Assembly: GCA_021325455.1 (NCBI GenBank)
Contig: JAJPHD010000014.1
Coordinates: 1 to 64,000, forward strand
Direction of reading: 5' to 3'
Length of the DNA: 64,000 nucleotides
From: Actinomycetota bacterium
Lineage (GTDB): Bacteria > Actinomycetota > Acidimicrobiia > Acidimicrobiales > JAJPHD01
Position 1 is the stretch's first letter, and the number at the start of each line of letters is the position of its first letter. The notes under the pieces were generated by a model that was not told the DNA's origin, did no database searches, and saw only the letters and a program-made list of their open reading frames with translations. Shown here piece by piece: positions 1 to 64,000 of this stretch. A program made the translations under genes and the position numbers.

Positions 1-143
1 GACACCGCCTTCACGATGAAGGCCCTGATCTCCTCGGCCAGGGTGGAGCACTCCTCGTAGGAGAGGGCCCTCAGGTCCGATGGGTTGCTGATGCGCTCGA
101 GGATCACCGCTCCGCCCTCCGGCTCAGGGGGAGGGGGGGCCAC
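1..143 (-). CDS. dxs: 1-deoxy-D-xylulose-5-phosphate synthase, N-terminal fragment
   Basis: Only the first 47 or so codons are inside the window; the gene continues past base 1. The product would condense pyruvate with glyceraldehyde 3-phosphate, the first step of the methylerythritol phosphate isoprenoid pathway. After a short Pro-rich leader the translation reads ILERISNPSDLRALSYEE and then LAEEIRAFIVKAV, the usual DXS N-terminal pattern (LL-x-RI-x-x-P-x-DL-x-x-L). The GTG start at 143 is chosen because AGGAG lies about six bases upstream and no in-frame ATG is available. The thiamine-diphosphate site is not visible, so the call rests on the N-terminal motif alone. Confidence 0.75.
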   Translation of the reverse strand, partial: MAPPPPEPEGGAVILERISNPSDLRALSYEECSTLAEEIRAFIVKAV

Positions 144-237
144 GTCAAGGCTCCTGCGCTCGGGCCGGCAGTGATCATCTCCTCCTCCTGGTCGGCAGCC
201 GGGAAGGCCGTTCCACGCGCCATGCTGGTGACTACCC

Positions 238-276
238 GGTCATAATCGTTGTGCAAACACTCAAACTATGCGCCGA
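238..276 (-). promoter_or_regulatory. AT-rich segment, probable dxs promoter region
   Basis: This is the only clearly AT-rich patch in the 189-base gap between the fusion regulator and dxs. On the minus strand it has TTTGCA followed 17 bases later by TAGTCA, and a GATTAT hexamer. A short repeat, caaac-act-caaac, lies inside it and could bind a regulator. The exact promoter elements are not resolved. Nothing else recognisable lies in 144-332. Confidence 0.3.
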
Positions 277-332
277 GGAGCACCGGTCCGTCAATGACCG
301 CGCGGCGCGCTCGGTTGGGAGCGGGGCGGTCG

Positions 333-1232
333 CTAGGAGCCGAGGCCGGCCCTGAGGAGGGAAGGGGCCTGGTCGGGCTCGGTCACGAGGCTGCGGATGC
401 TGGTGGCCAGGGCGGCCCCGAGCACCCTCTGGTCGGCGCCCTCCGCAGGGGAGAGGAGGTGGGCGCGCACCACCCGGCGCAGGTCAGAGAAGGCAGCCCG
501 CGCCACCCTGGCATGCCCGGGCCGGTGCTGGGCGGCCAGGGCCAGGAGGTCGAGCATCAGGGGAAGGTGGGGCGAGAGGGCCCGACCGAGGGCGAGGCCG
601 GCCTCCTCCTCGGAGAGCCCCACCCCCACCTCGGCGCTGAACGACCGGCTCGCCTCCGCTGCCGCCGCCATGGCCGTGGCGAAGAAGAGGTCCTCCTTGG
701 AGCGGTAGTGGCGGTAGAAGGATCCCTTGGCCAGCTTGGCGGAGCGGCACACGTCGTCCACGCTCACCTCCGCGAAGCCCCGGCGCGAGAAGGCCGCCAT
801 GCCGGCACGCAGGAGCCTGGCCGCCGGGGAGCGGCCCGGGTCCTCCTTGGCGTTGAGCTGAGCCTCGACCACCTCGTCCCACATCTCGGTGCGGAAGGCG
901 GGCTCATCGGCCAGCTTGACGAGCTGGGGGAGGATGCGGCCGATGTCGGAGAGGGGCAGGTGGCGGCGCTCCCGGAGGAGCCTCACCAGGTGGAGGGCCT
1001 GCTCGTGGCGGCGGTCGTAGAGGAACCGGTTGCGGGCCACCCGGATGGGCGGGGGGAGGAGGCCCAGCCTCAGGTAATGGCGGACGGTGGCCGGACGCAC
1101 GCCGGTCCTTGCCACCAGCTCGGCCATCGAGAAGTGCTCGCCGGCGGGGGCTCTGGCCCGGCGCCGCCGGCCCGGGAGGCCACGCTTGCGTCCCTGGCTA
1201 GCGTGGGAGGGCAGCAGCAGCCGGGCAGGCAT
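333..1232 (-). CDS. MerR-TetR fusion transcriptional regulator
   Basis: The 299-residue protein joins two DNA-binding modules. Residues about 33-100 look like a MerR winged helix (FSMAELVARTGV, then ATVRHYLRLGLLPPP). Residues about 137-184 look like a TetR helix-turn-helix (GFAEVSVDDVCRSAKLAKGS, then FYRHYRSKEDLF), followed by a helical ligand-binding-type C-terminus. MerR proteins normally dimerise through a coiled coil after the HTH; here the TetR core could supply dimerisation. The first 35 residues are Arg-rich and may be untranslated: an internal ATG at 1127 would give 264 residues and leave room for the degV promoter. It is divergent from degV and lies upstream of dxs on the same strand. 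Its target is unknown. Confidence 0.82.
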   Translation of the reverse strand: MPARLLLPSHASQGRKRGLPGRRRRARAPAGEHFSMAELVARTGVRPATVRHYLRLGLLPPPIRVARNRFLYDRRHEQALHLVRLLRERRHLPLSDIGRILPQLVKLADEPAFRTEMWDEVVEAQLNAKEDPGRSPAARLLRAGMAAFSRRGFAEVSVDDVCRSAKLAKGSFYRHYRSKEDLFFATAMAAAAEASRSFSAEVGVGLSEEEAGLALGRALSPHLPLMLDLLALAAQHRPGHARVARAAFSDLRRVVRAHLLSPAEGADQRVLGAALATSIRSLVTEPDQAPSLLRAGLGS

Positions 1233-1260
1233 CGCTCACCGTCCGAGGGCAGGGAGGAAG

Positions 1261-2124
1261 ATGGCACGCATCGCAGTCATCACCGACTCCAGCGCCTGCT
1301 TGCCTGCTGGCTTGGTCGAGGACCTGGGCATCCACGTGCTCCCTATAACCGTGCACCTGCCGGGTGCGGACCGGCCCGACGGGGACCATGACCTCCCGAG
1401 CCGGGTCTATCAGGCTCTCGAGGAGGATCGCCCCGTCAAGTCGAGCCCTCCTTCGGTGGCAGAGTACCTCGCGGCCATCGAGGATGCGGACGCGCCGGCC
1501 GTGGTCATCGTCACCCCTGCCGCCGAGTACACGGCCATGACCCGCAACGCCCTGCTGGCCTGCGAGCTGGCCACGAAGAAGACGGTGGTCATCGACTCGC
1601 GCACCGGCGCTGCGGGCCAGGGCCTGGTGGCCCTGGCCGGTGCCCGGGCCGTGGCCGACGGGGAGGACCTGGACAGCGCCGTCTCCGTCATGAGGCAGGC
1701 CGCGGCGCGGGTGGACCTGGTCGGTGCCCTGGCCGGCCTGGCCCCGCTCCGGCGCAGCGGCCGGGTGCCCTCGCACCTGCTGGAGCGCCCCCGGCTCACT
1801 CGCCGCTCCCGGCAGGCGGCGGCGGCCGGCCGGGATGCCCGCTCGGTCTTCCGTATGCGCGGAGGGGCCATCGAGCCACTGGCTCGGGCCGAGTCGGCCC
1901 GGGAGGCCCTGGACCGTCTGGAGGAGCAGTGGCAAGCAGGCGGCGGGCCGTTGTCCAGCCTGGGGATCGTGTTCCACGGGGATGCGCCCGACCTGGCTGA
2001 CCACCTGGCGAGGAGGCTGGGGAGGGAGAGCATCGTGGCCGGCTTCAGCGCGGCCATGGGCATCTACACGGGGCGGGGGGTGGTGGGCGTCGCCTGGCTC
2101 ACCCCCGGCCGCCCCGCCCCCTGA
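1261..2124 (+). CDS. DegV family fatty-acid-binding protein
   Basis: The 287-residue product begins ARIAVITDSSACLPAGLVED, the DegV signature in which a TDS/T motif near the N-terminus contacts the fatty acid carboxylate. It continues with SSPPSVAEYLAAIED and the second-domain pattern LAPLRRSGRVP. Family members bind fatty acids and some act as FakB-type partners of a fatty acid kinase; no FakA kinase is in the window, so the exact role is open. The ATG at 1261 is preceded by a strong AGGGAGGA site; longer readings start inside the divergent regulator. A TAGCGT hexamer at 1199-1204 is a possible -10 element. Length is normal for the family. Confidence 0.85.
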   Translation: MARIAVITDSSACLPAGLVEDLGIHVLPITVHLPGADRPDGDHDLPSRVYQALEEDRPVKSSPPSVAEYLAAIEDADAPAVVIVTPAAEYTAMTRNALLACELATKKTVVIDSRTGAAGQGLVALAGARAVADGEDLDSAVSVMRQAAARVDLVGALAGLAPLRRSGRVPSHLLERPRLTRRSRQAAAAGRDARSVFRMRGGAIEPLARAESAREALDRLEEQWQAGGGPLSSLGIVFHGDAPDLADHLARRLGRESIVAGFSAAMGIYTGRGVVGVAWLTPGRPAP

Positions 2125-2161
2125 GCCGAGCCCTGGGCCGAAGGCGGCCGCCAGCCTTTGC

Positions 2162-2998
2162 TTAGGACGGGGCCACTCCCTGGCTCAGGGGGTGCGAGGA
2201 GGTGAGCGAGGCGAACACGACGATGTTCGAGAGGTAGTGGCGGGTCTGGTAGTCGAACTGGCCCCCGCAGGTGAGGAGGCGAAGGGCGGCGTAGTCGGTG
2301 TTGCCGTAGACGGTGAGGGTGGGGAAGTGGCTCTTCGGATACTCGCGCACGCCGGTCACCGTGAACACGGCCACCGTCTTGTCCTTGAGGGTCACGTAGA
2401 CCTTGTCCCCCGGCTTGAGGGCCCCGAGGTGGAAGAAGACCGAGGGGCCTTCGGCGGCCGAGTCCACATGGCCCTCGATGATGGAGGGCCCGGGCTGCCC
2501 GGGGGTGGGGGAGTACTTGTACCAGGCGGCCTCGTTGGTGAGGACGGGGTTGTTGAGCGGGGGGACCTGGATGGTGCCGTTGGGGTTCAGGCCCACGTAC
2601 TGGAGCTTGGAGTGGACCCCGATGGCGGGGATGGTGATCCCCACGGGCAGGGAACGGGAAAGGGAAGGGCCCACGACCCCGGTCGTGGCCGTGGTGGGTT
2701 TGCGGCTCGACCGGCGATCGACCTTGGAGGACGCCCGTGCGCCGGCCGTGGTGGAGGGGCTGCGCCTCGCCGGGCGGTCACCCTTGGGGGCGGGCAGGGC
2801 GCCCCGCTGGCTCGAACGCGACCTCTTGCTGGTCAGGGGTCCGATGGTGCCGGCCACGGCCCGGGTGGGCTGGGGAGCATGGTCCTGGGAGGTGGCAGCC
2901 ACCCCGATGGCGCTGCCCCCCCCAGCCAGGAGCACGGCCCCGACCAGCCCGGCGATCCTCCCCCGCCTCCGGCCTCGCTGCCCGTTGGTTCCGGCCAT
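2162..2998 (-). CDS. class E/F-type sortase
   Basis: This 278-residue protein is a transpeptidase that would join sorting-signal proteins to an amino-group acceptor at the cell surface. It has a basic N-terminus (RRRGR), one membrane segment (about residues 16-36), a long Ser/Arg/Pro-rich linker (about 40-115) and a C-terminal sortase barrel. The catalytic triad is visible: His177 in EGHVDS, Cys244 in LLTCGG and Arg253 in YQTRHYLSNIVVFA. AAAGGAG lies just upstream of the ATG and TAGGAT at 3034-3039 is a possible -10. It stands alone, converging on degV. A candidate substrate with an APATG tail is encoded at 41373-41894. Confidence 0.88.
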   Translation of the reverse strand: MAGTNGQRGRRRGRIAGLVGAVLLAGGGSAIGVAATSQDHAPQPTRAVAGTIGPLTSKRSRSSQRGALPAPKGDRPARRSPSTTAGARASSKVDRRSSRKPTTATTGVVGPSLSRSLPVGITIPAIGVHSKLQYVGLNPNGTIQVPPLNNPVLTNEAAWYKYSPTPGQPGPSIIEGHVDSAAEGPSVFFHLGALKPGDKVYVTLKDKTVAVFTVTGVREYPKSHFPTLTVYGNTDYAALRLLTCGGQFDYQTRHYLSNIVVFASLTSSHPLSQGVAPS

Positions 2999-3100
2999 CT
3001 GCTCCTTTCCTGCCTGGTCCTGTCTGATCTTCGATCCTACGACCGCTCGCGGATGGTCCCGGGATCACGGTCGCCAGCCCCTCGGTCGAGCGCCGGAGCG

Positions 3101-4033
3101 TCATCCCCCGTGGGCATGGTCGTGGGGGATGGGCGCCCCCACCCTGTCCTCGTAGCCGGGCAGCGGAGCCCGGTAGACGCAGCAGTCGCAGTTCATGCTG
3201 GCTCCTCCCGCCTGGGCCTCGGCGTGGCGTTCCAGCACCAGGCGGGCCAGGCGGGCATCGGGGGCCATCTCCTTGCCCACGGCCACCTGGACCCCAGGAT
3301 GGGCCCGTCCCCAGGCGCGGGCCTGGGTGGCGATGCGGTCCACGAGCAACCCGGTGAAGAGGAAGTAGGGGACCACGCTCACCCTCCGGGCACCGAGCCG
3401 CCGGCAGCGCTCCAGGGCCTCGGGTACCGACGGCCGGGCGAGGGACACGAAGGCGGGCTCGAAGATCGGGAAGGGCGCCGAGGCCGGGCCGGTGGCACCG
3501 GTCCCTGGGCCCTGGCCTGGCTGGAGGGGGCGATCGGCCAGCAGCCGAGCCACCTTGTAGAGATCGGCGTTGGCGTCGGGGTCGGTCGATCCTCTGCTCA
3601 CCAGCACGACGGCAGAGGGGCCGGGGGGCAGCTCCGACAGGCACGAACGGACCCGGTCTTCGGCTACGGCCAGGACGAGGGGGTGGATGCCCAGCTCCCT
3701 GGCGTACCGGAAGCGAGCACGGGGATGACGCCGTCGGGCCCGGGCCAGGGCGGCGGGCCCGTCGTTCTTCAGGTGCCCGGCGCCCAGGAGGACGAGGGGG
3801 ACGGCGACCAGCGCGCTGCAGCCGGCGGCCACCAGGCCGTCTATGGCCTCGTCCACGGTGGGGGGGGCGAACTCGAGGAAGCCCGCAGCGAGGGGCCGGC
3901 CGGGGTCGAGGGCGCGTACCTGGTTCACCAGGTCCCAGGCCTGGGTCACGCCGGCTGCAGAGCGGGTACCGTGCACGATGACCACCAGCCCCTCCTGGAG
4001 CGGCGGCGAGCCGCCGGCTGGCTGCATGGTCAT
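3101..4033 (-). CDS. cbiX: sirohydrochlorin cobaltochelatase, long CbiX
   Basis: The product would insert Co(II) into sirohydrochlorin at the start of the anaerobic cobalamin route. At 310 residues it is the long form with two ferrochelatase-like halves. The first half has His21 in IVHGTRS and His87 in LLGAGHLKND, the expected metal and proton ligands. The last 31 residues carry CDCC (Cys282, Cys284, Cys285), then VYRAPLPGYE and a His-rich HDHAHGG end. Long CbiX proteins carry a similar Cys-rich tail that can hold an Fe-S cluster. It overlaps the upstream cobH by four bases (ATGA) and is the last gene of the riboswitch-led operon. An odd feature is that the window also encodes a CobN-type late chelatase. 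Confidence 0.88.
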   Translation of the reverse strand: MTMQPAGGSPPLQEGLVVIVHGTRSAAGVTQAWDLVNQVRALDPGRPLAAGFLEFAPPTVDEAIDGLVAAGCSALVAVPLVLLGAGHLKNDGPAALARARRRHPRARFRYARELGIHPLVLAVAEDRVRSCLSELPPGPSAVVLVSRGSTDPDANADLYKVARLLADRPLQPGQGPGTGATGPASAPFPIFEPAFVSLARPSVPEALERCRRLGARRVSVVPYFLFTGLLVDRIATQARAWGRAHPGVQVAVGKEMAPDARLARLVLERHAEAQAGGASMNCDCCVYRAPLPGYEDRVGAPIPHDHAHGG

Positions 4034-4686
4034 CCTCTGGCCAGGCCGGCCAGCGCGTTGACCACCGCCGCCGCCACGGCCGAGCCCCCCCTCTCGCCCA
4101 CGTTGCTTATGGCCGCCAACCCGCTGGCCCGGAGGGCCGCCTTGGCCTCCACCGCCCCCACGAACCCCACGGGCATGCCCACCACGAGGGCGGGGGCGAA
4201 GCGGCCTTCACCGGCCAGGCGGACCACCTCCATCAGGGCGGTGGGGGCGCAGCCCACGACCACGATGGCCCCCCTCGGGTGCTCGCAGGCCGCCCGGCGG
4301 ATGCCCAGGGAGGCCCGGGTGGCGGGGGCGGGGGCATCGCCGGCCTCGGGGGCCACATCTCCCTCCTCACCAGAGGCCGGGATGGCGGCCGCTCCCAGGT
4401 AGCAGTGGGCTCGCCCCCGCACCCAGGGGGTGAGGCCGGCGCGCACCATCTCCACATCGGTCACGAGGGGGGCTTCCCCGGCCAGGGCAGCCACTCCGGC
4501 CTCCACTGCGTCCTCGCCCACGACCATGGTGCGGGCGTAGTGAGGGTCGGCGCTGGCGTGGATGACCCTTGCCACCACCGCCCTGGGCCCGGGCGCCAGG
4601 CCCGAGAGGTCCACGCGCCATTCCAGGCGCCGGAAGCTCTCGGCCTCGATGGGATGCGGCCGCCCCGAGGAGCCCCGTCCGGTCAT
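4030..4686 (-). CDS. cobH: precorrin-8X / cobalt-precorrin-8 methylmutase
   Basis: The enzyme moves the C11 methyl group to C12 to form hydrogenobyrinate or cobyrinate. The 218-residue product has the family pattern PHPIEAESFRR near the start, ARVIHASADPHYA with the likely catalytic His, and the C-terminal VVGCAPTALMEVVRL and PVGFVGAVEAKAALR blocks. An Ala/Pro/Glu-rich insert (EEGDVAPEAGDAPAPATR) breaks the middle of the domain. The ATG at 4686 overlaps the stop of the upstream ferredoxin in ATGA, which fixes the start over a longer upstream reading. The cbiX start overlaps its own stop in the same way. Confidence 0.9.
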   Translation of the reverse strand: MTGRGSSGRPHPIEAESFRRLEWRVDLSGLAPGPRAVVARVIHASADPHYARTMVVGEDAVEAGVAALAGEAPLVTDVEMVRAGLTPWVRGRAHCYLGAAAIPASGEEGDVAPEAGDAPAPATRASLGIRRAACEHPRGAIVVVGCAPTALMEVVRLAGEGRFAPALVVGMPVGFVGAVEAKAALRASGLAAISNVGERGGSAVAAAVVNALAGLARG

Positions 4687-4940
4687 GCCCACACCTCCGA
4701 GATGGCTCCCGCCGGGCAGATCTCGATGCAGGCCAGGCACCCGGTGCAGGCATGAGCCAGGACCTCGGGGCGGAGGGGAGCAGGCCGCAGGGCCCTCTCG
4801 GGGCAGGTGGAAAGACAGGCGCCGCAGGCGGTGCACCTTCGGTCTATGGCGACGGCCAGCACAGAGGGCGGCCCGCCGTCCGCAGTGCCTCTCCGGTGGC
4901 CGGCGACCCCCCCGCCAGGCCCGGCGTCGGTCGGCCTCAT
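4683..4940 (-). CDS. 2[4Fe-4S] ferredoxin within the cobalamin operon
   Basis: This 85-residue protein has two complete cluster motifs: Cys36, 39, 42 and 46 in CTACGACLSTCP, and Cys65, 68, 71 and 75 in CTGCLACIEICP. That is the layout of a bacterial 2[4Fe-4S] ferredoxin. The first 30 residues are a Gly-rich leader. Both ends are locked into the operon by ATGA overlaps, with cbiGH upstream and cobH downstream, so it is almost certainly co-translated with corrin enzymes. A role as electron donor for ring contraction or cobalt reduction is my inference. Some CbiH proteins, such as the extended CbiH of Bacillus megaterium, carry their own Fe-S domain, so a separate ferredoxin could replace it here. 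Confidence 0.85.
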   Translation of the reverse strand: MRPTDAGPGGGVAGHRRGTADGGPPSVLAVAIDRRCTACGACLSTCPERALRPAPLRPEVLAHACTGCLACIEICPAGAISEVWA

Positions 4941-6655
4941 GCCCGGTAGCCCCTCGGGGTGACCATGCGGCCGCCCACCACCCGCGTCCGGGAGGAGCCG
5001 ACGATCACACACGTCGTCATGCCGACCTGCTCGGGGTCCAGGCCGGCCAGGGTGGTGACGACCGCCACCTGCCCGGGGCGGGCCACGTCGGTGGCCAGCC
5101 CCACCGGCGTCCGGGGGGACCGGTGCCGGCCCAGGATCTCGAGAGCCACCGGGAGCTGCCAGGTGCGCTTGGCCGAGCGGGGGTTGTAGAGGACCACGGC
5201 CATGTCGGCGGCCCCCGCCGCCTCCAGCCTGGCGGCGATCGTGGCCCACGGGGTGAGCAGGTCCGACAGGCTGATGACGGCATGATCGTGCCCGAGGGGG
5301 GCGCCGAGCAGGGCCGCCGCGGCGTGGCTGGCGCTCACGCCCGGCACGACCTCCAGCTCCAGGTCGGGCGCCTCCGGGCCCTCCCGTTCCCGGCCCTGCC
5401 CGGCCCGCTCACAGACGAGAGAGGCCATGGCGTAGAGGCCGGGGTCGCCCGAGCAGACCAGTGCCACCCGCCGGCCGGCCAGGGCCAGGGCCAGGGCGGC
5501 ATCAGCCCGGCTCACCTCGTTCCCTAGGGGGGAGGTCACGACGTCGTGCCCGGTGCCAATGAGGTCCCGGCACTGGTCCACGTACCTCTCGTAGCCGATC
5601 ACCACCTCGGCCCGGCGGACGGCGCGCTCGGCAGCGGGTGTGCGGTTGAGGGCATCGCCGGGGCCGAGGCCCACCACGCTCAGGTGGCCACGAGGCCGGC
5701 GGCGGCGAGCCAGGGCCAGGGTGACCTCGGCCCCCACCTGCTTGGGGACGACCAGGCACGCCCCCGGGCCGGCGGCCAGGAGGGCGGCGGCCTCAGCCAC
5801 GCTGGGCGTGCCCACCGCCCCCTCGACGGCACGGCTGGGGTGGGGCACCGGCACCCGGGCCAGGGCGGCCGGCGGGAAGGCCCTCACCGGGAGCCCGAGG
5901 CCGGTCACGGCCGGGTGGCCGGCTCTCTTGTCGATCGTGGCCACCTCTGCCACCGATGCCGGGGCCAGGCCGGCGATGCCCAGGGCCTGGCGCAGGAGGG
6001 AGGATGCCTCCGACGGCCTCGCCGTCGATGCCGCCCCCAAGCCGGCGACCAGGCTCGGCGGGTGGAGGCGGGCCAGCCCCGCCTCGGCCGGTCCGAGGAG
6101 GTCGGTCACGAGGATCCGCGGGCTCGCCCCCGCTCCTCCGGCCTCCGCCCCTCCGGGGGCGGCCAGCTCCTCCAGAGACGAGGGGAGGGGCCAGCCCAGC
6201 GGGTTGTCGATGGCGGGGCGGGCCTCGTCCAGCAGGGCCCGCATGACCCCCGCCACGTCCCCGCTGGCCGTGAAGCCGGGCAGGGCGTCCAGGGCGGGCA
6301 GCTCCGCAGCCTCTGAGGCCGTGGTGACCACGGCCTCAGCTCCCGTCGCCTGGGCCACCAGGTAGGCCAGTTGGTTGGCCCCCGCCCTGCCCCCCCGGGG
6401 GTGCCCGCCGCAGAGGGCCACGGCGTAGCGGCCGGCGTCATCCAGGCAGACCACGGAGGGGTCCTCCTCCTTCCGGCCGAGCAGAGGGGCGATGATGCGG
6501 ACTGCCGCCCCCACGGCCAGCACCAGGACGAAGCCATCCACGTCCCGCCAGCTCTCCCGCACCGTCCGGCCCGCCTGCCCGTGCCGGTGCTCGAAAGGCA
6601 GACGCCCTGCCAGCTCCTTCCCCCTCTCGGTCACCGTCACCGTCAGGACCCGCAT
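4937..6655 (-). CDS. bifunctional cobalt-precorrin-5A hydrolase / precorrin-3B C17-methyltransferase (CbiG-CbiH fusion)
   Basis: The 572-residue protein fuses two steps. Residues 1 to about 320 are CbiG-like, which opens the ring-A delta-lactone and releases acetaldehyde. The N-terminal part has WRDVDGFVLVLAVGAAVRII and CGGHPRGGRAGANQLA; the C-terminal part has SLVAGLGAASTARPSE and IDKRAGHPAVTGL. Residues about 323-572 are a CobJ/CbiH methyltransferase with GHLSVVGLGPGD, the SAM loop VCSGDPGLYAMASLV, VPGVSASHAAAA and VVLYNPRSAKR. The start overlaps cobL by 13 bases and the stop overlaps the ferredoxin start. CbiG marks the oxygen-independent branch of the pathway. Confidence 0.9.
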   Translation of the reverse strand: MRVLTVTVTERGKELAGRLPFEHRHGQAGRTVRESWRDVDGFVLVLAVGAAVRIIAPLLGRKEEDPSVVCLDDAGRYAVALCGGHPRGGRAGANQLAYLVAQATGAEAVVTTASEAAELPALDALPGFTASGDVAGVMRALLDEARPAIDNPLGWPLPSSLEELAAPGGAEAGGAGASPRILVTDLLGPAEAGLARLHPPSLVAGLGAASTARPSEASSLLRQALGIAGLAPASVAEVATIDKRAGHPAVTGLGLPVRAFPPAALARVPVPHPSRAVEGAVGTPSVAEAAALLAAGPGACLVVPKQVGAEVTLALARRRRPRGHLSVVGLGPGDALNRTPAAERAVRRAEVVIGYERYVDQCRDLIGTGHDVVTSPLGNEVSRADAALALALAGRRVALVCSGDPGLYAMASLVCERAGQGREREGPEAPDLELEVVPGVSASHAAAALLGAPLGHDHAVISLSDLLTPWATIAARLEAAGAADMAVVLYNPRSAKRTWQLPVALEILGRHRSPRTPVGLATDVARPGQVAVVTTLAGLDPEQVGMTTCVIVGSSRTRVVGGRMVTPRGYRA

Positions 6656-7878
6656 GCCGTCCCCCCTCCGCAGCAGCCGGCCTGGGGAGGAGGCCCCCAG
6701 GCCACGAAGACGGGGTTCTCGGCGGCCAGCCGGAAGCCCCCGTCGGGCAGGGCCCGCCCTCTGGCCAGGCCCACCTGGACCACCTCACCGAGGCGGGAGG
6801 CCGCCCCCGCCGCCCGCTCCAGGGCGGCGTAGGTGGCCACGACCCGGCCTCCGGGGCGCAGGTGGGACAGCACGGAGTCGAGGACCTCGAGGCCCCCGCC
6901 CCCCACGAAGGCGCGGTCGGGCGGGGGCAGGCCCTCGAGAGCGGGAGGAGCCTCGCCTGCCACCACCTCCACGGCCACCCGGTGGGCGGCGGCGTTGGCT
7001 CTCGCCCGGGCGGCGTCGTCGGGGCGCCGCTCCAGGGCCACCACCCTGAGCCGGGGGCAGAGCCGCGCCGCCTCTATGGCGACGCTGGCGCACCCGGCTC
7101 CCACATCCCACATCACCCCCTCCTCGGGCAGCTCGAGCTTGCCCAGGACTATGGCCCGGACCTCGGCCTTGGTCACCATGCCGCCCCGGTGGGCGAAGAC
7201 CTGGTCGGGCAGGCCCCAGGCCAGGGTCCGGGCTGCCGGCCCGGGGGGACCCCCTTCCAGCAGCACCACCACCGACCTCGGGTCCCATGCGCCGGCGGCC
7301 AGCCCGGCCAGGTCCACGGCCGCCACCTGCTCGTCGGGCCGCCCCAAGCGGGAGCAGACCGTCGCCCGGCGGTGGCGGGCGCCCAACGCCAGGAGGGCGG
7401 CGCCCAGGGCCTGGGGGGTGGCCTGGGGGGAGGTGAGGACGGCCACCTTGGGATGGGCAGCAGCCAGGCGGGCCGCATCCTCCAGGGGGCGTCCGTGGGC
7501 CGAGACGACCAGAGCGTCGTCCCAGGGGAGCCCGAGCCGGGCGAAGGCGAGGGCCACCGACGACGGGGCGGGGTGGACGTCCAGCCGGTCGGGGCCGAAG
7601 CGGGCCCCCAGGGCCCTCACGATGCCGAAGAAGCCGGGGTCGCCCGACGCCACCACCGCTGCCCTTCCCCGGTGCCCGGCGATGGCGTCGAGGACCGGTG
7701 CCAGGTCGCCCCCGATGGTGAGCACAGTGGGTGAGTGCTCGAGGCCTCTGAGGGCGCGGAGGCACTCGGGCCCCCCCGCCACCAGGCTGGCCCGGGACAG
7801 GGCCTCGAGGGCCGGTGGGGCCAAGGACCAGGCCCGGTCTCCGGCGAGGCCCACGACGGCCACCCTTCCCTCAGCCAC
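6643..7878 (-). CDS. cobL: precorrin-6Y C5,15-methyltransferase (decarboxylating), CbiE-CbiT fusion
   Basis: The 411-residue enzyme methylates C5 and C15 and removes the ring-C acetate carboxyl. Residues 1 to about 210 are CbiE-like (VAVVGLAGDRAWSL, then VVASGDPGFFGIVR and VHPAPSSVALAFARLGL). Residues about 225-411 are CbiT-like, with GGMVTKAEVRAIVLGKLEL and the SAM-binding VMWDVGAGCASVAIEAARL. The C-terminal tail is Gly/Cys-rich (GCCGGGTACGS) and of unknown use. A GTG start at 7878 is used, overlapping the cbiD stop by eight bases. Its length is normal for fused CobL. Confidence 0.92.
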   Translation of the reverse strand: MAEGRVAVVGLAGDRAWSLAPPALEALSRASLVAGGPECLRALRGLEHSPTVLTIGGDLAPVLDAIAGHRGRAAVVASGDPGFFGIVRALGARFGPDRLDVHPAPSSVALAFARLGLPWDDALVVSAHGRPLEDAARLAAAHPKVAVLTSPQATPQALGAALLALGARHRRATVCSRLGRPDEQVAAVDLAGLAAGAWDPRSVVVLLEGGPPGPAARTLAWGLPDQVFAHRGGMVTKAEVRAIVLGKLELPEEGVMWDVGAGCASVAIEAARLCPRLRVVALERRPDDAARARANAAAHRVAVEVVAGEAPPALEGLPPPDRAFVGGGGLEVLDSVLSHLRPGGRVVATYAALERAAGAASRLGEVVQVGLARGRALPDGGFRLAAENPVFVAWGPPPQAGCCGGGTACGS

Positions 7879-8935
7879 GGGCCACCACCTCGTCCCCCTC
7901 GAAGTCCACCATCACCACCTCCACCTCCACCTGCCCGCCGGCGTGGTCCCGGCAGGCGCCTGCCGCCCGGTGGCAGAGGACGTCGAGGGGACGGGTGTCC
8001 CCGGCCGCCACGCACGCCTCGTAGAAGTGGCGGGCCGTGGCCGTGGCCGTGGCCGCCCGGAGGATGCCCTGGCCCGAGCCAGCGGAGCGGGCCGCTCCCG
8101 CCATGACCTCCCCGTCCACCTTGGAGCGGTGGAAGTGGGTCATCATCACCCCGGCCGCCAGCTTGGTGATCTTGCCGGCCATGGCCACCAGCACCACCCG
8201 GGCGACACCGGCCCTGGCGGCCCGACGGAGGGCCACGCCGGTGTAGTCGCCCACCTCGACGAAGCACACCTGGTCCAGGCCGGGGAAGAGGCGCATGGCC
8301 GCCTGCTCCGAGCGGCTACCGGTGGCAAGGACCACCATCGGCTGCCCCAGGGCCCCCGCCACGTCGATCTGCTGGACCACCGAGGCCCGGTAGGCGGCAG
8401 TGGAGAACGGGCGGACTATGCCGGTGGTGCCGAGGATCGAGATGCCCCCGACAATGCCCAGCCTGGCGTTGGTGGTCTTGACGGCCATGTCCTCGCCGCC
8501 GGGGACGGAGAAGGTCACCTCGAAGGAATGGCTCCCCACCTCCTCCAGGGCGGTGGTGATCATCCGCCGGGGCACCGGGTTGATGGCGGGCGCCCCCACC
8601 GGCAGCCCCAGCCCGGGTTTGGTCACGGTTCCCACCCCCTCGCCCGCCAGCAAGAGGGGCGGGCCGGGGGAGGAACTGGTGAGCCGGGCGGTGGCCGTCA
8701 TGCGGGCCCCGTCCGTGCAGTCGGGGTCATCGCCGGCGTCCTTCACGACCACGGCGCAGGCCGGCCCTTCGGCCTCCACGGGGAAGCGCACCCGGCGGCC
8801 CCCGGGGAGGGCCACCTCCACGTCGGAGGGGACCGAGCCGGTGACGAGGCCGATGGCGGCGGCCTTGGCGGCCGCCGAGGCACAGGTACCCGTGGTCCAG
8901 CCCGTGCGCAGGCCCGGGGGCCGGGTCGGGCTCAC
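7871..8935 (-). CDS. cbiD: cobalt-precorrin-5B C1-methyltransferase
   Basis: CbiD methylates C1 in the anaerobic pathway. The 354-residue protein begins with the family hallmark RTGWTTGTCASAAAKAAA, followed by KDAGDDPDCTDGA, GVGTVTKPGLGLPVG and PAINPVPRRMI. Further on are the expected SILGTTGIVRPFS and GSRSEQAAM blocks. The GTG at 8935 is selected because it overlaps the cobM stop as GTGA; longer readings only run into cobM in another frame. Together with CbiG it indicates the oxygen-independent branch. Confidence 0.92.
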   Translation of the reverse strand: MSPTRPPGLRTGWTTGTCASAAAKAAAIGLVTGSVPSDVEVALPGGRRVRFPVEAEGPACAVVVKDAGDDPDCTDGARMTATARLTSSSPGPPLLLAGEGVGTVTKPGLGLPVGAPAINPVPRRMITTALEEVGSHSFEVTFSVPGGEDMAVKTTNARLGIVGGISILGTTGIVRPFSTAAYRASVVQQIDVAGALGQPMVVLATGSRSEQAAMRLFPGLDQVCFVEVGDYTGVALRRAARAGVARVVLVAMAGKITKLAAGVMMTHFHRSKVDGEVMAGAARSAGSGQGILRAATATATARHFYEACVAAGDTRPLDVLCHRAAGACRDHAGGQVEVEVVMVDFEGDEVVARG

Positions 8936-9786
8936 CGGGACACCCCGGGGGGGAAGGGGCCCGACCCCACCCGCCTCTCGGCTGCACCCGGTATGGGCCG
9001 TCCCTCGGTTGACCCCGGGCGGGACCGCCGGCGGAACAGGTGGGCCCAGCCGGGGTCGTAGAGGTGGCTCCGCAGGCTGTCGGGCCTGTCCCTCCCGAGG
9101 GCCGGTCCCACCAGCACCAGGACCGTGGTGCGGGCCCCGGTGGCAGCCAGGTCGGCGGCGAGTCGGCCCACCGTCGTCCACACCACCCTCTGGTCCGGCC
9201 AGGAGGCCCGGACCACTATCAGCGCCGGGGTGGCCCCGTCGAAGGCGCTGTCGGGCCCGAGCAGCGACTGCTGCAGCTCACGCGGCTGAGCGGCCGAGAG
9301 GAAGACGGCCAGGGTGGCCCCGTGGGCGGCGAAGGAGGCCACGGACTGGCGCTCGGGCATCGAGGAGGCGGTCCGTCCCGCCAGACGGGTGATCACCACG
9401 CTCTGGGCCAGGCCCGGGACCGTCAGCTCGCAGCCGGCAGCGGCAGCGGCCGCCCCGAGCGAGCTCACGCCGGGGACGATCTCGAAGTCGCGCTCCTCTG
9501 CCACGCACCAGTCGATCTGCTCCTGTATGGCGCCATAGACCGAGGGGTCCCCCGAGTGCAGGCGGACGATGGCCGCCCCGGGATGCTGCTCGTAGACCCC
9601 GAGCACGTCCTCCAGGGTCATGCCGGCGGAGTCGTGCACCACCGCCGAGGGGTTGGCGTGGTCGAGGACCGCCCGGGGGACCAGCGACGACGCCCAGACC
9701 ACTACGTCGGCGGCGGCCAGGCGAGCCGCACCCCGCAGGGTGATGAGGTCAGGGGCGCCCGGGCCGGCACCTACGAAGCTGATCAC
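8932..9786 (-). CDS. cobM: precorrin-4 / cobalt-precorrin-4 C11-methyltransferase
   Basis: The 284-residue protein is a tetrapyrrole methyltransferase: ISFVGAGPGAPDLITLRGA at the N-terminus, VRLHSGDPSVYGAIQEQI for the SAM-binding loop, VPGVSSLGAAAAAAGCELTV and SVVITRLAGRT typical of CobM/CbiF. The last 30 residues (after YDPGWAHLFRRR) are a Pro/Gly/Arg-rich extension. The GTG start at 9786 forms a GTGA overlap with the cbiL stop. It is the second gene after the riboswitch. Confidence 0.92.
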   Translation of the reverse strand: MISFVGAGPGAPDLITLRGAARLAAADVVVWASSLVPRAVLDHANPSAVVHDSAGMTLEDVLGVYEQHPGAAIVRLHSGDPSVYGAIQEQIDWCVAEERDFEIVPGVSSLGAAAAAAGCELTVPGLAQSVVITRLAGRTASSMPERQSVASFAAHGATLAVFLSAAQPRELQQSLLGPDSAFDGATPALIVVRASWPDQRVVWTTVGRLAADLAATGARTTVLVLVGPALGRDRPDSLRSHLYDPGWAHLFRRRSRPGSTEGRPIPGAAERRVGSGPFPPGVSR

Positions 9787-10514
9787 CCGTCCACCCTCCC
9801 GGCTGGCGGCACGATCACCGTCACCAGGTAGGCGGCCGGGCCGGAGGCCAGCTCGGCCACGGGCCCCACCCGCTGGCCCGGCAGGCCGAGGAGCTCCCCG
9901 GCCATCGCTCCCTCCAGCCTGCCCACCTCCTCCAGGAGCTTGGCCATGGCCGGCAGGTGCCGGCCGCCCTTGTAGACGACGACCGCCCGTGAGGGATCCT
10001 CCAGGGCCTGGGACAGGGTCTCGGTGCCGTCCAGGGCGGTGACCAGCGACAGGGCCCCGGTGCCTTCGGCCAGCGGGACCCCGGCCATGGCCGCCAGGGC
10101 CTGGAAGGCCATGATCCCGGGGACGGTCGTCACCTCGACCTGCGGCCTCAGCCGGGTCACCTCGGACGCCAGGGAGGAGAAAGTGGAGTAGATGTTGGGG
10201 TCGCCGAGGGTCACGAAGGCGACGTGCTCGCCGGCATCGAGCCAGGGGACCAGCTCCCGGGCCGGCCCGGAGGCCGGCGAGCTGGGCCCCCCCGTCCCCA
10301 TGGGGAAGACGACGCGCTCGACCCGGAGGTGGGGGCGGACCTGGCGCACCACCGACTCGGCCCGGCCCACGGCATCGGGGGCGCCCGAGGGCGCCACCAC
10401 CCGGTCGGCGGCGTCCAGGGCCCCCAGGGCCTGGAGGGTGACCAGGTCCGGGTGGCCGGGGCCGACGCCGACCCCGGTCAGGCGGGCGGGTGGTGTGGAG
10501 GATGGGGCCGTCAT
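9783..10514 (-). CDS. cbiL: precorrin-2 / cobalt-factor II C20-methyltransferase
   Basis: This is the first gene of the riboswitch-controlled arm. The 243-residue product has LTGVGVGPGHPDLVTLQAL, FVTLGDPNIYSTFSSLASEV and VTTVPGIMAFQALAAMAGVP, which are specific to CobI/CbiL. The middle insert with VFPMGTGG and the late VVVYKGGRHLP also fit. The ATG at 10514 follows AGGA about ten bases upstream, in the leader just below the cobalamin riboswitch. Whether the substrate carries cobalt cannot be read from sequence; the neighbouring cbiX, cbiD and cbiGH favour the cobalt-containing route. Confidence 0.9.
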   Translation of the reverse strand: MTAPSSTPPARLTGVGVGPGHPDLVTLQALGALDAADRVVAPSGAPDAVGRAESVVRQVRPHLRVERVVFPMGTGGPSSPASGPARELVPWLDAGEHVAFVTLGDPNIYSTFSSLASEVTRLRPQVEVTTVPGIMAFQALAAMAGVPLAEGTGALSLVTALDGTETLSQALEDPSRAVVVYKGGRHLPAMAKLLEEVGRLEGAMAGELLGLPGQRVGPVAELASGPAAYLVTVIVPPAGRVDG

Positions 10515-10529
10515 GTCTTGGTCCTGGGC

Positions 10530-10645
10530 ACCTCGGCAAGGTTCGGGGGTCGCGCCGGCCTCCTGGCTCCCGGGCAGGGCGACGGGCGCCCCCGGTCACA
10601 GTGGCTGCCGCGCCGGACTCCCACCGGCTTGCCGCCTCGCGACCC
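10530..10645 (-). promoter_or_regulatory. cobalamin riboswitch upstream of cbiL
   Basis: Reading the minus strand, the leader has AAGCCGGTGGGAGTCCGG, then GCGGCAGCCACTGTGACC, then GGGAGCCAGGAGGCCGG. These match in order the conserved core and B12-box elements of cobalamin riboswitches (CCGGTG, CCACTGT, GCCAGGAGACC). It fills the 139-base gap between cobB and cbiL, so adenosylcobalamin would switch off the downstream arm while cysHDN-cobO-cobB upstream escapes direct control. The edges are approximate. Confidence 0.85.
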
Positions 10646-10650
10646 GGGCG

Positions 10651-10656
10651 AGCCTA
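10651..10656 (-). promoter_or_regulatory. probable -10 box of the cbiL riboswitch leader
   Basis: TAGGCT on the minus strand, the same hexamer used in front of the second riboswitch and cysH. Its first three bases are the cobB stop codon TAG. Initiation about seven bases on would start the RNA right at the riboswitch, giving the arm its own promoter inside the longer unit. Confidence 0.5.
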
Positions 10657-12054
10657 TCCCTGCTCGTGCTCCGGCCGCTCCCCCCGCAGGGGGGGGAGGG
10701 AGCCCCTGGCGGCGGCAGCCACGAAGCGCTCCGCCGGCTCCGGGTCCGCCCCGAGGTGCAGATGGAGGTAGGAGGCGAGCATGGTGGGGGAGGCCCAGCC
10801 CCCTCGGCTCGCTCCATGGCGCCCCCTCATCTCCAGGGCCCCCCCGGGGGGCTCCAGCTGGGAGTAGTGGAACTCGTGGCCCTTGAGGACGGTCCCGGCC
10901 GGGGCCAGCGGGGATTCCTCCAGGGCCCGGGCCCGCCGGTAGCCGAGGGTGAGCCGCTCACCCATCGTCCCGTCGGCCGGCACCACCCCGCACAACGGCC
11001 GTCGGTCCAGCGAGCGGGCCAGCCAGAGGAGGCCTCCGCACTCGGCCCAGGTCACCAGGCCGCCCCGCACCCGGGCGGCGGCGTCGGCCAGCAGGGAGGT
11101 GTTGGCCGCCAGCGACTGGAGGAAGACCTCCGGGAAGCCGCCGCCCACGTAGAGCCCCTGGACCCCGGCGGGCAGGGCGGGCGCCGTGAGGGGGTCGAAC
11201 CCGACCAGCTCGGCGCCGGCCTCCTCCAGGCGCTCCAGGTTGTCGGGGTAGGCGAAGCTGAAGGCAGGGCCGCCCGCCACCGCCACCCGGGCCCTCCCCG
11301 ACTCCCTCGCCCTGGCCACGGGGGAGGTGGGCCGCCCCGGCGCCGCCTGGGCCAGAGCGAGCAATCCGCTCACGTCGAGCTGCTGCTCGAGGCGGGCCGC
11401 CAGGCGGTCCAGCGCCCTGGCGGCCCCGGCCCGGTCCTCCACGACCGGCACCAGGCCCAGGTGGCGGTCCCGCCATGCCATGGCCTCGTCCCGGCGCAGG
11501 GCCCCGAGGACGGGAACCCCCACGGGGGCCAGGGCCTCCCTGAGCAGGATCTCGTGGCCATCGCTGCCCACCCGGTTGAGCACCACGCCGGCCACCCGCA
11601 CCTCGGGGTGCCAGGTGGCGAACCCGTGCACGAGGGGGGCCACAGAGGCGGAGAGGGCGGAGGCGTCCACCACCAGCACCACGGGTGCCTCCAGCAGGGC
11701 GGCCACCTGGGCCGTAGAGGCGGTGTCGAGCTGGGGAGGGGACGGTGCCGGACCGGCTCCGTCGAACAGCCCCATGACCCCCTCGACGACCAGCACGTCC
11801 GAGCCCTTGGCGGCCCGGGCCGCCAGGGGGGCCATGGCCTCGGGGCCACAGATCCAGGCATCGAGGTTCCTTCCCGGGCGGCCGGTGGCGAGGGAGTGGT
11901 AGCCCGGGTCTATGAAGTCCGGGCCCACCTTGGCCGATGCCACCCGCAGCCCCCGGCGGGCCAGGGCTGCCATGAGCCCGGTGGCAACGGTGGTCTTCCC
12001 CGCCCCCGAGTGGGTCCCTGCCACCACCAGGCGGGGCCCCAGCCGGGGCGTCAA
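10654..12054 (-). CDS. cobB: cobyrinate / hydrogenobyrinate a,c-diamide synthase
   Basis: The enzyme amidates the a and c side chains of the corrin ring using glutamine and ATP. The 466-residue product has a P-loop near the start (VVAGTHSGAGKTTVATGL), the DTBS-like KVGPDFIDPGYH and EGVMGLFDG motifs, and a C-terminal glutamine amidotransferase domain with the nucleophile in WAECGGLLWL and a His in LASYLHLHLG. The likely start is an unusual TTG at 12054 that overlaps the cobO stop as TTGA, matching the overlap style of this block; in-frame GTG codons ten and eleven codons on are alternatives. The TAG stop doubles as part of the next promoter hexamer. Confidence 0.9.
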   Translation of the reverse strand: MTPRLGPRLVVAGTHSGAGKTTVATGLMAALARRGLRVASAKVGPDFIDPGYHSLATGRPGRNLDAWICGPEAMAPLAARAAKGSDVLVVEGVMGLFDGAGPAPSPPQLDTASTAQVAALLEAPVVLVVDASALSASVAPLVHGFATWHPEVRVAGVVLNRVGSDGHEILLREALAPVGVPVLGALRRDEAMAWRDRHLGLVPVVEDRAGAARALDRLAARLEQQLDVSGLLALAQAAPGRPTSPVARARESGRARVAVAGGPAFSFAYPDNLERLEEAGAELVGFDPLTAPALPAGVQGLYVGGGFPEVFLQSLAANTSLLADAAARVRGGLVTWAECGGLLWLARSLDRRPLCGVVPADGTMGERLTLGYRRARALEESPLAPAGTVLKGHEFHYSQLEPPGGALEMRGRHGASRGGWASPTMLASYLHLHLGADPEPAERFVAAAARGSLPPLRGERPEHEQG

Positions 12055-12575
12055 TACTCGATGCCCTTCTTGGCCTTGATCCCCCGGTCGTAGGCATGCT
12101 TGACCTTGCGCATCTCGGTGACGGTGTCGGCCAGCGCCACGATCTCCTCGGGGGCGTCCCGGCCCGTGATCACCACGTTGGTGTGGGGGGCCCGGCCGGC
12201 GATCCCCGCCACCACGTCGGCCACCGGCACCCAGCCGTACTTCATGGCATAGGTGAGCTCGTCCAGGATGAGCAGGTCGTAGTCTCCCGAGGCCAGCTTG
12301 TCCCGGGCCACCTCCCAGGCGTGGCGCCCCTTGGCCGCCGTCTCGTCCAGGTCGGCGGACTCCCAGGTGAAGCCGTCGCCCAGGGTGTGCCACTCGATGC
12401 CCAGATGGTCGGCCAGCTTGCGCTCGCCCACCTTCCACTTCCCGCCCTTGACGAACTGGACCACCCCTACCCGCCATCCCCGGGCCCACCCACGGCCCAT
12501 CACACCGAAGGCCGCCGACGACTTCCCCTTGCCGTGGCCGGTGTTGACCAGCACGAGTGACTCGGCGCGGGCCAT
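12051..12575 (-). CDS. cobO: cob(I)yrinic acid a,c-diamide adenosyltransferase
   Basis: CobO adds the 5'-deoxyadenosyl group to the reduced cobalt. The 174-residue protein has the nucleotide loop VNTGHGKGKSSAAFG and the family blocks VQFVKGGKWKVGE, LLILDELTYAMKYGW and VVITGRDAPEEIVALAD. Length and order match the CobO/BtuR family throughout. It starts only 18 bases after cysN, so it is probably transcribed with the sulfate genes, and its stop overlaps the cobB start as TTGA. Confidence 0.93.
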   Translation of the reverse strand: MARAESLVLVNTGHGKGKSSAAFGVMGRGWARGWRVGVVQFVKGGKWKVGERKLADHLGIEWHTLGDGFTWESADLDETAAKGRHAWEVARDKLASGDYDLLILDELTYAMKYGWVPVADVVAGIAGRAPHTNVVITGRDAPEEIVALADTVTEMRKVKHAYDRGIKAKKGIEY

Positions 12576-12593
12576 GGAGGGGAGGGTACCGGA

Positions 12594-13889
12594 TCAGGCG
12601 CCGATGGGGGGAGGGCCCACCATGCCGGCCCCCACGGTGGCGTTGGTCCCCTCCTCGATGAGGATGAAGCTCCCCGTGGCCCGGCTCACCCGGTAGGGGT
12701 CGACGGCGAGGGGGGTGGCCACGGCCAGGGTGGCCAGCCCGATGTCGTTGGGCGCCAGCGAGCCGGCCGGCTCGCTGGCGAGGCGGTTGACGTCCAGGCG
12801 GCCGCTCACGGCGCGCACCACGGCCCGGGTGGTCCTGGTCGTGTGCTTGAGGCGGTACCTCTGGCCCGGGGCCAGCTCCTTGGTCCCGAACCAGCACACG
12901 GTGGCCTCCACCTCCGAGGTCACGGTGGGAGGCTCGGCTACCGGGGCCAGGAGGTCCCCCCTGCCCACGTCGAGGTCGTCGGCCAGGTGGACGGTGACCG
13001 ACAGGGGGCCGCTGGCCTCCTCCAGGGGGCCGTCGAAGGTCCGGATGGAGGAGATGGTGGTGGTGAGCCCGCCGGGGAGGGCCACGACGGCGTCACCCGG
13101 GCGCAGGCCGGACCCGCTCAACAGACCGGCGTAGGACCGCCCCCCTCCGGGAAGGCGGACCACCCACTGCACCGGCAGGCGGGCGGGGCCACCGGCAGCC
13201 TCGTCCACCGGGGCCTGCTCGAGGGCCTCGACCAGGGTCGGCCCCGAGTACCAGGAGGCCGCCCCCGAGGGCTCCACCACCCAGTCCCCGTGAAGGGCCG
13301 ATACCGGGACGCCCACCACTTCCTCCATGCCCAGGCGGCGAGCCAGCGAGGTCACCTCGGCCATGACGGAGGAGAAGGCCTCCTCGGACCAGCCCGCCAG
13401 GTCCATCTTGTTCGCCGCCACCACCACCCGGCGCACCCCGAGGAGGGCGGCGATGCAGAGGTGCCTGCGGGTCTGCTCCCGCAAGCCGTGGCGGGCGTCG
13501 ACTACCAGCACGACCAGCTCGGCGGTGGAGGAGCCGGTGGCCATGTTCCGGGTGTACTGGACGTGGCCAGGGCAGTCGGCGATGATCAGCTTGCGCCGGG
13601 GAGTAGCCGCGTAGCGGTAGGCCACGTCGATGGTGATCCCCTGCTCCCGCTCGGCCCGGAGGCCGTCGGTCACGAAGGCCAGGTCGACCTCGGCCAGCCC
13701 CCTGCGCTGGCTGGCCTCGGCCAGGGCGCTCAGCTGGTCGTCCAGGAGCTGGCGGCTGTCGTGCAGGAGCCGGCCTATGAGCGTGCTCTTGCCGTCGTCG
13801 ACGGCTCCCACCGCTGCCAGGCGAAGGAGCTCGGTGCCGGCCGAGGTGGGGTCGAGGACCGTCCCCCGGGCCGGGTCGGGCCCGCTCAT
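12594..13889 (-). CDS. cysN: sulfate adenylyltransferase subunit 1 (GTPase)
   Basis: CysN couples GTP hydrolysis to adenosine 5'-phosphosulfate formation by CysD. The 431-residue protein has G1 in GAVDDGKSTLIGRLLHDS, an effector region EREQGITIDVAYRY, G3 in IADCPGHVQYTRNMATGSS and G4 in AANKMDL, then beta-barrel domains. It lacks a fused C-terminal APS kinase, and no cysC is in the window, so APS rather than PAPS is the likely end product. The start ATG shares one base with the cysD stop (TGATG). Confidence 0.94.
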   Translation of the reverse strand: MSGPDPARGTVLDPTSAGTELLRLAAVGAVDDGKSTLIGRLLHDSRQLLDDQLSALAEASQRRGLAEVDLAFVTDGLRAEREQGITIDVAYRYAATPRRKLIIADCPGHVQYTRNMATGSSTAELVVLVVDARHGLREQTRRHLCIAALLGVRRVVVAANKMDLAGWSEEAFSSVMAEVTSLARRLGMEEVVGVPVSALHGDWVVEPSGAASWYSGPTLVEALEQAPVDEAAGGPARLPVQWVVRLPGGGRSYAGLLSGSGLRPGDAVVALPGGLTTTISSIRTFDGPLEEASGPLSVTVHLADDLDVGRGDLLAPVAEPPTVTSEVEATVCWFGTKELAPGQRYRLKHTTRTTRAVVRAVSGRLDVNRLASEPAGSLAPNDIGLATLAVATPLAVDPYRVSRATGSFILIEEGTNATVGAGMVGPPPIGA

Positions 13890-14833
13890 CAGAAGTATCC
13901 CTCCCTCTTGCGGTCCTCCATGGCCGACTCGGAGAAGCGGTCATCGGCCCGGGTGGCGCCCCGTTCGGTCACCCGGGAGGTGGCCACCTCGGCTATCACG
14001 GCCTCCACCGAGGCGGCATCTGAGCGTACGGCCCCCGTGCAGGTGGCATCCCCCACGGTCCGGAACCTCACCGTGGCCTCCTCCACCTGCTCGCCGGGGC
14101 GGGGCTGGACCCAGGGACCCACCGCCAGGAGCATGCCGTCGCGCTGCACGACGAGGCGGCGGTGGGCGAAGTAGATCGAGGGCAGCTCGAGCCCCTCTCG
14201 GGCCACGTACTGCCACACGTCCAGCTCGGTCCAGTCCGACAGCGGGAAGGCCCGCAGGTGCTCGCCAGGGCCCACCTCGCCCTGGTACAGGTGCCACAGC
14301 TCGGGCCTCTGGTTGCGGGGGTCCCAGCCCCCCAGGGCGTCGCGGAACGAAAGCACCCGCTCCTTGGCCCGGGCCTTGTCCTCGTCCCGGCGGGCCCCTC
14401 CGATGAGGGCGTCGAAGCCGTGCTCGGCCACCGCGTCGAGCAGGGTCACGCTCTGCAGTCGGTTGCGCGAGGAGCCCGGTGGGACGTCCGCCACCCGGCC
14501 GGCGTCGATGGAGTCCTGCACCGAGGCCACGATGAGCCTCTCGCCCAGCTCGGCCACCCGGCGGTCACGGAACTCCAGGGCCTCGGGGAAGTTGTGGCCG
14601 GTGTCCACATGCAGGATGGGGAAGGGGAAGCGGGCCGGGCGGAAGGCCTTCTCGGCCAGGCGCAGGAGAACCGCCGAGTCCTTCCCCCCGCTGAACAGGA
14701 GGGCCGGCCGCTCGCACTCGGCCGCCACCTCTCTCAGGACGAAGATGGAGTGCGACTCCAGGGCGTCCAGGTGCGATCCGGGCCGCGAGCGCCGGACGCG
14801 GCCGCGACTGGCGTCGTGCTCGAGGGTCGTCAC
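13889..14833 (-). CDS. cysD: sulfate adenylyltransferase subunit 2
   Basis: CysD is the catalytic ATP sulfurylase subunit that makes APS from sulfate and ATP. The 314-residue protein shows LDALESHSIFVLREVAAECE, the PP-loop LLFSGGKDSAVLLRLAEKAF, LHVDTGHNFPEALEFRD and LIGGARRDEDKARAKER, all standard. Its C-terminus (DRKREGYF) is the usual CysD end. The GTG start at 14833 has AGGAG eight bases upstream. It lies between cysH and cysN in one minus-strand unit. Confidence 0.94.
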   Translation of the reverse strand: MTTLEHDASRGRVRRSRPGSHLDALESHSIFVLREVAAECERPALLFSGGKDSAVLLRLAEKAFRPARFPFPILHVDTGHNFPEALEFRDRRVAELGERLIVASVQDSIDAGRVADVPPGSSRNRLQSVTLLDAVAEHGFDALIGGARRDEDKARAKERVLSFRDALGGWDPRNQRPELWHLYQGEVGPGEHLRAFPLSDWTELDVWQYVAREGLELPSIYFAHRRLVVQRDGMLLAVGPWVQPRPGEQVEEATVRFRTVGDATCTGAVRSDAASVEAVIAEVATSRVTERGATRADDRFSESAMEDRKREGYF

Positions 14834-14899
14834 AAGCGGGCTCCTAGTCTCGGGGGGAAGGCCACCGGATCTCCGCCGGTCGGGGGCCGGGCGGCCAGG

Positions 14900-15616
14900 C
14901 TACCAGGGGGCATCGGGGCCACCGGGCCTGGTCTCACCACCCACGTGCAGCCCACACTCGGTCTTGCCGGTGCCCCGCCAGCGGCCGGCCCGGGGGTCCT
15001 CGCCCGGACGGACCGGGGTGGTGGTGGGCGCACAGCCGATGGAGACATAGCCCCGGCTGGCCAGGGGATGACGGGGGAGGGAGTGCTCGGCCATGTAGGA
15101 GGCCATCTCCTCGTCGCTCCAGGCGGCCAGGGGGTTCAGCTTCACCATCCCCCGGCTGGCGTCCCAACCCACCACCGGGGCGTCGGCCCGCTCCGGGGTG
15201 TCAACCCTGCGCAGGCCGGTGATCCAGGCCTCCTTCCCCTGCAGGGCCCGGTTGAGCGGCTCCACCTTGCGAACCTGGCAGCACCACTCGGTGCCGCACG
15301 GCCAGGTGGACGGCGATACCTCCGGCCCGACCACGCGCAGGTTGAGGTCGTAGCGCCGGCGGACCTCCTCCACGTACTCCAGGGTCTCGGGGAAGTGGAA
15401 ACCGGTGTCGAGGAAGACCACCTCGATGCCCGGGTCCACCTTGGCCGCCAGGTCGATGATCACGCAGTCCTGGAAGGAGGAGGCCAGGCTGACCCCGGCT
15501 CCGAAGATCTCCACGGCCCAGCCGATGACCTCGGCGGCCGGGGCCGCCTCGAACCGGTGGTTCAGGTCCTCGAGGTCAGGGGGGGAGAGGGGAGCACTGC
15601 CTTTTGTTACGGACAC
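14900..15616 (-). CDS. cysH: APS/PAPS reductase with an incomplete cluster motif
   Basis: The enzyme reduces activated sulfate to sulfite. The 238-residue protein has the PP-loop-type LASSFQDCVIIDLAAKV, FLDTGFHFPETLEY, the double-Cys motif WCCQVRKVEPL (Cys112, Cys113) and the catalytic tail TECGLH (Cys221). Iron-sulfur APS reductases normally also have a CxxC; here the segment reads IGCAPTTTPV, so Cys195 is present but the second position, residue 198, is Thr. The codon is ACC, two changes from a Cys codon. With no APS kinase nearby an APS substrate is expected, but the cluster may be altered. The GTG start sits seven bases after TAGGCT. Confidence 0.9.
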   Translation of the reverse strand: MSVTKGSAPLSPPDLEDLNHRFEAAPAAEVIGWAVEIFGAGVSLASSFQDCVIIDLAAKVDPGIEVVFLDTGFHFPETLEYVEEVRRRYDLNLRVVGPEVSPSTWPCGTEWCCQVRKVEPLNRALQGKEAWITGLRRVDTPERADAPVVGWDASRGMVKLNPLAAWSDEEMASYMAEHSLPRHPLASRGYVSIGCAPTTTPVRPGEDPRAGRWRGTGKTECGLHVGGETRPGGPDAPW

Positions 15617-15623
15617 ATGACGA

Positions 15624-15629
15624 AGCCTA
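15624..15629 (-). promoter_or_regulatory. probable leaderless -10 box for cysH
   Basis: Minus-strand TAGGCT ends seven bases before the cysH GTG, and no Shine-Dalgarno sequence precedes that codon at a usable distance. This spacing would put the transcript start at or next to the start codon. Confidence 0.5.
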
Positions 15630-15631
15630 GC

Positions 15632-15656
15632 AAGCCTGACCTCCCAGGTCAGGCTT
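15632..15656. promoter_or_regulatory. perfect 11+3+11 palindrome between cysH and the B12 operon
   Basis: The arms are aagcctgacct and aggtcaggctt with a CCC centre. The element lies just upstream of the cysH -10 box and 26 bases upstream of the TAGGCT hexamer of the second riboswitch. A terminator is unlikely because the flanking genes diverge. A shared operator, or an RNA hairpin in a longer cysH leader, are the two readings. Confidence 0.55.
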
Positions 15657-15682
15657 TGCCGCCTCGGGGCGGCCGCCCGTAC

Positions 15683-15688
15683 TAGGCT
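15683..15688 (+). promoter_or_regulatory. probable -10 box of the cbiZ riboswitch leader
   Basis: TAGGCT lies directly before the conserved riboswitch core, at the same relative place as the TAGGCT at 10651-10656 on the other arm. No good -35 is visible at 16-18 bases. Confidence 0.5.
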
Positions 15689-15692
15689 GTCG

Positions 15693-15840
15693 GACCGCAG
15701 AGCAGGGAACCCGGTGCGAATCCGGGGCTGTCCCGCAACTGTCACCGGGGAGCGATCCTCACCGTGGCCACGGCCCCAGCGGGCGGGAAGGCCGGGGAGA
15801 GCGCCGATCCGGGAGCCAGGAGACCTGCCTGTCCGGGCGG
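15693..15840 (+). promoter_or_regulatory. cobalamin riboswitch upstream of cbiZ
   Basis: The plus strand carries AGGGAACCCGGTGCGAATCC, then CTGTCCCGCAACTGTCACC, then GCGGGAAGGCCGGGGAG and finally GAGCCAGGAGACCTGCC, a near-canonical cobalamin riboswitch. Just after it, 9-base arms at 15849-15857 and 15877-15885 form a strong hairpin ahead of the GAGGAG ribosome site of cbiZ, a plausible expression platform. It would control cbiZ through chlID. Confidence 0.93.
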
Positions 15841-15902
15841 CCCGGCGCGGGCCGGCCGGTGGCCTTGGCCGGCGCTGGCCGGCCCTGAGGGCGAGGAGAC
15901 GC

Positions 15903-16535
15903 GTGGACGTCATGGAGTGCCAGACCCGCTCCCACCGGGAGGGGGGGAGAGAGTGGCCGGTGCTGGTGTGGAGGCTGCCCGAGCCCATGCGGGCCATCGC
16001 CTCGGCCCCCCACGGGGGCGGCCTGGGGCCCCGCCGGTGGGTCCTCAACGCCCAGGTCCCCGGGTCCTACGCCCGGCGGGACCCCGACCACCACCTGCGC
16101 CGGCTGGCGATCTCCCTCGGCCTGCCCGGCCGGGGGGTGGGCCTGCTGACGGCCGCCGACGTGAGGGCCCGGGCCAGCGCCGAGGACGGGGGGGTGATGG
16201 TGACCGCCACCGTGGGGCTGGGCCACCCGGTCCTGGCCGCCGCCCCCGAGGAGGCGGTGCGCCCTCCCCTGGTGGGCACCATCAACGTGATCGCCCTGCT
16301 GCCTGAGCGTCTGGGGGACTCGGCGCTGGTGAACGCGGTGGCCACCGCCACCGAGGCCAAGGTGCAGGCCCTGGGCGAGCTGGGCCTGGGCGCCACGGGC
16401 ACCGCCACCGACGCCGTGTGCATCCTCTGCCCGGAGGGAGGCCGCCCTCATCTCTTCGGCGGGCCGCGCTCCCTGTGGGGCTCGCGTCTGGCCCGGGCTG
16501 TGAACCAGGCGGTGCGTGCCGGGGCCCGGCGGTGA
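15903..16535 (+). CDS. cbiZ: adenosylcobinamide amidohydrolase (CbiZ family)
   Basis: CbiZ enzymes cut the aminopropanol arm from adenosylcobinamide to give adenosylcobyric acid, a salvage step. The 210-residue product has WPVLVWRLPEPMRAIASAPH, RRWVLNAQVPGSYARRDPD and the conserved VTATVGLGHPV, GTINVIALLPERL and ALVNAVATATEAKVQAL blocks, with GTATDAVCILCP near the end. The GTG at 15903 is chosen because GAGGAG is four bases upstream; ATG at 15912 is an alternative. It is the first gene after the riboswitch and is tied to cobU by a GTGA overlap. Confidence 0.85.
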   Translation: MDVMECQTRSHREGGREWPVLVWRLPEPMRAIASAPHGGGLGPRRWVLNAQVPGSYARRDPDHHLRRLAISLGLPGRGVGLLTAADVRARASAEDGGVMVTATVGLGHPVLAAAPEEAVRPPLVGTINVIALLPERLGDSALVNAVATATEAKVQALGELGLGATGTATDAVCILCPEGGRPHLFGGPRSLWGSRLARAVNQAVRAGARR

Positions 16536-17074
16536 TCGCCCTGGTCCTCGGAGGGGCCCGGTCGGGCAAGTCCGAGGTGGCCGAGAGCCTGGCCGCCCGC
16601 CTCGCCGCCGAGGTGGCGGGCGGGTCGGTCACCTATGTGGCGACGGCCGCTGACCCCGGCGACGACCCCGAGTGGGCGGCCCGTATCGCCGTCCACCGGG
16701 AGAGGCGCCCCCCGGGCTGGAGGACGCTCGAGGCCGGAGCCGGCGACGACCTGGCCCTGGTCCTGGGGAGTCTGGAGGGTGTGGTCCTGGTCGACTCCCT
16801 CGGCTCCTGGCTCGCCGGCCGGGAGGGCTACGGGGCCGATGGCGCCGCCCTGTGCCGGGCCCTGCTCGCCAGGACCTCCCCCACCGTGGTGGTGAGCGAG
16901 GAGGTGGGGCTCGGGGTGCATCCCTCCAGCGCTGCGGGGCGGCGCTTCCGGGATGCCCTGGGAGCGCTCAACCAGCAGGTGGCCGAGGTGGCCGACCCGG
17001 TTTGGCTGGTGGTCGCTGGCCGCTGCCTCCCCTTGGCGCGCCGGGACGGGGACCCGGGGGGGGTCTGGCTTTGA
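16532..17074 (+). CDS. cobU: adenosylcobinamide kinase / adenosylcobinamide-phosphate guanylyltransferase
   Basis: CobU phosphorylates adenosylcobinamide and then attaches GMP, preparing for lower-ligand assembly. The 180-residue protein begins IALVLGGARSGKSEVAESLA, with the P-loop GARSGKS. YVATAADPGDDPEWAARIAV, HRERRPPGWRTLEA and VVVSEEVGLGVHPSSAAGR are all family hallmarks. The GTG start overlaps the cbiZ stop and the stop overlaps a TTG start of cobS. Confidence 0.93.
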   Translation: MIALVLGGARSGKSEVAESLAARLAAEVAGGSVTYVATAADPGDDPEWAARIAVHRERRPPGWRTLEAGAGDDLALVLGSLEGVVLVDSLGSWLAGREGYGADGAALCRALLARTSPTVVVSEEVGLGVHPSSAAGRRFRDALGALNQQVAEVADPVWLVVAGRCLPLARRDGDPGGVWL

Positions 17075-17799
17075 CCCCGGGTGGTGGGCTCCGGTCCGCG
17101 GTGTCGTTCCTGACGCCTCTCGGAGGCGCCAGAGCCCCCTCCGGCCGTTCCCTCTCCTGGTTCCCCGTCGTGGGGCTGGGGATGGGGGCCGCCCTGGGCG
17201 CCATCTGGACGGGCGCTGAACGGGCGTGGCCCCCCCTGGTGGCGGCGGCAGTGGTGGTGCTGGTCGACCTGGGCGCCACCGGGGCCTTGCACCTCGACGG
17301 CCTGGTGGACGCGGCCGACGGGCTCCTTGCCCACCTCGAGCGCTCCCGGCGGCTGGCCGTGATGGCCGAGCCCGGGGTGGGGGCCTTCGGCCTGGCGGCA
17401 GGGGCCTGTGCCCTGCTGGCCCGCTTCGCCGCCCTGGCCACCACCACCCCGTCGGTGCTGCTCCTGGCCGGGCTGTGGTGCGCCTCCCGGTCGATGATGG
17501 CCCTGGTGGCCCTGACCCTGCCCTACGCCAGGGAGGGGGGAGGCCTGGCCACGGCCTTCCTCGACGGCACCGGGCGGCGCCTGCCCGTGGCTGCCCTGGG
17601 GCTCGCCGGGTCCCTGGGCCTCATGCTGGCCTGGCGGCCCCTCCCGGGGATCGTGGCCCTCCTCGCCGCCGTGGCGGCCTCAGCGGGGACAGTGGCCCTG
17701 GGTTGGCGCCGTCTGGGTGGCTACACCGGGGATGTCCTGGGCGCCGCTGGACTGGTGGGGGAGACGGTGGGCCTGCTGGTGGCGGCGGCCCGGTGGTGA
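17071..17799 (+). CDS. cobS: adenosylcobinamide-GDP ribazoletransferase
   Basis: CobS joins alpha-ribazole to adenosylcobinamide-GDP, the last assembly step. The 242-residue integral membrane protein has FLTPLGGARAPSGRSLSWFP, then the active-site region TGALHLDGLVDAADGLLAH, the SRSMMALVALTLPYAR block and the terminal RRLGGYTGDVLGAAGLVGE. Several hydrophobic helices follow. The start appears to be a TTG that overlaps the cobU stop as TTGA; no better start lies upstream of the conserved N-terminus. The partner genes cobT and cobC are not in the window. Confidence 0.93.
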   Translation: MTPGGGLRSAVSFLTPLGGARAPSGRSLSWFPVVGLGMGAALGAIWTGAERAWPPLVAAAVVVLVDLGATGALHLDGLVDAADGLLAHLERSRRLAVMAEPGVGAFGLAAGACALLARFAALATTTPSVLLLAGLWCASRSMMALVALTLPYAREGGGLATAFLDGTGRRLPVAALGLAGSLGLMLAWRPLPGIVALLAAVAASAGTVALGWRRLGGYTGDVLGAAGLVGETVGLLVAAARW

Positions 17800-18725
17800 G
17801 CCCGGTGCGAGCCCGCCTTGCAGCCCGGTGCGCCGCGGCCGCCGTTGGGCTGGTGGCCGACCGGCTGGCGGGGGAGCCGCCTGCCCGCCTGCACCCGGTG
17901 GCATGGTTGGGGCGGGGCCTGCGCAGGGCGGAGGAGAGGTGGTGGCGGGACACCCGGCTCGCCGGCGCCCGCCACGCCGGCCTGGGGGTGGCCTGCGGCT
18001 TGGCGGGAGGGTGGGCGCTCCGGCGGGCCACGGGCCAGGGGGCAGCCACCGCACTGGCCGTGGGGGTGGCGGTGGCCGGGAGGGCCCTGGCCGAGGAGGC
18101 GGCCCGGGTCGGGGGGGCGCTGGAGCAGGGGGACCTGCCGGCGGCCAGGGCCCTGGTCCCTGCCCTGGTGGGGAGGGACCCCACCGCCTTGGACCACAAG
18201 GAGCTGGCCCGGGCGGTGGTGGAGTCGGTGGCCGAGAACACCGTGGATGCCGTGGTGGCGCCGGCGCTGTGGGGCGCCGTGGCCGGGGCGCCGGGCGCCC
18301 TCGCCTACCGGGCCGTCAACACCCTGGACGCCATGGTGGGCCACCGCAGTCCCCGCTACGAGAGGTTCGGATGGGCCAGCGCCCGCTTGGACGACGTGGC
18401 CGGGTGGGTCCCCGCCCGGGTGTGCGGGGGCCTGGTGGCCCTGGCCCGGCCGGCCAGCGCCCCTGAGGTGTGGCGGGCCGTGCGGCGGGATGCCGGGGGC
18501 CACCCCTCTCCCAATGCCGGGGTGGCCGAGGCCGCCTTCGCCGCCGCCTTGGGGCTCCGCTTGGGGGGGATCAACCGCTACGGAGAGCGGGTGGAGCTGC
18601 GGCCCCCTCTCGGCACCGGCCGCCCTGCCGAGGGGGAGGACATCGGGCGGGCCGTGGACCTGTCCCGTGATGTGACCCTGATGCTGGCAGGCCTGCTCCT
18701 CGGCCTGGGGGTGGCTCTCGGATGA
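17796..18725 (+). CDS. cobD: adenosylcobinamide-phosphate synthase (CobD/CbiB)
   Basis: The membrane enzyme attaches aminopropanol (or its phosphate) to adenosylcobyric acid. The 309-residue product has GLVADRLAGEPPARLHPVAW, DHKELARAVVESVAENTVD, AYRAVNTLDAMVGHRSPRY and RFGWASARLDDVAGWVPAR, which define the family, plus AGGHPSPNAGVAEAAFAAAL late on. Two adjacent GTG codons are possible; 17796 is preferred because it makes the GTGA overlap seen at most junctions here. The stop overlaps cobQ as ATGA. Confidence 0.93.
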   Translation: MSPVRARLAARCAAAAVGLVADRLAGEPPARLHPVAWLGRGLRRAEERWWRDTRLAGARHAGLGVACGLAGGWALRRATGQGAATALAVGVAVAGRALAEEAARVGGALEQGDLPAARALVPALVGRDPTALDHKELARAVVESVAENTVDAVVAPALWGAVAGAPGALAYRAVNTLDAMVGHRSPRYERFGWASARLDDVAGWVPARVCGGLVALARPASAPEVWRAVRRDAGGHPSPNAGVAEAAFAAALGLRLGGINRYGERVELRPPLGTGRPAEGEDIGRAVDLSRDVTLMLAGLLLGLGVALG

Positions 18726-20221
18726 GGGGCGGGCTGATGGTCTGCGGCACGGCCAGCGACGTGGGCAAGACCCATGTCGTCACGGGCCTGTGCCGCTTGC
18801 TGGCCCGGCGGGGGGTCAGGGCCTGTCCCTTCAAGGCCCAGAACATGGCCCTGAACTCCTATGTGACTCCCTCCGGGCACGAGATCGCCAGGGCCCAGGG
18901 GGTCCAGGCCCTGGCTGCCGGGGCCGTGCCCGAGGCGGCGATGAACCCGGTCCTCCTGAAGCCCACCGGGGAGCGCACCAGCCAGGTGGTGGTCATGGGC
19001 CGGCCCCTCGGCCACCTCGAGGCCAAGGAGTACCAGGCGGAGAAGCCTCGCCTCCTCCAGGTGGTGCTGGACGCCCTCTCCAGCCTCCGGGAGCGGTTCG
19101 AGGTGGTGGTGTGCGAGGGCGCAGGCAGCCCGGCCGAGGTCAACCTGGAGGACATCGTGAACCTCCGGGTGGCCGGCGAGGCGGGCCTGCCCGCCGTGCT
19201 CGTCGGTGACATAGACCGGGGCGGGGTGTTCGCCTCCCTCTACGGGACCCTGGCCCTGCTGCCGCCCGGGCAGCGCCGTCTGGTCAGGGGGCTCGTCGTC
19301 AACAAGCTCCGGGGGGACCCGGTGCTCCTGGGCCCCGGCCTGGCGGACCTGGAGCGCCGCTGCGGGGTCCCCTGCCTGGGCGTCCTCCCCTTCACCCACG
19401 GCCTGTCCCTGGACGCCGAGGACTCCCTGGCCCTGGCCGGCCCCCGCCCCTCACCGGCCGGCGAGCCCGCCGGTGAGAGCCTGGACGTGGCCGCCGTCCA
19501 CCTGCCCCGCATGGCCAACTTCACCGACCTGGACGCCCTGTCCATAGAGCCGGGGGTGGGAGTCCGCCTGGTCCAGACGGCCGCCGCCCTGGGGGACCCG
19601 GACCTGGTGATCGTCCCCGGGTCCAAGGCCACCGTCTCGGACCTGGCCTGGCTGCGCGGCCGGGGCCTGGACCGGGCCCTCGCCGCCGCCAGGGAGAGGG
19701 GGACGGTGGTGCTCGGGCTGTGCGGGGGATACCAGATGCTCGGCCGGGTCATCGTGGACGAGGTGGAGTCGGGAGCGGGAAAGGTGGAGGGCCTGGGCTG
19801 GCTGGACGTGGTGACCATGTTCCGCCCTGACAAGGTGACCCGCCAGCGCCGGGGCTGGAGCCGCTTCGCCGGGGCGGTCCAGAGGGTGAGCGGCTACGAG
19901 ATCCACCACGGCCGGCCCGAGGCCGGGCCGGGGGCCGAGCCCTTCATCCACCTGGACGATGCCTATGGGGCCGGCCCCGAGGGAGCCGTCGACTCCTCCG
20001 GCACGGTCCTCGGCACCAGCCTGCACGGCCTGTTCGAGGAGGATGGCTGGCGGGCGGCCTTCCTCTCGGAGGTGGGCAGGCGCCGCAGGCGGAGGTTCCG
20101 GCCCGCAGGGGTGTCCTTCGACTCAGCCCGCCAGGCCCAGTTCGACCGGCTGGCGGACCTGCTGGAGGCCCACCTGGACATGGGGGCCGTGGAGGCCATC
20201 ATCGAGGAGGGGGCCCGATGA
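18722..20221 (+). CDS. cobQ: adenosylcobyric acid synthase (glutamine-hydrolysing)
   Basis: CobQ amidates the b, d, e and g side chains. The 499-residue enzyme has an N-terminal synthetase domain with the nucleotide loop CGTASDVGKTHVVTGLCRLL, FKAQNMALNSYVTPSGHEIA and GAGSPAEVNLEDIVNLRVA. The C-terminal amidotransferase part has the nucleophile Cys in VLGLCGGYQMLGR and a His in GTSLHGLFEEDGW. Order and length are standard. It overlaps cobD and cobN by four bases each. Confidence 0.95.
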   Translation: MRGGLMVCGTASDVGKTHVVTGLCRLLARRGVRACPFKAQNMALNSYVTPSGHEIARAQGVQALAAGAVPEAAMNPVLLKPTGERTSQVVVMGRPLGHLEAKEYQAEKPRLLQVVLDALSSLRERFEVVVCEGAGSPAEVNLEDIVNLRVAGEAGLPAVLVGDIDRGGVFASLYGTLALLPPGQRRLVRGLVVNKLRGDPVLLGPGLADLERRCGVPCLGVLPFTHGLSLDAEDSLALAGPRPSPAGEPAGESLDVAAVHLPRMANFTDLDALSIEPGVGVRLVQTAAALGDPDLVIVPGSKATVSDLAWLRGRGLDRALAAARERGTVVLGLCGGYQMLGRVIVDEVESGAGKVEGLGWLDVVTMFRPDKVTRQRRGWSRFAGAVQRVSGYEIHHGRPEAGPGAEPFIHLDDAYGAGPEGAVDSSGTVLGTSLHGLFEEDGWRAAFLSEVGRRRRRRFRPAGVSFDSARQAQFDRLADLLEAHLDMGAVEAIIEEGAR

Positions 20222-23200
20222 TCCTGCTGCTCACCAACGCCGACACCGAGATCCTGGCCCTGCGGACCCTGGCGGAGGGGCTGGGGCCCGAGCTATCCCC
20301 CTTGCGGGCGGCCAACCCGTCGGACCTGGCTGGTCCCCCGGAGCTGGAGGGGGCGGAACTGGTGATAGTGCGGCTCCTCGGGGGCAGGAAGGGTTGGGGG
20401 GGTGGGCAGCCCTTCGACGCCCTGGTGAAGGAGTGCAGGCGCCGGGGAGTGCCCCTTGTGGCCTTCGGGGGGGAGGCCGCTCCTGACGCCGAGATGGCAG
20501 CTGCCTCCACCGTGGGGCCGGAGGTGTGGTCGCAGGCCTTCGCCTACCTCTCCCAGGGCGGCCCGGCCAACCTGGAGAACCTGCTCCGCTACCTGTCCGA
20601 CACCCTTCTCGGCACGTCGGCGGGCTGGGAGCCCCCGGTGGAGGTGCCGGCCGTGGGGGTGTGGGGGTCCCCCGACCTGCGCCCCGAGCGGCCCACCGTG
20701 GGGGTCGTCTTCTACCGGGCCCACCTCATCTCGGGCAATACCCAGTTCGTCGAGGACCTGTGCCGGGCCCTGGAGGAGCGGGGGACCAACCCCCTGCCGG
20801 TCTGGTGCTACTCCCTGCGCCCCCCGGTGGGGGACGAGGTGGCGGAGGTCCTGGCTGGCCATGCCGTCGATGCCGTGGTGACCACCGTCCTGGCCGCCGG
20901 CACCGCCACCGAGGAGGGCGACGGGTGGGACGCCTCGGGGCTGGCCGCCCTCGGTGTCCCCCTGGTGCAGGCGGTGGCAGCCACCAGCTCGAGCGGGGAG
21001 TGGCTGGCCAGCGGAGCGGGCCTGCGCCCCCTGGACGTGGCCATGTCCGTGGCCATACCCGAGTTCGACGGGCGCATAGTGGGCGTGCCCTTCTCGTTCA
21101 AGGAGACCGTCGACGACGGTGACGACCTGGGGTCTCCGGTGACCGCCTACCGGACCGTGGCCGACCGCACCGAGCGGGTGGCCGGTCTGGCGGCCAACCT
21201 GGCCCGGCTGGGCCGGGTGCCCCCGGGGGAGAAGAAGGTGGCCCTGGTGCTCTCCGCCTATCCCACCAGGCGGTCCCGGCTGGGCAACGCCGTGGGACTG
21301 GACACCCCGGCGTCCGTCCTGGCGTTGCTGGAGGCCATGCGCCAGGCTGGCTACCACCTGGACCGCATACCGGCCACGGGGGACGAGCTCATGGCCGAGC
21401 TGGCAGCCGCCATGGGCCCGTACGACTCGCCTGGGCTAGCCCCGGGGCAGGCGGCCGGCGCAAGTGGCCGCGCCAGGGGTGAGGAGTGGAGGCGGCATTT
21501 CGCCCAGCTTCCGCCCCGTAACCGGGCTGAGCTGTCCGAGGCGTGGGGGGAGCCCCCGGGGGAGGTCTGGGTCGATGGGCAAGACCTCGTGTTCCCTGGC
21601 CTCGACCTGGGGGGCGTGCTCGTGACCATTCAGCCCCCCAGGGGGTTCGGTGAGAACCCGGCCGCCGTTTACCACTCGCCCGACCTGGTGCCCACCCACC
21701 ATTTCATCGCCTTCTACCGATGGCTGGCCGAGGGGTGGGGGGCCCATGCGGTGGTGCACGTGGGCAAGCACGGCACGCTGGAGTGGCTCCCGGGGAAGGG
21801 GGTGGGGCTGTCGGCCGCGTGCTGGCCCGACGTGGCTCTGGCCGACCTCCCCCTCGTGTACCCCTTCGTGGTGAACGACCCGGGGGAGGGTGTTCAGGCC
21901 AAGCGGCGGGCCCACGCCGTGGTGGTGGACCACCTGGTCCCCCCCCTGACCCGGGCCGACACCTACGACGACCTGGCCCGGCTGGAGACACTGCTCGACA
22001 CCTACGCCCAGGTGGCTGCCCTGGACCCGGACAAGCTCCCCGCCGTGCGGGCCCAGGTCTGGGACCTCCTGGTGGACGCCGAGATCCACCGGGACCTGGG
22101 GCTGGCCCAGGCGCCCGGGGCCGGGGACGGCAGCTTCGAGGACCCTGCCTTCGACGATCTCGTGGTGCACCTGGACAGCTACCTGTGCGAGCTGAAGGAC
22201 GCCCAGATCAGAGGGGGCCTGCACACCCTGGGGCAGGCCCCCGCCGGGGAGGCGGAGCTGGACCTGGTGCTGGCCCTCACCCGGCTGCCCCAGGGCCGGG
22301 TGCCCTCCCTGCGGGCCGGGGTGGCAGCTGAGCTGGGCCTCGACCTGGGCCAGGGGCGCAGGAGTGATGTGGACCGGGTGGAGGCCGAGTGCCGACGCCG
22401 CCTGGCCGCCCTGCAGGAGGCCGGGTGGCCAGAGGACCCGGGGCGCTGGCCGGCCGGGCTGGCCGGGGCCGGGGGGGACGGCGACGGGGTGCCCATCACC
22501 CTGGCCTGGGTGTGCCAGCGCCTGGTGCCTGCCCTGCGGCGCACCGGAGATGAGGTGAGCGCCGTCCTGGCCGCCCTGGAGGGGCGCCATGTCCCCTCCG
22601 GGCCGAGCGGCGCCCCCTCCCGGGGCATGGCCCATGTCCTGCCGACGGGCCGGAACTTCTACTCCCTGGACCCCCAGGCCGTCCCCTCCCCGCTGGCCTG
22701 GTCGGTGGGCCAGGAGCTGGCCCGCGAGCTGGTGGAGCGGCACCTGGCCGAGACGGGGCGCTACCCGGTCTCGGTCGGCCTGGTCGTGTGGGGGACGGCC
22801 GCCATGCGCACCGGTGGCGACGACCTGGCCGAGGCCCTGGCCCTCCTCGGGGTGCGCCCGGTGTGGGGGGAGGAGTCGGGCCGGGTGGTGGGTGTCGAGC
22901 CCATCCCGCTGGCAGAGCTGGGCAGGCCGAGGGTGGACGTGACCCTGCGGGTATCCGGCTTCTTCCGGGATGCCTTCCCCTGGGTGCTGGGCCTGTTCGA
23001 CGACGCCGTCCAGCTGGTTGCGGGCCTGGACGAGCCCGAGAGCCACAACCCCTTGAGGACGGCCGGCCCCGGGGACCCGAGGGTCTTCGGCCCCAAGCCG
23101 GGGGCCTACGGCTCGGGGATCCTGCCCCTCCTGGAGTCGAGGGACTGGCGCGACGACCGGGACCTGGCCGAGGTTTACCTGGCCTGGAGCGGGTGGGGCT

Positions 23201-23811
23201 ACCGCCGGCCCGGCCCCGGCCAGCCGGTGGCCGGGACCGCCCAACCGGATGCCATGAGGCGGCGCTTCTCCGGCATCGAGGTGGCGGTGAAGAACCAGGA
23301 CAACCGGGAGCACGACATCTTCGACTCCGACGACTACCTCCAGGACCACGGCGGCATGGTCGCCACCATCCGGGCCCTGAGCGGGAAGGCGCCCCTGGCC
23401 TGGTTCGGCGACTCGGCCGACCCGTCCCGGCCCCGGGTGCGCTCGCTCTCGGAGGAGGCGGCGCGGGTGGTCCGCACCAGGGTCCTCAACCCCAAGTGGA
23501 TCGCCGCCATGCAGGCCCACGGCTACAAGGGTGCCTTCGAGATGGCCGCCACGGTCGACTACCTGTTCGGCTACGACGCCACCGCCGGGGTGGCGGAGGA
23601 CTGGATGTACGAGCGGGTGACCTCCGCCTACGTGGCCGACCCCGAGGTGCGGAAGTTCTTCGAGCGGTCCAACCCCTGGGCTCTCCGGACCATCGCCGAG
23701 CGCCTCCTGGAGGCCCGCCACCGGGGTCTGTGGGACGCCTCGGAGGAGGCCCTCGATGCCCTCCGCTCGGCGCTGCTGGAGGCAGAGGGCTGGGAGGAGG
23801 AGCGGGGATGA
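20218..23811 (+). CDS. cobN: cobaltochelatase large subunit
   Basis: CobN is the tetrapyrrole-binding subunit of the ATP-driven chelatase that inserts cobalt into hydrogenobyrinate a,c-diamide in the aerobic pathway; it is related to the magnesium chelatase H subunit. The 1197-residue length is usual. Diagnostic segments are VGVVFYRAHLISGNTQFVED, KVALVLSAYPTRRSRLGNAV, VHVGKHGTLEWLPGKGVGLS, PLVYPFVVNDPGEGVQAKRR and HDIFDSDDYLQDHGGMVATI near the C-terminus. It is followed directly by a chlI-chlD fusion that would act as its ATPase. The co-occurrence with cbiX and cbiD is unusual. Confidence 0.95.
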   Translation: MILLLTNADTEILALRTLAEGLGPELSPLRAANPSDLAGPPELEGAELVIVRLLGGRKGWGGGQPFDALVKECRRRGVPLVAFGGEAAPDAEMAAASTVGPEVWSQAFAYLSQGGPANLENLLRYLSDTLLGTSAGWEPPVEVPAVGVWGSPDLRPERPTVGVVFYRAHLISGNTQFVEDLCRALEERGTNPLPVWCYSLRPPVGDEVAEVLAGHAVDAVVTTVLAAGTATEEGDGWDASGLAALGVPLVQAVAATSSSGEWLASGAGLRPLDVAMSVAIPEFDGRIVGVPFSFKETVDDGDDLGSPVTAYRTVADRTERVAGLAANLARLGRVPPGEKKVALVLSAYPTRRSRLGNAVGLDTPASVLALLEAMRQAGYHLDRIPATGDELMAELAAAMGPYDSPGLAPGQAAGASGRARGEEWRRHFAQLPPRNRAELSEAWGEPPGEVWVDGQDLVFPGLDLGGVLVTIQPPRGFGENPAAVYHSPDLVPTHHFIAFYRWLAEGWGAHAVVHVGKHGTLEWLPGKGVGLSAACWPDVALADLPLVYPFVVNDPGEGVQAKRRAHAVVVDHLVPPLTRADTYDDLARLETLLDTYAQVAALDPDKLPAVRAQVWDLLVDAEIHRDLGLAQAPGAGDGSFEDPAFDDLVVHLDSYLCELKDAQIRGGLHTLGQAPAGEAELDLVLALTRLPQGRVPSLRAGVAAELGLDLGQGRRSDVDRVEAECRRRLAALQEAGWPEDPGRWPAGLAGAGGDGDGVPITLAWVCQRLVPALRRTGDEVSAVLAALEGRHVPSGPSGAPSRGMAHVLPTGRNFYSLDPQAVPSPLAWSVGQELARELVERHLAETGRYPVSVGLVVWGTAAMRTGGDDLAEALALLGVRPVWGEESGRVVGVEPIPLAELGRPRVDVTLRVSGFFRDAFPWVLGLFDDAVQLVAGLDEPESHNPLRTAGPGDPRVFGPKPGAYGSGILPLLESRDWRDDRDLAEVYLAWSGWGYRRPGPGQPVAGTAQPDAMRRRFSGIEVAVKNQDNREHDIFDSDDYLQDHGGMVATIRALSGKAPLAWFGDSADPSRPRVRSLSEEAARVVRTRVLNPKWIAAMQAHGYKGAFEMAATVDYLFGYDATAGVAEDWMYERVTSAYVADPEVRKFFERSNPWALRTIAERLLEARHRGLWDASEEALDALRSALLEAEGWEEERG

Positions 23812-25880
23812 GCCCTGCGGGCGCCGGAAGCCTCGGCCGGCCCGGGGAGGAGGGGGCGAGCCCCGGCGCCGGGCCGCCGGTCTTCCCGTTCTCGGCGGTG
23901 GTGGGCCATGACGAGGTCAAGCTGGCCCTGCTCCTGGCCGCCATCGACCCCGCCATAGGCGGGGTGCTCCTGCGGGGCCAGAAGGGCTCGGCCAAGACGA
24001 CCCTGGCCCGGGGCCTGGCCTCCCTCCTGCCCGGCCAGGCTCCCTTCGTGGAGCTCCCCGTGGGGGCGAGCGAGGACCGGGTGGTGGGGTCCCTGGACCT
24101 CGCCGCCGCCCTCACCGGTGGCGGTGTCCGCTTCCAGCCCGGCCTGCTGGCAGCGGCCCACGGGGGGGTCCTCTATGTGGACGAGGTGAACCTGCTTCCC
24201 GACCACCTGGTGGACGTGCTGCTGGACGTGGCGGCTTCGGGCGTCAACCGGGTGGAGCGAGAGGGGGTGTCGCACAGCCACCAGAGCCGTTTCGTGCTGG
24301 TCGGTTCCATGAACCCGGAGGAGGGGGAACTCCGCCCCCAGCTGCTGGACCGTTTCGGGCTGGCCGTCGAGGTGGCGGCCAGCCAGGACCCCGCCGAGAG
24401 GGCGGCCGCCGTCCGGCGGCGGCTGGAGTTCGACCGCTCCCCCCGGGAGTTCTCGGCCCGGTGGGAGGGGGCGGACCGGGACCTGGCCGGGCGCCTGGCT
24501 GAGGCGGCTGGCCGCGTCGGGCCCCGGCCGGGGGGGCCGGCGATGGGAGAGGCCCTCATGGAGGCGGTGTGCTCGCTCTGCGCCGACCTGGGAGCGGAGG
24601 GCCTGCGGGCCGACCTGGTCATCTGCCGGGCGGCCTCGGCCTTGGCGGCCTGGGAGGGGAGGGGCGAGGCCGGGCCTTCCGATGTCCGCCGGGTGGCAGG
24701 GATGGCCCTGGCCCACCGCCGGCGCCGCTCCCCCTTCGAGGAACCGGGCATCGATGCCGGCGAGCTGGAGAGCGCCCTGGAGAAGGCACTGGGGCCAGGG
24801 GAGGCCGGGCAAGGGGAGGACGGGCCAGGGGAGGAAGGGCCAGGGGAGGCAGGGAGCCGGGCAGGATCAGGCCCCGACGAGCGAGGGGAGGATGCCCGGC
24901 CCCAGGGGCCCGCACCGGGCGAGGGTGGAAGGGCGGATAGCGCCGGCTCTGGGGGGCCCGCGACCCCGGGCCCAGGGGTGGGGGGGGCCGGCTCCCGCCC
25001 GCCGGCGGCCCCGGGGGAGCCGGTGGTGCTCGGGCCGAGGGACCTGGGGCCGCGGAGGGGGCGCCTGACGGGCCCACCGGGCGGGCCGCCGCCGGTGGCG
25101 GGCCGGCGAGCCGGTCGGGCTGAGGGCGTGAGGCGGGGCCGGACCGTGGGGTCCAGGGAGCCCCAGGGCCCGCTGGGCTCGGTGGCCCTGGCTGCCACGG
25201 TGAAGGCGGCCGCGGGCCGGTGGGCAGCCACGGGGGGCGCAGCCGGCGAGCTGGACGTGGGTCCGGGCGACCTCCGGGAGGCGGTGCGTGAGGAGAACCA
25301 GGCCGTCCTGGTGGTGCTGGCCGTGGATGCCTCGGGCTCCATGGGGGCGCCCCGGCGCATGGAAGCGGCGAAAGGGGCGGTGCTCAGCCTCCTCCTGGAT
25401 GCCTACCAACGCCGGGACCGCATCGCCCTGGTGACCTTCGGGGGTGAGGGGGCCCGCCTCGCCCTCCGTCCCACTGCCAGCGTGGAGGTGGCCCGGGCCC
25501 GGCTGGCCAGCCTCCCCACCGGGGGGCGTACGCCCCTGGCCGAAGGCATCACCACCGCCCTCCGGGTGGCCGAGGCAGGCCGGCCTGCCGGCTACCGGCC
25601 ACTTCTGGTGCTGGTGTCGGACGGCAGGGCCACCGAGGGTCGTCGCCCGGGGCAGGACCCCCTGCGGGCTGCCCTGGAGGCTGCCGGGCAGGTTCGCCGC
25701 CAGGGGATGCCGGCGCTGGTCGTGGACGCCGAGGAAGGCTTCGGGGGGCTCGGGCTGGGCCAGGCGGTGGCGGACGCCATGGGGGCGGCCCATGTGGCCC
25801 TGGACCGGCTGACGGCGGGGGGGCTGGCCGGTGCCGTGCGCCAGGCACAGGGGCGGGCCCGGGGTGGGGCCAGGCCGTAG
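23808..25880 (+). CDS. ChlI-ChlD type chelatase ATPase fusion (CobN partner)
   Basis: The 690-residue protein would power CobN, replacing separate CobS/CobT-type subunits. An AAA+ domain spans about residues 25-310: Walker A GQKGSAKTT at 57-65, Walker B LYVDEVNLL at 122-130 and SMNPEEGELRPQLLDRFG. A low-complexity Gly/Pro/Glu/Arg linker follows (about 325-450), then a von Willebrand A domain with the metal site DASGS (Asp507, Ser509, Ser511), TGGRTPLAEG and LVLVSDGRATEGR. Mycobacteria have a similar fused protein beside cobO. The ATG at 23808 overlaps the cobN stop. It is the last gene of the plus-strand cobalamin arm. Confidence 0.92.
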   Translation: MSPAGAGSLGRPGEEGASPGAGPPVFPFSAVVGHDEVKLALLLAAIDPAIGGVLLRGQKGSAKTTLARGLASLLPGQAPFVELPVGASEDRVVGSLDLAAALTGGGVRFQPGLLAAAHGGVLYVDEVNLLPDHLVDVLLDVAASGVNRVEREGVSHSHQSRFVLVGSMNPEEGELRPQLLDRFGLAVEVAASQDPAERAAAVRRRLEFDRSPREFSARWEGADRDLAGRLAEAAGRVGPRPGGPAMGEALMEAVCSLCADLGAEGLRADLVICRAASALAAWEGRGEAGPSDVRRVAGMALAHRRRRSPFEEPGIDAGELESALEKALGPGEAGQGEDGPGEEGPGEAGSRAGSGPDERGEDARPQGPAPGEGGRADSAGSGGPATPGPGVGGAGSRPPAAPGEPVVLGPRDLGPRRGRLTGPPGGPPPVAGRRAGRAEGVRRGRTVGSREPQGPLGSVALAATVKAAAGRWAATGGAAGELDVGPGDLREAVREENQAVLVVLAVDASGSMGAPRRMEAAKGAVLSLLLDAYQRRDRIALVTFGGEGARLALRPTASVEVARARLASLPTGGRTPLAEGITTALRVAEAGRPAGYRPLLVLVSDGRATEGRRPGQDPLRAALEAAGQVRRQGMPALVVDAEEGFGGLGLGQAVADAMGAAHVALDRLTAGGLAGAVRQAQGRARGGARP
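24793..24852 (+). repeat. four 15-base tandem repeats inside the chelatase ATPase linker
   Basis: Four imperfect copies of ggccaggggaggvvg follow each other and encode a GPGE-rich run (GPGEAGQGEDGPGEEGPGEA). They lie in the flexible linker between the AAA+ and VWA domains, where repeat number is free to vary. Confidence 0.8.
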
Positions 25881-25989
25881 GGGCGGATAGGGGCCGGCCG
25901 GGGGGGTGAGGTTGCTCCCGATGGGGTAAGGGCCGAGGATGCCCGGCCCGGGTGAGCCTCCTGACCCCTCACGCCCACGGCAGCGGCCC

Positions 25990-25995
25990 TAGGGT
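25990..25995 (+). promoter_or_regulatory. possible -10 box of the DMT transporter gene
   Basis: TAGGGT lies 12 bases before the ATG at 26008 with no ribosome site between, so the transcript would have almost no leader. The 127-base gap after the chelatase gene shows no strong hairpin. Confidence 0.35.
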
Positions 25996-26007
25996 CGGGC
26001 CACCACC

Positions 26008-26907
26008 ATGGTCCTAGTAGTCGTCCTTGGTCTCTGCTCGGCGCTGATGCTGGCCCTGGGCTTCGTGATCCAGCAGCACGCTGCCGCCCAGGCTCCTCCC
26101 GAGGAGCGCCTGTCGTTGCGCCTGCTCCTGGACCTGGCCCGCCGGCCCCTGTGGCTGGCCGGCATCGCGGCCATGGTGGCGGGCCAGATCCTGGGGGCCA
26201 CCGCCCTTGGCCGCGGCAGCCTTCCCCTGGTGGAGCCCCTCCTGGCCGCCAACCTGCTCTTTGCCCTCCCGCTCTCGGCGGCCTGGACCCGCCGCCGCCT
26301 GGGCAAGCGGGAGTGGATCGGGGCCTGCGTGCTCATTGCGGGCCTGGCCATGTTCGTGATCGCTGCCGGGCCCCAGAAGGAGCAGGCCAGCACGGTGGTG
26401 CCTGCCAACTGGTTCATCGCCGGGGCCTCCATCCTGGCCGTGGTGGGCGGGGTGACCTGGGTGGCCAAGCGCTCCGACCTGGGGGAGGAGGCAACCCTGC
26501 TTGCCACGGGGGCCGGCATCCTCTACGGGCTGCAGGACGGCCTCACCCAACGGACGCTGCTGGTGCTGGCCAACCACGGGGTGGCCGCCGTGCTGTCCAC
26601 CTGGCAGCCGTACTCGCTGGTGGCGGTGGCCATCGGCGGCCTGGTGCTGGCCCAGAGCGCCTTCGAGGCCGCGCCTCTGGCCGCCTCCCTGCCTGCCATA
26701 ACCATCGCCGAACCCATAACCGGGATCGGCCTGGGGGCGGGCCTGTTCTCCCAGGAGCTGCGCCTCTACCCCCTGGACCTGGCCTTCGAGCTGCTGGGTC
26801 TGGCCCTCATGATCGTGGGGGTGTTCATGGTGGCCCGCTCGCCCCTGGTGACGGGCACCAGCCGGAGCAGGGACAGGGACAAGGGGGCCGAGGAGGAGGC
26901 GGCGTGA
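26008..26907 (+). CDS. DMT-superfamily membrane transporter
   Basis: The 299-residue protein has nine or ten hydrophobic segments and the layout of EamA-like exporters common in actinobacteria. The first helix is LVVVLGLCSALMLALGFVI, directly followed by QQHAAAQ. LPLVEPLLAANLLFALPLSA and, in the second half, APLAASLPAITIAEPITGIG occupy the two equivalent repeat positions. The tail is short and charged (SRSRDRDKGAEEEAA). The substrate cannot be predicted. It converges on fabI across a 47-base gap. Confidence 0.75.
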   Translation: MVLVVVLGLCSALMLALGFVIQQHAAAQAPPEERLSLRLLLDLARRPLWLAGIAAMVAGQILGATALGRGSLPLVEPLLAANLLFALPLSAAWTRRRLGKREWIGACVLIAGLAMFVIAAGPQKEQASTVVPANWFIAGASILAVVGGVTWVAKRSDLGEEATLLATGAGILYGLQDGLTQRTLLVLANHGVAAVLSTWQPYSLVAVAIGGLVLAQSAFEAAPLAASLPAITIAEPITGIGLGAGLFSQELRLYPLDLAFELLGLALMIVGVFMVARSPLVTGTSRSRDRDKGAEEEAA

Positions 26908-26929
26908 GGGGGACACCCCCGGCCGGGGG
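26908..26929. terminator. possible bidirectional terminator between the DMT gene and fabI
   Basis: The gap begins gggggacaccccc and runs into a perfect 14-base palindrome cccccggccggggg (26916-26929). The two hairpins are alternatives. No T-run follows, so the call is weak. Confidence 0.35.
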
Positions 26930-26954
26930 CTGATCCTTCCGGGCCTGGCCGGCC

Positions 26955-27728
26955 TCACACGCCCATGGCGTGGAACCCGCCGTCCACGTGGACGATCTCC
27001 CCGGTGGTCATGGGGAACCAGTCGGACAGGAGCGCCACGCAGGCCCTCGCCACCGGGTCGGCGTCGTGCACGTCCCAGCCCAGAGGCGCACGGCCTCCCC
27101 ACACGTCCTCGAAGCGCTCGAAGCCGGGGATGGAGCGGGCCGCCATGGTCCGCAGGGGCCCTGCCGCCACCAGGTTCACGCGCACCCCTTCACGAGCCAG
27201 GTCCCTCGCCAGGTAGCGGGCCAGGGACTCCAGGGCCGCCTTGGCCACTCCCATCCAGTTGTAGGCAGGCCACGCCACCGTGGCGTCGAAGTCGAGGCCG
27301 ACCACCGAAGCCCGGCCTGCCTGCCGGAACAGGGGAAGGAGGGCGGCGGTGATGGCCTTGAGCGAGTAGGCCGACACGCGCAGGGCCACTGCCACGTCCT
27401 CCCATTCCGCCCGCAGGATGTCGTCTCCGAGGCAGGTGGCGGGGGCGAACCCGATGGCATGCAGCAGCCCGTCCAGCGCCCCCCAGCGCCTCCCCAGCTC
27501 GTCGGCCACCGATGCGATCTCCTCGGGGCGGGTGACGTCGAGAGCCAGCACGTCGGGGGGGCGGGGGAGCCGCCGGGCCGTGCGCTGGGTGATGGACAAT
27601 CCCCGCCCGGCTCCAGTGAGCACGATGTCTGCCCCCTCCTCCTGGGCCTTGGCCGCTACCGCGTAGGCGATGGAGGCGTCGGTGAGGACGCCCGTGACGA
27701 GGATCCGCTTGCCGGTGAGGAGTGCCAT
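26955..27728 (-). CDS. fabI: enoyl-[acyl-carrier-protein] reductase (NADH), InhA-like
   Basis: The enzyme reduces the trans-2-enoyl-ACP bond in the last step of fatty acid elongation. The 257-residue SDR has GKRILVTGVLTDASIAYAVA for cofactor binding, LLHAIGFAP, and the active-site segment DFDATVAWPAYNWMGVAKAA with the Tyr-x6-Lys pair. The GLDFD and AYNWM spellings resemble mycobacterial InhA more than E. coli FabI. The C-terminal WDVHDADPVARACVALLSDW and GEIVHVDGGFHAMG are typical. ATG at 27728 is used; a longer upstream reading is Pro/Gly-rich and unlike the family. Confidence 0.92.
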   Translation of the reverse strand: MALLTGKRILVTGVLTDASIAYAVAAKAQEEGADIVLTGAGRGLSITQRTARRLPRPPDVLALDVTRPEEIASVADELGRRWGALDGLLHAIGFAPATCLGDDILRAEWEDVAVALRVSAYSLKAITAALLPLFRQAGRASVVGLDFDATVAWPAYNWMGVAKAALESLARYLARDLAREGVRVNLVAAGPLRTMAARSIPGFERFEDVWGGRAPLGWDVHDADPVARACVALLSDWFPMTTGEIVHVDGGFHAMGV

Positions 27729-27835
27729 CCCGGGTCCGACCCCCGCAGCGGCGGGGCGGTTACCCAGGAGGTGGCCATCGGAGCCCACCGGTGAGGCCGC
27801 CGCCCCGCTCCCGTCACAACCCTGGCGCCGGCCGG

Positions 27836-27841
27836 TAGCCT
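27836..27841 (+). promoter_or_regulatory. probable leaderless -10 box for npdG-mshC
   Basis: TAGCCT ends eight bases before the GTG at 27850. The intervening cgcctccc offers no ribosome site. Confidence 0.45.
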
Positions 27842-27849
27842 CGCCTCCC

Positions 27850-28506
27850 GTGCGAGTGGGCATCCTCGGCGGCACCGGGCCGGCCGGCCGCGCCCTGGCA
27901 GCCAGGCTGGCCTCGGTGGGAGTGGAGGTCACCCTGGGCTCCCGCTCCCTGGAGCGGGCCGGGGAGGCCGTGTCCGAGCTGACCAAGGCCTGGCCCGGTC
28001 ACCAGCTGTCCCTGGAGGGAGCGGACAACTCAGAGGCAGCCCGCTGCGACATGGTGGTGGTGGCGACGCCCTGGGACGGCGCCCCCACGACGGCGGGGGC
28101 CCTGGCCGCCGACCTGGCCGGCAAGGTCGTCATCTCCATGGCCAACGCCCTGGTCAAGGTGGGCAAGGAGCTGCATCCCCTGGTCCCGCCGAGGGGCTCG
28201 GTGGCAGCGGCGGTGCAGGCTGCCGCCCCCGGGGCCCTCGTGGTGGCAGCCCTGCACCATGTGCCGGCCAAGGAGCTGGGGGACATCGCCCGGCCCGTCG
28301 AGAGCGACGTGCTGGTGTGCTCGGACCATCCTCGGGCCCTGGGCGCCACCACCGACCTGATAGCCCGCGTCCCCGGCCTCCGGCCCCTGGACGCCGGGAG
28401 CCTGGCCAACGCCGCCGCCATCGAGGCGTTCACCGGGGTGATACTCAACCTCAACATCCGCTACCGGACCAGGGCCGCCATCCGCCTCACGGGGGTCTCG
28501 CCGTGA
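27850..28506 (+). CDS. npdG: F420-dependent NADP reductase
   Basis: The enzyme moves hydride between reduced coenzyme F420 and NADP. The 218-residue product has VRVGILGGTGPAGRALAARL at the N-terminus, the NADP-selective VTLGSRSLERA, VVVATPWDGAP and the VAALHHVPAKELGDI and GSLANAAAIEAFTGVILNLN blocks that characterise the NPDG family. F420 use is common in actinobacteria, which fits the other markers. The GTG start has a TAGCCT hexamer close upstream. The stop overlaps the mshC start as GTGA, so the two are translationally coupled. Confidence 0.88.
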   Translation: MRVGILGGTGPAGRALAARLASVGVEVTLGSRSLERAGEAVSELTKAWPGHQLSLEGADNSEAARCDMVVVATPWDGAPTTAGALAADLAGKVVISMANALVKVGKELHPLVPPRGSVAAAVQAAAPGALVVAALHHVPAKELGDIARPVESDVLVCSDHPRALGATTDLIARVPGLRPLDAGSLANAAAIEAFTGVILNLNIRYRTRAAIRLTGVSP

Positions 28507-29690
28507 GCCCGGAGCCTGGAGTGAGCCCGGGGGATGAAGTGGGCCCGGGGCCTGGCGTGAGCACGGCTCCCCCCATGCGCCTCTACGACACCGCCCGCCA
28601 GGCCGTGGTGCCTTTCCGGCCCGGTCCGGTCGTGACCATGTACACCTGCGGCATCACCCCTTACGACGCCACCCACATCGGCCATGCCGCCACCTATCTC
28701 ACCTTCGACGTCCTCCAGCGCCGCCTGCGGGACCGGGGCCACGAGGTCCGCTGCGTGCGCAACGTGACCGATGTGGACGACGACATCCTGCGCAAGGCCC
28801 GGGAGCTGGGCGTGCACTTCCTCGACCTGGCTGCCGAGGAGATGGCGCGCTTCGACGCCGACATGAAGGCCCTCGGCCTCTTGGCGCCCTACGCCGAGCC
28901 CCGGGCCACCTCGGCCATCCCCGAGATCCTGACCGTCATCGACAGGGTGCTCCGGGCCGGCTACGCCTACCGTTCCGGGGGGGCCGTCTACTTCCGGGTG
29001 GCCGCCGACCCCCGCTTCGGCCGCATCAGCCACCTGACCCGGGAGGAGATGCTGGCCCTGGCGGCCGAGAGAGGGGGCAACCCCGAGGATCCTCACAAGG
29101 CCGACCCCTTGGACTTCGTCCTGTGGCAGCCCTCAGCGCCTGACGAGCCGGCCTGGGAGTCCCGCTGGGGCAGGGGACGGCCCGGCTGGCATATCGAGTG
29201 CTCGGCCCTGGCCATGAGGGAACTGGGGGCGACCATCGACCTCCACGGCGGGGGGGCCGACCTGGTCTTCCCCCACCACGAATGCGAGGCGGCCCAGTCC
29301 GAGGCCGCCACTGGGCAACCCTTCGTGCGCCACTGGATGCACCAGGGCATGGTCCGCCTCGACGGGGCCAAGATGTCCAAGTCGCTCGGCAACCTGGTGT
29401 TCGTGAGCGACCTGCTGAAGGACTGGGAGCCCGCTGCCGTCCGCCTGGCCATCCTCGGCCACCACTATCGCAGCTCGTGGGAGTGGGACGACCGCCTCAT
29501 GCCCCGGGCCGCTGACCGCCTGGCCCGATGGCACCTGGAGCGGCCGGGCTCCGCCGTGCTGGAGCAGGTGCGCGCCCACCTGGACGACGACCTGGACATC
29601 CCAGCCGCTCTCGCCGCCATGGACGAGGCGGCGGCCGCCGGTGAGGGGGTGACGGAGGCAGCTCGCCTCCTCGGGATCTTCCCGTCCTGA
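28503..29690 (+). CDS. mshC: mycothiol cysteine ligase
   Basis: MshC joins cysteine to glucosaminyl-inositol, the third core step of mycothiol synthesis. The 395-residue protein is a shortened CysS relative: class I HIGH signature in CGITPYDATHIGHAATYL, a zinc-binding start TMYTCG, KMSKS in DGAKMSKSLGN, and no anticodon-binding C-terminal domain. The CGITPYDATHIGH spelling is that of MshC rather than CysRS. The GTG at 28503 overlaps npdG; the first 24 residues are Gly/Pro-rich, so a later start is possible. Mycothiol is restricted to actinobacteria. Confidence 0.88.
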   Translation: MSPEPGVSPGDEVGPGPGVSTAPPMRLYDTARQAVVPFRPGPVVTMYTCGITPYDATHIGHAATYLTFDVLQRRLRDRGHEVRCVRNVTDVDDDILRKARELGVHFLDLAAEEMARFDADMKALGLLAPYAEPRATSAIPEILTVIDRVLRAGYAYRSGGAVYFRVAADPRFGRISHLTREEMLALAAERGGNPEDPHKADPLDFVLWQPSAPDEPAWESRWGRGRPGWHIECSALAMRELGATIDLHGGGADLVFPHHECEAAQSEAATGQPFVRHWMHQGMVRLDGAKMSKSLGNLVFVSDLLKDWEPAAVRLAILGHHYRSSWEWDDRLMPRAADRLARWHLERPGSAVLEQVRAHLDDDLDIPAALAAMDEAAAAGEGVTEAARLLGIFPS

Positions 29691-29704
29691 AACTCCCCTC
29701 CGGT

Positions 29705-29710
29705 TACGCT
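29705..29710 (+). promoter_or_regulatory. possible leaderless -10 box for thrS
   Basis: TACGCT ends nine bases before the ATG at 29720; ccttgccgt between them has no ribosome site. Confidence 0.4.
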
Positions 29711-29719
29711 CCTTGCCGT

Positions 29720-31720
29720 ATGGCCGACCAGATCACCGTCACCCTGCCCGATGGCTCGCCCCGCTCCCTCCCGGCGGGTGCCACCGCAGCCGATCTGGCC
29801 GCCGCCGTGGGCCCTCGGCTGGCGGGCGCCGCCGTGGCGGCGACAGTGGACGGCGCCGAGGTGGACCTCGCCCACCCCCTTCATGACGGAGCCAAGGTGG
29901 CCATCCTCACCGCCGACTCCGAGGCGGGCCGAGCAGTGCTGCGCCACTCCACGGCCCACGTCATGGCCCAGGCGGTCCTGGACCTCTGGCCCGGCGCCCA
30001 CTTCGCCATCGGGCCGGCCATAGAGGACGGCTTCTACTACGACTTCGAGCTCCCCGGCGGCGCCCGCTTCTCTCCCGACGACCTGCCCCGGATAGAGGCG
30101 CGGATGCGGGAGATCGTGGGCGAGGGCCAGAGCTTCGTGCGCGAGGAGCACACGATCGAGGAGGGCCTGGCCCTTTTCCGCGACCAGCCCTACAAGCGGG
30201 AGATCATCGAGGGGGTCGCCCACCCCGCAGGTGAGGACGACCCCGGGGCGGCGGCCGCCGAGCCCGCGCCGGTGGGCACCGGGGGTATCAGCACCTACCG
30301 CAACTCCTCGGGGTTCGTGGACCTTTGCCGCGGCCCTCACGTCCCGTCCACCGACCGGCTGGGGGCCTTCAAGCTGCTGCGGGTGGCGGGCGCCTACTGG
30401 CGGGGAGACGAGCGCCGGCCCCAGCTGCAGCGGATCTACGGCACGGCCTGGGAGTGCGACAAGGCGCTGGGGGAGTACCTGCGGCGGCTGGAGGAGGCCG
30501 AGGAGAGGGACCACCGCCGCCTCGGGGCCGAGCTGGACCTGTTCCACTTCCCTCCCGAGCTGGGGCCGGGCCTGGCCGTCTTCCATCCCAAGGGGGGTCT
30601 GGTGCGCCGGATCATGGAGGACTACTCCCGCCAGGAGCACGAGGCCGCTGGCTACGAGTTCGTCTACACGCCCCACCTGTCCAAGGCAGGGCTCTTCGAG
30701 ACCTCCGGCCACCTGGAGTGGTTCGCAGACTCCATGTACCCGGCCATGAAGGTGGAGGGGGCGTCCTACTACCCCAAGCCCATGAACTGCCCCATGCACG
30801 CCCTCATCTACCGGGCCCAGACCCGCTCCTACCGGGAGCTGCCCCTGCGCCTGTTCGAGCTGGGGACCGTCTACCGCTTCGAGCGGTCAGGGGTGCTGCA
30901 CGGCCTGTTGAGGGCGCGAGGGTTCACCCAGGACGACGCCCACATCTTCTGCACCCCCGACCAGCTGGGCGACGAGCTGGCCAGCCTGCTCGCCTTCGTG
31001 CTGCGCCTGCTGCGCACCTTCGGCTTCGAGGAGTTCGAGGCCGACCTCTCCACCCGGCCCGAGCGCTTCATCGGGGAGCCAGCGGAGTGGGACCGGGCCG
31101 AGGCCGCCCTGGCCGGGGCGCTGGACCGCTCCGGCCTCGAGTACCACCTCGCCGAAGGGGAGGGGGCCTACTACGCCCCCAAGATCGACGTCCACGTGAG
31201 GGACGCCATAGGACGGCGCTGGCAGATCGCCACCCTGCAGGTTGACTTCCAGGAGCCGGCCCGGTTCGAGCTGGCCTACACGGGCCCCGACAACGCCCTG
31301 CACCGGCCACACATGATCCACCGGGCGCTGTTCGGCTCGATCGAGCGCTTCCTGGGTGTGCTCCTCGAGCATTACGCCGGGGCTCTTCCCACCTGGCTCT
31401 GCCCGGTCCAGGCTCGCGTGCTCCCGGTGCGCGACGACCACCGCGCCTACGCCGAAGAGGTGCGCTCCCAGCTCGGGCGGGCGGGCCTGCGGGCCGACCT
31501 GGTGGAGGCGGGAGAGCCGTTGGGGGCCAGGATCCGCCGGGCCAAGCTGGAGAAGGTCCCCTACGTGCTCGTGGTGGGGGACGAGGACGTGGCGGGGGGG
31601 ACGGTGGGTGTGAACGCCCGGGGCTCTGAGCGGCCCCGGCGGGGAGTCCCCGTCGCCGAGCTGGCGGACAAGGTGGCCGAGGAGGTGGCGCTGCGCCGGC
31701 CGGCGCCGGCCTGGGGATGA
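29720..31720 (+). CDS. thrS: threonyl-tRNA synthetase
   Basis: The 666-residue enzyme charges tRNA-Thr. A TGS domain covers residues 1-62. The editing domain follows with the HxxxH pair His76/His80 in LRHSTAHVMAQAV. Class II core motifs include YKREIIEGVAHPAGED, the zinc-ligand segment PMNCPMHALIY, YRFERSGVLHGLLRARGFTQ and VHVRDAIGRRWQIATLQVDF. The anticodon-binding domain ends the protein (WLCPVQARVLPVRDDH onward). It is coupled to the HIT-family gene by an ATGA overlap, the same order as in mycobacteria. Confidence 0.97.
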   Translation: MADQITVTLPDGSPRSLPAGATAADLAAAVGPRLAGAAVAATVDGAEVDLAHPLHDGAKVAILTADSEAGRAVLRHSTAHVMAQAVLDLWPGAHFAIGPAIEDGFYYDFELPGGARFSPDDLPRIEARMREIVGEGQSFVREEHTIEEGLALFRDQPYKREIIEGVAHPAGEDDPGAAAAEPAPVGTGGISTYRNSSGFVDLCRGPHVPSTDRLGAFKLLRVAGAYWRGDERRPQLQRIYGTAWECDKALGEYLRRLEEAEERDHRRLGAELDLFHFPPELGPGLAVFHPKGGLVRRIMEDYSRQEHEAAGYEFVYTPHLSKAGLFETSGHLEWFADSMYPAMKVEGASYYPKPMNCPMHALIYRAQTRSYRELPLRLFELGTVYRFERSGVLHGLLRARGFTQDDAHIFCTPDQLGDELASLLAFVLRLLRTFGFEEFEADLSTRPERFIGEPAEWDRAEAALAGALDRSGLEYHLAEGEGAYYAPKIDVHVRDAIGRRWQIATLQVDFQEPARFELAYTGPDNALHRPHMIHRALFGSIERFLGVLLEHYAGALPTWLCPVQARVLPVRDDHRAYAEEVRSQLGRAGLRADLVEAGEPLGARIRRAKLEKVPYVLVVGDEDVAGGTVGVNARGSERPRRGVPVAELADKVAEEVALRRPAPAWG

Positions 31721-32268
31721 GCCTGGAACGCCTCTGGGCCGGCTGGCGGATGCCCTATGTGGCCAGCGCCGCCAAAGGGGGCGCTCAGGGCACGAGGGGG
31801 TCGGGCTGCGTCCTTTGCCGGATACTCGAGAGCGGAGAGCCCGACCGAGCCACCTATGTGGTGTGGAGGGGTGAGCGCTGTGCCGCCGTGCTCAATGCCT
31901 TCCCCTACACGAGCGGCCACCTGATGGTGCTCCCCATCCGGCACGTCGGGGACCTGGCGGACCTCGACCCGTCGGAGGCGGGCGAGCTGTGGCAGGGGAT
32001 GACGCGGGCCGTGACGGCCCTGCGCCGGGCCTACCAGCCCGAGGGCATCAACCTGGGGTTCAACTTCGGGCTGGTGGCGGGGGCGGGTGTCCCCGACCAC
32101 CTGCACGCCCACGCCCTTCCCCGCTGGAACGGTGACACCAACTTCATGACCACCATCGCCGAGGCCCGTGTTCTCCCCGAGGCGCTGCCCGACACCTGGG
32201 AACGGGTGCGGAGGGCGTGGCCGGGAGACGGCTCCTCCGGCGACGCGGCGCCTCCCCGGCACGGGTGA
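31717..32268 (+). CDS. HIT-family hydrolase/phosphorylase (Ap4A phosphorylase-like)
   Basis: The 183-residue protein has the histidine triad DHLHAHALPRWNGDTNFM and an N-terminal CxxC (GCVLCRILE). These match the actinobacterial HIT protein that follows thrS, whose mycobacterial member acts on diadenosine tetraphosphate. NAFPYTSGHLMVLPIRHVGD is the usual second motif. It overlaps thrS as ATGA. In mycobacteria pgsA follows; here pgsA is 7 kb away. Confidence 0.88.
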   Translation: MSLERLWAGWRMPYVASAAKGGAQGTRGSGCVLCRILESGEPDRATYVVWRGERCAAVLNAFPYTSGHLMVLPIRHVGDLADLDPSEAGELWQGMTRAVTALRRAYQPEGINLGFNFGLVAGAGVPDHLHAHALPRWNGDTNFMTTIAEARVLPEALPDTWERVRRAWPGDGSSGDAAPPRHG

Positions 32269-32276
32269 GCGTGCCG

Positions 32277-32303
32277 GGCGGGTCCTCGCCCGAGGAGCCC
32301 GCC
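32277..32303. terminator. hairpin between convergent HIT and dksA genes
   Basis: ggcgggtcctc pairs with gagga-g-cccgcc around a GCCC loop with one bulged G. It fills the 43-base gap between two facing stop codons and could end both transcripts. No T-run. Confidence 0.55.
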
Positions 32304-32311
32304 GACGACCC

Positions 32312-32710
32312 TCAGCTGCGGCGGCGCAGCGGGTTGCGATCCAGGCAGGACACGCAGGCCCTGGCGGTGGGGAGGGCCTCCAGCCGCTCCCGGGGGATGG
32401 GCCGCCCGCATCGCTCGCAGACTCCGTAGGTGCCGGCGTCCACCCGGGCCAGGGCCTCCCTCACGTCCTGCAGGTGCCTGCGCGCCGAGGCCAGCAGAGC
32501 GACCACCCTCTCCCGGTCGTGGGAGCTGGTCGCCCCCTCGGCGTCCTCGTCGTCGAAGGTCACCTCGGTCTCGAGATCGGCACCCATGGCCTCGAGCTCG
32601 CCGGCCAGCTCGGCCACCCGGGCCTCGGCCTCCAGCTGCTCGCGCACGAGCAGGTCGGCAGCAGCGGGCGCCTCAGCCGCCTCGTCTGCCGGGTAAAGGG
32701 TCTGGGTCAT
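32312..32710 (-). CDS. DksA/TraR-type zinc-finger protein
   Basis: The 132-residue product has an acidic coiled-coil-like N-terminal half and a C-terminal four-cysteine zinc finger, CERCGRPIPRERLEAL then ARACVSC. DksA-like proteins bind the secondary channel of RNA polymerase; small actinobacterial members such as CarD-unrelated RbpA partners differ, so the exact role is open. The ATG at 32710 (MTQTLYPADEAA) is chosen over an upstream ATG at 32776 because GGAGG lies five bases before it. It converges on the HIT gene. Confidence 0.82.
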   Translation of the reverse strand: MTQTLYPADEAAEAPAAADLLVREQLEAEARVAELAGELEAMGADLETEVTFDDEDAEGATSSHDRERVVALLASARRHLQDVREALARVDAGTYGVCERCGRPIPRERLEALPTARACVSCLDRNPLRRRS

Positions 32711-32802
32711 CGAACCTCCGTCGTGTCTTCTCGGGACCGACATAACGCTGATCGTCCCGTATTGTTCCCGCCTCACTTCCCTATCCCATCGTCAGGGGCA
32801 GG

Positions 32803-32821
32803 GCCGGGGTTGAGCCCCGGC
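32803..32821 (-). terminator. hairpin downstream of the carbamoyltransferase gene
   Basis: gccgggg and ccccggc form a 7-bp stem with a TTGAG loop, 86-104 bases after the carbamoyltransferase stop. The 196-base gap 32711-32906 otherwise holds the dksA promoter region; no clear hexamers are seen there. Confidence 0.45.
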
Positions 32822-32906
32822 TGGCCCGTCCCTCCTGCAGCTGGCGCCGGGCCCGGCCCCAGGCTTCGCCCCACCTTCCCACCCTCCCATCGACCCTCTC
32901 CGTGCC

Positions 32907-34583
32907 TCAGCCCTGCTTCTCGGCCAGGAAGGGGCCAAGGAAGAGGGCCTGCATGTCGCTCGCGAGGTAGTCCGCCACGGCCTCGGCCGGGCGGTGGACG
33001 ATGGGCTCGCCCCGCAGGTTGAAGCTGGTGTTGAGGACCACCGGCACCCCGGTGCGCCGCTCGAAGCAGGCCAGCAGCCGGTAGAAGAGCGGGTCCAGGT
33101 CCTGCCTCACGCTCTGCACCCGCCCGGTGCCGTCCACATGGCAGACGGCCGGGATCCGCTCCCGTTGCTCGGGGCGCACGGGCAGGACCAGGAGCATGAA
33201 CGGGCTGTAGCGGTAGTCGCTGAACCAGGCCGGGCCGCGCTCGTGCATCACGGCAGGGGCGAAGGGGCGGAACCATTCCCGCCGCTTGACCCGGGCGTTC
33301 ACCACGTCCCTGGTGTCGGGCCGCCGTGGGTCGGCCAGTATCGAACGCGACCCGAGGGCTCTCGGCCCCACCTCGGCCCGTCCTTGGAACCAGCCGATGA
33401 CCTTCCCGTCGGCGAGAAGTCCGGAGGCGGCATCGGCGGGATCATCCACCCGCCTGAACTCGACCCCCGCCTGACGCAGGGCTCCGGCCAGTTGCTCCTC
33501 GCGGTATGAGACGCCCCACAAAGCGTGCTCCATGACCCAACTGCGGGGATGACCGAGGTGGTGGTGCCAGGCCCACAGGGCGGCGCCGAGGGCGTTGCCG
33601 GCGTCGGAGGAGGCGGGCTGGACGAATATGTCGGTGAACCCCGCCTCGGCGGCCAGCCTGGCGTTCATTACGGAGTTGAGGGCGACGCCGCCGGACAGGC
33701 ACAGGTTGGTGGTGGTGCTCATGGACCTGAGCACTCTCCCGACATGGAGGCCGGTCCGTTCCGTCAGGTCCTGGATGGCAAAGGCCAGGTCCTTGTCCCG
33801 CTCGGTCAGGGCCGACTCCGGCACCCGGGGCTGGCCGTAGCGGTCGAGGAACCGCTGCGACACCGGGATCTTGCCCTCCACCTGGTAGGCGAACCAGGAC
33901 AGGTCGACCCGGAACAGGCCTCCCGGCTCGGTCGTCACGAGCTGGTCCAGGTCCTTCACGAGGCGATCGGACCCATAGGGGGCAAGGCCCATCACCTTCC
34001 CCTCGTCGGCGTTGGGCCGGAAGCCCAGGAACCAGGTGAGGGCCGTGTACACCTCGCCCAGGCTGTCGGGGTTGCGCAGCTGGCGGAGGGTGCGCAGGCG
34101 GCTGCCCTCACCCAGGGAGAGGGTGGTGGAGAGGAAGTCTCCCCCCCGGTCCAAGGTGAGCACGGCTGCCCGGTCGAAGGGGCTGGCGAAGAAGGCAGCT
34201 GCGGCGTGGGCGTCGTGGTGGCCCACGTGCAGCATCCGGCCCCTGTACCCCCAGCGACGGCGGAAGGCCAGCTCCTTGGACACCAGGCGCCCATCGGTGT
34301 AGGTCTGGGCGGCCAGGCGCTTGACCGACCGGCGTCCAAGAGCGTCCAACGCCCCTCGCCCCCAGTCCAGCGCCGGCCGCTGGGCCACCGCCACCAGGTC
34401 CACCTCGGCCATGCCCAGGCCGGCGGCAGCCAGGCAGGACCCTATGGCCGAGTGGGGAAAGGCCTTGGTGTGGCGGTCCCGGTTGAACCGCTCCTCCTCG
34501 CCCAGGGCGACCAGCTGGCCGTCGACGAGGAGGGCGGCTGCCGTGTCGTGGCTGAAGCAGTTGATGCCGAGGATGGCGGTCAC
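32907..34583 (-). CDS. carbamoyltransferase (NodU/CmcH/TobZ family)
   Basis: Family members carbamoylate hydroxyl groups of sugars, nodulation factors or antibiotics from carbamoyl phosphate via carbamoyladenylate. The 558-residue protein has the Kae1-like N-terminal domain: ILGINCFSHDTAAALL at the start, VGHHDAHAAAAFFASPF (HHDAH at 122-126), TLDRGGDFLSTTLSLGEG and LCLSGGVALNSVMNARL. The C-terminal YrdC-like domain has GWFQGRAEVGPRALGSRSIL and VLNTSFNLRGEPIVHRP. No glycan or secondary-metabolite cluster surrounds it, so the acceptor is unknown. It shares strand with the TetR gene 12 bases upstream and may be co-transcribed with it. Confidence 0.9.
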   Translation of the reverse strand: MTAILGINCFSHDTAAALLVDGQLVALGEEERFNRDRHTKAFPHSAIGSCLAAAGLGMAEVDLVAVAQRPALDWGRGALDALGRRSVKRLAAQTYTDGRLVSKELAFRRRWGYRGRMLHVGHHDAHAAAAFFASPFDRAAVLTLDRGGDFLSTTLSLGEGSRLRTLRQLRNPDSLGEVYTALTWFLGFRPNADEGKVMGLAPYGSDRLVKDLDQLVTTEPGGLFRVDLSWFAYQVEGKIPVSQRFLDRYGQPRVPESALTERDKDLAFAIQDLTERTGLHVGRVLRSMSTTTNLCLSGGVALNSVMNARLAAEAGFTDIFVQPASSDAGNALGAALWAWHHHLGHPRSWVMEHALWGVSYREEQLAGALRQAGVEFRRVDDPADAASGLLADGKVIGWFQGRAEVGPRALGSRSILADPRRPDTRDVVNARVKRREWFRPFAPAVMHERGPAWFSDYRYSPFMLLVLPVRPEQRERIPAVCHVDGTGRVQSVRQDLDPLFYRLLACFERRTGVPVVLNTSFNLRGEPIVHRPAEAVADYLASDMQALFLGPFLAEKQG

Positions 34584-34595
34584 GAAGGGGTGACT

Positions 34596-35324
34596 CTAGG
34601 CGGGAGCGGGGGACCGGCGGGGTCCAGGAAGCCCCTCTCGCTCCTTGTCCCTGCCCCTGGTCCTGCCGGGCCCGTGTCGGCGGATGACGGCCTCGGCGAG
34701 GGCCCGGTCAGCTGCCACCAGGTGAACGGTCGAGCGGGCGGCCAGGGCCGCAACCTCCTCCACGGAGCCCTTGAGGACCCCAAGGGCATGGAAGCGGACC
34801 AGCTCGTTCACCAGGGCGCTCACCCCCCAGGCCAGCGCCGTGGCCGGCTCGCTCCGTCGGACCACGCCCCGGTGCTGGCCCTCGGTCAGGACCCTGGTGG
34901 TGTCGCGGGCGTGGACCTCCAACGTGGCCGGGCAGGGAGGCTGGGCACCACGGCGGGGTACGGAGTTGAGGGAGCCGTACAGGTGGTAGTGCTGAGCCAC
35001 GTAATGGACCGCCACCCGGGACCCCACGTAGATCTGCTCCAACGGGTCGTCCAACCCTTCGATGGCCTGCCCCTGGGCCCGGCGCAGCTGGAGCTGGACC
35101 TCCTTCACCGGCTCGGCCACCAGGGCCTCCTTGCTGGGGAAGTACCAGTAGAGGAGCCCTTTGGCCACGCCGGCCCGGGCCGCGATGTCGCTGACCCTTG
35201 CCCCGGCATAGCCCCGCTCGGCCAGGAGGTCGGCAGCATGGCGCAGCAGCTGGGCCCGCCTGTCCTCTCCCGGGGGGGCCTCGCGCCGGGACTCCCTGCT
35301 GGGGGCTGGTTCCGTTGCCACCAC
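34596..35324 (-). CDS. TetR-family regulator of the divergent MFS gene
   Basis: The protein of about 242 residues has an N-terminal TetR helix-turn-helix (LLAERGYAGARVSDIAARAG, then VAKGLLYWYFPSKEAL) and a helical effector domain. The C-terminal tail is basic (GRTRGRDKEREG). The GTG at 35324 is preferred because GGGAGG is eight bases upstream; a GTG at 35333 overlaps that site. It is divergent from an MFS transporter, and a 17-base palindrome lies over the transporter promoter, so it probably represses that gene. Confidence 0.87.
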   Translation of the reverse strand: MVATEPAPSRESRREAPPGEDRRAQLLRHAADLLAERGYAGARVSDIAARAGVAKGLLYWYFPSKEALVAEPVKEVQLQLRRAQGQAIEGLDDPLEQIYVGSRVAVHYVAQHYHLYGSLNSVPRRGAQPPCPATLEVHARDTTRVLTEGQHRGVVRRSEPATALAWGVSALVNELVRFHALGVLKGSVEEVAALAARSTVHLVAADRALAEAVIRRHGPGRTRGRDKEREGLPGPRRSPAPA

Positions 35325-35411
35325 TGTTGACACCTCCCGGCAGTGAGTGTGGCGGACCGGCCGGAGAAGGTCAACAACGAGCTCGGCATCCCCCCGGCGG
35401 TTGCCCGGCCA

Positions 35412-35441
35412 CTTGACCGCCGGTCAAGCAGGGGTTACGTT
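35412..35441 (+). promoter_or_regulatory. MFS promoter with overlapping TetR-type operator
   Basis: The palindrome cttgaccg-c-cggtcaag (35412-35428) is perfect. Its TTGACC (35413-35418) is a -35 element spaced exactly 17 bases from TACGTT (35436-35441). A repressor bound to the palindrome would block polymerase. Size and symmetry fit a TetR dimer. Confidence 0.75.
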
Positions 35442-35486
35442 GCCGGCAGGGCGCCTGCCCCGCACATGCCAGTGACGGAGGGGATC

Positions 35487-37235
35487 ATGGCCGAGTCCGC
35501 ACCGCTCCAAAGGCCCGAGGCCGAGTCTCACCGGGGCGTGCCGCCTTCAGGTGGAGGGAGGGCGGGCCGTCACCCCCTTTCGTGGATGTGGTCCCGCCAG
35601 CTCGATGAGTACCCCGGCCGGGCGAGCCGCTTCATCTATCTCGCCATCGTCGTGGTGGCCACGGTTGTCCTCTACTACGAGCTGTACGTGGGCGGGGGAG
35701 CGGCTCCGCTGATCCTGGCCCACTACCACATGTCGTTCAGCTTCTACGTCTACATCCTGGTGGTGAGCAACGCCGTGGGGGCGTTCTCCTCCATCGTCGC
35801 CGGCCTTGGCGATCGCTACGGGCGGACCAACCTCGTCGTGTACGGCCTTCTCGTGACCGGGCTCCTGACCCTGGTGGCCGTGCCCAACGCACCGAACCAG
35901 TGGGCCTATGCCGTGGAGGTGTCTGCCATCGGGTTCGTGGAGGGCATCATCCTGGTGGCCACCCCCGCCCTGGTGCGGGATTTCTCTCCTCAGCTGGGGC
36001 GGGCCTCGGCCATGGGCTTTTGGACCCTGGGCCCCGTGGTGGGCAGCCTCGTCGTGGCCGTGGTGGCCAACCAGACGCTTGGCTATTACCACGACTGGGA
36101 GAGCCAGTACGTGATATGCGGGATCGTGGGCCTGGTCATGTTCCTGGTGGCCTTCGTCGGGCTCCGGGAGCTGTCCCCAGCCCTCAGGGACCAGCTCATG
36201 GTCTCCCACCGGGACCTGGCTCTCGTCGAGGCCCGGGCCAAGGGCCTGGACATCGAGTCCATCCTGCGCCATCCCTGGCGCCAGATGCTTCATGCCGACG
36301 TCGTGGGCTCAGCCTTCGGGATCTCGGTGTTCCTGCTCATCTACTACGCGGCCGTGGGGTTCTTCACCATCTACCTGACGGCCAACTTCGGGTTCAGCAC
36401 GGCCCAGGCCAACGGCATCCTCACCTGGGACTGGGCCGTGGACGCTGGCGCCTTGATCGTGGTGGGCCTGCTCTCGGACTGGTCCCGGGTGCGAAAGCCC
36501 TTCATGGTGGCAGGGGCCTGCGGGACGCTGGCGATGATCCTGGTCCTCCTCTTCCAGACCGCCCACACCCGCACCACCGGCTACTACACCCTGGTCTGGG
36601 AGATCTCTCTCCTGGCCCTGTTTCTGGCCATGGCCTATGCCCCCTGGATGGCAGGCTTCACCGAAACCGTGGAGGCTCGCAACCCGGCCCTCATGGCTAC
36701 GGGGCTGGCCGTGTGGGGCTGGATCATCCGCATCGTCATCGCTGTCTCGTTCATCTTCCTGCCGCTCGCCGTGACCAGCGTCAGCCCGCTGGTCGACGAT
36801 GCCCCGGTGGCAGCCAAGGCCCAGGCCATGCTGAAGACGGATCCCAACCTGAAGGTGGTGCTGGCCCACCCCCGCCTGTTCGCCCAGCTCTCGAGGTACC
36901 CTCCTCACGCCATCCCCCCTTCCCTCCTCAAGAGGGCCGTCGCTGAGGTAGGCCTCCCCCGCCTCGAGGCGGTGGCCGCCGACACCAGGCTCAAGGGTGA
37001 GCTGGCCTACCTGAGGTCCCATGCCGCTGCGCTGGCCAGGGTCAAGCGGGCTGCTGCGGCGACACCGTCCCAGTGGCAGCTGTGGTTCGAGGTGTGCGCG
37101 GCGGGCGTGGTGGCCTTCATGGCGCTCATCTTCGTGATGGTGGGCCGGTGGAGCCCTTCCCGGGCCCGGGCGGACCAGGAGGCTCACGACCGCCGGGTGG
37201 GCGAGGAGCTGGCCCGGCTGCGGGCCGGCGGCTAG
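35487..37235 (+). CDS. MFS transporter with a large extracytoplasmic loop
   Basis: The 582-residue protein has about 12 membrane segments. The MFS loop between helices 2 and 3 is visible as GLGDRYGRTNLVVYG. The family fits MFS permeases that carry organic acids or drugs; the substrate is not evident. A long soluble insert (about residues 435-540, VDDAPVAAKAQAMLKTDPNL onward) lies before the last helix and is helical and charged. The ATG at 35487 has GGAGGGG upstream; earlier ATG and GTG codons lack this. The stop codon shares the bases CTAG with the convergent EF-G2 gene. Regulation by the adjacent TetR is likely. Confidence 0.85.
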   Translation: MAESAPLQRPEAESHRGVPPSGGGRAGRHPLSWMWSRQLDEYPGRASRFIYLAIVVVATVVLYYELYVGGGAAPLILAHYHMSFSFYVYILVVSNAVGAFSSIVAGLGDRYGRTNLVVYGLLVTGLLTLVAVPNAPNQWAYAVEVSAIGFVEGIILVATPALVRDFSPQLGRASAMGFWTLGPVVGSLVVAVVANQTLGYYHDWESQYVICGIVGLVMFLVAFVGLRELSPALRDQLMVSHRDLALVEARAKGLDIESILRHPWRQMLHADVVGSAFGISVFLLIYYAAVGFFTIYLTANFGFSTAQANGILTWDWAVDAGALIVVGLLSDWSRVRKPFMVAGACGTLAMILVLLFQTAHTRTTGYYTLVWEISLLALFLAMAYAPWMAGFTETVEARNPALMATGLAVWGWIIRIVIAVSFIFLPLAVTSVSPLVDDAPVAAKAQAMLKTDPNLKVVLAHPRLFAQLSRYPPHAIPPSLLKRAVAEVGLPRLEAVAADTRLKGELAYLRSHAAALARVKRAAAATPSQWQLWFEVCAAGVVAFMALIFVMVGRWSPSRARADQEAHDRRVGEELARLRAGG

Positions 37236-39313
37236 GGCTCCCGCTTGGGTAGCCGGGAGACCAGGTTGGGAGGCAGCACGTCGTAGTGGTCGTGGGCCAC
37301 CGAGAAGCTTCCCCGCCCGCCGGTGAGCGAGCGAAGGTCTATGGCGTAGCGGACGATCTCCGAGGTGGGCACCAGGGCCACGATCGTCTGCTGGCCGTCG
37401 GGTTCCACCTCGGTTCCCTGCACCCGCCCCCGGCGGGAGTTGAGGTCCCCCAGGACATCGCCCTGCAGCTCGGCAGGGATGGTGACGCGCAGCAGGGAGA
37501 TGGGCTCCAGCACGACGGGCTGGGCCTTGGCCAAGGCCTCCTTGAAGCCGAGGCTCCCGGCCATCTTGAAGCTCATCTCGGACGAGTCCACGCTGTGGTA
37601 CTTGCCGTCGTCGCAGACGACCTTGACGTCCACCACCGGGAAGCCGTGGGCCCCTCCTGAGGCCATGGCCTCGGCAACGCCCTTCTCGACCGCCGGGATG
37701 AACTGGCGGGGAATGGCGCCACCCACGATCTTGTCCTCGATCACGAAGCCCTCCCCGCGGGGGAGGGGCTCGATCCGCAGGTGGCACACCCCGAACTGCC
37801 CGTGCCCACCGGTCTGCTTCTTGTACTTGCCTTCGGCCTCCGCCGGCGTGGTGATGGTCTCCCGGTAGGGGACGAGGAGGTCCTCCACCTCGACATCCAC
37901 CCCGAACTTGCGGTGCAGGCGCTCACAGGCCACCGAGAGGTGGGTCTCCCCGTTGCCCGAGAGCACGGTCTGGTGGGTCTCGTCGTCCCGTCGCACCACG
38001 AGGGAAGGGTCCTCGTCCTGCAGCTTGTGGAGGGCCGTCATGAGCTTGTCCTCGTCCCCCTTGGACCGGGGCCGGATGGCGATGGACAGCACGGGCTCGG
38101 GACGGGGGGGAGGGGCCAGGACCACGGGCGTGCCCTTGGGTGCCAAGGTGTCACCGGTGGCCGTGTCCGAGAGCTTGGCCACGGCTACCAGGTCACCCGC
38201 AGGCGCGTCGGGAACGGGCTCCTGGTCCTTGCCGCGCAAGGTGAACAGGGCGTGCAGGCGCTCGTCCACCTTGGTGCGGGGGTTGGTGAGCACGGTGTCG
38301 GGCCGGATGGTCCCGGAGAGCACCTTGAGCAGCGAGACCTTGCCCACGTAAGGGTCGGCCAGGGTCCGGTACACCATGGCCAGGGGCTCGCCAGCGGGAT
38401 CGGGCCTCACCTCCATCTCCTTGTCCCCGGCCCGCACCCGGACCGGAGGGCGGTCGACGGGGGAGGGCCCGATCTCGCACAGGAAGGTGGCCAGCCGGTC
38501 CACGCCGATCCCTAGCGTGGCCGAGCCGCACACGACGGGGAAGACGGATGCCGATGCCACCCCGTGGGCCAAGGTGTCCTCCAGCTCCTTGGGGCTGGGT
38601 ACGTCCCCCTCCAGGTACCTCTCCATCAGCTCGTCGTCGGCCACCACGATGCCCTCCACCAGTGCCTCCCGGACCTGGTGCTCCTGGGCCTCCATGTCCT
38701 GCGGAATGGGTCCGCTCCTCGCCGGCCTCCCCCGCCCGGTTGCGCTGGGTGGCTCCTCGTAGAGGATGGCGGTGTCCGACAGCAGGTCGGCGATCCCCCG
38801 GAACTCGGACTCCTCGCCCACGGGCAGCTCCAGGGGGGCGATCCCCGACCCGAAGCGCTCCCGTAGCTGGTCCAGGGTGCGGGAGAAGCTGGCCCGCTCC
38901 CGGTCGCACTTGTTGACGAACACGATCCGGGGCAGGCCCAGGTCAGCGGCCATCTTCCAGTAGCGCTCCGCCTGCACCTCGACCCCGTCCACGGCGCTCA
39001 CCACCACCACGGCCAGGTCGACAACGGACAGGGCGGCAGCTACGTCACCGCCGAAGTCGGCGTAGCCAGGCGTGTCTATGACGTTCACCTTGTGCCCGTC
39101 CCACTCGAAGGGGGCCAATGCGAGCGAGAGCGACAGCCCCCGCTTGTGCTCCTCGGGCTCGAAATCCGTCGTGGTCGTCCCGTCCTCGACCCGGCCCATG
39201 CGGGTTATGGCCCCGGCTGCGTACAGGAGGGCCTCGGCCAGCGTGGTCTTGCCTGCCCCCCCATGGCCGATCAGGGCCACGTTGCGGATCCTCGCTGGCG
39301 GGAAGCTCTTCAC
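37232..39313 (-). CDS. elongation factor G-like protein EF-G2
   Basis: The 693-residue translational GTPase has G1 in LIGHGGAGKTTLAEAL, the switch region EEHKRGLSLSLAL, G3 in VIDTPGYADFGGDV and G4 in FVNKCD, then EF-G domains II-V (GGHGQFGVCHLRIEPLP). The GHGGAGKTT loop and separate location from the str operon mark it as the EF-G2 paralogue of actinobacteria, not the main EF-G. Its role is unclear in the family. The GTG at 39313 (KSFPPARIRNVAL) is chosen because AGGGAG lies at the right distance; GTG at 39337 is the longer option. Confidence 0.88.
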   Translation of the reverse strand: MKSFPPARIRNVALIGHGGAGKTTLAEALLYAAGAITRMGRVEDGTTTTDFEPEEHKRGLSLSLALAPFEWDGHKVNVIDTPGYADFGGDVAAALSVVDLAVVVVSAVDGVEVQAERYWKMAADLGLPRIVFVNKCDRERASFSRTLDQLRERFGSGIAPLELPVGEESEFRGIADLLSDTAILYEEPPSATGRGRPARSGPIPQDMEAQEHQVREALVEGIVVADDELMERYLEGDVPSPKELEDTLAHGVASASVFPVVCGSATLGIGVDRLATFLCEIGPSPVDRPPVRVRAGDKEMEVRPDPAGEPLAMVYRTLADPYVGKVSLLKVLSGTIRPDTVLTNPRTKVDERLHALFTLRGKDQEPVPDAPAGDLVAVAKLSDTATGDTLAPKGTPVVLAPPPRPEPVLSIAIRPRSKGDEDKLMTALHKLQDEDPSLVVRRDDETHQTVLSGNGETHLSVACERLHRKFGVDVEVEDLLVPYRETITTPAEAEGKYKKQTGGHGQFGVCHLRIEPLPRGEGFVIEDKIVGGAIPRQFIPAVEKGVAEAMASGGAHGFPVVDVKVVCDDGKYHSVDSSEMSFKMAGSLGFKEALAKAQPVVLEPISLLRVTIPAELQGDVLGDLNSRRGRVQGTEVEPDGQQTIVALVPTSEIVRYAIDLRSLTGGRGSFSVAHDHYDVLPPNLVSRLPKREP

Positions 39314-39331
39314 CGGCACCTCTCCCTGGTT

Positions 39332-39353
39332 GGTCACAGGTGACCGTGGTCAC
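39332..39353. promoter_or_regulatory. three alternating half-sites upstream of EF-G2
   Basis: GGTCAC-AG-GTGACC-GT-GGTCAC gives two overlapping perfect inverted repeats with 2-base centres. The element lies 19-40 bases before the EF-G2 start and downstream of its likely -10 box. It could bind a dimeric repressor cooperatively or fold in the leader RNA. Confidence 0.5.
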
Positions 39354-39372
39354 CACGGCTCGCGATAGGGGC

Positions 39373-39378
39373 AGCCTA
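39373..39378 (-). promoter_or_regulatory. possible -10 box of EF-G2
   Basis: Minus-strand TAGGCT, the commonest promoter hexamer in this window, about 60 bases upstream of the chosen start. Confidence 0.4.
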
Positions 39379-39393
39379 CTCAGGGTCGGGTGG

Positions 39394-39399
39394 TAGCGT
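39394..39399 (+). promoter_or_regulatory. probable leaderless -10 box for pgsA
   Basis: TAGCGT ends exactly six bases before the GTG at 39406, the same spacing as in front of thrC and the PLP gene at 51697. Confidence 0.5.
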
Positions 39400-39405
39400 G
39401 AAGGG

Positions 39406-40305
39406 GTGTTCGACGCCCGCTGGAGGGCTGCCGTGGAGCGGGGCACGGCCCCGGTGAGCGCGGTGCTGCGCCGGACGCGGGTGACCGCCAACCAGCTGAC
39501 CGGGCTGGGCCTGGCGCTCGCCGTCGTGGCCGCCGTCGTGATCGCCACCGGTCACCTGGTGGCAGGGGCGCTCCTGGTAGGCGTGTGCGGTCTTCCCGAC
39601 CTCCTCGACGGCCCTGTGGCCAAGGCCACCGACACGGTCTCGGTGCAAGGGGCGTTCTTCGACTCCGTGGCGGACCGGGTGACCGACTCGCTCCTCCTCG
39701 GGGGCGTGGCCTGGTACCTGTCCGGGCAGGGCCAGGGGCACCTGGCTGTGCTCCCCCTCGGCGTGCTGGCTGCCACCATGCTCGTGTCCTACGTGCGGGC
39801 CAAGGCCGAGTCCCTCGGGCTGTCGGCCAAGGGAGGCCTGATGGAGCGGGCCGAGCGCCTCATCGCCCTGGGCACAGGGCTCATCGTGCAGCCCTTCTTC
39901 CCCCTGCTCGTGCCCATGCTGTGGGCCATGCTGGGTCTCACCGTGGCCACCGCCGGACAGCGTTTCATACGGGTCTGGCGCCAGGCCCCGGCCGCCGCCC
40001 GGACCAGCCAGGACGCCCGCCAGGCCGGGGTCTGGCGCCCCGGCCGGGTGGAGTCGCGCTGGCGGGCGTGGAGGGAGGCCGCCGCAGCCCGCGCCGCCGC
40101 CTCTCGTGCTGGCAGCGCAGCCGGGGAGACCTGGCGCCCAGCATCCTGGTGGCCGGAGCGGCGCCCCGGTGCCGGGCGGGTGGAGTCCCGCTGGCGGGCC
40201 CGGCGCTCCGGCGACCCTGTCGAAAGGTGGTTGGCCCGCCGGCAGCGCCTGGGTGCCGGGGGACGCCCCCGCCCGCAGCGGGGTTCCCACGGCGAGAGCC
40301 CCTGA
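39406..40305 (+). CDS. pgsA: phosphatidylinositol phosphate synthase-like CDP-alcohol phosphatidyltransferase
   Basis: The membrane enzyme would join CDP-diacylglycerol and inositol phosphate, feeding PI and mannoside lipids. The CDP-alcohol transferase motif is present as DLLDGPVAKATDTVSVQGAF then FDSVADRVTD; the usual AR after DGxx is AK here. About six hydrophobic helices follow, ending near residue 190. The last 110 residues are an unusual Arg/Ala/Trp-rich tail in which GRVESRWRA occurs twice (near 207 and 250). The downstream acyltransferase supports the PIM assignment. The start has no ribosome site and a close TAGCGT. Confidence 0.82.
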   Translation: MFDARWRAAVERGTAPVSAVLRRTRVTANQLTGLGLALAVVAAVVIATGHLVAGALLVGVCGLPDLLDGPVAKATDTVSVQGAFFDSVADRVTDSLLLGGVAWYLSGQGQGHLAVLPLGVLAATMLVSYVRAKAESLGLSAKGGLMERAERLIALGTGLIVQPFFPLLVPMLWAMLGLTVATAGQRFIRVWRQAPAAARTSQDARQAGVWRPGRVESRWRAWREAAAARAAASRAGSAAGETWRPASWWPERRPGAGRVESRWRARRSGDPVERWLARRQRLGAGGRPRPQRGSHGESP

Positions 40306-40332
40306 CCCAGGGTCTCAGGCTCCGGGGTGGCC

Positions 40333-41223
40333 ATGGCGGCGGACGGCCCGCGAGAGCGCCTGACGTTCCTCGCCTATCGGGCCGCTTCGGCAACCGCCCG
40401 GCGCCTACCCCCATGGGTGGGGGCGGCCGAGCTGGGGGCGCTGGCGATGGCGGCGGCCATGCCCCGCCGGCGTCGCCTGGTGGGGAGCCACCTGCAGAGG
40501 GTGTCGGAGGGGCGGCTGGCTGGGCCAGCCCTCTCCTTGGCCGTGCTGCGGGCCTTCGTGTCGTACGGCCGGTACTGGAGGGACTCCTTCCGCCTCCCGG
40601 GGATGGGCAGGGAGGAGCTCGAGGCCCACGTCAGCTTCGAGGGCTTCGAGAACCTGCAGGCTGGTTTGGACCGGGGCCGGGGGGTGATCCTGGCCCTGCC
40701 TCACCTGGGGAGCTGGGATTACGGAGGGGCCTGGCTGGCCGCCATCGGCCACCCCATGACGGTGGTGGTGGAGCCGCTGCCGGGGGAGGGGCTGAGCGAG
40801 TGGTTCTATGCCCGGCGCCGGGCCATGGGCCTCACCGTGGTGCCGCTCGGGCCCAAGGCGGTGCGCGAGGTCCTGGCCTGCCTGAAGGAGGGCGGTGTAG
40901 TGGGCCTGGTGAGTGACCGGGACCTCGGGGGTGGAGGAACCACGGTCAGCTTCTTCGGAGAGCAGACGACCCTCCCTGCCGGCCCCGCCACCCTGGCCCT
41001 GCGCACGGGAGCCACTCTGCTTCCCGCGGCCGTGATCGACCTTCCGGGGGGGCGTCATCACGCCATCCTGCGGCCCCCCTTGGACACGACCCGTCGGGGA
41101 CCTGTGCACCAGGACGTGAGCCGCATAACCGCGGCCCTGGCCGGCGAGATGGAGGCCCTGATCCGGCGGGCCCCTGAGCAGTGGCACCTGTTCCAGCCCA
41201 ACTGGCCGAGCGACCCCAGGTAG
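40333..41223 (+). CDS. phosphatidylinositol mannoside acyltransferase-like (LpxL/HtrB family)
   Basis: The 296-residue protein matches the lysophospholipid/lauroyl acyltransferase family, with the catalytic His-x4-Asp in LPHLGSWDYGG and the later VSDRDLGGGGTTVSFFGEQT. In mycobacteria the gene after pgsA encodes the enzyme that acylates the mannose of PIM; the same neighbourhood is kept here. The membrane-proximal N-terminus is Ala/Arg-rich. GTG at 40327 is an alternative start two codons earlier. A strong hairpin follows about 100 bases downstream. The next mycobacterial gene, pimA, is absent. Confidence 0.85.
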   Translation: MAADGPRERLTFLAYRAASATARRLPPWVGAAELGALAMAAAMPRRRRLVGSHLQRVSEGRLAGPALSLAVLRAFVSYGRYWRDSFRLPGMGREELEAHVSFEGFENLQAGLDRGRGVILALPHLGSWDYGGAWLAAIGHPMTVVVEPLPGEGLSEWFYARRRAMGLTVVPLGPKAVREVLACLKEGGVVGLVSDRDLGGGGTTVSFFGEQTTLPAGPATLALRTGATLLPAAVIDLPGGRHHAILRPPLDTTRRGPVHQDVSRITAALAGEMEALIRRAPEQWHLFQPNWPSDPR

Positions 41224-41324
41224 GAGCCCGGGGGTGGGATTGCGGCGGGTGGGCTACCCGGCAGGAGCGGAGAACACGAAGGTCCCCCAGTTGGGGAGGA
41301 AGTCCCGGTAGCTCTGGGGCGAAC

Positions 41325-41360
41325 GGGCCGGGCTCCCTGTTCCGTCGGGGAGCCCGGCCC
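41325..41360. terminator. bidirectional terminator hairpin
   Basis: Perfect 13-base arms gggccgggctccc and gggagcccggccc with a 10-base loop lie between the facing stops of the acyltransferase and the secreted protein. No T-run, as is usual in such GC-rich genomes. The rest of 41224-41372 shows nothing. Confidence 0.75.
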
Positions 41361-41372
41361 GGGCCGCCACGC

Positions 41373-41894
41373 TCAGGCCGTGAGCCCGCGCCGCCTCCAG
41401 GCCAGGGCCAAAGCCCCCGCTCCCCCCAGGAGAGCAGCGCCTCCCACGCCGAACAGCCCGGCGTCCTGCAGGCCGGCGGTGCTGCCTCCGCCGGTGGCCG
41501 GCGCCCCGCTGGGGACGGCGGTCACCGAGCTGGTGGCGGTGCATGCCTTGGTGATGTTCCCGGCGTCAGTGGTGAGGGCCGGGATGTTCACCTGGCCCGA
41601 GGCAGCCTGCTGCAGCTGGGCGAGGAAGGTCCCCACGGCAGCCTTCACGGCCGGGGAGGCCGAGGCCGACTCTGCCTGCATCTGCGCTGCCACCTGGCTC
41701 ACGGCGCTCTTCAGCTTCGAGGGGTTCGATGCGGCCGCCGTGAGCTGGGACTGGAGCGTGGATAAGGTCGCCGTGAGCTTCTGGCATGAGGGGCTCATGT
41801 TGCCCGACTGGGCGCTGGCTACCCCGCCCCCAGCCAGGACCAGAGCCCCGGCCCCCACCATGAGGCCTGCTGTGCCTACGAGGATCCGATGCAC
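41373..41894 (-). CDS. small secreted surface protein with sortase-like C-terminal signal
   Basis: The 173-residue protein has a signal peptide (residues 1-28, cleavage likely after ASA), a short Ala/Gln/Ser-rich helical body with two cysteines (37 and 118), then a sorting-signal-like end: APATG at 131-135, a hydrophobic segment about 146-165 and RRR at 167-169. APATG resembles the LPxTG/LAxTG motifs recognised by sortases, and a sortase is encoded at 2162-2998. The GTG start at 41894 has GGAGG six bases upstream. The body matches no family I recognise. Two ttggtga direct repeats lie in its upstream region. Confidence 0.75.
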   Translation of the reverse strand: MHRILVGTAGLMVGAGALVLAGGGVASAQSGNMSPSCQKLTATLSTLQSQLTAAASNPSKLKSAVSQVAAQMQAESASASPAVKAAVGTFLAQLQQAASGQVNIPALTTDAGNITKACTATSSVTAVPSGAPATGGGSTAGLQDAGLFGVGGAALLGGAGALALAWRRRGLTA

Positions 41895-41993
41895 CCTGTC
41901 CTCCTCTGTTGGTGACTCGGTTGGTGAGATGTAACCACTCCCCCTGGACGTCATGGTATGCCATTTGGGGACGCAGGGGGTGATGTCCGGCCG

Positions 41994-41999
41994 TAGATT
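41994..41999 (+). promoter_or_regulatory. probable leaderless -10 box for thrC
   Basis: TAGATT ends six bases before the GTG at 42006 and no ribosome site intervenes. Confidence 0.5.
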
Positions 42000-42005
42000 C
42001 CCCGT

Positions 42006-43247
42006 GTGCCGTTCTCCTGTCTTTCTCACCTGGAGTGCTCCCGATGCCGTGCCACCTACGACGCCGGCCAGGTCCAGGGCACCTGCACCTGCGGGGCGCC
42101 CCTCCTGGCCCGCTACGACCTGGCCAAGGTGGGGGCCTCGCTCGACCCCAAGGCCCTGGATACCACCCAGCGTGGGCTGGACCTGTGGCGCTACCACGAG
42201 CTGCTGCCTGTCCAGGACCCGGAGGCCGTCGTGAGCCTTGGCGAGGGGATGACACCCCTCCTCCCGCTCCGGGCCATGGGGGAGCGCCTCGGGGTCGAGC
42301 GGCTGCTCATGAAGGATGAGGGCCTGGTCCCGACGGGCACCTTCAAGGCCCGGGGGGCGACGGCAGGGGTCTCCCGGGCCAGGGAGCTGGGGGTGACCGG
42401 CGTGGCCATGCCCACCAACGGCAACGCCGGGGCGGCATGGGCCCTGTACTCGGCCCGGGCCGGCCTGCCGTGCCTGATCGCCATGCCCACGGGGGCCCCG
42501 CAGGTGGCCGCTGCTGAGTGCGTGGCCGCCGGAGCCGAGCTCTATCTGGTCGACGGGCTCATCGGTGACGCCGGCCACCTGGTGGCCGCGGCCCTGGAGG
42601 GGCGGCCTGGCTACCAGGACGTCGCCACCCTCAAGGAGCCCTACCGCCTCGAGGGCAAGAAGACCATGGGGATCGAGATCGCCGAGCAGCTGGGCTGGAG
42701 CCTGCCCGACGTGATCGTGTACCCGACGGGTGGGGGGGTGGGCATCATAGGCATCCACAAGGCCCTCCTCGAGCTGGCCGAGCTGGGGTGGGTGACAGGG
42801 CCCCTACCACGCCTGGTGGCGGTGCAGGCGGCTGGCTGCGCCCCTATCGTGCGGGCCTTCCAGCAGGGCGCCCGGGCCAGCGAGCCATGGCCGGAGCCGA
42901 GCACGGTTGCCTTCGGGATCAACGTGGCCAAGGCTCTCGGGGACTTCCTGGTCCTGGACGCCCTGTACTCCACGGGGGGGACGGCGGTGGCGGTGAGCGA
43001 CGAGGATCTCCTCGCCGACCAGAGGGAGCTGGCCCGGGCAGAGGGCTGCTTCGTCTGCCCCGAGGGAGCTGCCTGCTTCTCGGCCGTCCGCCAGCTCCGC
43101 AAGCAGGGATGGCTTTCCGCTCACGACCAGGTGGTGGTGCTGAACACCGGCACCGGCCTCAAGTACCCGGGGACGGTGAAGGTCGAGGCACCGGTCCTGG
43201 CCCCGGACCAGGCCATACCCTCTCCCGGGCCCCGCCAGGCGCCCTGA
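42006..43247 (+). CDS. thrC: threonine synthase
   Basis: The enzyme converts O-phosphohomoserine to threonine with pyridoxal phosphate. The 413-residue protein starts with a zinc-ribbon-like segment (Cys11, Cys14, Cys27, Cys29) common in this subgroup. The PLP lysine is Lys114 in PTGTFKARGA; the phosphate-binding region is PTNGNAGAAWALYSARAG and YPTGGGVGIIGIHKAL. The C-terminal VLNTGTGLKYPGTVKVEAPV is typical. GTG at 42006 is preferred over 42004, which is out of frame. Monocistronic by position. Confidence 0.92.
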   Translation: MPFSCLSHLECSRCRATYDAGQVQGTCTCGAPLLARYDLAKVGASLDPKALDTTQRGLDLWRYHELLPVQDPEAVVSLGEGMTPLLPLRAMGERLGVERLLMKDEGLVPTGTFKARGATAGVSRARELGVTGVAMPTNGNAGAAWALYSARAGLPCLIAMPTGAPQVAAAECVAAGAELYLVDGLIGDAGHLVAAALEGRPGYQDVATLKEPYRLEGKKTMGIEIAEQLGWSLPDVIVYPTGGGVGIIGIHKALLELAELGWVTGPLPRLVAVQAAGCAPIVRAFQQGARASEPWPEPSTVAFGINVAKALGDFLVLDALYSTGGTAVAVSDEDLLADQRELARAEGCFVCPEGAACFSAVRQLRKQGWLSAHDQVVVLNTGTGLKYPGTVKVEAPVLAPDQAIPSPGPRQAP

Positions 43248-43328
43248 TCACCCCCTCGAGCCAGCCCGGAGCTGCCTCTTGGGCCAGGTGCCACCCGGTC
43301 CTCCCACGAGGCTCTGCGGCCGAGCACA

Positions 43329-43955
43329 ATGGGCCGCGTGAGCGTCACCGTTGTCGACCACCCGCTGGCAGCCACCATGGTCCGCTCCCTGCGGGACCAC
43401 CGCACCCCTCCGGCCCTGTTCCGGGTGGTGGCCAAACGCCTGTCCCTGGTGCTGGCCCTGGAGGCCACCCGGTCCCTTCCCACCCGGCCCCTGGGGGTGG
43501 AGACCCCTCTGGCCGAGGCCGACGGCAGGGCCCTGGACGTGGCGCTCGTCGCCGTGCCGATCCTCCGGGCCGGGCTCGGGATGCTGGAGGCGGTCACCGA
43601 GCTCCTGCCAGAGCTGGCCGTGGGCTACATCGGCCTGGAGCGGGACGAGGCCACCTTCGAGCCCTCGGCCTATTACACCAAGCTCCCTGACATGGCCGGG
43701 GCCTGGGTCCTGCTGCTCGACCCCATGCTGGCCACGGGGGGTTCAGCGGCGGCAGCGGCCTCGGCCCTGGCCCGGGAGCACCCCGCTCACATCACCCTGC
43801 TGTCGGTGGTGGCTGCCCCCGAGGGCATCGAGAGGTTGTCCCGCCAGCATCCCGAGGTGGACATCGTCACCGCCGCCGTGGACAAGGGGCTCAACGACCG
43901 GGCGTACATCGTCCCGGGGCTGGGGGACTTCGGGGACCGGCTCTTCGGCACCTGA
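43329..43955 (+). CDS. upp: uracil phosphoribosyltransferase
   Basis: UPRTase makes UMP from uracil and PRPP. The 208-residue enzyme has VSVTVVDHPLAATMVRSLRD, VPILRAGLGMLEAVTELLP, the PRPP site VLLLDPMLATGGSAAAAASA and the uracil-contacting end NDRAYIVPGLGDFGDRLFGT. Length is standard. The GTG at 43338 is an alternative start that fits other family N-termini better. It stands alone and converges on the YbaK gene. Confidence 0.94.
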   Translation: MGRVSVTVVDHPLAATMVRSLRDHRTPPALFRVVAKRLSLVLALEATRSLPTRPLGVETPLAEADGRALDVALVAVPILRAGLGMLEAVTELLPELAVGYIGLERDEATFEPSAYYTKLPDMAGAWVLLLDPMLATGGSAAAAASALAREHPAHITLLSVVAAPEGIERLSRQHPEVDIVTAAVDKGLNDRAYIVPGLGDFGDRLFGT

Positions 43956-44006
43956 AGCGGCCCATCCCGGTCGGGGCGGCGGGACAGAAGGTCCCGGCTG
44001 TGACGC

Positions 44007-44477
44007 CTAGGGTCGCTCGGCGATCTCGGCCACCAGGCCCCCAGTGAGGCGGACCAGCTCGGCTGGGGTGGTGGGGAAGACGGCATGGGGGGTGCCCGCA
44101 GCAGCCCAGAGCATCTCGTAGCGCTCCAGGTCGGCGTCGATGACGGTCGTGAGGGGCCGGTTGTGGGCAACAGGAGGTACCCCGCCGGCGGCATAGCCGG
44201 TGAGCTGCTTCACCGCCTTGGCGTCCACGGTGGAGACGGGGGAGCCGAGGCAGGCCCCGAGGCGGTCCAGGTCCACCCGGTTGGCTCCCGAGGCGATGGC
44301 CAGGACCGGCTGGTCGCCGGCCAGGAACACCAGGGACTTGGCAATCTGGGCCACGCTCGTGCTCACGGCGGCAGCCGCCTCGGTGGCGGTGCGGGTGCTG
44401 GAGGGAAGCTCCCTCACCTGGCCGGCGGCTCCCAGCCGGCGGAGGGCCTCTTGGACTCGCTCTGCCTTGGGGTGCAT
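44007..44477 (-). CDS. YbaK/EbsC-family aminoacyl-tRNA editing protein
   Basis: Proteins of this family hydrolyse mischarged tRNAs, most often Cys-tRNA-Pro. The 156-residue protein has the single-domain fold: the invariant lysine is Lys47 in VAQIAKSLVFLAGDQPVLAI, followed by GYAAGGVPPVAHN and VIDADLERYEMLWAAAGTPH. The DUF72 gene ends nine bases upstream on the same strand, so they form an operon. Confidence 0.9.
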   Translation of the reverse strand: MHPKAERVQEALRRLGAAGQVRELPSSTRTATEAAAAVSTSVAQIAKSLVFLAGDQPVLAIASGANRVDLDRLGACLGSPVSTVDAKAVKQLTGYAAGGVPPVAHNRPLTTVIDADLERYEMLWAAAGTPHAVFPTTPAELVRLTGGLVAEIAERP

Positions 44478-44486
44478 GGAAGTGGT

Positions 44487-45260
44487 CTACCCGACGGGGA
44501 CCTCGGCCGGTCCCGGCACCCGCGTAGGCTCCAGGCCCGCCCGACGGGCAGCGGCCGCCAGCCACCGGGCGTCCCGCAGCGCACAACCGGCCGTGTCGTT
44601 GTTGAGGAAGGCGTAGACCTCCGCACCGGGGGGCCACAGGCTGGCCAGCCGCCCTGCCCAGGTGGCGAGGGACCGCCGCCCGTAGCACGGCTCGGGCCGG
44701 GCCCGGCCGGCGTGGAGGCGGACGTAGCCCCACCCTGCCGTGGGCCAGAGCGGCGTGGCCGGTCCGCGGTTGTCGGCCAGGCACAGGGCCACCCCCCGGG
44801 CCTCCAGGAGCTGTGCCAGCTCAGGCACCGCCCAGGAGGGGTGGCGGGGCTCCACCACCACCTTGACCCCAGCGGGGAAGCAGGCCAGGGTGGCGTCCAG
44901 GGCTCCCAGGTCGGCGGACAGGTTGGGCGGCAGCTGGAGGAGGATCGGCCCCAGCTTGGGGCCGAGGCCCCCGGCCCGTTGCAGGAACCGGGCCACGGGC
45001 TCCTCAGGTGAGCGGAGGCGGCGCACGTGGGTGAGGTAGCGGCTCATCTTCACCGCCATCACGAAGTCAGGCGGGGTCCGCTCCGCCCATTCCTCGAAGG
45101 TGGCCCGTTCCGGGAGCCGGTAGAAGGGGTTGTTGGCCTCCACGGCCTGGAAGCGGGCGGCGTAGTGCTCCAGCCAACGGGCCTGGGGGAGGCCCTCGGG
45201 GTAGAGCCGGCCACGCCAGTGGCGGTACTGCCATCCGGAGGTGCCGATTATGAGGGCCAT
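44487..45260 (-). CDS. DUF72 (YecE-type) protein
   Basis: The 257-residue protein has the family start IIGTSGWQYRHWRGRLYPE and the blocks VEANNPFYRLPE, FVMAVKMSRYLTHVRRL, VVVEPRHPSWAV, LADNRGPATP and the near-terminal VYAFLNNDTAGCALRDARWL. The fold is a TIM barrel; no biochemical function is established for the family as far as I know. It is divergent from the lipoprotein gene with 46 bases between. Confidence 0.9.
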   Translation of the reverse strand: MALIIGTSGWQYRHWRGRLYPEGLPQARWLEHYAARFQAVEANNPFYRLPERATFEEWAERTPPDFVMAVKMSRYLTHVRRLRSPEEPVARFLQRAGGLGPKLGPILLQLPPNLSADLGALDATLACFPAGVKVVVEPRHPSWAVPELAQLLEARGVALCLADNRGPATPLWPTAGWGYVRLHAGRARPEPCYGRRSLATWAGRLASLWPPGAEVYAFLNNDTAGCALRDARWLAAAARRAGLEPTRVPGPAEVPVG

Positions 45261-45306
45261 GGGCTACCTATCCTGGCAGGCAGACCCCAGCGCCAGGAGG
45301 GAGCCC

Positions 45307-45876
45307 ATGCGCACTGCACTCGGCAAGGTCCTCGCCCCGGTGGCCGTGGTGGCCCTGGGCATGGGACTGGCGGCCTGTGGCAGCAAGTCCACGCCCCCCG
45401 CCTCGTCCGTCCCCTCGTCCTCCACCCCGTCATCGACGCCGCCCTCGTCAACGGCCTCGTCGGTGCCGGCTTCGTCGGCCTCGGCCGTGGCGGTCAAGAT
45501 CGAGTCCTCCAAGTACGGCAAGATCCTGGCCACGGGCACGGGGCGGACCCTCTACATCCTGTCCTCGGACACCCCCACCAAGTCCACCTGCACGGGGGGC
45601 TGCTTCTCCATCTGGCCACCCCTCTTGGTGACCAAGCCTCCCAAGTTCGGCCCCGGGCTGTCGGCCACCCACTTCGGGCAGTTCAAGCGGTCCTCGGGCC
45701 ACCAGCTGACCTACTACGGCCACCAGCTCTACACCTTCTCGGGAGACAAAGGGCCCGGCCAGACCCATGGGGAGGGGATCAAGTCGTTCGGCGGCACCTG
45801 GACGGTGATCTCGGTCTCCGGCAAGGCGGTGACCAAGTCGTCCTCGTCCTCGTCCGGCTACGGCGGAGGGTACTGA
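45307..45876 (+). CDS. secreted repeat lipoprotein (PF03640-type domain)
   Basis: The 189-residue protein has a lipoprotein signal (GMGLAAC, lipidated Cys24), a Ser/Pro/Thr linker (about 25-58) and two copies of the secreted repeat: GRTLYILSSDTPTKSTCTGG with CFSIWPPLL, and a degenerate GHQLYTFSGDKGPGQTHG. Such proteins are surface-exposed; their role is unknown. The Ser/Gly/Tyr tail (SSSSSGYGGGY) is low-complexity. ATG at 45307 is fixed by GGAGGGAG just upstream. Confidence 0.87.
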   Translation: MRTALGKVLAPVAVVALGMGLAACGSKSTPPASSVPSSSTPSSTPPSSTASSVPASSASAVAVKIESSKYGKILATGTGRTLYILSSDTPTKSTCTGGCFSIWPPLLVTKPPKFGPGLSATHFGQFKRSSGHQLTYYGHQLYTFSGDKGPGQTHGEGIKSFGGTWTVISVSGKAVTKSSSSSSGYGGGY

Positions 45877-45883
45877 GCGAGCC

Positions 45884-46768
45884 TCATGCCTGCCCGGGCC
45901 GCCGGCGCACCTCGTGGGGTGCACCCGTGCTGCCCCGGCTCACGCCCACCAGGCCGGCGTGGCGCGGGTCGACCTTGAGGACCCGGTCCAACCCCGGCCC
46001 GGCCGCCTCCAAGCCGCCATCGACGACCACGGCCTCCCCGGTGACGAAGCCCGCCTCGGCCGAGGCCAGGAAGGCCACCACCCTGGCCACGTCGGCGGGC
46101 TGGCCGGCCTCGGGCCAGGGCTGGACCCGGCCCAGGAGCGGGCCCAGGTCCTGGGGGCGGCCCGGCTCCAGGAACGGGGTGCGGATGACCCCCGGGCACA
46201 CGGCGTTCACCCGGATGCGGTGGGGGGCCAGCTCCACCGCCGCCGAACGGGTGAAGTTCACCACGGCGGCCTTGGCGGCCGAGTAGGCCTGGGGGCCGGC
46301 GCCGGCCGAGAAGGCGGCAATGGAGGCCACGTTGACGATGGCCCCTCCCCCTCCCTGGTCGATGAGGGCCCGGGCCCCGTGCTTGGTACCGAGGAAGACC
46401 CCCCGGGCCAGGACGGAGAAGGTGTAGTCCCAGTCCTCCACCGCCAGCTCGGTGATGGGGCCGAAGGCCCCCGGCACACCGGCGTTGTTCACGACCAGGT
46501 CCAGGCGGCCGAAGGCCGCGGTGGCGGCGGCGACGGCCCCGGCCACGTCGGCCTCCAGGGCCACGTCCGCCACCCGGAAGGCGAGGCGTCCCGCCGCCCG
46601 GCCGGATGCCTCCTCCTCCAGGGTGGCGCCGGCCCCGGCGTTCAGGTCACAGGCCAGCACCGACGCCCCCCGTTCCAGGAGGAGGAGGGTGGTGGCCCGG
46701 CCGATGCCGCTCGCCGCCCCGGTCACGAGCGCCACCTGGCCGGCGAAGGTTCCGGCCGGCTCAGGCAC
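45884..46768 (-). CDS. short-chain dehydrogenase/reductase
   Basis: The 294-residue SDR has the cofactor motif VTGAASGIGRATTLLLLERG, NNAGVPG, a catalytic Ser in NVASIAAFSAGAGP and YSAAK, then RIRVNAVCPGVIRTPFLEPG. The C-terminus after VVVDGGLEAAG is an extra 35-residue basic tail. The GTG at 46768 has GGAG at seven bases and overlaps the alcohol dehydrogenase stop by eight bases. The order acyl-CoA dehydrogenase, alcohol dehydrogenase, SDR suggests catabolism of an alcohol or acid, but the substrate is unknown. Confidence 0.88.
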   Translation of the reverse strand: MPEPAGTFAGQVALVTGAASGIGRATTLLLLERGASVLACDLNAGAGATLEEEASGRAAGRLAFRVADVALEADVAGAVAAATAAFGRLDLVVNNAGVPGAFGPITELAVEDWDYTFSVLARGVFLGTKHGARALIDQGGGGAIVNVASIAAFSAGAGPQAYSAAKAAVVNFTRSAAVELAPHRIRVNAVCPGVIRTPFLEPGRPQDLGPLLGRVQPWPEAGQPADVARVVAFLASAEAGFVTGEAVVVDGGLEAAGPGLDRVLKVDPRHAGLVGVSRGSTGAPHEVRRRPGQA

Positions 46769-47786
46769 GGCCGGGCTCCACGACCACACGGACCAGGCCC
46801 CCGGGGGGGTCCTCGAGAAGCTGGAGGGCCTGACCCGCCTGGGCGAGGGGGAGGCGGGCGGACACGGACCCGGACAGGTCCAGGCGGCCCCCGGCGGCCA
46901 GGGCGGCCACCTCTCCGAGGTCGGCCAGGGTGGAGGCGTAGCAGCCGGTGACGGTGAGCTCCCTGGTGACCAGGCCGGTCATGGGCAGGCCAAGGGAGAC
47001 GGGCTCGTCCCGGATGGCGCCGAGCACCAGGCGCCCTCCGGGGGCCAGCATGCGCAGGCCCTCGGTGGGAGCCTCGGGGGCCCCGCTGAAGTCGATCACG
47101 GCGTCGAGGAGGCCGAGGCTCTGGCGGACGGCCCGGGCCGCTCCGGGGAGGGGGCGCACGACCCGGATGCCGGCGGCGGCGAGGCGGGCGGCCGTGGGCT
47201 CGGAGCGGGTGACCGCCACCAGCTCCACCGAGGGCCGGAGGGCCCGGGCCAGCTGGAGGACGTGGGAGCCGACCCCGCCCGGACCGATCAGGCCGAGGGT
47301 GCCGCCCTCGGGAGGGTCAGCCAGGCGGAGGGCGTGGTGGGCAGTGGCCACGGCATCGGGCAGGAGCGCCGCCTGGACGGGGTCGATCCCGGAGATGGGA
47401 ACGACGCGGTCCGCCGGCCACACCACCTCCTCGGCCAGGCCTCCGGGGTCGTGGATGCCGAGCACCCGGGCCTCCGGGCAGCGCTCCTCGGTGCCGGCCC
47501 GGCAGGCCGGGCAGGCACCGCATACCCTCAGGGTATGGAGGGCCACCACCGTGCCCGGAGCCGGGCCGGCCGGTGTGCCGGTCTCGGTCACCGTGCCGGC
47601 CACCTCGTGGCCAGGGCGGAGGGGCCAGTCGACACCCGGGGGCAGCGCACCGCCCCGGGCCAGGTGCAGGTCGCTGCGGCACACCCCGCAGGCGGCCACC
47701 GCCACGCGCACCCAGCCGTCGGGAAGCTTGGGGGGGTCAACCTCGGCCAGGGCCAGGCCGGCCGGCGTCAGCTCAATGGCCCTCAT
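46761..47786 (-). CDS. zinc-dependent alcohol dehydrogenase
   Basis: The 341-residue medium-chain dehydrogenase has the catalytic zinc segment CGVCRSDLHLARGGALPPG, GHEVAGTV, the structural-zinc cysteines in CGACPACRAGTEERC, and the cofactor loop LIGPGGVGSHVLQLARAL. All zinc ligands expected of an active enzyme appear to be present. Start and stop overlap its neighbours (ATGA upstream, eight bases downstream). Confidence 0.9.
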   Translation of the reverse strand: MRAIELTPAGLALAEVDPPKLPDGWVRVAVAACGVCRSDLHLARGGALPPGVDWPLRPGHEVAGTVTETGTPAGPAPGTVVALHTLRVCGACPACRAGTEERCPEARVLGIHDPGGLAEEVVWPADRVVPISGIDPVQAALLPDAVATAHHALRLADPPEGGTLGLIGPGGVGSHVLQLARALRPSVELVAVTRSEPTAARLAAAGIRVVRPLPGAARAVRQSLGLLDAVIDFSGAPEAPTEGLRMLAPGGRLVLGAIRDEPVSLGLPMTGLVTRELTVTGCYASTLADLGEVAALAAGGRLDLSGSVSARLPLAQAGQALQLLEDPPGGLVRVVVEPGRA

Positions 47787-48916
47787 CGGTTGAGCAGGTG
47801 ACGGGCCACTACCAGGGACTGGATCTCGGCGGTCCCCTCCTCGAACCAGAACCCCCGGGCATCGCGGTAGATCCTCTCGATGGGGGCCTGGGTCGTGTAG
47901 CCCCACCCGCCGTGCACCCGCAGAGCCCGGTCGGTTACCTCGCCCACCATCTCCAGGCAGTAGAGCTTGGTGGTGGCGGAGAGAGCGGACAGGTCCTCCG
48001 AGCCGAGGCCGCCCGCATCGGCAGCAGCGTCGTAGGCGGCGGCAGCCTCCCTTACCAGGGCCCGGCCTGCTGAAAGCAAGGCCTGCATGCGGGCCAGGTG
48101 GCCCTGGACCGCCTGGCGGTCGGCAATGGGCCGGCCGAAGGTGACGCGGCGTCGGGCGAAGGCCAGGGACTCCGCCAGGGCCCGCTGGGCGAGGCCCACC
48201 ATGCAGGCCGAAAGGGACAGTCGGCTGTAGTCGAGGAAGTGCATGGCCACCTCGAGGCCCTGGCCGACAGCGCCCACCCGGGCGGCGTCGGGCAGGGCCA
48301 GGTCCTGGTAGCGCAGGAACCCGTGACCGGTCCCGTGGAGCCCCATGGTCCCCTGGGAGGAGTCGATGTCCAGGCCGGGGGTGTCCCGGGGGACCAGGAA
48401 GGTGGTGAGCGAGTCGGGGGCCCGCCGGTCGTCGCTGGCGACCGTGAGGAGGAAATGGGTGGCCCGGTCGGCGAAGGTGATGAGGTGCTTCTCGCCCCGG
48501 AGGAGCCACTTGTCCCCTGATCGGGTGGCGCGGGAGTGAAGGTCCCGGCCCGTCCCCCCACTGGCCTCGGTGAGGGCGAAGGCGACGAAGGCCCGGCCTC
48601 GGCCCATCTCGGCCAGCAGCTCCTGCTGGGCCGGCTGCCCGTAGCGATGGATGGGGCGCCAGATGCCGTTGGACAGGTGCACGAGCATCCGTCCGGGAGC
48701 GGGCCCCTCGGCGGCCGCCTCCAGGTAGGGAACGAGCTGGGCGAGGGGGAGCCCGAACCCGCCGTGCTCAGGCGGCAGTCCCAGGCGCCAGGCTCCCAGC
48801 TGGCCCAGGCGCTCGACCACTTCCTCGGGGAGGCGCCCTGTGGCCTCGATGTCCTCCACGCCGGCTTCCAGGTCCTCCCGGCACAGGCGGCGCAGCGCTT
48901 CCACGCTCGGCGGCAT
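47783..48916 (-). CDS. acyl-CoA dehydrogenase
   Basis: The 377-residue flavoenzyme has FALTEASGGTGRDLHSRATR for FAD/substrate contact, LHGTGHGFLRYQDLALPD, SRLSLSACMVGLAQRALAES, RRRVTFGRPIADRQAVQGHL and VHGGWGYTTQAPIERIYRDA. The usual catalytic base position is near FEEGTAEIQ. The start is divergent from the HpnB-like gene with only 24 bases between, in which the two -10-like hexamers overlap. Confidence 0.92.
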   Translation of the reverse strand: MPPSVEALRRLCREDLEAGVEDIEATGRLPEEVVERLGQLGAWRLGLPPEHGGFGLPLAQLVPYLEAAAEGPAPGRMLVHLSNGIWRPIHRYGQPAQQELLAEMGRGRAFVAFALTEASGGTGRDLHSRATRSGDKWLLRGEKHLITFADRATHFLLTVASDDRRAPDSLTTFLVPRDTPGLDIDSSQGTMGLHGTGHGFLRYQDLALPDAARVGAVGQGLEVAMHFLDYSRLSLSACMVGLAQRALAESLAFARRRVTFGRPIADRQAVQGHLARMQALLSAGRALVREAAAAYDAAADAGGLGSEDLSALSATTKLYCLEMVGEVTDRALRVHGGWGYTTQAPIERIYRDARGFWFEEGTAEIQSLVVARHLLNR

Positions 48917-48926
48917 GCCCCTTGCC

Positions 48927-48932
48927 TAGCAT
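48927..48932 (+). promoter_or_regulatory. compact divergent promoter, hpnB-like side
   Basis: TAGCAT ends eight bases before the ATG at 48941. On the other strand TAGGCA, overlapping it, ends six bases before the acyl-CoA dehydrogenase ATG. Both genes would be leaderless and their polymerases could not bind at once. Confidence 0.45.
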
Positions 48933-48940
48933 GCCGGCCC

Positions 48941-50170
48941 ATGAAGGTCCGATCCGGCCACGTCCTGGGCACGGCCGCCGGCGTCTCCGCCGCGGCCTGG
49001 GCCCTGCTCCTCGCCGACCGGGGTGGCTGGTGGCGGGCCGGCCCCCGGCTCCCCCCTCCCCCTCCCGGCTGGCGGCAACCCAGGTCAGTGGTGGCAGTGG
49101 TACCTGCCCGCGACGAGGCGGCCAACCTGCCCATCAGCCTGCCGGCGCTGCTCGGGCAGGCGGGCCTCGGGGCAGTGGTGGTGGTGGACGACCAGAGCAC
49201 CGACCACACGGCCGAGGTCGCCAGGTTGGTCGCCGGTGACGACCCGCGGCTCAAGGTGGTGAGGGGAACGCCACCCCCGGCAGGCTGGACGGGCAAGCTG
49301 TGGGCCCTGCGCCAGGGGATCCGGGAGGCCGCGGAGATGGGGGCCGAGCTGGTGCTGCTCACCGATGCCGACGTGGTCCACGCCCCGGGCTCGGTCCGGG
49401 CCCTGGCCGCCCTCCTGGAGGAGGGGGACCTCGACCTGGTCTCGGTCATGGCCACCCTGCCCACCACCAGCCGGTGGGAGCGCTGGCTGCTGCCGGCCTT
49501 CGTGTACTTCTTTGCCCAGCTCTACCCCTTCTTCCTGGCTGCGGACCCCCGCTCCCGGGTGGCGGCCGCCGCCGGCGGCTGCATCCTGGTCCGCCCGGGA
49601 TCGATAGCCCGGGCCGGGGGCCTCGAGGCCATCCGGGAGGCGGTGATCGACGACGTCGCCCTGGCTGGCATCGTGAAGGCCAACGGGGGCCGCCTGTGGC
49701 TCGGCCTCGGCCAGCAGGTACGGGCCCTCTCACGGGGCGGGGGCCTCCGGCCCATCTGGCAGACGGTGGCCCGCAGCGCCTCCACCCAGCTGCGTCACTC
49801 GCCCGCCCTGGTGGCGGGGACAGTGGCGGGCATGGCGCTGCTGTACCTCGTCCCGCCGGCCGCCCTGGTCGCCCCACCCCGCTCGGCCCGCCAGGTGGCG
49901 GCGGGGGCGACGGCCACCTTCCTGATGGCGGTCAGCTACCTGCCCACCCTGGGCTTCTACGGCCTGCCCCGCCGTCAGGCCCTGGGCCTGCCGGCCGTGG
50001 CGCTCGTCTACGTGGCCATGACGCTCGACTCGGCCTGCCGCCACTGGCTCGGAGGCGGAGGCTCCTGGAAGGGAAGGCCGGTAGGCACCAGGGCCGGGAC
50101 ACGCGGCTGGGGCAAGGCCCCCGCCTCGGCTGTGAAGGGCTCCCCTGCCGGCTCCGGGGGCGGGGCATAG
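48941..50170 (+). CDS. HpnB-like glycosyltransferase
   Basis: The 409-residue membrane-bound family 2 glycosyltransferase has VVAVVPARDEAANLPISLPA, VVVVDDQSTDHTAEVARLV, AGWTGKLWALRQGI and LLTDADVVHAPGSV, then several C-terminal helices and the end CRHWLGGGGSWKGR. This pattern, WTGKLWA in particular, is that of the hopanoid-associated HpnB. No other hopanoid gene is in the window. The tail after WKGR (about 30 residues) is extra and overlaps a possible small gene on the other strand. Confidence 0.82.
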   Translation: MKVRSGHVLGTAAGVSAAAWALLLADRGGWWRAGPRLPPPPPGWRQPRSVVAVVPARDEAANLPISLPALLGQAGLGAVVVVDDQSTDHTAEVARLVAGDDPRLKVVRGTPPPAGWTGKLWALRQGIREAAEMGAELVLLTDADVVHAPGSVRALAALLEEGDLDLVSVMATLPTTSRWERWLLPAFVYFFAQLYPFFLAADPRSRVAAAAGGCILVRPGSIARAGGLEAIREAVIDDVALAGIVKANGGRLWLGLGQQVRALSRGGGLRPIWQTVARSASTQLRHSPALVAGTVAGMALLYLVPPAALVAPPRSARQVAAGATATFLMAVSYLPTLGFYGLPRRQALGLPAVALVYVAMTLDSACRHWLGGGGSWKGRPVGTRAGTRGWGKAPASAVKGSPAGSGGGA

Positions 50171-50262
50171 AGCTGGAGCTCTATGCGGCAGAGGAGCGCG
50201 AGCAAAGCCGTGATCCCGGCCAGAACGGCCACGACCAGCGTTACCGACCACCATCCGTGCAC
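50008..50262 (-). CDS. possible small membrane protein antisense to the glycosyltransferase tail
   Basis: A GTG-initiated 84-codon reading frame encodes one clean membrane helix (WWSVTLVVAVLAGITALLAL) followed by a Pro/Glu-rich soluble tail (YAPPPEPAGEPFTAEAG). The helix lies in the 192-base gap upstream of the MetE-like gene, while the tail is read against the glycosyltransferase 3' end. No ribosome site is obvious. It could be chance in GC-rich DNA. Confidence 0.3.
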   Translation of the reverse strand: MHGWWSVTLVVAVLAGITALLALLCRIELQLYAPPPEPAGEPFTAEAGALPQPRVPALVPTGLPFQEPPPPSQWRQAESSVMAT

Positions 50263-50362
50263 GACACCTATGGTGGTCGCTCCAGGACGCGCTTGCCAGG
50301 ACTGACGCGTTGCGGTTAGGTAACAGTTTGTTGGCGATGCCGTGCAAGGGAGAGGGGTAGTC

Positions 50363-51517
50363 ATGAAGCGGAGCACGGAGCGCATCCTCACCACCCACAC
50401 CGGGAGCCTGCCGCGCCCCCCCGGGCTGATGGAGGCCATGGCGGCTCGGGCCCGGGGCGGGATCGACAAGACGGCCTGGGCCGACGCGGTGCGGGAAGCG
50501 GTCGGTGCCACGGCCCGGCGCCAGGTGGAGGCCGGCGTGGACGTCATCAACGACGGGGAGATGGGCAAGGAGAGCTACGCCACCTATGTGCGCGAGCGCC
50601 TCACCGGCTTCGAGGGCGAGGGTGAGCAGTCCGCCCAGACCCCCGACATGGACGACTTCCCCGGTTACCAGGAGATGATGTTCGCCAGCATGGGGATGAA
50701 GGAGGGGCTGCAGGCCGCCATGGCTCCTCCCGCCTGCGTGGGCGACGTGAAGGTGAAGGACCGCGACCAAGTCCGGACCGACATCGAGAACCTGCGGGCC
50801 GCCAGCTCCCAGCTGGCCTATGAGGAGCTGTTCATGTCGGCCGCCTCGCCGGGCGTCATAGCCCTCTTCTTTGCCAACCACCACTACCCGACCCGGGAGG
50901 CGTATGTGGGCGCCATCGCCGACGCCATGAGGGATGAGTACGAGGCCATTGCCGGGGCCGGCCTGCTCCTGCAGCTCGACTGCCCGGACCTGGCGATGGG
51001 CCGCCACATCCAGTTCGCCTCCGCCGACCTGGAAGAGTTCCGCCGCCAGGCTCGCCTCAACGTGGAGGCCCTCAATGCGTCCACTGCCGGGATCGACCCC
51101 GACCAGATGCGGATGCACCTGTGCTGGGGCAACTACGAGGGCCCGCACCACCGGGACGTGCCGCTGGCGGACATCATCGACATCGTCCTCGAGGCGAGGC
51201 CGAACGCCATCCTGCTGGAGGCGTGCAACCCCCGTCACGCTCACGAGTGGGCGGTGTTCGAGGAGGTGAGGCTGCCCGAGGGCAAGGTGCTCGTCCCCGG
51301 GGTGATCGACTCCACGAACAACTACATCGAGCACCCCCAGCTGGTGGCCCAGCGCCTGTCCCGCTACACGGAGCTGGTGGGCCAGGAGAACGTGATGGCG
51401 GGCACGGACTGCGGCTTCGGCACCTTCGCAGGCATGGGGGCGGTCCATCCCGGGATCGTGTGGGCCAAGCTGGAGGCCATGGCCGAGGGGGCCAGACTGG
51501 CCAGCCGGGCTGCCTAA
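50363..51517 (+). CDS. MetE C-terminal-domain-like protein
   Basis: The 384-residue protein matches the cobalamin-independent methionine synthase C-terminal barrel. It starts RILTTHTGSLPRP and has VDVINDGEMGKESY, LLLQLDCPDLAMGRH, the zinc-ligand-like HLCWGNYEGPHHRD, ILLEACNPRHAHEW, LVPGVIDSTNNYIEHP and GTDCGFGTFAG. Members without the N-terminal half are widespread; they may use other methyl donors or other thiols, so methionine synthesis is not certain. The ATG at 50363 has GGGAGAGGGG upstream. Two hairpins follow the stop. Confidence 0.85.
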   Translation: MKRSTERILTTHTGSLPRPPGLMEAMAARARGGIDKTAWADAVREAVGATARRQVEAGVDVINDGEMGKESYATYVRERLTGFEGEGEQSAQTPDMDDFPGYQEMMFASMGMKEGLQAAMAPPACVGDVKVKDRDQVRTDIENLRAASSQLAYEELFMSAASPGVIALFFANHHYPTREAYVGAIADAMRDEYEAIAGAGLLLQLDCPDLAMGRHIQFASADLEEFRRQARLNVEALNASTAGIDPDQMRMHLCWGNYEGPHHRDVPLADIIDIVLEARPNAILLEACNPRHAHEWAVFEEVRLPEGKVLVPGVIDSTNNYIEHPQLVAQRLSRYTELVGQENVMAGTDCGFGTFAGMGAVHPGIVWAKLEAMAEGARLASRAA

Positions 51518-51544
51518 AGGCTGCCTGTCCCGCTCCCGGAGGAC

Positions 51545-51572
51545 GCCCACGGCGCCATCAGGCGGCGTGGGC
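51545..51572 (+). terminator. terminator hairpin after the MetE-like gene
   Basis: Stem gcccacg/cgtgggc, one G-G mismatch, then a 4-bp inner stem and an ATCA loop, 28 bases past the stop. No T-run. Confidence 0.5.
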
Positions 51573-51607
51573 GGAGGCTCTCGGGCCATCGCTGGGCCCC
51601 GAGGCGA

Positions 51608-51631
51608 GGGTCGGCCCCTGCGGGCCGGCCC
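51608..51631 (+). terminator. second hairpin after the MetE-like gene
   Basis: A 10-bp stem (gggtcggccc with gggccggccc, one G-U pair in RNA) closes a CTGC tetraloop. Together with the preceding hairpin it isolates the next promoter. Confidence 0.5.
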
Positions 51632-51684
51632 AGGGTGACTGCTGAGGGTGGGGCACCCTCTTCGCCCCGCACCACGAGCCGCCG

Positions 51685-51690
51685 TAGGCT
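51685..51690 (+). promoter_or_regulatory. probable leaderless -10 box for the PLP gene
   Basis: TAGGCT ends six bases before the GTG at 51697 with only tggggc between. Confidence 0.5.
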
Positions 51691-51696
51691 TGGGGC

Positions 51697-53193
<1,497 letters not shown>

Positions 53194-53220
53194 CCGGGGT
53201 GGACCGGTGCGGCGGGCCGG

Positions 53221-54609
53221 CTACCGGGGGGTGAGGGGCTGTCGGGCCACGTAGCGGCCCCAGCCGGGCTCACCAACGAAGCGCCCCTCCCTGGCCACCA
53301 CCCTTCCCCGGCAGAGGACCAGCTCCGGCCAACCGGTGGCGACCATTCCCTCGTAGGGGGAGTGATCGGTGGCCATGTCCAGGTCTCCCGCGCCGAGGGA
53401 CTGGCGCCGGGCCGGGTCCCAGACCACCACATCAGCGTCGGACCCGGGGGAGAGGGAGCCCTTGGCGGGCCACAGCCCGAAGGTCCGGGCCGGTGCCTCG
53501 CAGCACAGCCGCACCCAGTCGGCCCTCGTGATGCGGCCCGCCCGGACCCCCTCCCACACCAGGGCCATGCGGGTCTGCAGGCCGGGGAGGCCTCCCGGGA
53601 CCTCGGTGAAGTCGGCAGCCCCCCCCGGCCTCCCCGCCACGCCGGCCCGGCGGTCCTCTCGCCAGAAGGGGCAGTGGTCGGTGGCCACGGTGTGGACCCA
53701 TCCCCGGGCCAGGCCCTCCCACAGCTCCTCGCCATGCCAGGGATCACGCAAAGGCGGGGTGCACACGAAGTCCGGGGCATCCGGGCCCTCGAGCCGGCCC
53801 GTGTCCAGGTAGAGGTACTGGGGGCAGGTCTCCACCTGGACGTCCACCCCCCGCTCCTGGGCGGTCCGCACCGCGGCGAGGGCGGGAGCGGAGGACAGGT
53901 GCACAATGTAGATGGCGGCCCCGGTCACCTCGGCCAGGGCCGCAGCCCGGGAGACGGCCTCACCTTCCAGCACCGCGGGGCGGGTGCGGGCGTGCTCGAT
54001 GATGGCCGTGCGCCCTTCGGCCAGAGCCTGGCGGCGCAGGGCCTCTATGGCGCCCCCGTTCTCGCAGTGCAGGGTCACGAGGGCCCCGTGCCTGCGCCCG
54101 GCGGTCATGAGGGAGACGATCGTCTCGTCGTCGACCATGAGGCGATCCGGGTAGGCCATGTAGAGCTTGAAAGAGGTCACCCCGGCCTCTACCCCCTTGG
54201 CCACCACCTCCTCGGGGACGGCCTCGGTGAAGGTGAGGTGGAGGGCCCAGTCCACCGCCGAGGGCTCGGCCCACCGTCGCCAGGTGGCCAGGGCGGCCAG
54301 GGGGTCCTCGCCCCGTCGGGGCGTCACGTAGTCGATGATGGCCGTGGTGCCGCCCACGGCCGCGGCCCGGGTGCCCGAGGTGAAGTCGTCGGAGACCCGG
54401 ACCGCCCCCACCGGCAGGTGGAGGTGGGTGTGGGCGTCGATGCCTCCCGGCACCACCAGCTTCCCGGTGGCGTCGTGGACCTCGTCGCCGGGTCGGGGCT
54501 GGAGGCTGCCGGGGGGCCCCGTGGCAGCGATGCGCCCATCGGGCCCGGTGAGCAGGTCACCTTCCCGCTCACCGTCGGCGTCGACGAGGACCCCGCCCCT
54601 CACCAGCAC
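53221..54609 (-). CDS. dihydropyrimidinase / hydantoinase-like amidohydrolase
   Basis: The cyclic amidohydrolase of about 462 residues has the metal site GGIDAHTHLHLP, the carbamylated-lysine segment SFKLYMAYPDRLM, TLHCENGGAIEAL, IVHLSSAPALAAV and TVATDHCPFW. The length fits dihydropyrimidinase. Substrates could be dihydropyrimidines, hydantoins or a purine-derived ureide. The GTG at 54609 (LVRGGVLVDADGE) matches family N-termini; GTG at 54621 is another choice. It follows the deaminase gene by about 22 bases and is surely co-transcribed with it. Confidence 0.87.
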   Translation of the reverse strand: MLVRGGVLVDADGEREGDLLTGPDGRIAATGPPGSLQPRPGDEVHDATGKLVVPGGIDAHTHLHLPVGAVRVSDDFTSGTRAAAVGGTTAIIDYVTPRRGEDPLAALATWRRWAEPSAVDWALHLTFTEAVPEEVVAKGVEAGVTSFKLYMAYPDRLMVDDETIVSLMTAGRRHGALVTLHCENGGAIEALRRQALAEGRTAIIEHARTRPAVLEGEAVSRAAALAEVTGAAIYIVHLSSAPALAAVRTAQERGVDVQVETCPQYLYLDTGRLEGPDAPDFVCTPPLRDPWHGEELWEGLARGWVHTVATDHCPFWREDRRAGVAGRPGGAADFTEVPGGLPGLQTRMALVWEGVRAGRITRADWVRLCCEAPARTFGLWPAKGSLSPGSDADVVVWDPARRQSLGAGDLDMATDHSPYEGMVATGWPELVLCRGRVVAREGRFVGEPGWGRYVARQPLTPR

Positions 54610-54631
54610 CGGGTGGCCCACCTCCCCGCCG

Positions 54632-55927
54632 TCATGGCCAGAGCCGGCGCGCCCGGCGGGCGAGGTCGGCCCGGGCCGCCCGCAGGTCCACACCCACCAC
54701 CTGGCCCTCCTCGACGACCAGCCTCCCCCCCACCATGACATGGCGGGCCCGGCGGTCGGGGCCGAGGACCAGCCCGGCCAGGGGCTCAGGCACATCGGCC
54801 AGGTCCTCTGCCGGCCAGACCACCAGGTCGGCGGGGGAGCCGGCCCGGAGGTGGCCCAGCTCGGGCCGCCCGAGGCACGCCGCCCCCCCCTCGGTCCCCA
54901 GGCTCAGGGCCTGCTGCGGGCTCAGGGCCCCGGCCCGCCCGGCCCGCAGGCGGGCCAGGTACAGGGCCTGGCGGACCTCGGGGAGAAGGGTCCCGGCCTC
55001 GTTGGAGGCGGGGCCGTCCACGCCGAGGCCCACCGCCGCTCCCGACCCCATGAGGTCGGTGACGGGGCAGATGCCCGAGCCCAGGCGGCCATTGGAGCTG
55101 GGGCAGTGGGCGACGCCGGCGCGAGCTGCTCCGACCCGCCTCACCTCGGCCTCGTTCAGGTGTATGCCGTGGGCGAACCAGACGTCGGGCCCCAGCCAAC
55201 CCAGGTCCTCCACCACGTCGAGGGGGCGCCTGCCGTAGCGGGCCACGCAGTCCCGCTCCTCATCCAGGGTCTCGGCCAGGTGGGTGTGGAGGCGCAGGCC
55301 GAGGCGGCGGGCCAGGGCCGCCGACTCCCTCATGAGCTCAGGCGTCACCGAGAAGGGGCTGCACGGGGCCACCACGACGAAGACGCCATCACCGTCGTGC
55401 AGCCGGGCCGCTACCGCCTCGGTGGAGGCCAGGATGGCTCCGGTCTCCTCCACGATGCTGTCGGGCGGGAGCCCGCCGCGGCTCTCACCGAGGTCCATGG
55501 AGCCCCGCGAGAGGTGGAGCCGGATGCCCACCCGCCTTGCCGCTCCGGCGATGGCGTCGAAGACGCTGTCGTCCCCCCGGGGCACGACGTAATGGTGGTC
55601 GGCGGCGGTGGTGGAGCCGGACAGGGCTAGCTCGGCCAGGGCCACCACCGCCGCTGCCTCCACGTCCTCGGGCTCCAGGCGGGCCCACACCGGGTACAGC
55701 TCGGTCAGCCAGCCGAACAGATCGCACCCCGTGGCCCGGCCCCGGGTCAGGCGTTGGTACAGATGGTGGTGGGTGTTGACCAGGCCGGGCGTGACGATGG
55801 CGCCGTCACAGGGAACCACCTCGTCGCCGGGCCGGTGCGCTACGGTACCGACCTCGGTGACCCTGCCGGCCTCGACGGCCACCTCCCCGGGGAAGCGAGC
55901 CCCTTTGAGAACCTTCCGCGCCGGCAT
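54632..55927 (-). CDS. 8-oxoguanine deaminase-like aminohydrolase
   Basis: The 431-residue enzyme of the Atz/Trz (SsnA-related) group has TPGLVNTHHHLYQRLTRGRA, the specific RGSMDLGESRGGLPPDSIVE that I associate with 8-oxoguanine deaminases, THLAETLDEERDC, DVWFAHGIHLNEAEV and LGVDGPASNEAGTLLPEVRQ. It would convert 8-oxoguanine to urate. Other SsnA-like substrates cannot be excluded. The ATG at 55927 lacks a ribosome site but has a promoter (TTGACA, 16 bases, GATACT) ending seven bases upstream, so it is probably leaderless. A shared operator overlaps the -35. Confidence 0.82.
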   Translation of the reverse strand: MPARKVLKGARFPGEVAVEAGRVTEVGTVAHRPGDEVVPCDGAIVTPGLVNTHHHLYQRLTRGRATGCDLFGWLTELYPVWARLEPEDVEAAAVVALAELALSGSTTAADHHYVVPRGDDSVFDAIAGAARRVGIRLHLSRGSMDLGESRGGLPPDSIVEETGAILASTEAVAARLHDGDGVFVVVAPCSPFSVTPELMRESAALARRLGLRLHTHLAETLDEERDCVARYGRRPLDVVEDLGWLGPDVWFAHGIHLNEAEVRRVGAARAGVAHCPSSNGRLGSGICPVTDLMGSGAAVGLGVDGPASNEAGTLLPEVRQALYLARLRAGRAGALSPQQALSLGTEGGAACLGRPELGHLRAGSPADLVVWPAEDLADVPEPLAGLVLGPDRRARHVMVGGRLVVEEGQVVGVDLRAARADLARRARRLWP

Positions 55928-55933
55928 GGCACG

Positions 55934-55962
55934 TAGTATCGTTCCGCTCAACAAAATGTCAA
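55934..55962. promoter_or_regulatory. divergent promoter region of deaminase and permease genes
   Basis: On the minus strand TTGACA (55957-55962) and GATACT (55935-55940) are spaced 16 bases and serve the deaminase operon. On the plus strand TAGTAT (55934-55939) is a candidate -10 for the permease. The two -10 boxes overlap, so a factor here can affect both. Confidence 0.6.
55948..55962. promoter_or_regulatory. operator TCAACA-N3-TGTCAA, copy 1
   Basis: tcaaca-aaa-tgtcaa lies in the divergent region, covering the deaminase -35 and the start of the permease leader. An identical element occurs at 58724-58738 before the diaminopropionate-lyase gene. Confidence 0.65.
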
Positions 55963-55983
55963 CCCGAACAGGGGGAGGCAGGC

Positions 55984-57474
55984 ATGAGCAGTGACGTGGG
56001 GGGCAGCCCGGGCCTCAGCCCGGCTGTCGCCATCCCCGGGGAGGCGGCGGTGACGTCCCCGGAGGAGTACGAGGCGTTCCGGCTCGAGCGGCGGGGGATC
56101 GAGCACATCCCGGAGACCGAGCGTCCTATGCGCACCTCCGAGCTCTTCTGGCTGTGGGCCGGGGCCATATGGAACGTGGAGTTCCTCGTGTACGGGGCGC
56201 TCATCATCTCCTTCGGCCTGTCGTTCCTCCAGGCCGTGGCGGCCATACTGATCGGCAACGTCTTCTACTTCCTGCTGGGGCTGGCTAGCCTGCAGGGGCC
56301 CGAGACGGGGACCACCACCTTCGGGGTCAGCCGGGCGCCGTTCGGGCGCAACGGCAACCGCCTGCCCTCGTTCTTCAACTGGGTCACCCAGGTGGGCTTC
56401 GAGATAGAGGGCCTGGTGATAGTGGTCCTCGTCATCGAGACCATGCTGAGCCGGGGGGGGATCACCAGCGGGGCCGGGATCAAGGCTGGCCTGGTTGTGT
56501 TCGCTGCCCTGGTCCAGTTCATCATGCCGTTCCTCGGCCACGCCACCATCACCAAGGTCCTGCGCTACCTCTCGTTCGCCTTCATCGTGATCTTCGCCAT
56601 CATGGCTGCCCTGGTGCTCCCCAAGGTGCACCTGGGCACCTACCACAAGGTCGCCTCCTGGGAGGTCTGGACCACAGCCCTCGTGCTGATCGTCTCGGCC
56701 GGGGGCCTGGGCTGGACCGAGAACGGCAACGACTACTCGCGCTACCTGCCCCGCACCACCCCCAAGCAGCGCACCTTCCTGGCCGCCACCTTGGGCGGTG
56801 CCATCCCCTCCATCCTCCTCGAGCTCCTGGGGGCCGCCGCCTTTATCGTCAGCCCCAAGGTGACGGCTGTCGCCGGGGTGCCGTCGTCCTTCGCCAGCTG
56901 GTTCTTCCGGCCCTTCCTGGTCTTCGCCGTCATCCAGCTCTTCTCGATAAACACCCTGGATCTGTACTCCTCGGGGGTCACGCTCCAGGCCCTGGGGGTC
57001 CCGGTGCGCCGGTGGGGGGCCGTGGTCATCGACACCGTGGTGGCGGGCTGCGTGACCGCCCTCGTGGTGTTCCAGGGCAACTTCTTCAACTACCTCTCGG
57101 GGTTCCTCAGCTACATCGTGGTGTGGTTGGCGCCCTGGTTCGCCATCCTGGTGGTGGACTATGCCCTCCGGCGGGGCCGCTACGACGCGGCCTCGCTGTT
57201 CAGTGAGCGGACCGGCGTCTACTGGCGGAACGGCGGGTTCAACTGGAGGGCGATCACCGCCTTGTTGGTGGGAATGGTGGCCGCCGTCCTGTGGGTGGAC
57301 GCCGCCTTCTACTACCCCTCCATGGTGGGCCCCATCTCGTCCGCCACGGGCGGGGCAGACCTCAGCTGGGTCATCGGGATGATCGTCGGCGGCCTCGTCT
57401 ACCTGGCTCTGTCGGTCCGCAGCGTGCCGGCCGAGGTGGCCATGAGCCCAGGGCCGACGGGGTCCTCGTCCTAG
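55984..57474 (+). CDS. NCS1-family nucleobase permease
   Basis: The 496-residue protein has about 12 membrane segments and the NCS1 signature regions: FWLWAGAIWNVEFLVYGALI, GPETGTTTFGVSRAPFGRNG, FNWVTQVGFEIEGLVIVVLV and GLGWTENGNDYSRYLPRTTP. NCS1 carriers import cytosine, purines, hydantoins or allantoin with cations. Placement between 8-oxoguanine-deaminase-like and diaminopropionate-lyase-like genes suggests a purine or related heterocycle. GGGGGAGG precedes the ATG. An intrinsic terminator follows. Confidence 0.9.
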   Translation: MSSDVGGSPGLSPAVAIPGEAAVTSPEEYEAFRLERRGIEHIPETERPMRTSELFWLWAGAIWNVEFLVYGALIISFGLSFLQAVAAILIGNVFYFLLGLASLQGPETGTTTFGVSRAPFGRNGNRLPSFFNWVTQVGFEIEGLVIVVLVIETMLSRGGITSGAGIKAGLVVFAALVQFIMPFLGHATITKVLRYLSFAFIVIFAIMAALVLPKVHLGTYHKVASWEVWTTALVLIVSAGGLGWTENGNDYSRYLPRTTPKQRTFLAATLGGAIPSILLELLGAAAFIVSPKVTAVAGVPSSFASWFFRPFLVFAVIQLFSINTLDLYSSGVTLQALGVPVRRWGAVVIDTVVAGCVTALVVFQGNFFNYLSGFLSYIVVWLAPWFAILVVDYALRRGRYDAASLFSERTGVYWRNGGFNWRAITALLVGMVAAVLWVDAAFYYPSMVGPISSATGGADLSWVIGMIVGGLVYLALSVRSVPAEVAMSPGPTGSSS

Positions 57475-57503
57475 CGGAGGGCCTCCGGCGCCGGCCCGGG
57501 ACC

Positions 57504-57536
57504 GGCCATGGCGGGCAGGCCGGGCCGTGGCCTTTT
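57504..57536 (+). terminator. intrinsic terminator of the permease gene
   Basis: GGCCATGG (57504-57511) pairs with CCGTGGCC (57525-57532) and is followed by TTTT, one of the few hairpins here with a T-run. The T-run overlaps the stop codon of the convergent gene. Confidence 0.6.
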
Positions 57537-58701
57537 AGGGCCGCACCTGGGTGGGGTCCTTGCCCACGATGGAGCGGTAGGAGGCCTCGTCGGTGGCTCC
57601 CTCGGTGCAGACGACCAGGGCCGAGGCCTCGGGCGTCAAGCCCAGCCGCTGGCGCCAGGTGGCGCTGTCGGGACCGGTGAGCACCTCCTCCAGCCCGGCC
57701 AGTGCCGAGGCGCCGGTCTCGCCGGCGACCATGCCGGCGCCCGCCAGCTCCCGCATGGCCTGGCGGGCCCGCTCGTCCTCCACCGCCACGAACAGGTCGA
57801 TGGCGGCCATGTCCGGCCAGGCCACGAGGGAGGGGGTGTCGCAGTTGAGGCCCACCATGATCGAGTTATGGGGGCCGGGCACCGATACGATGCGCCCCGC
57901 TCGCATGGAGGCCAGCACGCACGCCGCCGCCAGTGGCTCCACGCCCAGGAGGGCGGGGCGCCGATCGAGGTCGGCCCGGCGATAGTGGCGGGCGCAGGCG
58001 GCCGCCAGCGCCCCCACGCCTATGGGGACCACCACCAGATCGGGGCCGGGCTCCCCCAGGGCTTCCAGAGCCTCGTCGACCTCCCAGTAGATGGTGGAGT
58101 AACCCTCGATGACCCATCCCGGCACGGTCTCGTACCCGGGCCAGGAGGTGTCCGAGATCACCAGGCAACGCTCGCTCTGCTCCTTGGCCGACCGGGCCAC
58201 CGCCTCGTCGTAGGTGCCGTCCACCACAGTGCAGGTGGCCCCTTCCGACTCGATGGCGGCTATGCGGGCCGGCGAGGTGCCCGATGGCACGAAGATCCTG
58301 GCCTCCAGACCGAGCCAGCGGGCCATGTGGGCGACGGCCCGCCCGTGGTTGCCATCCGTGGCGGCGGCAAGGGCCAGGGGGGCATGGGGGGCCAGCTTGG
58401 TCGCCAGGTCCCCGATGTCGGCCCAGGGCTCCAGGCTCTCCCCGAGATGGCAGGAGAGGGCCCGGTACACGGCCCAGGAGGCCCCCAGCAGCTTGAAGGA
58501 GGGCAGCCCGAGGCGGGCCGACTCGTTCTTCACCCACAGCCGGCGCAGGCCGAGGCGCCGGGCCAGCCCGGGGGCATCCACCAGGGGGGTGGGCGAGTAG
58601 GCGGGGAGGCGGCGGTGGAACTCGAGGGGCTCGTGCGAGGGGGGCGCCAGCCGGCCGGCGGTGCGGGCGGCGCCGGGGTTGGGGAACAGGTCACGGGTCA
58701 C
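57535..58701 (-). CDS. diaminopropionate ammonia-lyase-like PLP enzyme
   Basis: The 388-residue fold-type II enzyme has Lys70 in LPSFKLLGASWAVY as the PLP lysine, ATDGNHGRAVAHMARWLG, FVPSGTSPARIAAIESEGA, SDTSWPGYETVPGWVIEGYS and GETGASALAGLEEVL. These match diaminopropionate ammonia-lyase (YgeX), which gives pyruvate and two ammonia. YgeX sits in the E. coli cluster with HyuA and SsnA, which supports linking this gene to the deaminase and hydantoinase genes. The GTG start at 58701 lies 23 bases from operator copy 2. Confidence 0.85.
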   Translation of the reverse strand: MTRDLFPNPGAARTAGRLAPPSHEPLEFHRRLPAYSPTPLVDAPGLARRLGLRRLWVKNESARLGLPSFKLLGASWAVYRALSCHLGESLEPWADIGDLATKLAPHAPLALAAATDGNHGRAVAHMARWLGLEARIFVPSGTSPARIAAIESEGATCTVVDGTYDEAVARSAKEQSERCLVISDTSWPGYETVPGWVIEGYSTIYWEVDEALEALGEPGPDLVVVPIGVGALAAACARHYRRADLDRRPALLGVEPLAAACVLASMRAGRIVSVPGPHNSIMVGLNCDTPSLVAWPDMAAIDLFVAVEDERARQAMRELAGAGMVAGETGASALAGLEEVLTGPDSATWRQRLGLTPEASALVVCTEGATDEASYRSIVGKDPTQVRP

Positions 58702-58723
58702 CGGATAAACAGTGGGCCCGGGA

Positions 58724-58738
58724 TCAACATTTTGTCAA
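58724..58738. promoter_or_regulatory. operator TCAACA-N3-TGTCAA, copy 2
   Basis: tcaaca-ttt-tgtcaa has the same half-sites, spacing and orientation as copy 1. The minus-strand TTGACA within it is a candidate -35. It lies just before the lyase gene and ties that gene to the same regulator. Confidence 0.65.
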
Positions 58739-58771
58739 CGCCGGCAGGGGAGCGGCGAGTGCTGGCGGGTC

Positions 58772-58832
58772 GTCCTCCCTCGGCCGGGGCCCGGTTGTCC
58801 TCCCTCGGCCGGGGCCCGGGCCGAGGGAGGAC
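58772..58832. repeat. 23-base direct repeat followed by an inverted copy
   Basis: A 23-base unit beginning gtcctccctcggcc occurs at 58772-58794 and 58797-58819. The second unit is followed by ggccgagggaggac (58819-58832), making a perfect 14-bp stem. A smaller cgcgc-ttcg-gcgcg hairpin lies at 58847-58860. All sit in the divergent gap 58739-58957, where a terminator is not expected. Confidence 0.7.
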
Positions 58833-58946
58833 CCCTCCGTTCTTTTCGCGCTTCGGCGCGATTATCACCGCGGAACGCGATAGGTACGGGGCTTTTCCGA
58901 ACGGACTCGCAGGACCGGCTCCAAGCCTGGCTGCCCCCGCGGGGGG

Positions 58947-58952
58947 TAGCAT
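58947..58952 (+). promoter_or_regulatory. probable leaderless -10 box for the ParB-like gene
   Basis: TAGCAT ends five bases before the GTG at 58958; no ribosome site. Confidence 0.45.
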
Positions 58953-58957
58953 CGGGC

Positions 58958-59806
58958 GTGGCCCGCCCCACTGGGTTCCCCCTCGCTGACGCCGAGAACG
59001 ACTTCACCCGGGCCCGGCGCCACCAGGTGATGTCCCGGCTGGCCAACCGCCTGCGCCGGGAGCCCGACGACGTGAACCTGGTGCTGCCCTTCGACGAGGT
59101 GGTGGCGGCGCTGGGACGGGAGGGGGAGCGAGACCTCGGGCTCCAGATCGTCCCCTTGGCCAGCATCGTGGGGTCCGTGGACAAGACAAGGGACTTCGAC
59201 CGCCGGTTCCGGCCCACCTCCGGCCGGGTGAGGGAGCGTTGGCAGCGGATCGCGGTGGCCCAGAGGCGGGGGCAGGCCATGCCTCCCATAGACGTCTACC
59301 GGGTGGGCAACCTGCACTTCGTACGGGATGGGCACCATCGGGTCTCCGTGGCCCACGCCCTCGGCGCCAGGACCATAGATGCCTATGTCACCGAGATCCG
59401 TACCCGCCTGCCCGCCAAGGGGCTCCGGGGGCGGGGTGACCTCATCATGAAGGATGCCGAGCGGGTCTTCCTGGAGCGGGTCCCCCTGCCCCCCCGGGCC
59501 CGCGGTCGCTTGCGCCTCTCCAGCTCCTGGGGCTTTGCCGAGCTGGGGGAGACCGTCGAGGCATGGGGGTTCCGCCTCATGCAGGCCGAGGGGCGCTTCA
59601 TCGACCGGGCCGAGACGGCTCGGCGCTGGTACTCGGAGGAGTACTGCCCGGTGGTGCGCATGCTCCGCCAGGCGGACCTGATTGCCGGCCAGACCGAGGC
59701 CGAGGCCTACATGAAGGTGGCCGCCGAGCGCTACCGGCTGATGCGGACCCACGAATGGAACGATGCCGTGCTGGCTCGGCTGCGCCAGGAGCGACGCCTG
59801 GCCTGA
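58958..59806 (+). CDS. ParB-like domain protein of unknown function
   Basis: The 282-residue protein has a ParB/sulfiredoxin-like nucleotide-binding core: MPPIDVYRVGNLHFVRDGHH then RVSVAHALGARTIDAYVTEI. The DGHHR spelling is the phosphate-contact motif of this fold. The rest is helical (WGFRLMQAEGRFIDRAETAR, RTHEWNDAVLARLR). It lacks a separate DNA-binding HTH as far as can be seen and has no parA partner, so chromosome partitioning is unlikely. The neighbours are unrelated genes on the opposite strand. Confidence 0.7.
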   Translation: MARPTGFPLADAENDFTRARRHQVMSRLANRLRREPDDVNLVLPFDEVVAALGREGERDLGLQIVPLASIVGSVDKTRDFDRRFRPTSGRVRERWQRIAVAQRRGQAMPPIDVYRVGNLHFVRDGHHRVSVAHALGARTIDAYVTEIRTRLPAKGLRGRGDLIMKDAERVFLERVPLPPRARGRLRLSSSWGFAELGETVEAWGFRLMQAEGRFIDRAETARRWYSEEYCPVVRMLRQADLIAGQTEAEAYMKVAAERYRLMRTHEWNDAVLARLRQERRLA

Positions 59807-59873
59807 AGCCCGTGCGGGCCGTCGACGGGGGAGGGGTCCCAGGCCGGCGGCAGGCGGCGCCTCCAGCCGGCCC

Positions 59874-61055
59874 CTAAACCGCTAGGCAGAGGTTGCGTCC
59901 CGACCGGGGGTCGAAGACCTGCACCTTGGCGGGATCGAACCACAGCCTGGCCTGCTCGCCCTCTCTCACCGCGGTGGCAGCATCGAGCCGGGCCACGACG
60001 GTCTCGGCCGCGCTCGACAGCTCGGCGCTTCCCGACTCCCGGGCCAGCTCCTCCAACTCGGCGGCGTTGGCCCGCGCCCCCTCCAGGCTGAAGTAGACGT
60101 AGACGTCCGAGCCCATCGACTCCACCACGTCGATGGTGGCGGAGAAGAAGACACCTGCCCTTTCGGGCTGGCTGGCCACGAGGGCGGCGTCCTCGAAATG
60201 CTCGGGGCGGATGCCCATGATGACCTGCCTCTCCACGTTGGCGGCCTCCAGGGCCCGGCGCAGCCGGTCGCTTAGGGGAACCTCCCCGAGGGGGCTGCGC
60301 AGGTGGTTGTCCTCCAGGCTGGCGGCCATGAAGTTCATGGCCGGAGAGCCGATGAAGCCGGCCACGAAGAGGTTGGCGGGGTTCTCGTACAGCTCCTTCG
60401 GGGTCCCGAACTGCTGGAGGAACCCTCCCCGCAGTACCGCAACCCGGTCGCCCAGGGTCATGGCCTCGGTCTGGTCGTGGGTGACGTAGACCGTGGTGGT
60501 GCCGAGGCGGCGCTGCAAGCGGGAGACCTCCGTGCGCATCTGGACCCGCAGCTTGGCGTCCAAGTTGGAGAGGGGCTCGTCCATGAGGAAGGCCTTCGGG
60601 TTGCGGACGATGGCCCTCCCCATGGCCACCCGCTGGCGCTGGCCGCCGGACAGGTTGGCGGGCTTGCGGTCGAGGTGAGGGACCAGGTCCAGGATGCGGG
60701 CAGCCTCTTCGACCTTCTGGTTGATCACCTCCCGGGGCACCTTGGCCAGCTTGAGGGCGAAGGCCATGTTCTCTCTCACCGTCATGTGGGGGTAGAGGGC
60801 ATAGGTCTGGAAGACCATGGCGATGTCCCGGTCCTTGGGCGCCTTGTCGTTGACGACCTGCCCATCTATGCGCAGCTCCCCGTCCGAGATGTCCTCCAGA
60901 CCGGCGATCATGTTGAGGGTCGTTGACTTTCCGCACCCCGAGGGGCCGACCAGTATGCAGAACTCGCTGTCCCCGATGTCGAGGCTGAGGTCGTTCACCG
61001 CCACGGCTCCGTCGGGGAACCGCTTGGTGACGTGGTCGAGGGTGATGGTGGACAC
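59874..61055 (-). CDS. sugar ABC transporter ATP-binding protein (UgpC/MalK/SugC-like)
   Basis: The 393-residue ATPase has Walker A GPSGCGKST (37-45), Q-loop VFQTYALYPHMTVREN, signature NLSGGQRQRV (LSGGQ 135-139), Walker B FLMDEPLSNLDAK and His193 in YVTHDQTEAM. The C-terminal regulatory OB domain (VIMGIRPEHFED) marks the sugar-importer subgroup. A GTG start at 61055 is used. It closes a four-gene importer on the minus strand. Confidence 0.95.
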   Translation of the reverse strand: MSTITLDHVTKRFPDGAVAVNDLSLDIGDSEFCILVGPSGCGKSTTLNMIAGLEDISDGELRIDGQVVNDKAPKDRDIAMVFQTYALYPHMTVRENMAFALKLAKVPREVINQKVEEAARILDLVPHLDRKPANLSGGQRQRVAMGRAIVRNPKAFLMDEPLSNLDAKLRVQMRTEVSRLQRRLGTTTVYVTHDQTEAMTLGDRVAVLRGGFLQQFGTPKELYENPANLFVAGFIGSPAMNFMAASLEDNHLRSPLGEVPLSDRLRRALEAANVERQVIMGIRPEHFEDAALVASQPERAGVFFSATIDVVESMGSDVYVYFSLEGARANAAELEELARESGSAELSSAAETVVARLDAATAVREGEQARLWFDPAKVQVFDPRSGRNLCLAV

Positions 61056-61064
61056 GGTGCTTGC

Positions 61065-61952
61065 CTATCCTTTCACGGCTCCCGAGGTGAGACCGGCGAT
61101 GATCCGACGCTGGAAGAACAGCACGAAGAACACGATGGGGATGGTGATGATGACGGCGGCGGCGGCGATGGAGCCGATGGGGTTCTGGAACTGCGAGGCC
61201 CCGGTGAAGAAGGCCAGGGCGGCCGGCACCGTGCGGGATGCAGTCGTCGAGGTGAGGGAGATGGCCAGGAGGAACTCGTTCCAGGTGACGACGAAGACCA
61301 GGATGGCGCTGGTAGCCACCCCGGGAGCGGCGAGGGGAGCCACCACCCGCACGAAGGCCTGCATGGGAGTGGCGCCGTCCACCTTGGCTGCCTTCTCCAG
61401 CTCCCAGGGGATCTCCCGGAAGAAGGCGGCCAGGGTGTAGATGGCAAAGGGAAGGCCGAAGGCGATGTAGGGGATGATCAACCCCCCCCAGGTGTTGAAC
61501 AGCCCTATGACCCGCTCGATGTTGAACAGCGGGGTGACCAGCGAGATCTGGGGGAACATGGCGATGAGCAGGGATACGCCGATGAGGACCTTCTTGCCCG
61601 GGAAGCGCAGGCGGGCGATGGCGTATGCCGCCAGGGAGGCGAAGACCACGGCCACCACGGTGGAGATGACGGCGATGCCGATGGAGTTGCGCAGGGCCAG
61701 CAGGAACTGGCTCGTCTTGAAGATCCCTTCGTAGTTCTGCAGCGTCCACTTCGTGGGCCAGAAGCTGCCGTCGGTGATGGTGCTCGGGTCCTTGAAGGAG
61801 AGGGCCACGATCCACCACACCGGGAAGGCGACCCAGGCCAGCACGACCAGGTCCGCTCCCCCCCAGGCGAGCTTGCGTCGGCGCACGACGCTCGACCTCC
61901 TCTCGGCGCCGGCGCTGGGATCAGCAGGGGAGGGAGCGGTGACGGTTGCCAT
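61065..61952 (-). CDS. sugar ABC transporter permease (MalG/SugB-like)
   Basis: The 295-residue membrane protein has six predicted helices and the EAA loop [20 protein letters not shown] for ATPase contact. The N-terminus ([20 protein letters not shown] and LQNYEGIFK) is typical of the MalG side of the pair. The ATG at 61952 shares one base with the upstream permease stop (TGATG). The last residues (LTSGAVKG) are standard. Confidence 0.93.
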
Positions 61953-62899
61953 CAGAGGTTCTCCGATCCCGGGACAGCGGTACCGAACCCCCGGATCATG
62001 ACGAAGGCGATGATCCCCACGGCGATGAAGATGAGCACGGATATGGCCGAGCCGATGCCGAGGTTCAGCGCCTCGAACAGGTTGTCGTAGCCCAGTATCG
62101 ACACCGACCCCGTGCCGTGGGCTCCTTGGGTGAGGATGTAGATGTTGTCGAATATCCGAAAGGCGTCCAGGGTCCGGAACAGGACGGCCACGAGGATTGC
62201 CGGCTTCATGAGCGGCAAGGTGATCCGGACGAAGCGCTGCCAGGCGCTGGCCCCGTCCATCTTGGCCGCGTTGAGCAGGTCGTTGGGGACCAGGGCCAGG
62301 CCGGCCAGGAGCAGGAGGGCCATGAAGGGGGTGGTCTTCCACACCTCGGCCAGGATGATTATGCCCACCGCCTGCCAGGTGTTGGTGAGGGGGGCGGCGG
62401 AGGAAGGCAACAGGCCGGCCAGGTAGCCGGTGGCGGGCGTCCAGGCATATTGCCAGCTGAAGGCAGCCACCACCGTGACGATCCCATAGGGGATGAGGAT
62501 GGCGGTGCGAAGGGCGTTCCGCCCCACGATGGTGCGGTGCATCATGAGGGCGAAGACCATCCCCAGGATGAACTCGATGCTGACCGACGCCGCCGTGATC
62601 ACCACCGTCACGAGGAAGTCGTGCCACCAGAAGCCCGATGTGAGCACGGCCTGGTAGTTGGCGTAGCCCACGAAATGCGACTGGCGGGGGAAGCGCAGGT
62701 CGTACCGCTCGAGCGACAGGTAGACGGCGTAGGCAAGGGGATAGGCGGTCACGGCCAGCATGATGACGGCGGCCGGCGAGCAGAGGGCCCAGCCCAGGCG
62801 TCTCTCCGAGCGGGCCCCTTCCGAGAGGCGGCGCCGGCGGGATGGTGCCCGGACCGCTTCGACGCGGGGCTGGGCCTGGAGGGAGAGGGTGTCGCTCAC
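61952..62899 (-). CDS. sugar ABC transporter permease (MalF/SugA-like)
   Basis: The 315-residue protein has a basic cytoplasmic N-terminus ([14 protein letters not shown]), then membrane segments beginning [20 protein letters not shown] and the EAA loop [20 protein letters not shown]. It fits the MalF/SugA subgroup. The GTG at 62899 overlaps the binding-protein stop as GTGA. Confidence 0.93.
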
Positions 62900-64000
62900 G
62901 GGATCAACCCCTTGTCCTGGAGGGCATTGACGAGTTGGGCTCGCATGGCCTGGAGGGTCTGGCGGGGCCGGATGCCGGAGGGGGGCGAGAGGAGGTGGGA
63001 GATGACGATGGAGACGTTCTGGTAGGCAGGCGTCTTGGGCCTGACGGACGCCGTCCTCAGCTCGTAGGCGATCTCCTTGTAGAAGGGGTACTCGGCCACG
63101 AAGCTCTTGGTGGGGTGGGCGTAGATCGACTCGAGGGTGGGGGGCAACCCGCCCTCCACCGCTGCCAGGAGCTGGTTGTGACGGTCGCGCAGGCACAGGG
63201 CAGCCTGGAAGGCGAGGGACCTGTGCCTCGAGTAGGCGCTTATGGCCAGGTCGATCCCACCGATGGTCACCGCCGCCAGCCTGCTGGGGTCCACCCTCGG
63301 GTACAGGGTCCACTTGAAGTGCTTGAAGAGCTGGGGCTTGTCCGCCTTCATGGAGGGGTAGACGAAGGGGTAGTTGAGCTCGAAGGCGGCTGTGCCGGCC
63401 TCCATGGCCAGGCGGTTCTGGTCCTCCTGCTGGTTGGCGAGGGATGGGTCGGCGGCGGGGGAGTGGGCCAGGTCGGCCATGATCTGGAGGGCCTTGAGGG
63501 CGGGGCGCCCCAGGCGAGGAGCGGTGCTGCTGGCGTTGAGGATGCTGCCACCGGCACTGGCCACGAGGGTGTTGAACCATACGGTGATGCCCTCGTACTG
63601 GGCCCCCTGGATCTCGATGTAGTGGGGCTTGCCCTGCCTTGCCAGGTGCTCGGCCACCTGGAGCATCTGGGCCCAGGTCCTCGGGGGGTGGGGGACGAGG
63701 TCGTTGCGGTACCAGAGGAGCTGGGTGTTGGAGTTGTAGGGGACGGCCACCAGCTGGCCCTTCCAGATGGCTGTCTTCAGGGGCCCCGGCAGCGTGCCCC
63801 GTTCGGCCTCCTGCTTGTACCTGCCGGTCCAGGGAACGATCCAATGGGCCTCAGCGAACTCAGCCTCCCAGGTCACGTCGAGGCCCAGGATGTCCATCGT
63901 GTCGTCATGGGCCGCCAAGCGGCGCACCAGCTGCTCCCGCTGGCCGTCGGCGGAGGTCGGCAGCTTCTGGTAGATGATCCGGTAGCGGCCGTGGGACCGG
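62896..64000 (-). CDS. extracellular sugar-binding protein, partial (LpqY/MalE-like)
   Basis: The gene runs off the window; about 368 C-terminal residues are visible and the signal peptide is missing. The frame stays open to base 64000: [20 protein letters not shown] then [20 protein letters not shown] matches the start of family 1 solute-binding proteins. Further blocks are [20 protein letters not shown] and [19 protein letters not shown]. The order binding protein, two permeases, ATPase is that of the mycobacterial trehalose importer LpqY-SugABC, but the sugar here is not proven. Confidence 0.9.

Follow-up and report, generated by a model that had tools for sequence, protein, structure and literature searches.

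The window, i.e. the whole stretch of 64,000 nucleotides analysed, carries close to its first base an ORF with an ATG start that occupies exactly positions 333..1232 of the minus strand and encodes a MerR-TetR fusion regulator of 299 aa. The original prediction had placed MerR and TetR DNA-binding domains together in this protein, and Pfam bears it out, both domains scoring above their cut-offs: MerR_1 at residues 34-103 (E 5.3e-15, 55.7 bits for a cut-off of 21.6), MerR at residues 36-69 (34.8 bits for a cut-off of 28.2) and TetR_N at residues 140-185 (E 1.7e-16, 60.1 bits for a cut-off of 24). The MerR winged helix-turn-helix (residues 34-103), also delineated by predicted helices and strands and by conservation, corresponds to 924..1133 on the minus strand; the TetR helix-turn-helix (residues 140-185), also seen in the predicted helices, to 678..815 (minus); and the TetR C-terminal all-helical domain (residues 186-299), defined by predicted helices and by Foldseek, to 336..677 (minus). 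TetR_N matches a single stretch, so that the protein is not built of two TetR units in the manner of Mce3R.

As had been claimed, the fusion gene lies between dxs and degV. The latter is divergent from the regulator (1261..2124, plus strand; DegV by Pfam and NCBIfam) and separated from it by 28 bp. At the other side an N-terminal fragment of dxs is found at the contig edge (1..107, minus strand): bases 3-107 match positions 1-33 of the Pfam family DXP_synthase_N, and also residues 23-56 of a full DXS; the gene starts around position 107 (GTG), about 128 bases from the dyad of the candidate operator described below. Since window base 1 is the first base of contig C24, this dxs copy is an N-terminal stub only. 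Beyond degV the window carries a class F sortase gene (2162-2998, above the NCBIfam cut-off), followed on the minus strand, at 3101-10600, by cobalamin biosynthesis genes (CbiX, CbiC, CbiG and a tetrapyrrole methylase by Pfam, more of them by eye).

The AlphaFold2 model of the monomer has a mean pLDDT of 88.8, and the MerR winged helix-turn-helix, wing included, reaches a mean of at least 92 in every ten-residue block of residues 31-100. The MerR part is predicted to form helices 36-43 and 47-55, strands 63-66 and 69-72, then helices 74-90 and 94-108. Helices 94-108 and 115-129 are the only ones standing before the TetR part, and the long dimerisation helix of MerR proteins is not evident in the monomer model. 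Five helices are predicted between residues 179 and 297, which gives the C-terminal half of the TetR part the all-helical character of the TetR fold; the 50 Foldseek matches listed are all described as TetR-family or transcriptional regulators (E 1.9e-4 to 1.5e-3, partial TM-scores). This domain is presumed to ensure dimerisation and to bind the ligand. Residues 1-110 are devoid of cysteine, hence of a metal site of the usual MerR kind. A scan of genome contigs for the fusion returned only four matches, each spanning one domain, and a scan of plasmids returned none.

Orthologs were collected from 397 genomes sampled within the order, the window's genome included: the profile matched 68 of them at E 1e-20 or better, and one (G463), a MerR-only match, was dropped, which left 67 fusions. 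Alignment A3 took 58 of these 67 proteins, limiting near-duplicates (the window protein and 57 relatives, at 30-59% identity to it). Each of the 58 members has a TetR_N match and a MerR_1 match with E no higher than 0.001; the fusion is therefore no assembly artefact. Mean pairwise identity in A3 is highest, among the stretches measured, for MerR residues 34-72 (0.548, to be compared with 0.504 for the TetR helix-turn-helix); it amounts to 0.491 for residues 73-103, 0.275 for the TetR C-terminal part and 0.176 for the linker 104-137. Degeneracy of the MerR part, named beforehand as the observation that would count against the original prediction, was not seen: this conservation and the high-confidence model (pLDDT at least 92) both argue that the MerR part of the window protein is not degenerate. 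Five of the 58 members (L084, L220, L221, L223 and L225, of family f16) are gapped in the MerR part after the wing; they keep the helix-turn-helix, and a 10/10 core of the operator discussed below.

The window's genome carries hopanoid genes on another contig. Contig C25 opens with a stretch that aligns to DXS residues 618-660 (and has no Pfam match); after this end of dxs, the plus strand of the contig encodes HpnC, HpnD, HpnE, a polyprenyl synthetase, the squalene-hopene cyclase (SHC), HpnG and HpnH. The NCBIfam equivalog cut-offs are passed by HpnC, HpnE, the hopene cyclase and HpnH; HpnD, though the best match, stays under its own; and HpnG was named via a G055 protein (78 bits) which is itself under the HpnG cut-off. 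The simplest reading of these sequences is that dxs-hpnC-hpnD-hpnE-polyprenyl synthase-SHC-hpnG-hpnH would form one operon, interrupted where the assembly has a gap within dxs, with dxs as the predicted first gene downstream of the regulator. In two relatives (G290 and G296) the order degV / fusion / dxs / hpnC ... hpnH is unbroken, and in many others the fusion is directly followed by hpnC, without dxs between them. Isoprenoid or lipid supply had been proposed as a possible target of the regulator; this proposal gains computational support from the products of the downstream operon, the hopanoids, which are cholesterol-like lipids of bacterial membranes. The same genome also has, outside the hopanoid operon, a third squalene/phytoene-synthase gene (L086, G000:C22:201693-202451).

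A cyclase profile matched 83 of the 397 genomes at E 1e-40; four of them having only a weaker paralog (G449, G483, G500 and G544, E about 1e-51 to 1e-57) were dropped, leaving 79. Fusion and SHC are found together in 64 genomes, the fusion only in three (G475, G498, G593), SHC only in 15 and neither in 315. The Fisher test of this association (p 2.9e-55) is descriptive: because the genomes are related, its value overstates the number of independent events. When the two genes are on one contig, i.e. in 50 genomes, SHC is always (50/50) on the same strand, 5.1-8.5 kb downstream of the fusion; in the 14 others they are on separate contigs. In a class sample of 296 genomes the fusion (E <1e-40) occurs in nine, and these nine all belong to the 12 genomes that have a strong cyclase match (E <1e-100). 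A survey of what such fusions neighbour, suggested at the outset, brings out the hopanoid operon: of the 59 loci whose downstream sequence covers 450 nt or more, 54 have hpnC or dxs in it, on the strand of the fusion. Besides, genus g56 and part of the f35 genomes have a second, divergent SHC-like gene (E about 1e-50 to 1e-59), for example in G055:C28, G354:C67 and G437:C30.

Alignments within one genus (13 genomes) and within another (6 genomes) revealed a conserved palindrome after the stop codon of the regulator gene. We scanned for its core, TGACC-N4-GGTCA, scored of 10, in 66 downstream stretches of up to 350 nt (the 67th was too short): 51 of them score 9-10 and 59 score at least 8. A score of at least 9 is reached in none of 66 upstream stretches, in none of 67 stretches inside the gene, and in about 1% of shuffles. 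Two score-8 matches of the downstream scan (G352 and G464) were dropped because of improper place or arms. By a generous count, the candidate site is present in 62 of the 67 fusion loci; in G163 it consists of a 7/10 core with arms read by eye as palindromic. No convincing site was found in G501, G464, G331 and G475, and the G551 stretch ends at a contig end.

The position of the site also bears on the role of degV, which is divergent in 25 of the 67 loci (four loci have less than 600 nt of upstream sequence, one of them among the 25) and stands only 28 bp away in the window. One might suppose from this proximity that the regulator acts on degV and not on the hopanoid operon. We find this hardly credible: 42 of the 67 loci have no divergent degV in the stretch covered, of which 37 have hpnC or dxs downstream, and the site is on the hpnC/dxs side, the upstream stretches being, as said, without any high-scoring core.

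Alignment of 57 sites, which represent 29 genera in 10 families, shows a nearly invariant inner TGAC-N6-GTCA and, about 12-19 bp from the dyad, outer arms that are clade-specific: GTACAA...TTGTAC-like, or CGTATA...TATACG in family f46. The site of G296, TGTACATAGTTTGATGACTTTCAAGTCAGTAAACTATGTACA, is a near-perfect 42-bp palindrome, in a locus of 47.5% G+C. With each genus represented by a single site, the two arms match each other at 6.84 of 15 positions on average (best of three offsets), a value reached neither by arms swapped between genera (5.87/15, sd 0.26; 0/4000) nor by shuffled arms (5.29/15; 0/2000). In family f16 the arm symmetry is weak even in members with a complete MerR part. Genome-wide, the exact core shows no enrichment: it occurs 6, 3, 4, 8 and 7 times in five genomes, versus 1, 3, 8, 6 and 6 times for the reversed control, so that specificity must come from the arms and the context. 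A composite operator, as imagined for a protein with two different heads, is thus supported computationally, by a candidate palindrome with inner TGAC/GTCA and clade-specific outer arms before the first biosynthetic gene. A covariation of the MerR recognition residue 51 (His/Arg) with the outer arms was considered and left unused, being confounded by phylogeny.

Another way to explain the arms would be that the TetR part alone is specific, the arms being extended contacts of TetR or the target of another TetR dimer, while the MerR head would be non-specific or serve contacts between proteins. The nearly invariant inner core next to arms varying by family is in line with this, as are the five members out of 58 that lack the MerR stretch after the wing and nevertheless keep a 10/10 core. 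Against it, the arms, some 12-19 bp away from the dyad and so out of reach of a single TetR dimer, are palindromic beyond chance, and the MerR recognition region is conserved; we therefore regard it as unlikely.

The window itself has an inner core, TGACCGGGTAGTCA (minus strand), at 229..242, which fits 9 of the 10 core positions; when the 225-base intergenic stretch was shuffled, 34 of 5000 sequences scored as high. One outer arm, TTTGCACAACGATTA (minus strand), lies at 243..257 and contains ACAA; the opposite one, at about 214-228, is weak. The arms are palindromic at 6 of 15 positions (best of three offsets), while the nulls average 5.3 and 5.9. With one of its arms weak, the window copy alone would not suggest the composite model. 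The arrangement proposed for a hopanoid regulator, hpnC or dxs downstream and the palindrome before it, is found in the window's genome too, when read across the contig pair C24/C25.

Five loci with enough downstream sequence have neither hpnC nor dxs near the regulator. Four of them show hpnC further on, and there the site precedes the first hpnC-homologous base by 44 nt (G441), 98 nt (G352), 121 nt (G579) and 73 nt (G593), with core scores of 10, 8, 9 and 9 respectively; in the fifth, G331, no hpnC was found in a stretch of 8.9 kb. As for hopanoid operons without the fusion, the loci of 11 of the 15 cyclase-only genomes of the order were scanned over their whole length, for cores of at least 9 only (G021, G531, G546 and G572 were left out). 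Such a core stands before hpnC in one of the 11 (G349), four other matches being within operon frames. At this locus (L183) the core scores 10, and no MerR-TetR gene was detected beside the operon or, at E 1e-20, elsewhere in the genome.

G349, having the site and no detected fusion, and conversely G464 and G501, in which the fusion adjoins hpnC without a convincing site, could indicate that the fusion simply accompanies the hopanoid operon while another regulator uses the palindrome. The site is strongly associated with the fusion, however, also where hpnC is displaced from it, and we judge this explanation very unlikely.

Comparative genomics thus shows that the gene heads the hopanoid operon, that it co-occurs with SHC and that a conserved palindrome stands before the first biosynthetic gene. 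From this we consider it likely that the fusion is a transcription factor dedicated to the hopanoid operon, acting as a TetR dimer with two MerR heads on a four-half-site operator, and most likely as a repressor. The protein would dimerise through the C-terminal half of its TetR part. The inner half-sites (TGAC/GTCA) are separated by one turn of the helix and would be read by the two TetR heads, as their distance and the usual geometry of TetR proteins suggest; the arms further out, at some 12-19 bp from the dyad, would be read by the two MerR heads, carried on the poorly conserved linker. Two pairs of contacts, TetR inside and MerR outside, would therefore define one specific site. As the outer arms differ between families, their assignment to MerR is indirect. 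The bound protein would most likely repress by covering the promoter or the leader, and might be released when a lipid or isoprenoid ligand enters the C-terminal TetR pocket. Repression is a guess, and a weak one, since in only a few loci does the site come very close to the start. Across 41 parsed loci, the dyad is separated from the start codon by a median of 62 nt if the first possible start is taken and of 144 nt if the last is; in G047 it can lie 12-39 nt and in G565 51 nt from a possible start, only starts beyond the core being counted.

These short distances also matter for the main rival, MerR-style activation, which has the same target with the opposite sign: the regulator would stay on its site and, on a signal, remodel the promoter, turning the operon on. 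MerR activators bind between the -35 and -10 elements, which are separated by a spacer of 19-20 bp, and a dyad located as in G047 or G565 would fit such a site; the MerR residues 34-72, moreover, are the best conserved stretch measured. On the other hand an alignment on the site revealed no conserved promoter element, in particular no -35/-10 pair, near it, and the long MerR dimerisation helix was not evident, helices 94-108 and 115-129 only being predicted. Activation thus appears rather improbable to us, and repression by the four-headed dimer remains the preferred reading. It is also conceivable, and we say it more tentatively, that these fusions form a hitherto undescribed class of regulators dedicated to hopanoid operons, in which the TetR dimer would clamp the inner palindrome and the tethered MerR heads would read or distort the outer arms, one protein thereby uniting two modes of recognition and perhaps combining repression with MerR-style activation and sensing the isoprenoid state of the membrane.

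In a phylum sample of 296 genomes, two genomes besides that of the window, both outside the class, have close orthologs (E <1e-89); in both, degV is divergent, hpnC is retained and the core scores 8 or 9. More distant MerR-TetR matches occur in 24 genomes of this sample, with up to seven per genome. Among 17 such paralogs (L243-L259, one locus in each of 17 genomes) none has hpnC within flanks of 1.5 kb and none has a core of at least 9, two reaching 8. The MerR-TetR architecture is therefore wider than the hopanoid role.

The fusion shares with the TetR-family repressors described in PMC3511530 the TetR_N helix-turn-helix, the all-helical C-terminal half and a proposed mode of action, in which an adjacent biosynthetic gene is controlled by way of a palindrome. 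It differs from those described there by the added N-terminal MerR winged helix-turn-helix, by the outer arms of the palindrome, and by its proposed target, a co-directional hopanoid operon instead of a divergent gene. Mce3R of Mycobacterium, in the account of PMC11667970, comes close in having two helix-turn-helix units per chain, of the TetR type, and in regulating a neighbouring lipid-related operon; it is also the best PDB sequence match (9b7y) of the six-member profile A1. In that account, however, Mce3R has two TetR units and 25-bp non-palindromic sites, whereas the heads of the fusion belong to different families and its candidate site is a palindrome. With MerR-family regulators the protein has in common the MerR_1 and MerR winged helix-turn-helix with its wing (Pfam); unlike them, it has no cysteine in residues 1-110 and no evident long dimerisation helix, and its presumed ligand and dimerisation part is of the TetR type. 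Transcriptional control of a hopanoid gene has a precedent in Rhodopseudomonas, where EcfG controls hpnP (Kulkarni 2013, cited in PMC4337730); as presented there, EcfG is a general stress sigma factor acting on the methylase, unlike the local operon role proposed for the fusion.

Neither a MerR-TetR regulator nor a dedicated hopanoid-operon regulator was found among the matches listed in open-licence papers. Hopanes are in wide use as molecular fossils, and to our knowledge the on/off control of hopanoid synthesis is known in few bacteria. With a regulator that is local and conserved, and a candidate operator that is defined, the question of hopanoid control becomes directly testable; and a natural fusion of two helix-turn-helix families, with a candidate composite operator, makes possible domain-by-domain tests of how DNA is read.

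A recurring second site in genus g36 was considered as a target and rejected: it has no matching arms and, by reading, is within coding sequence. At L233 (G410), the operator is adjoined by another palindrome that resembles the core, its spacer being about 1 base shorter, and the sequences suggest that tandem sites may exist in some g36 members.
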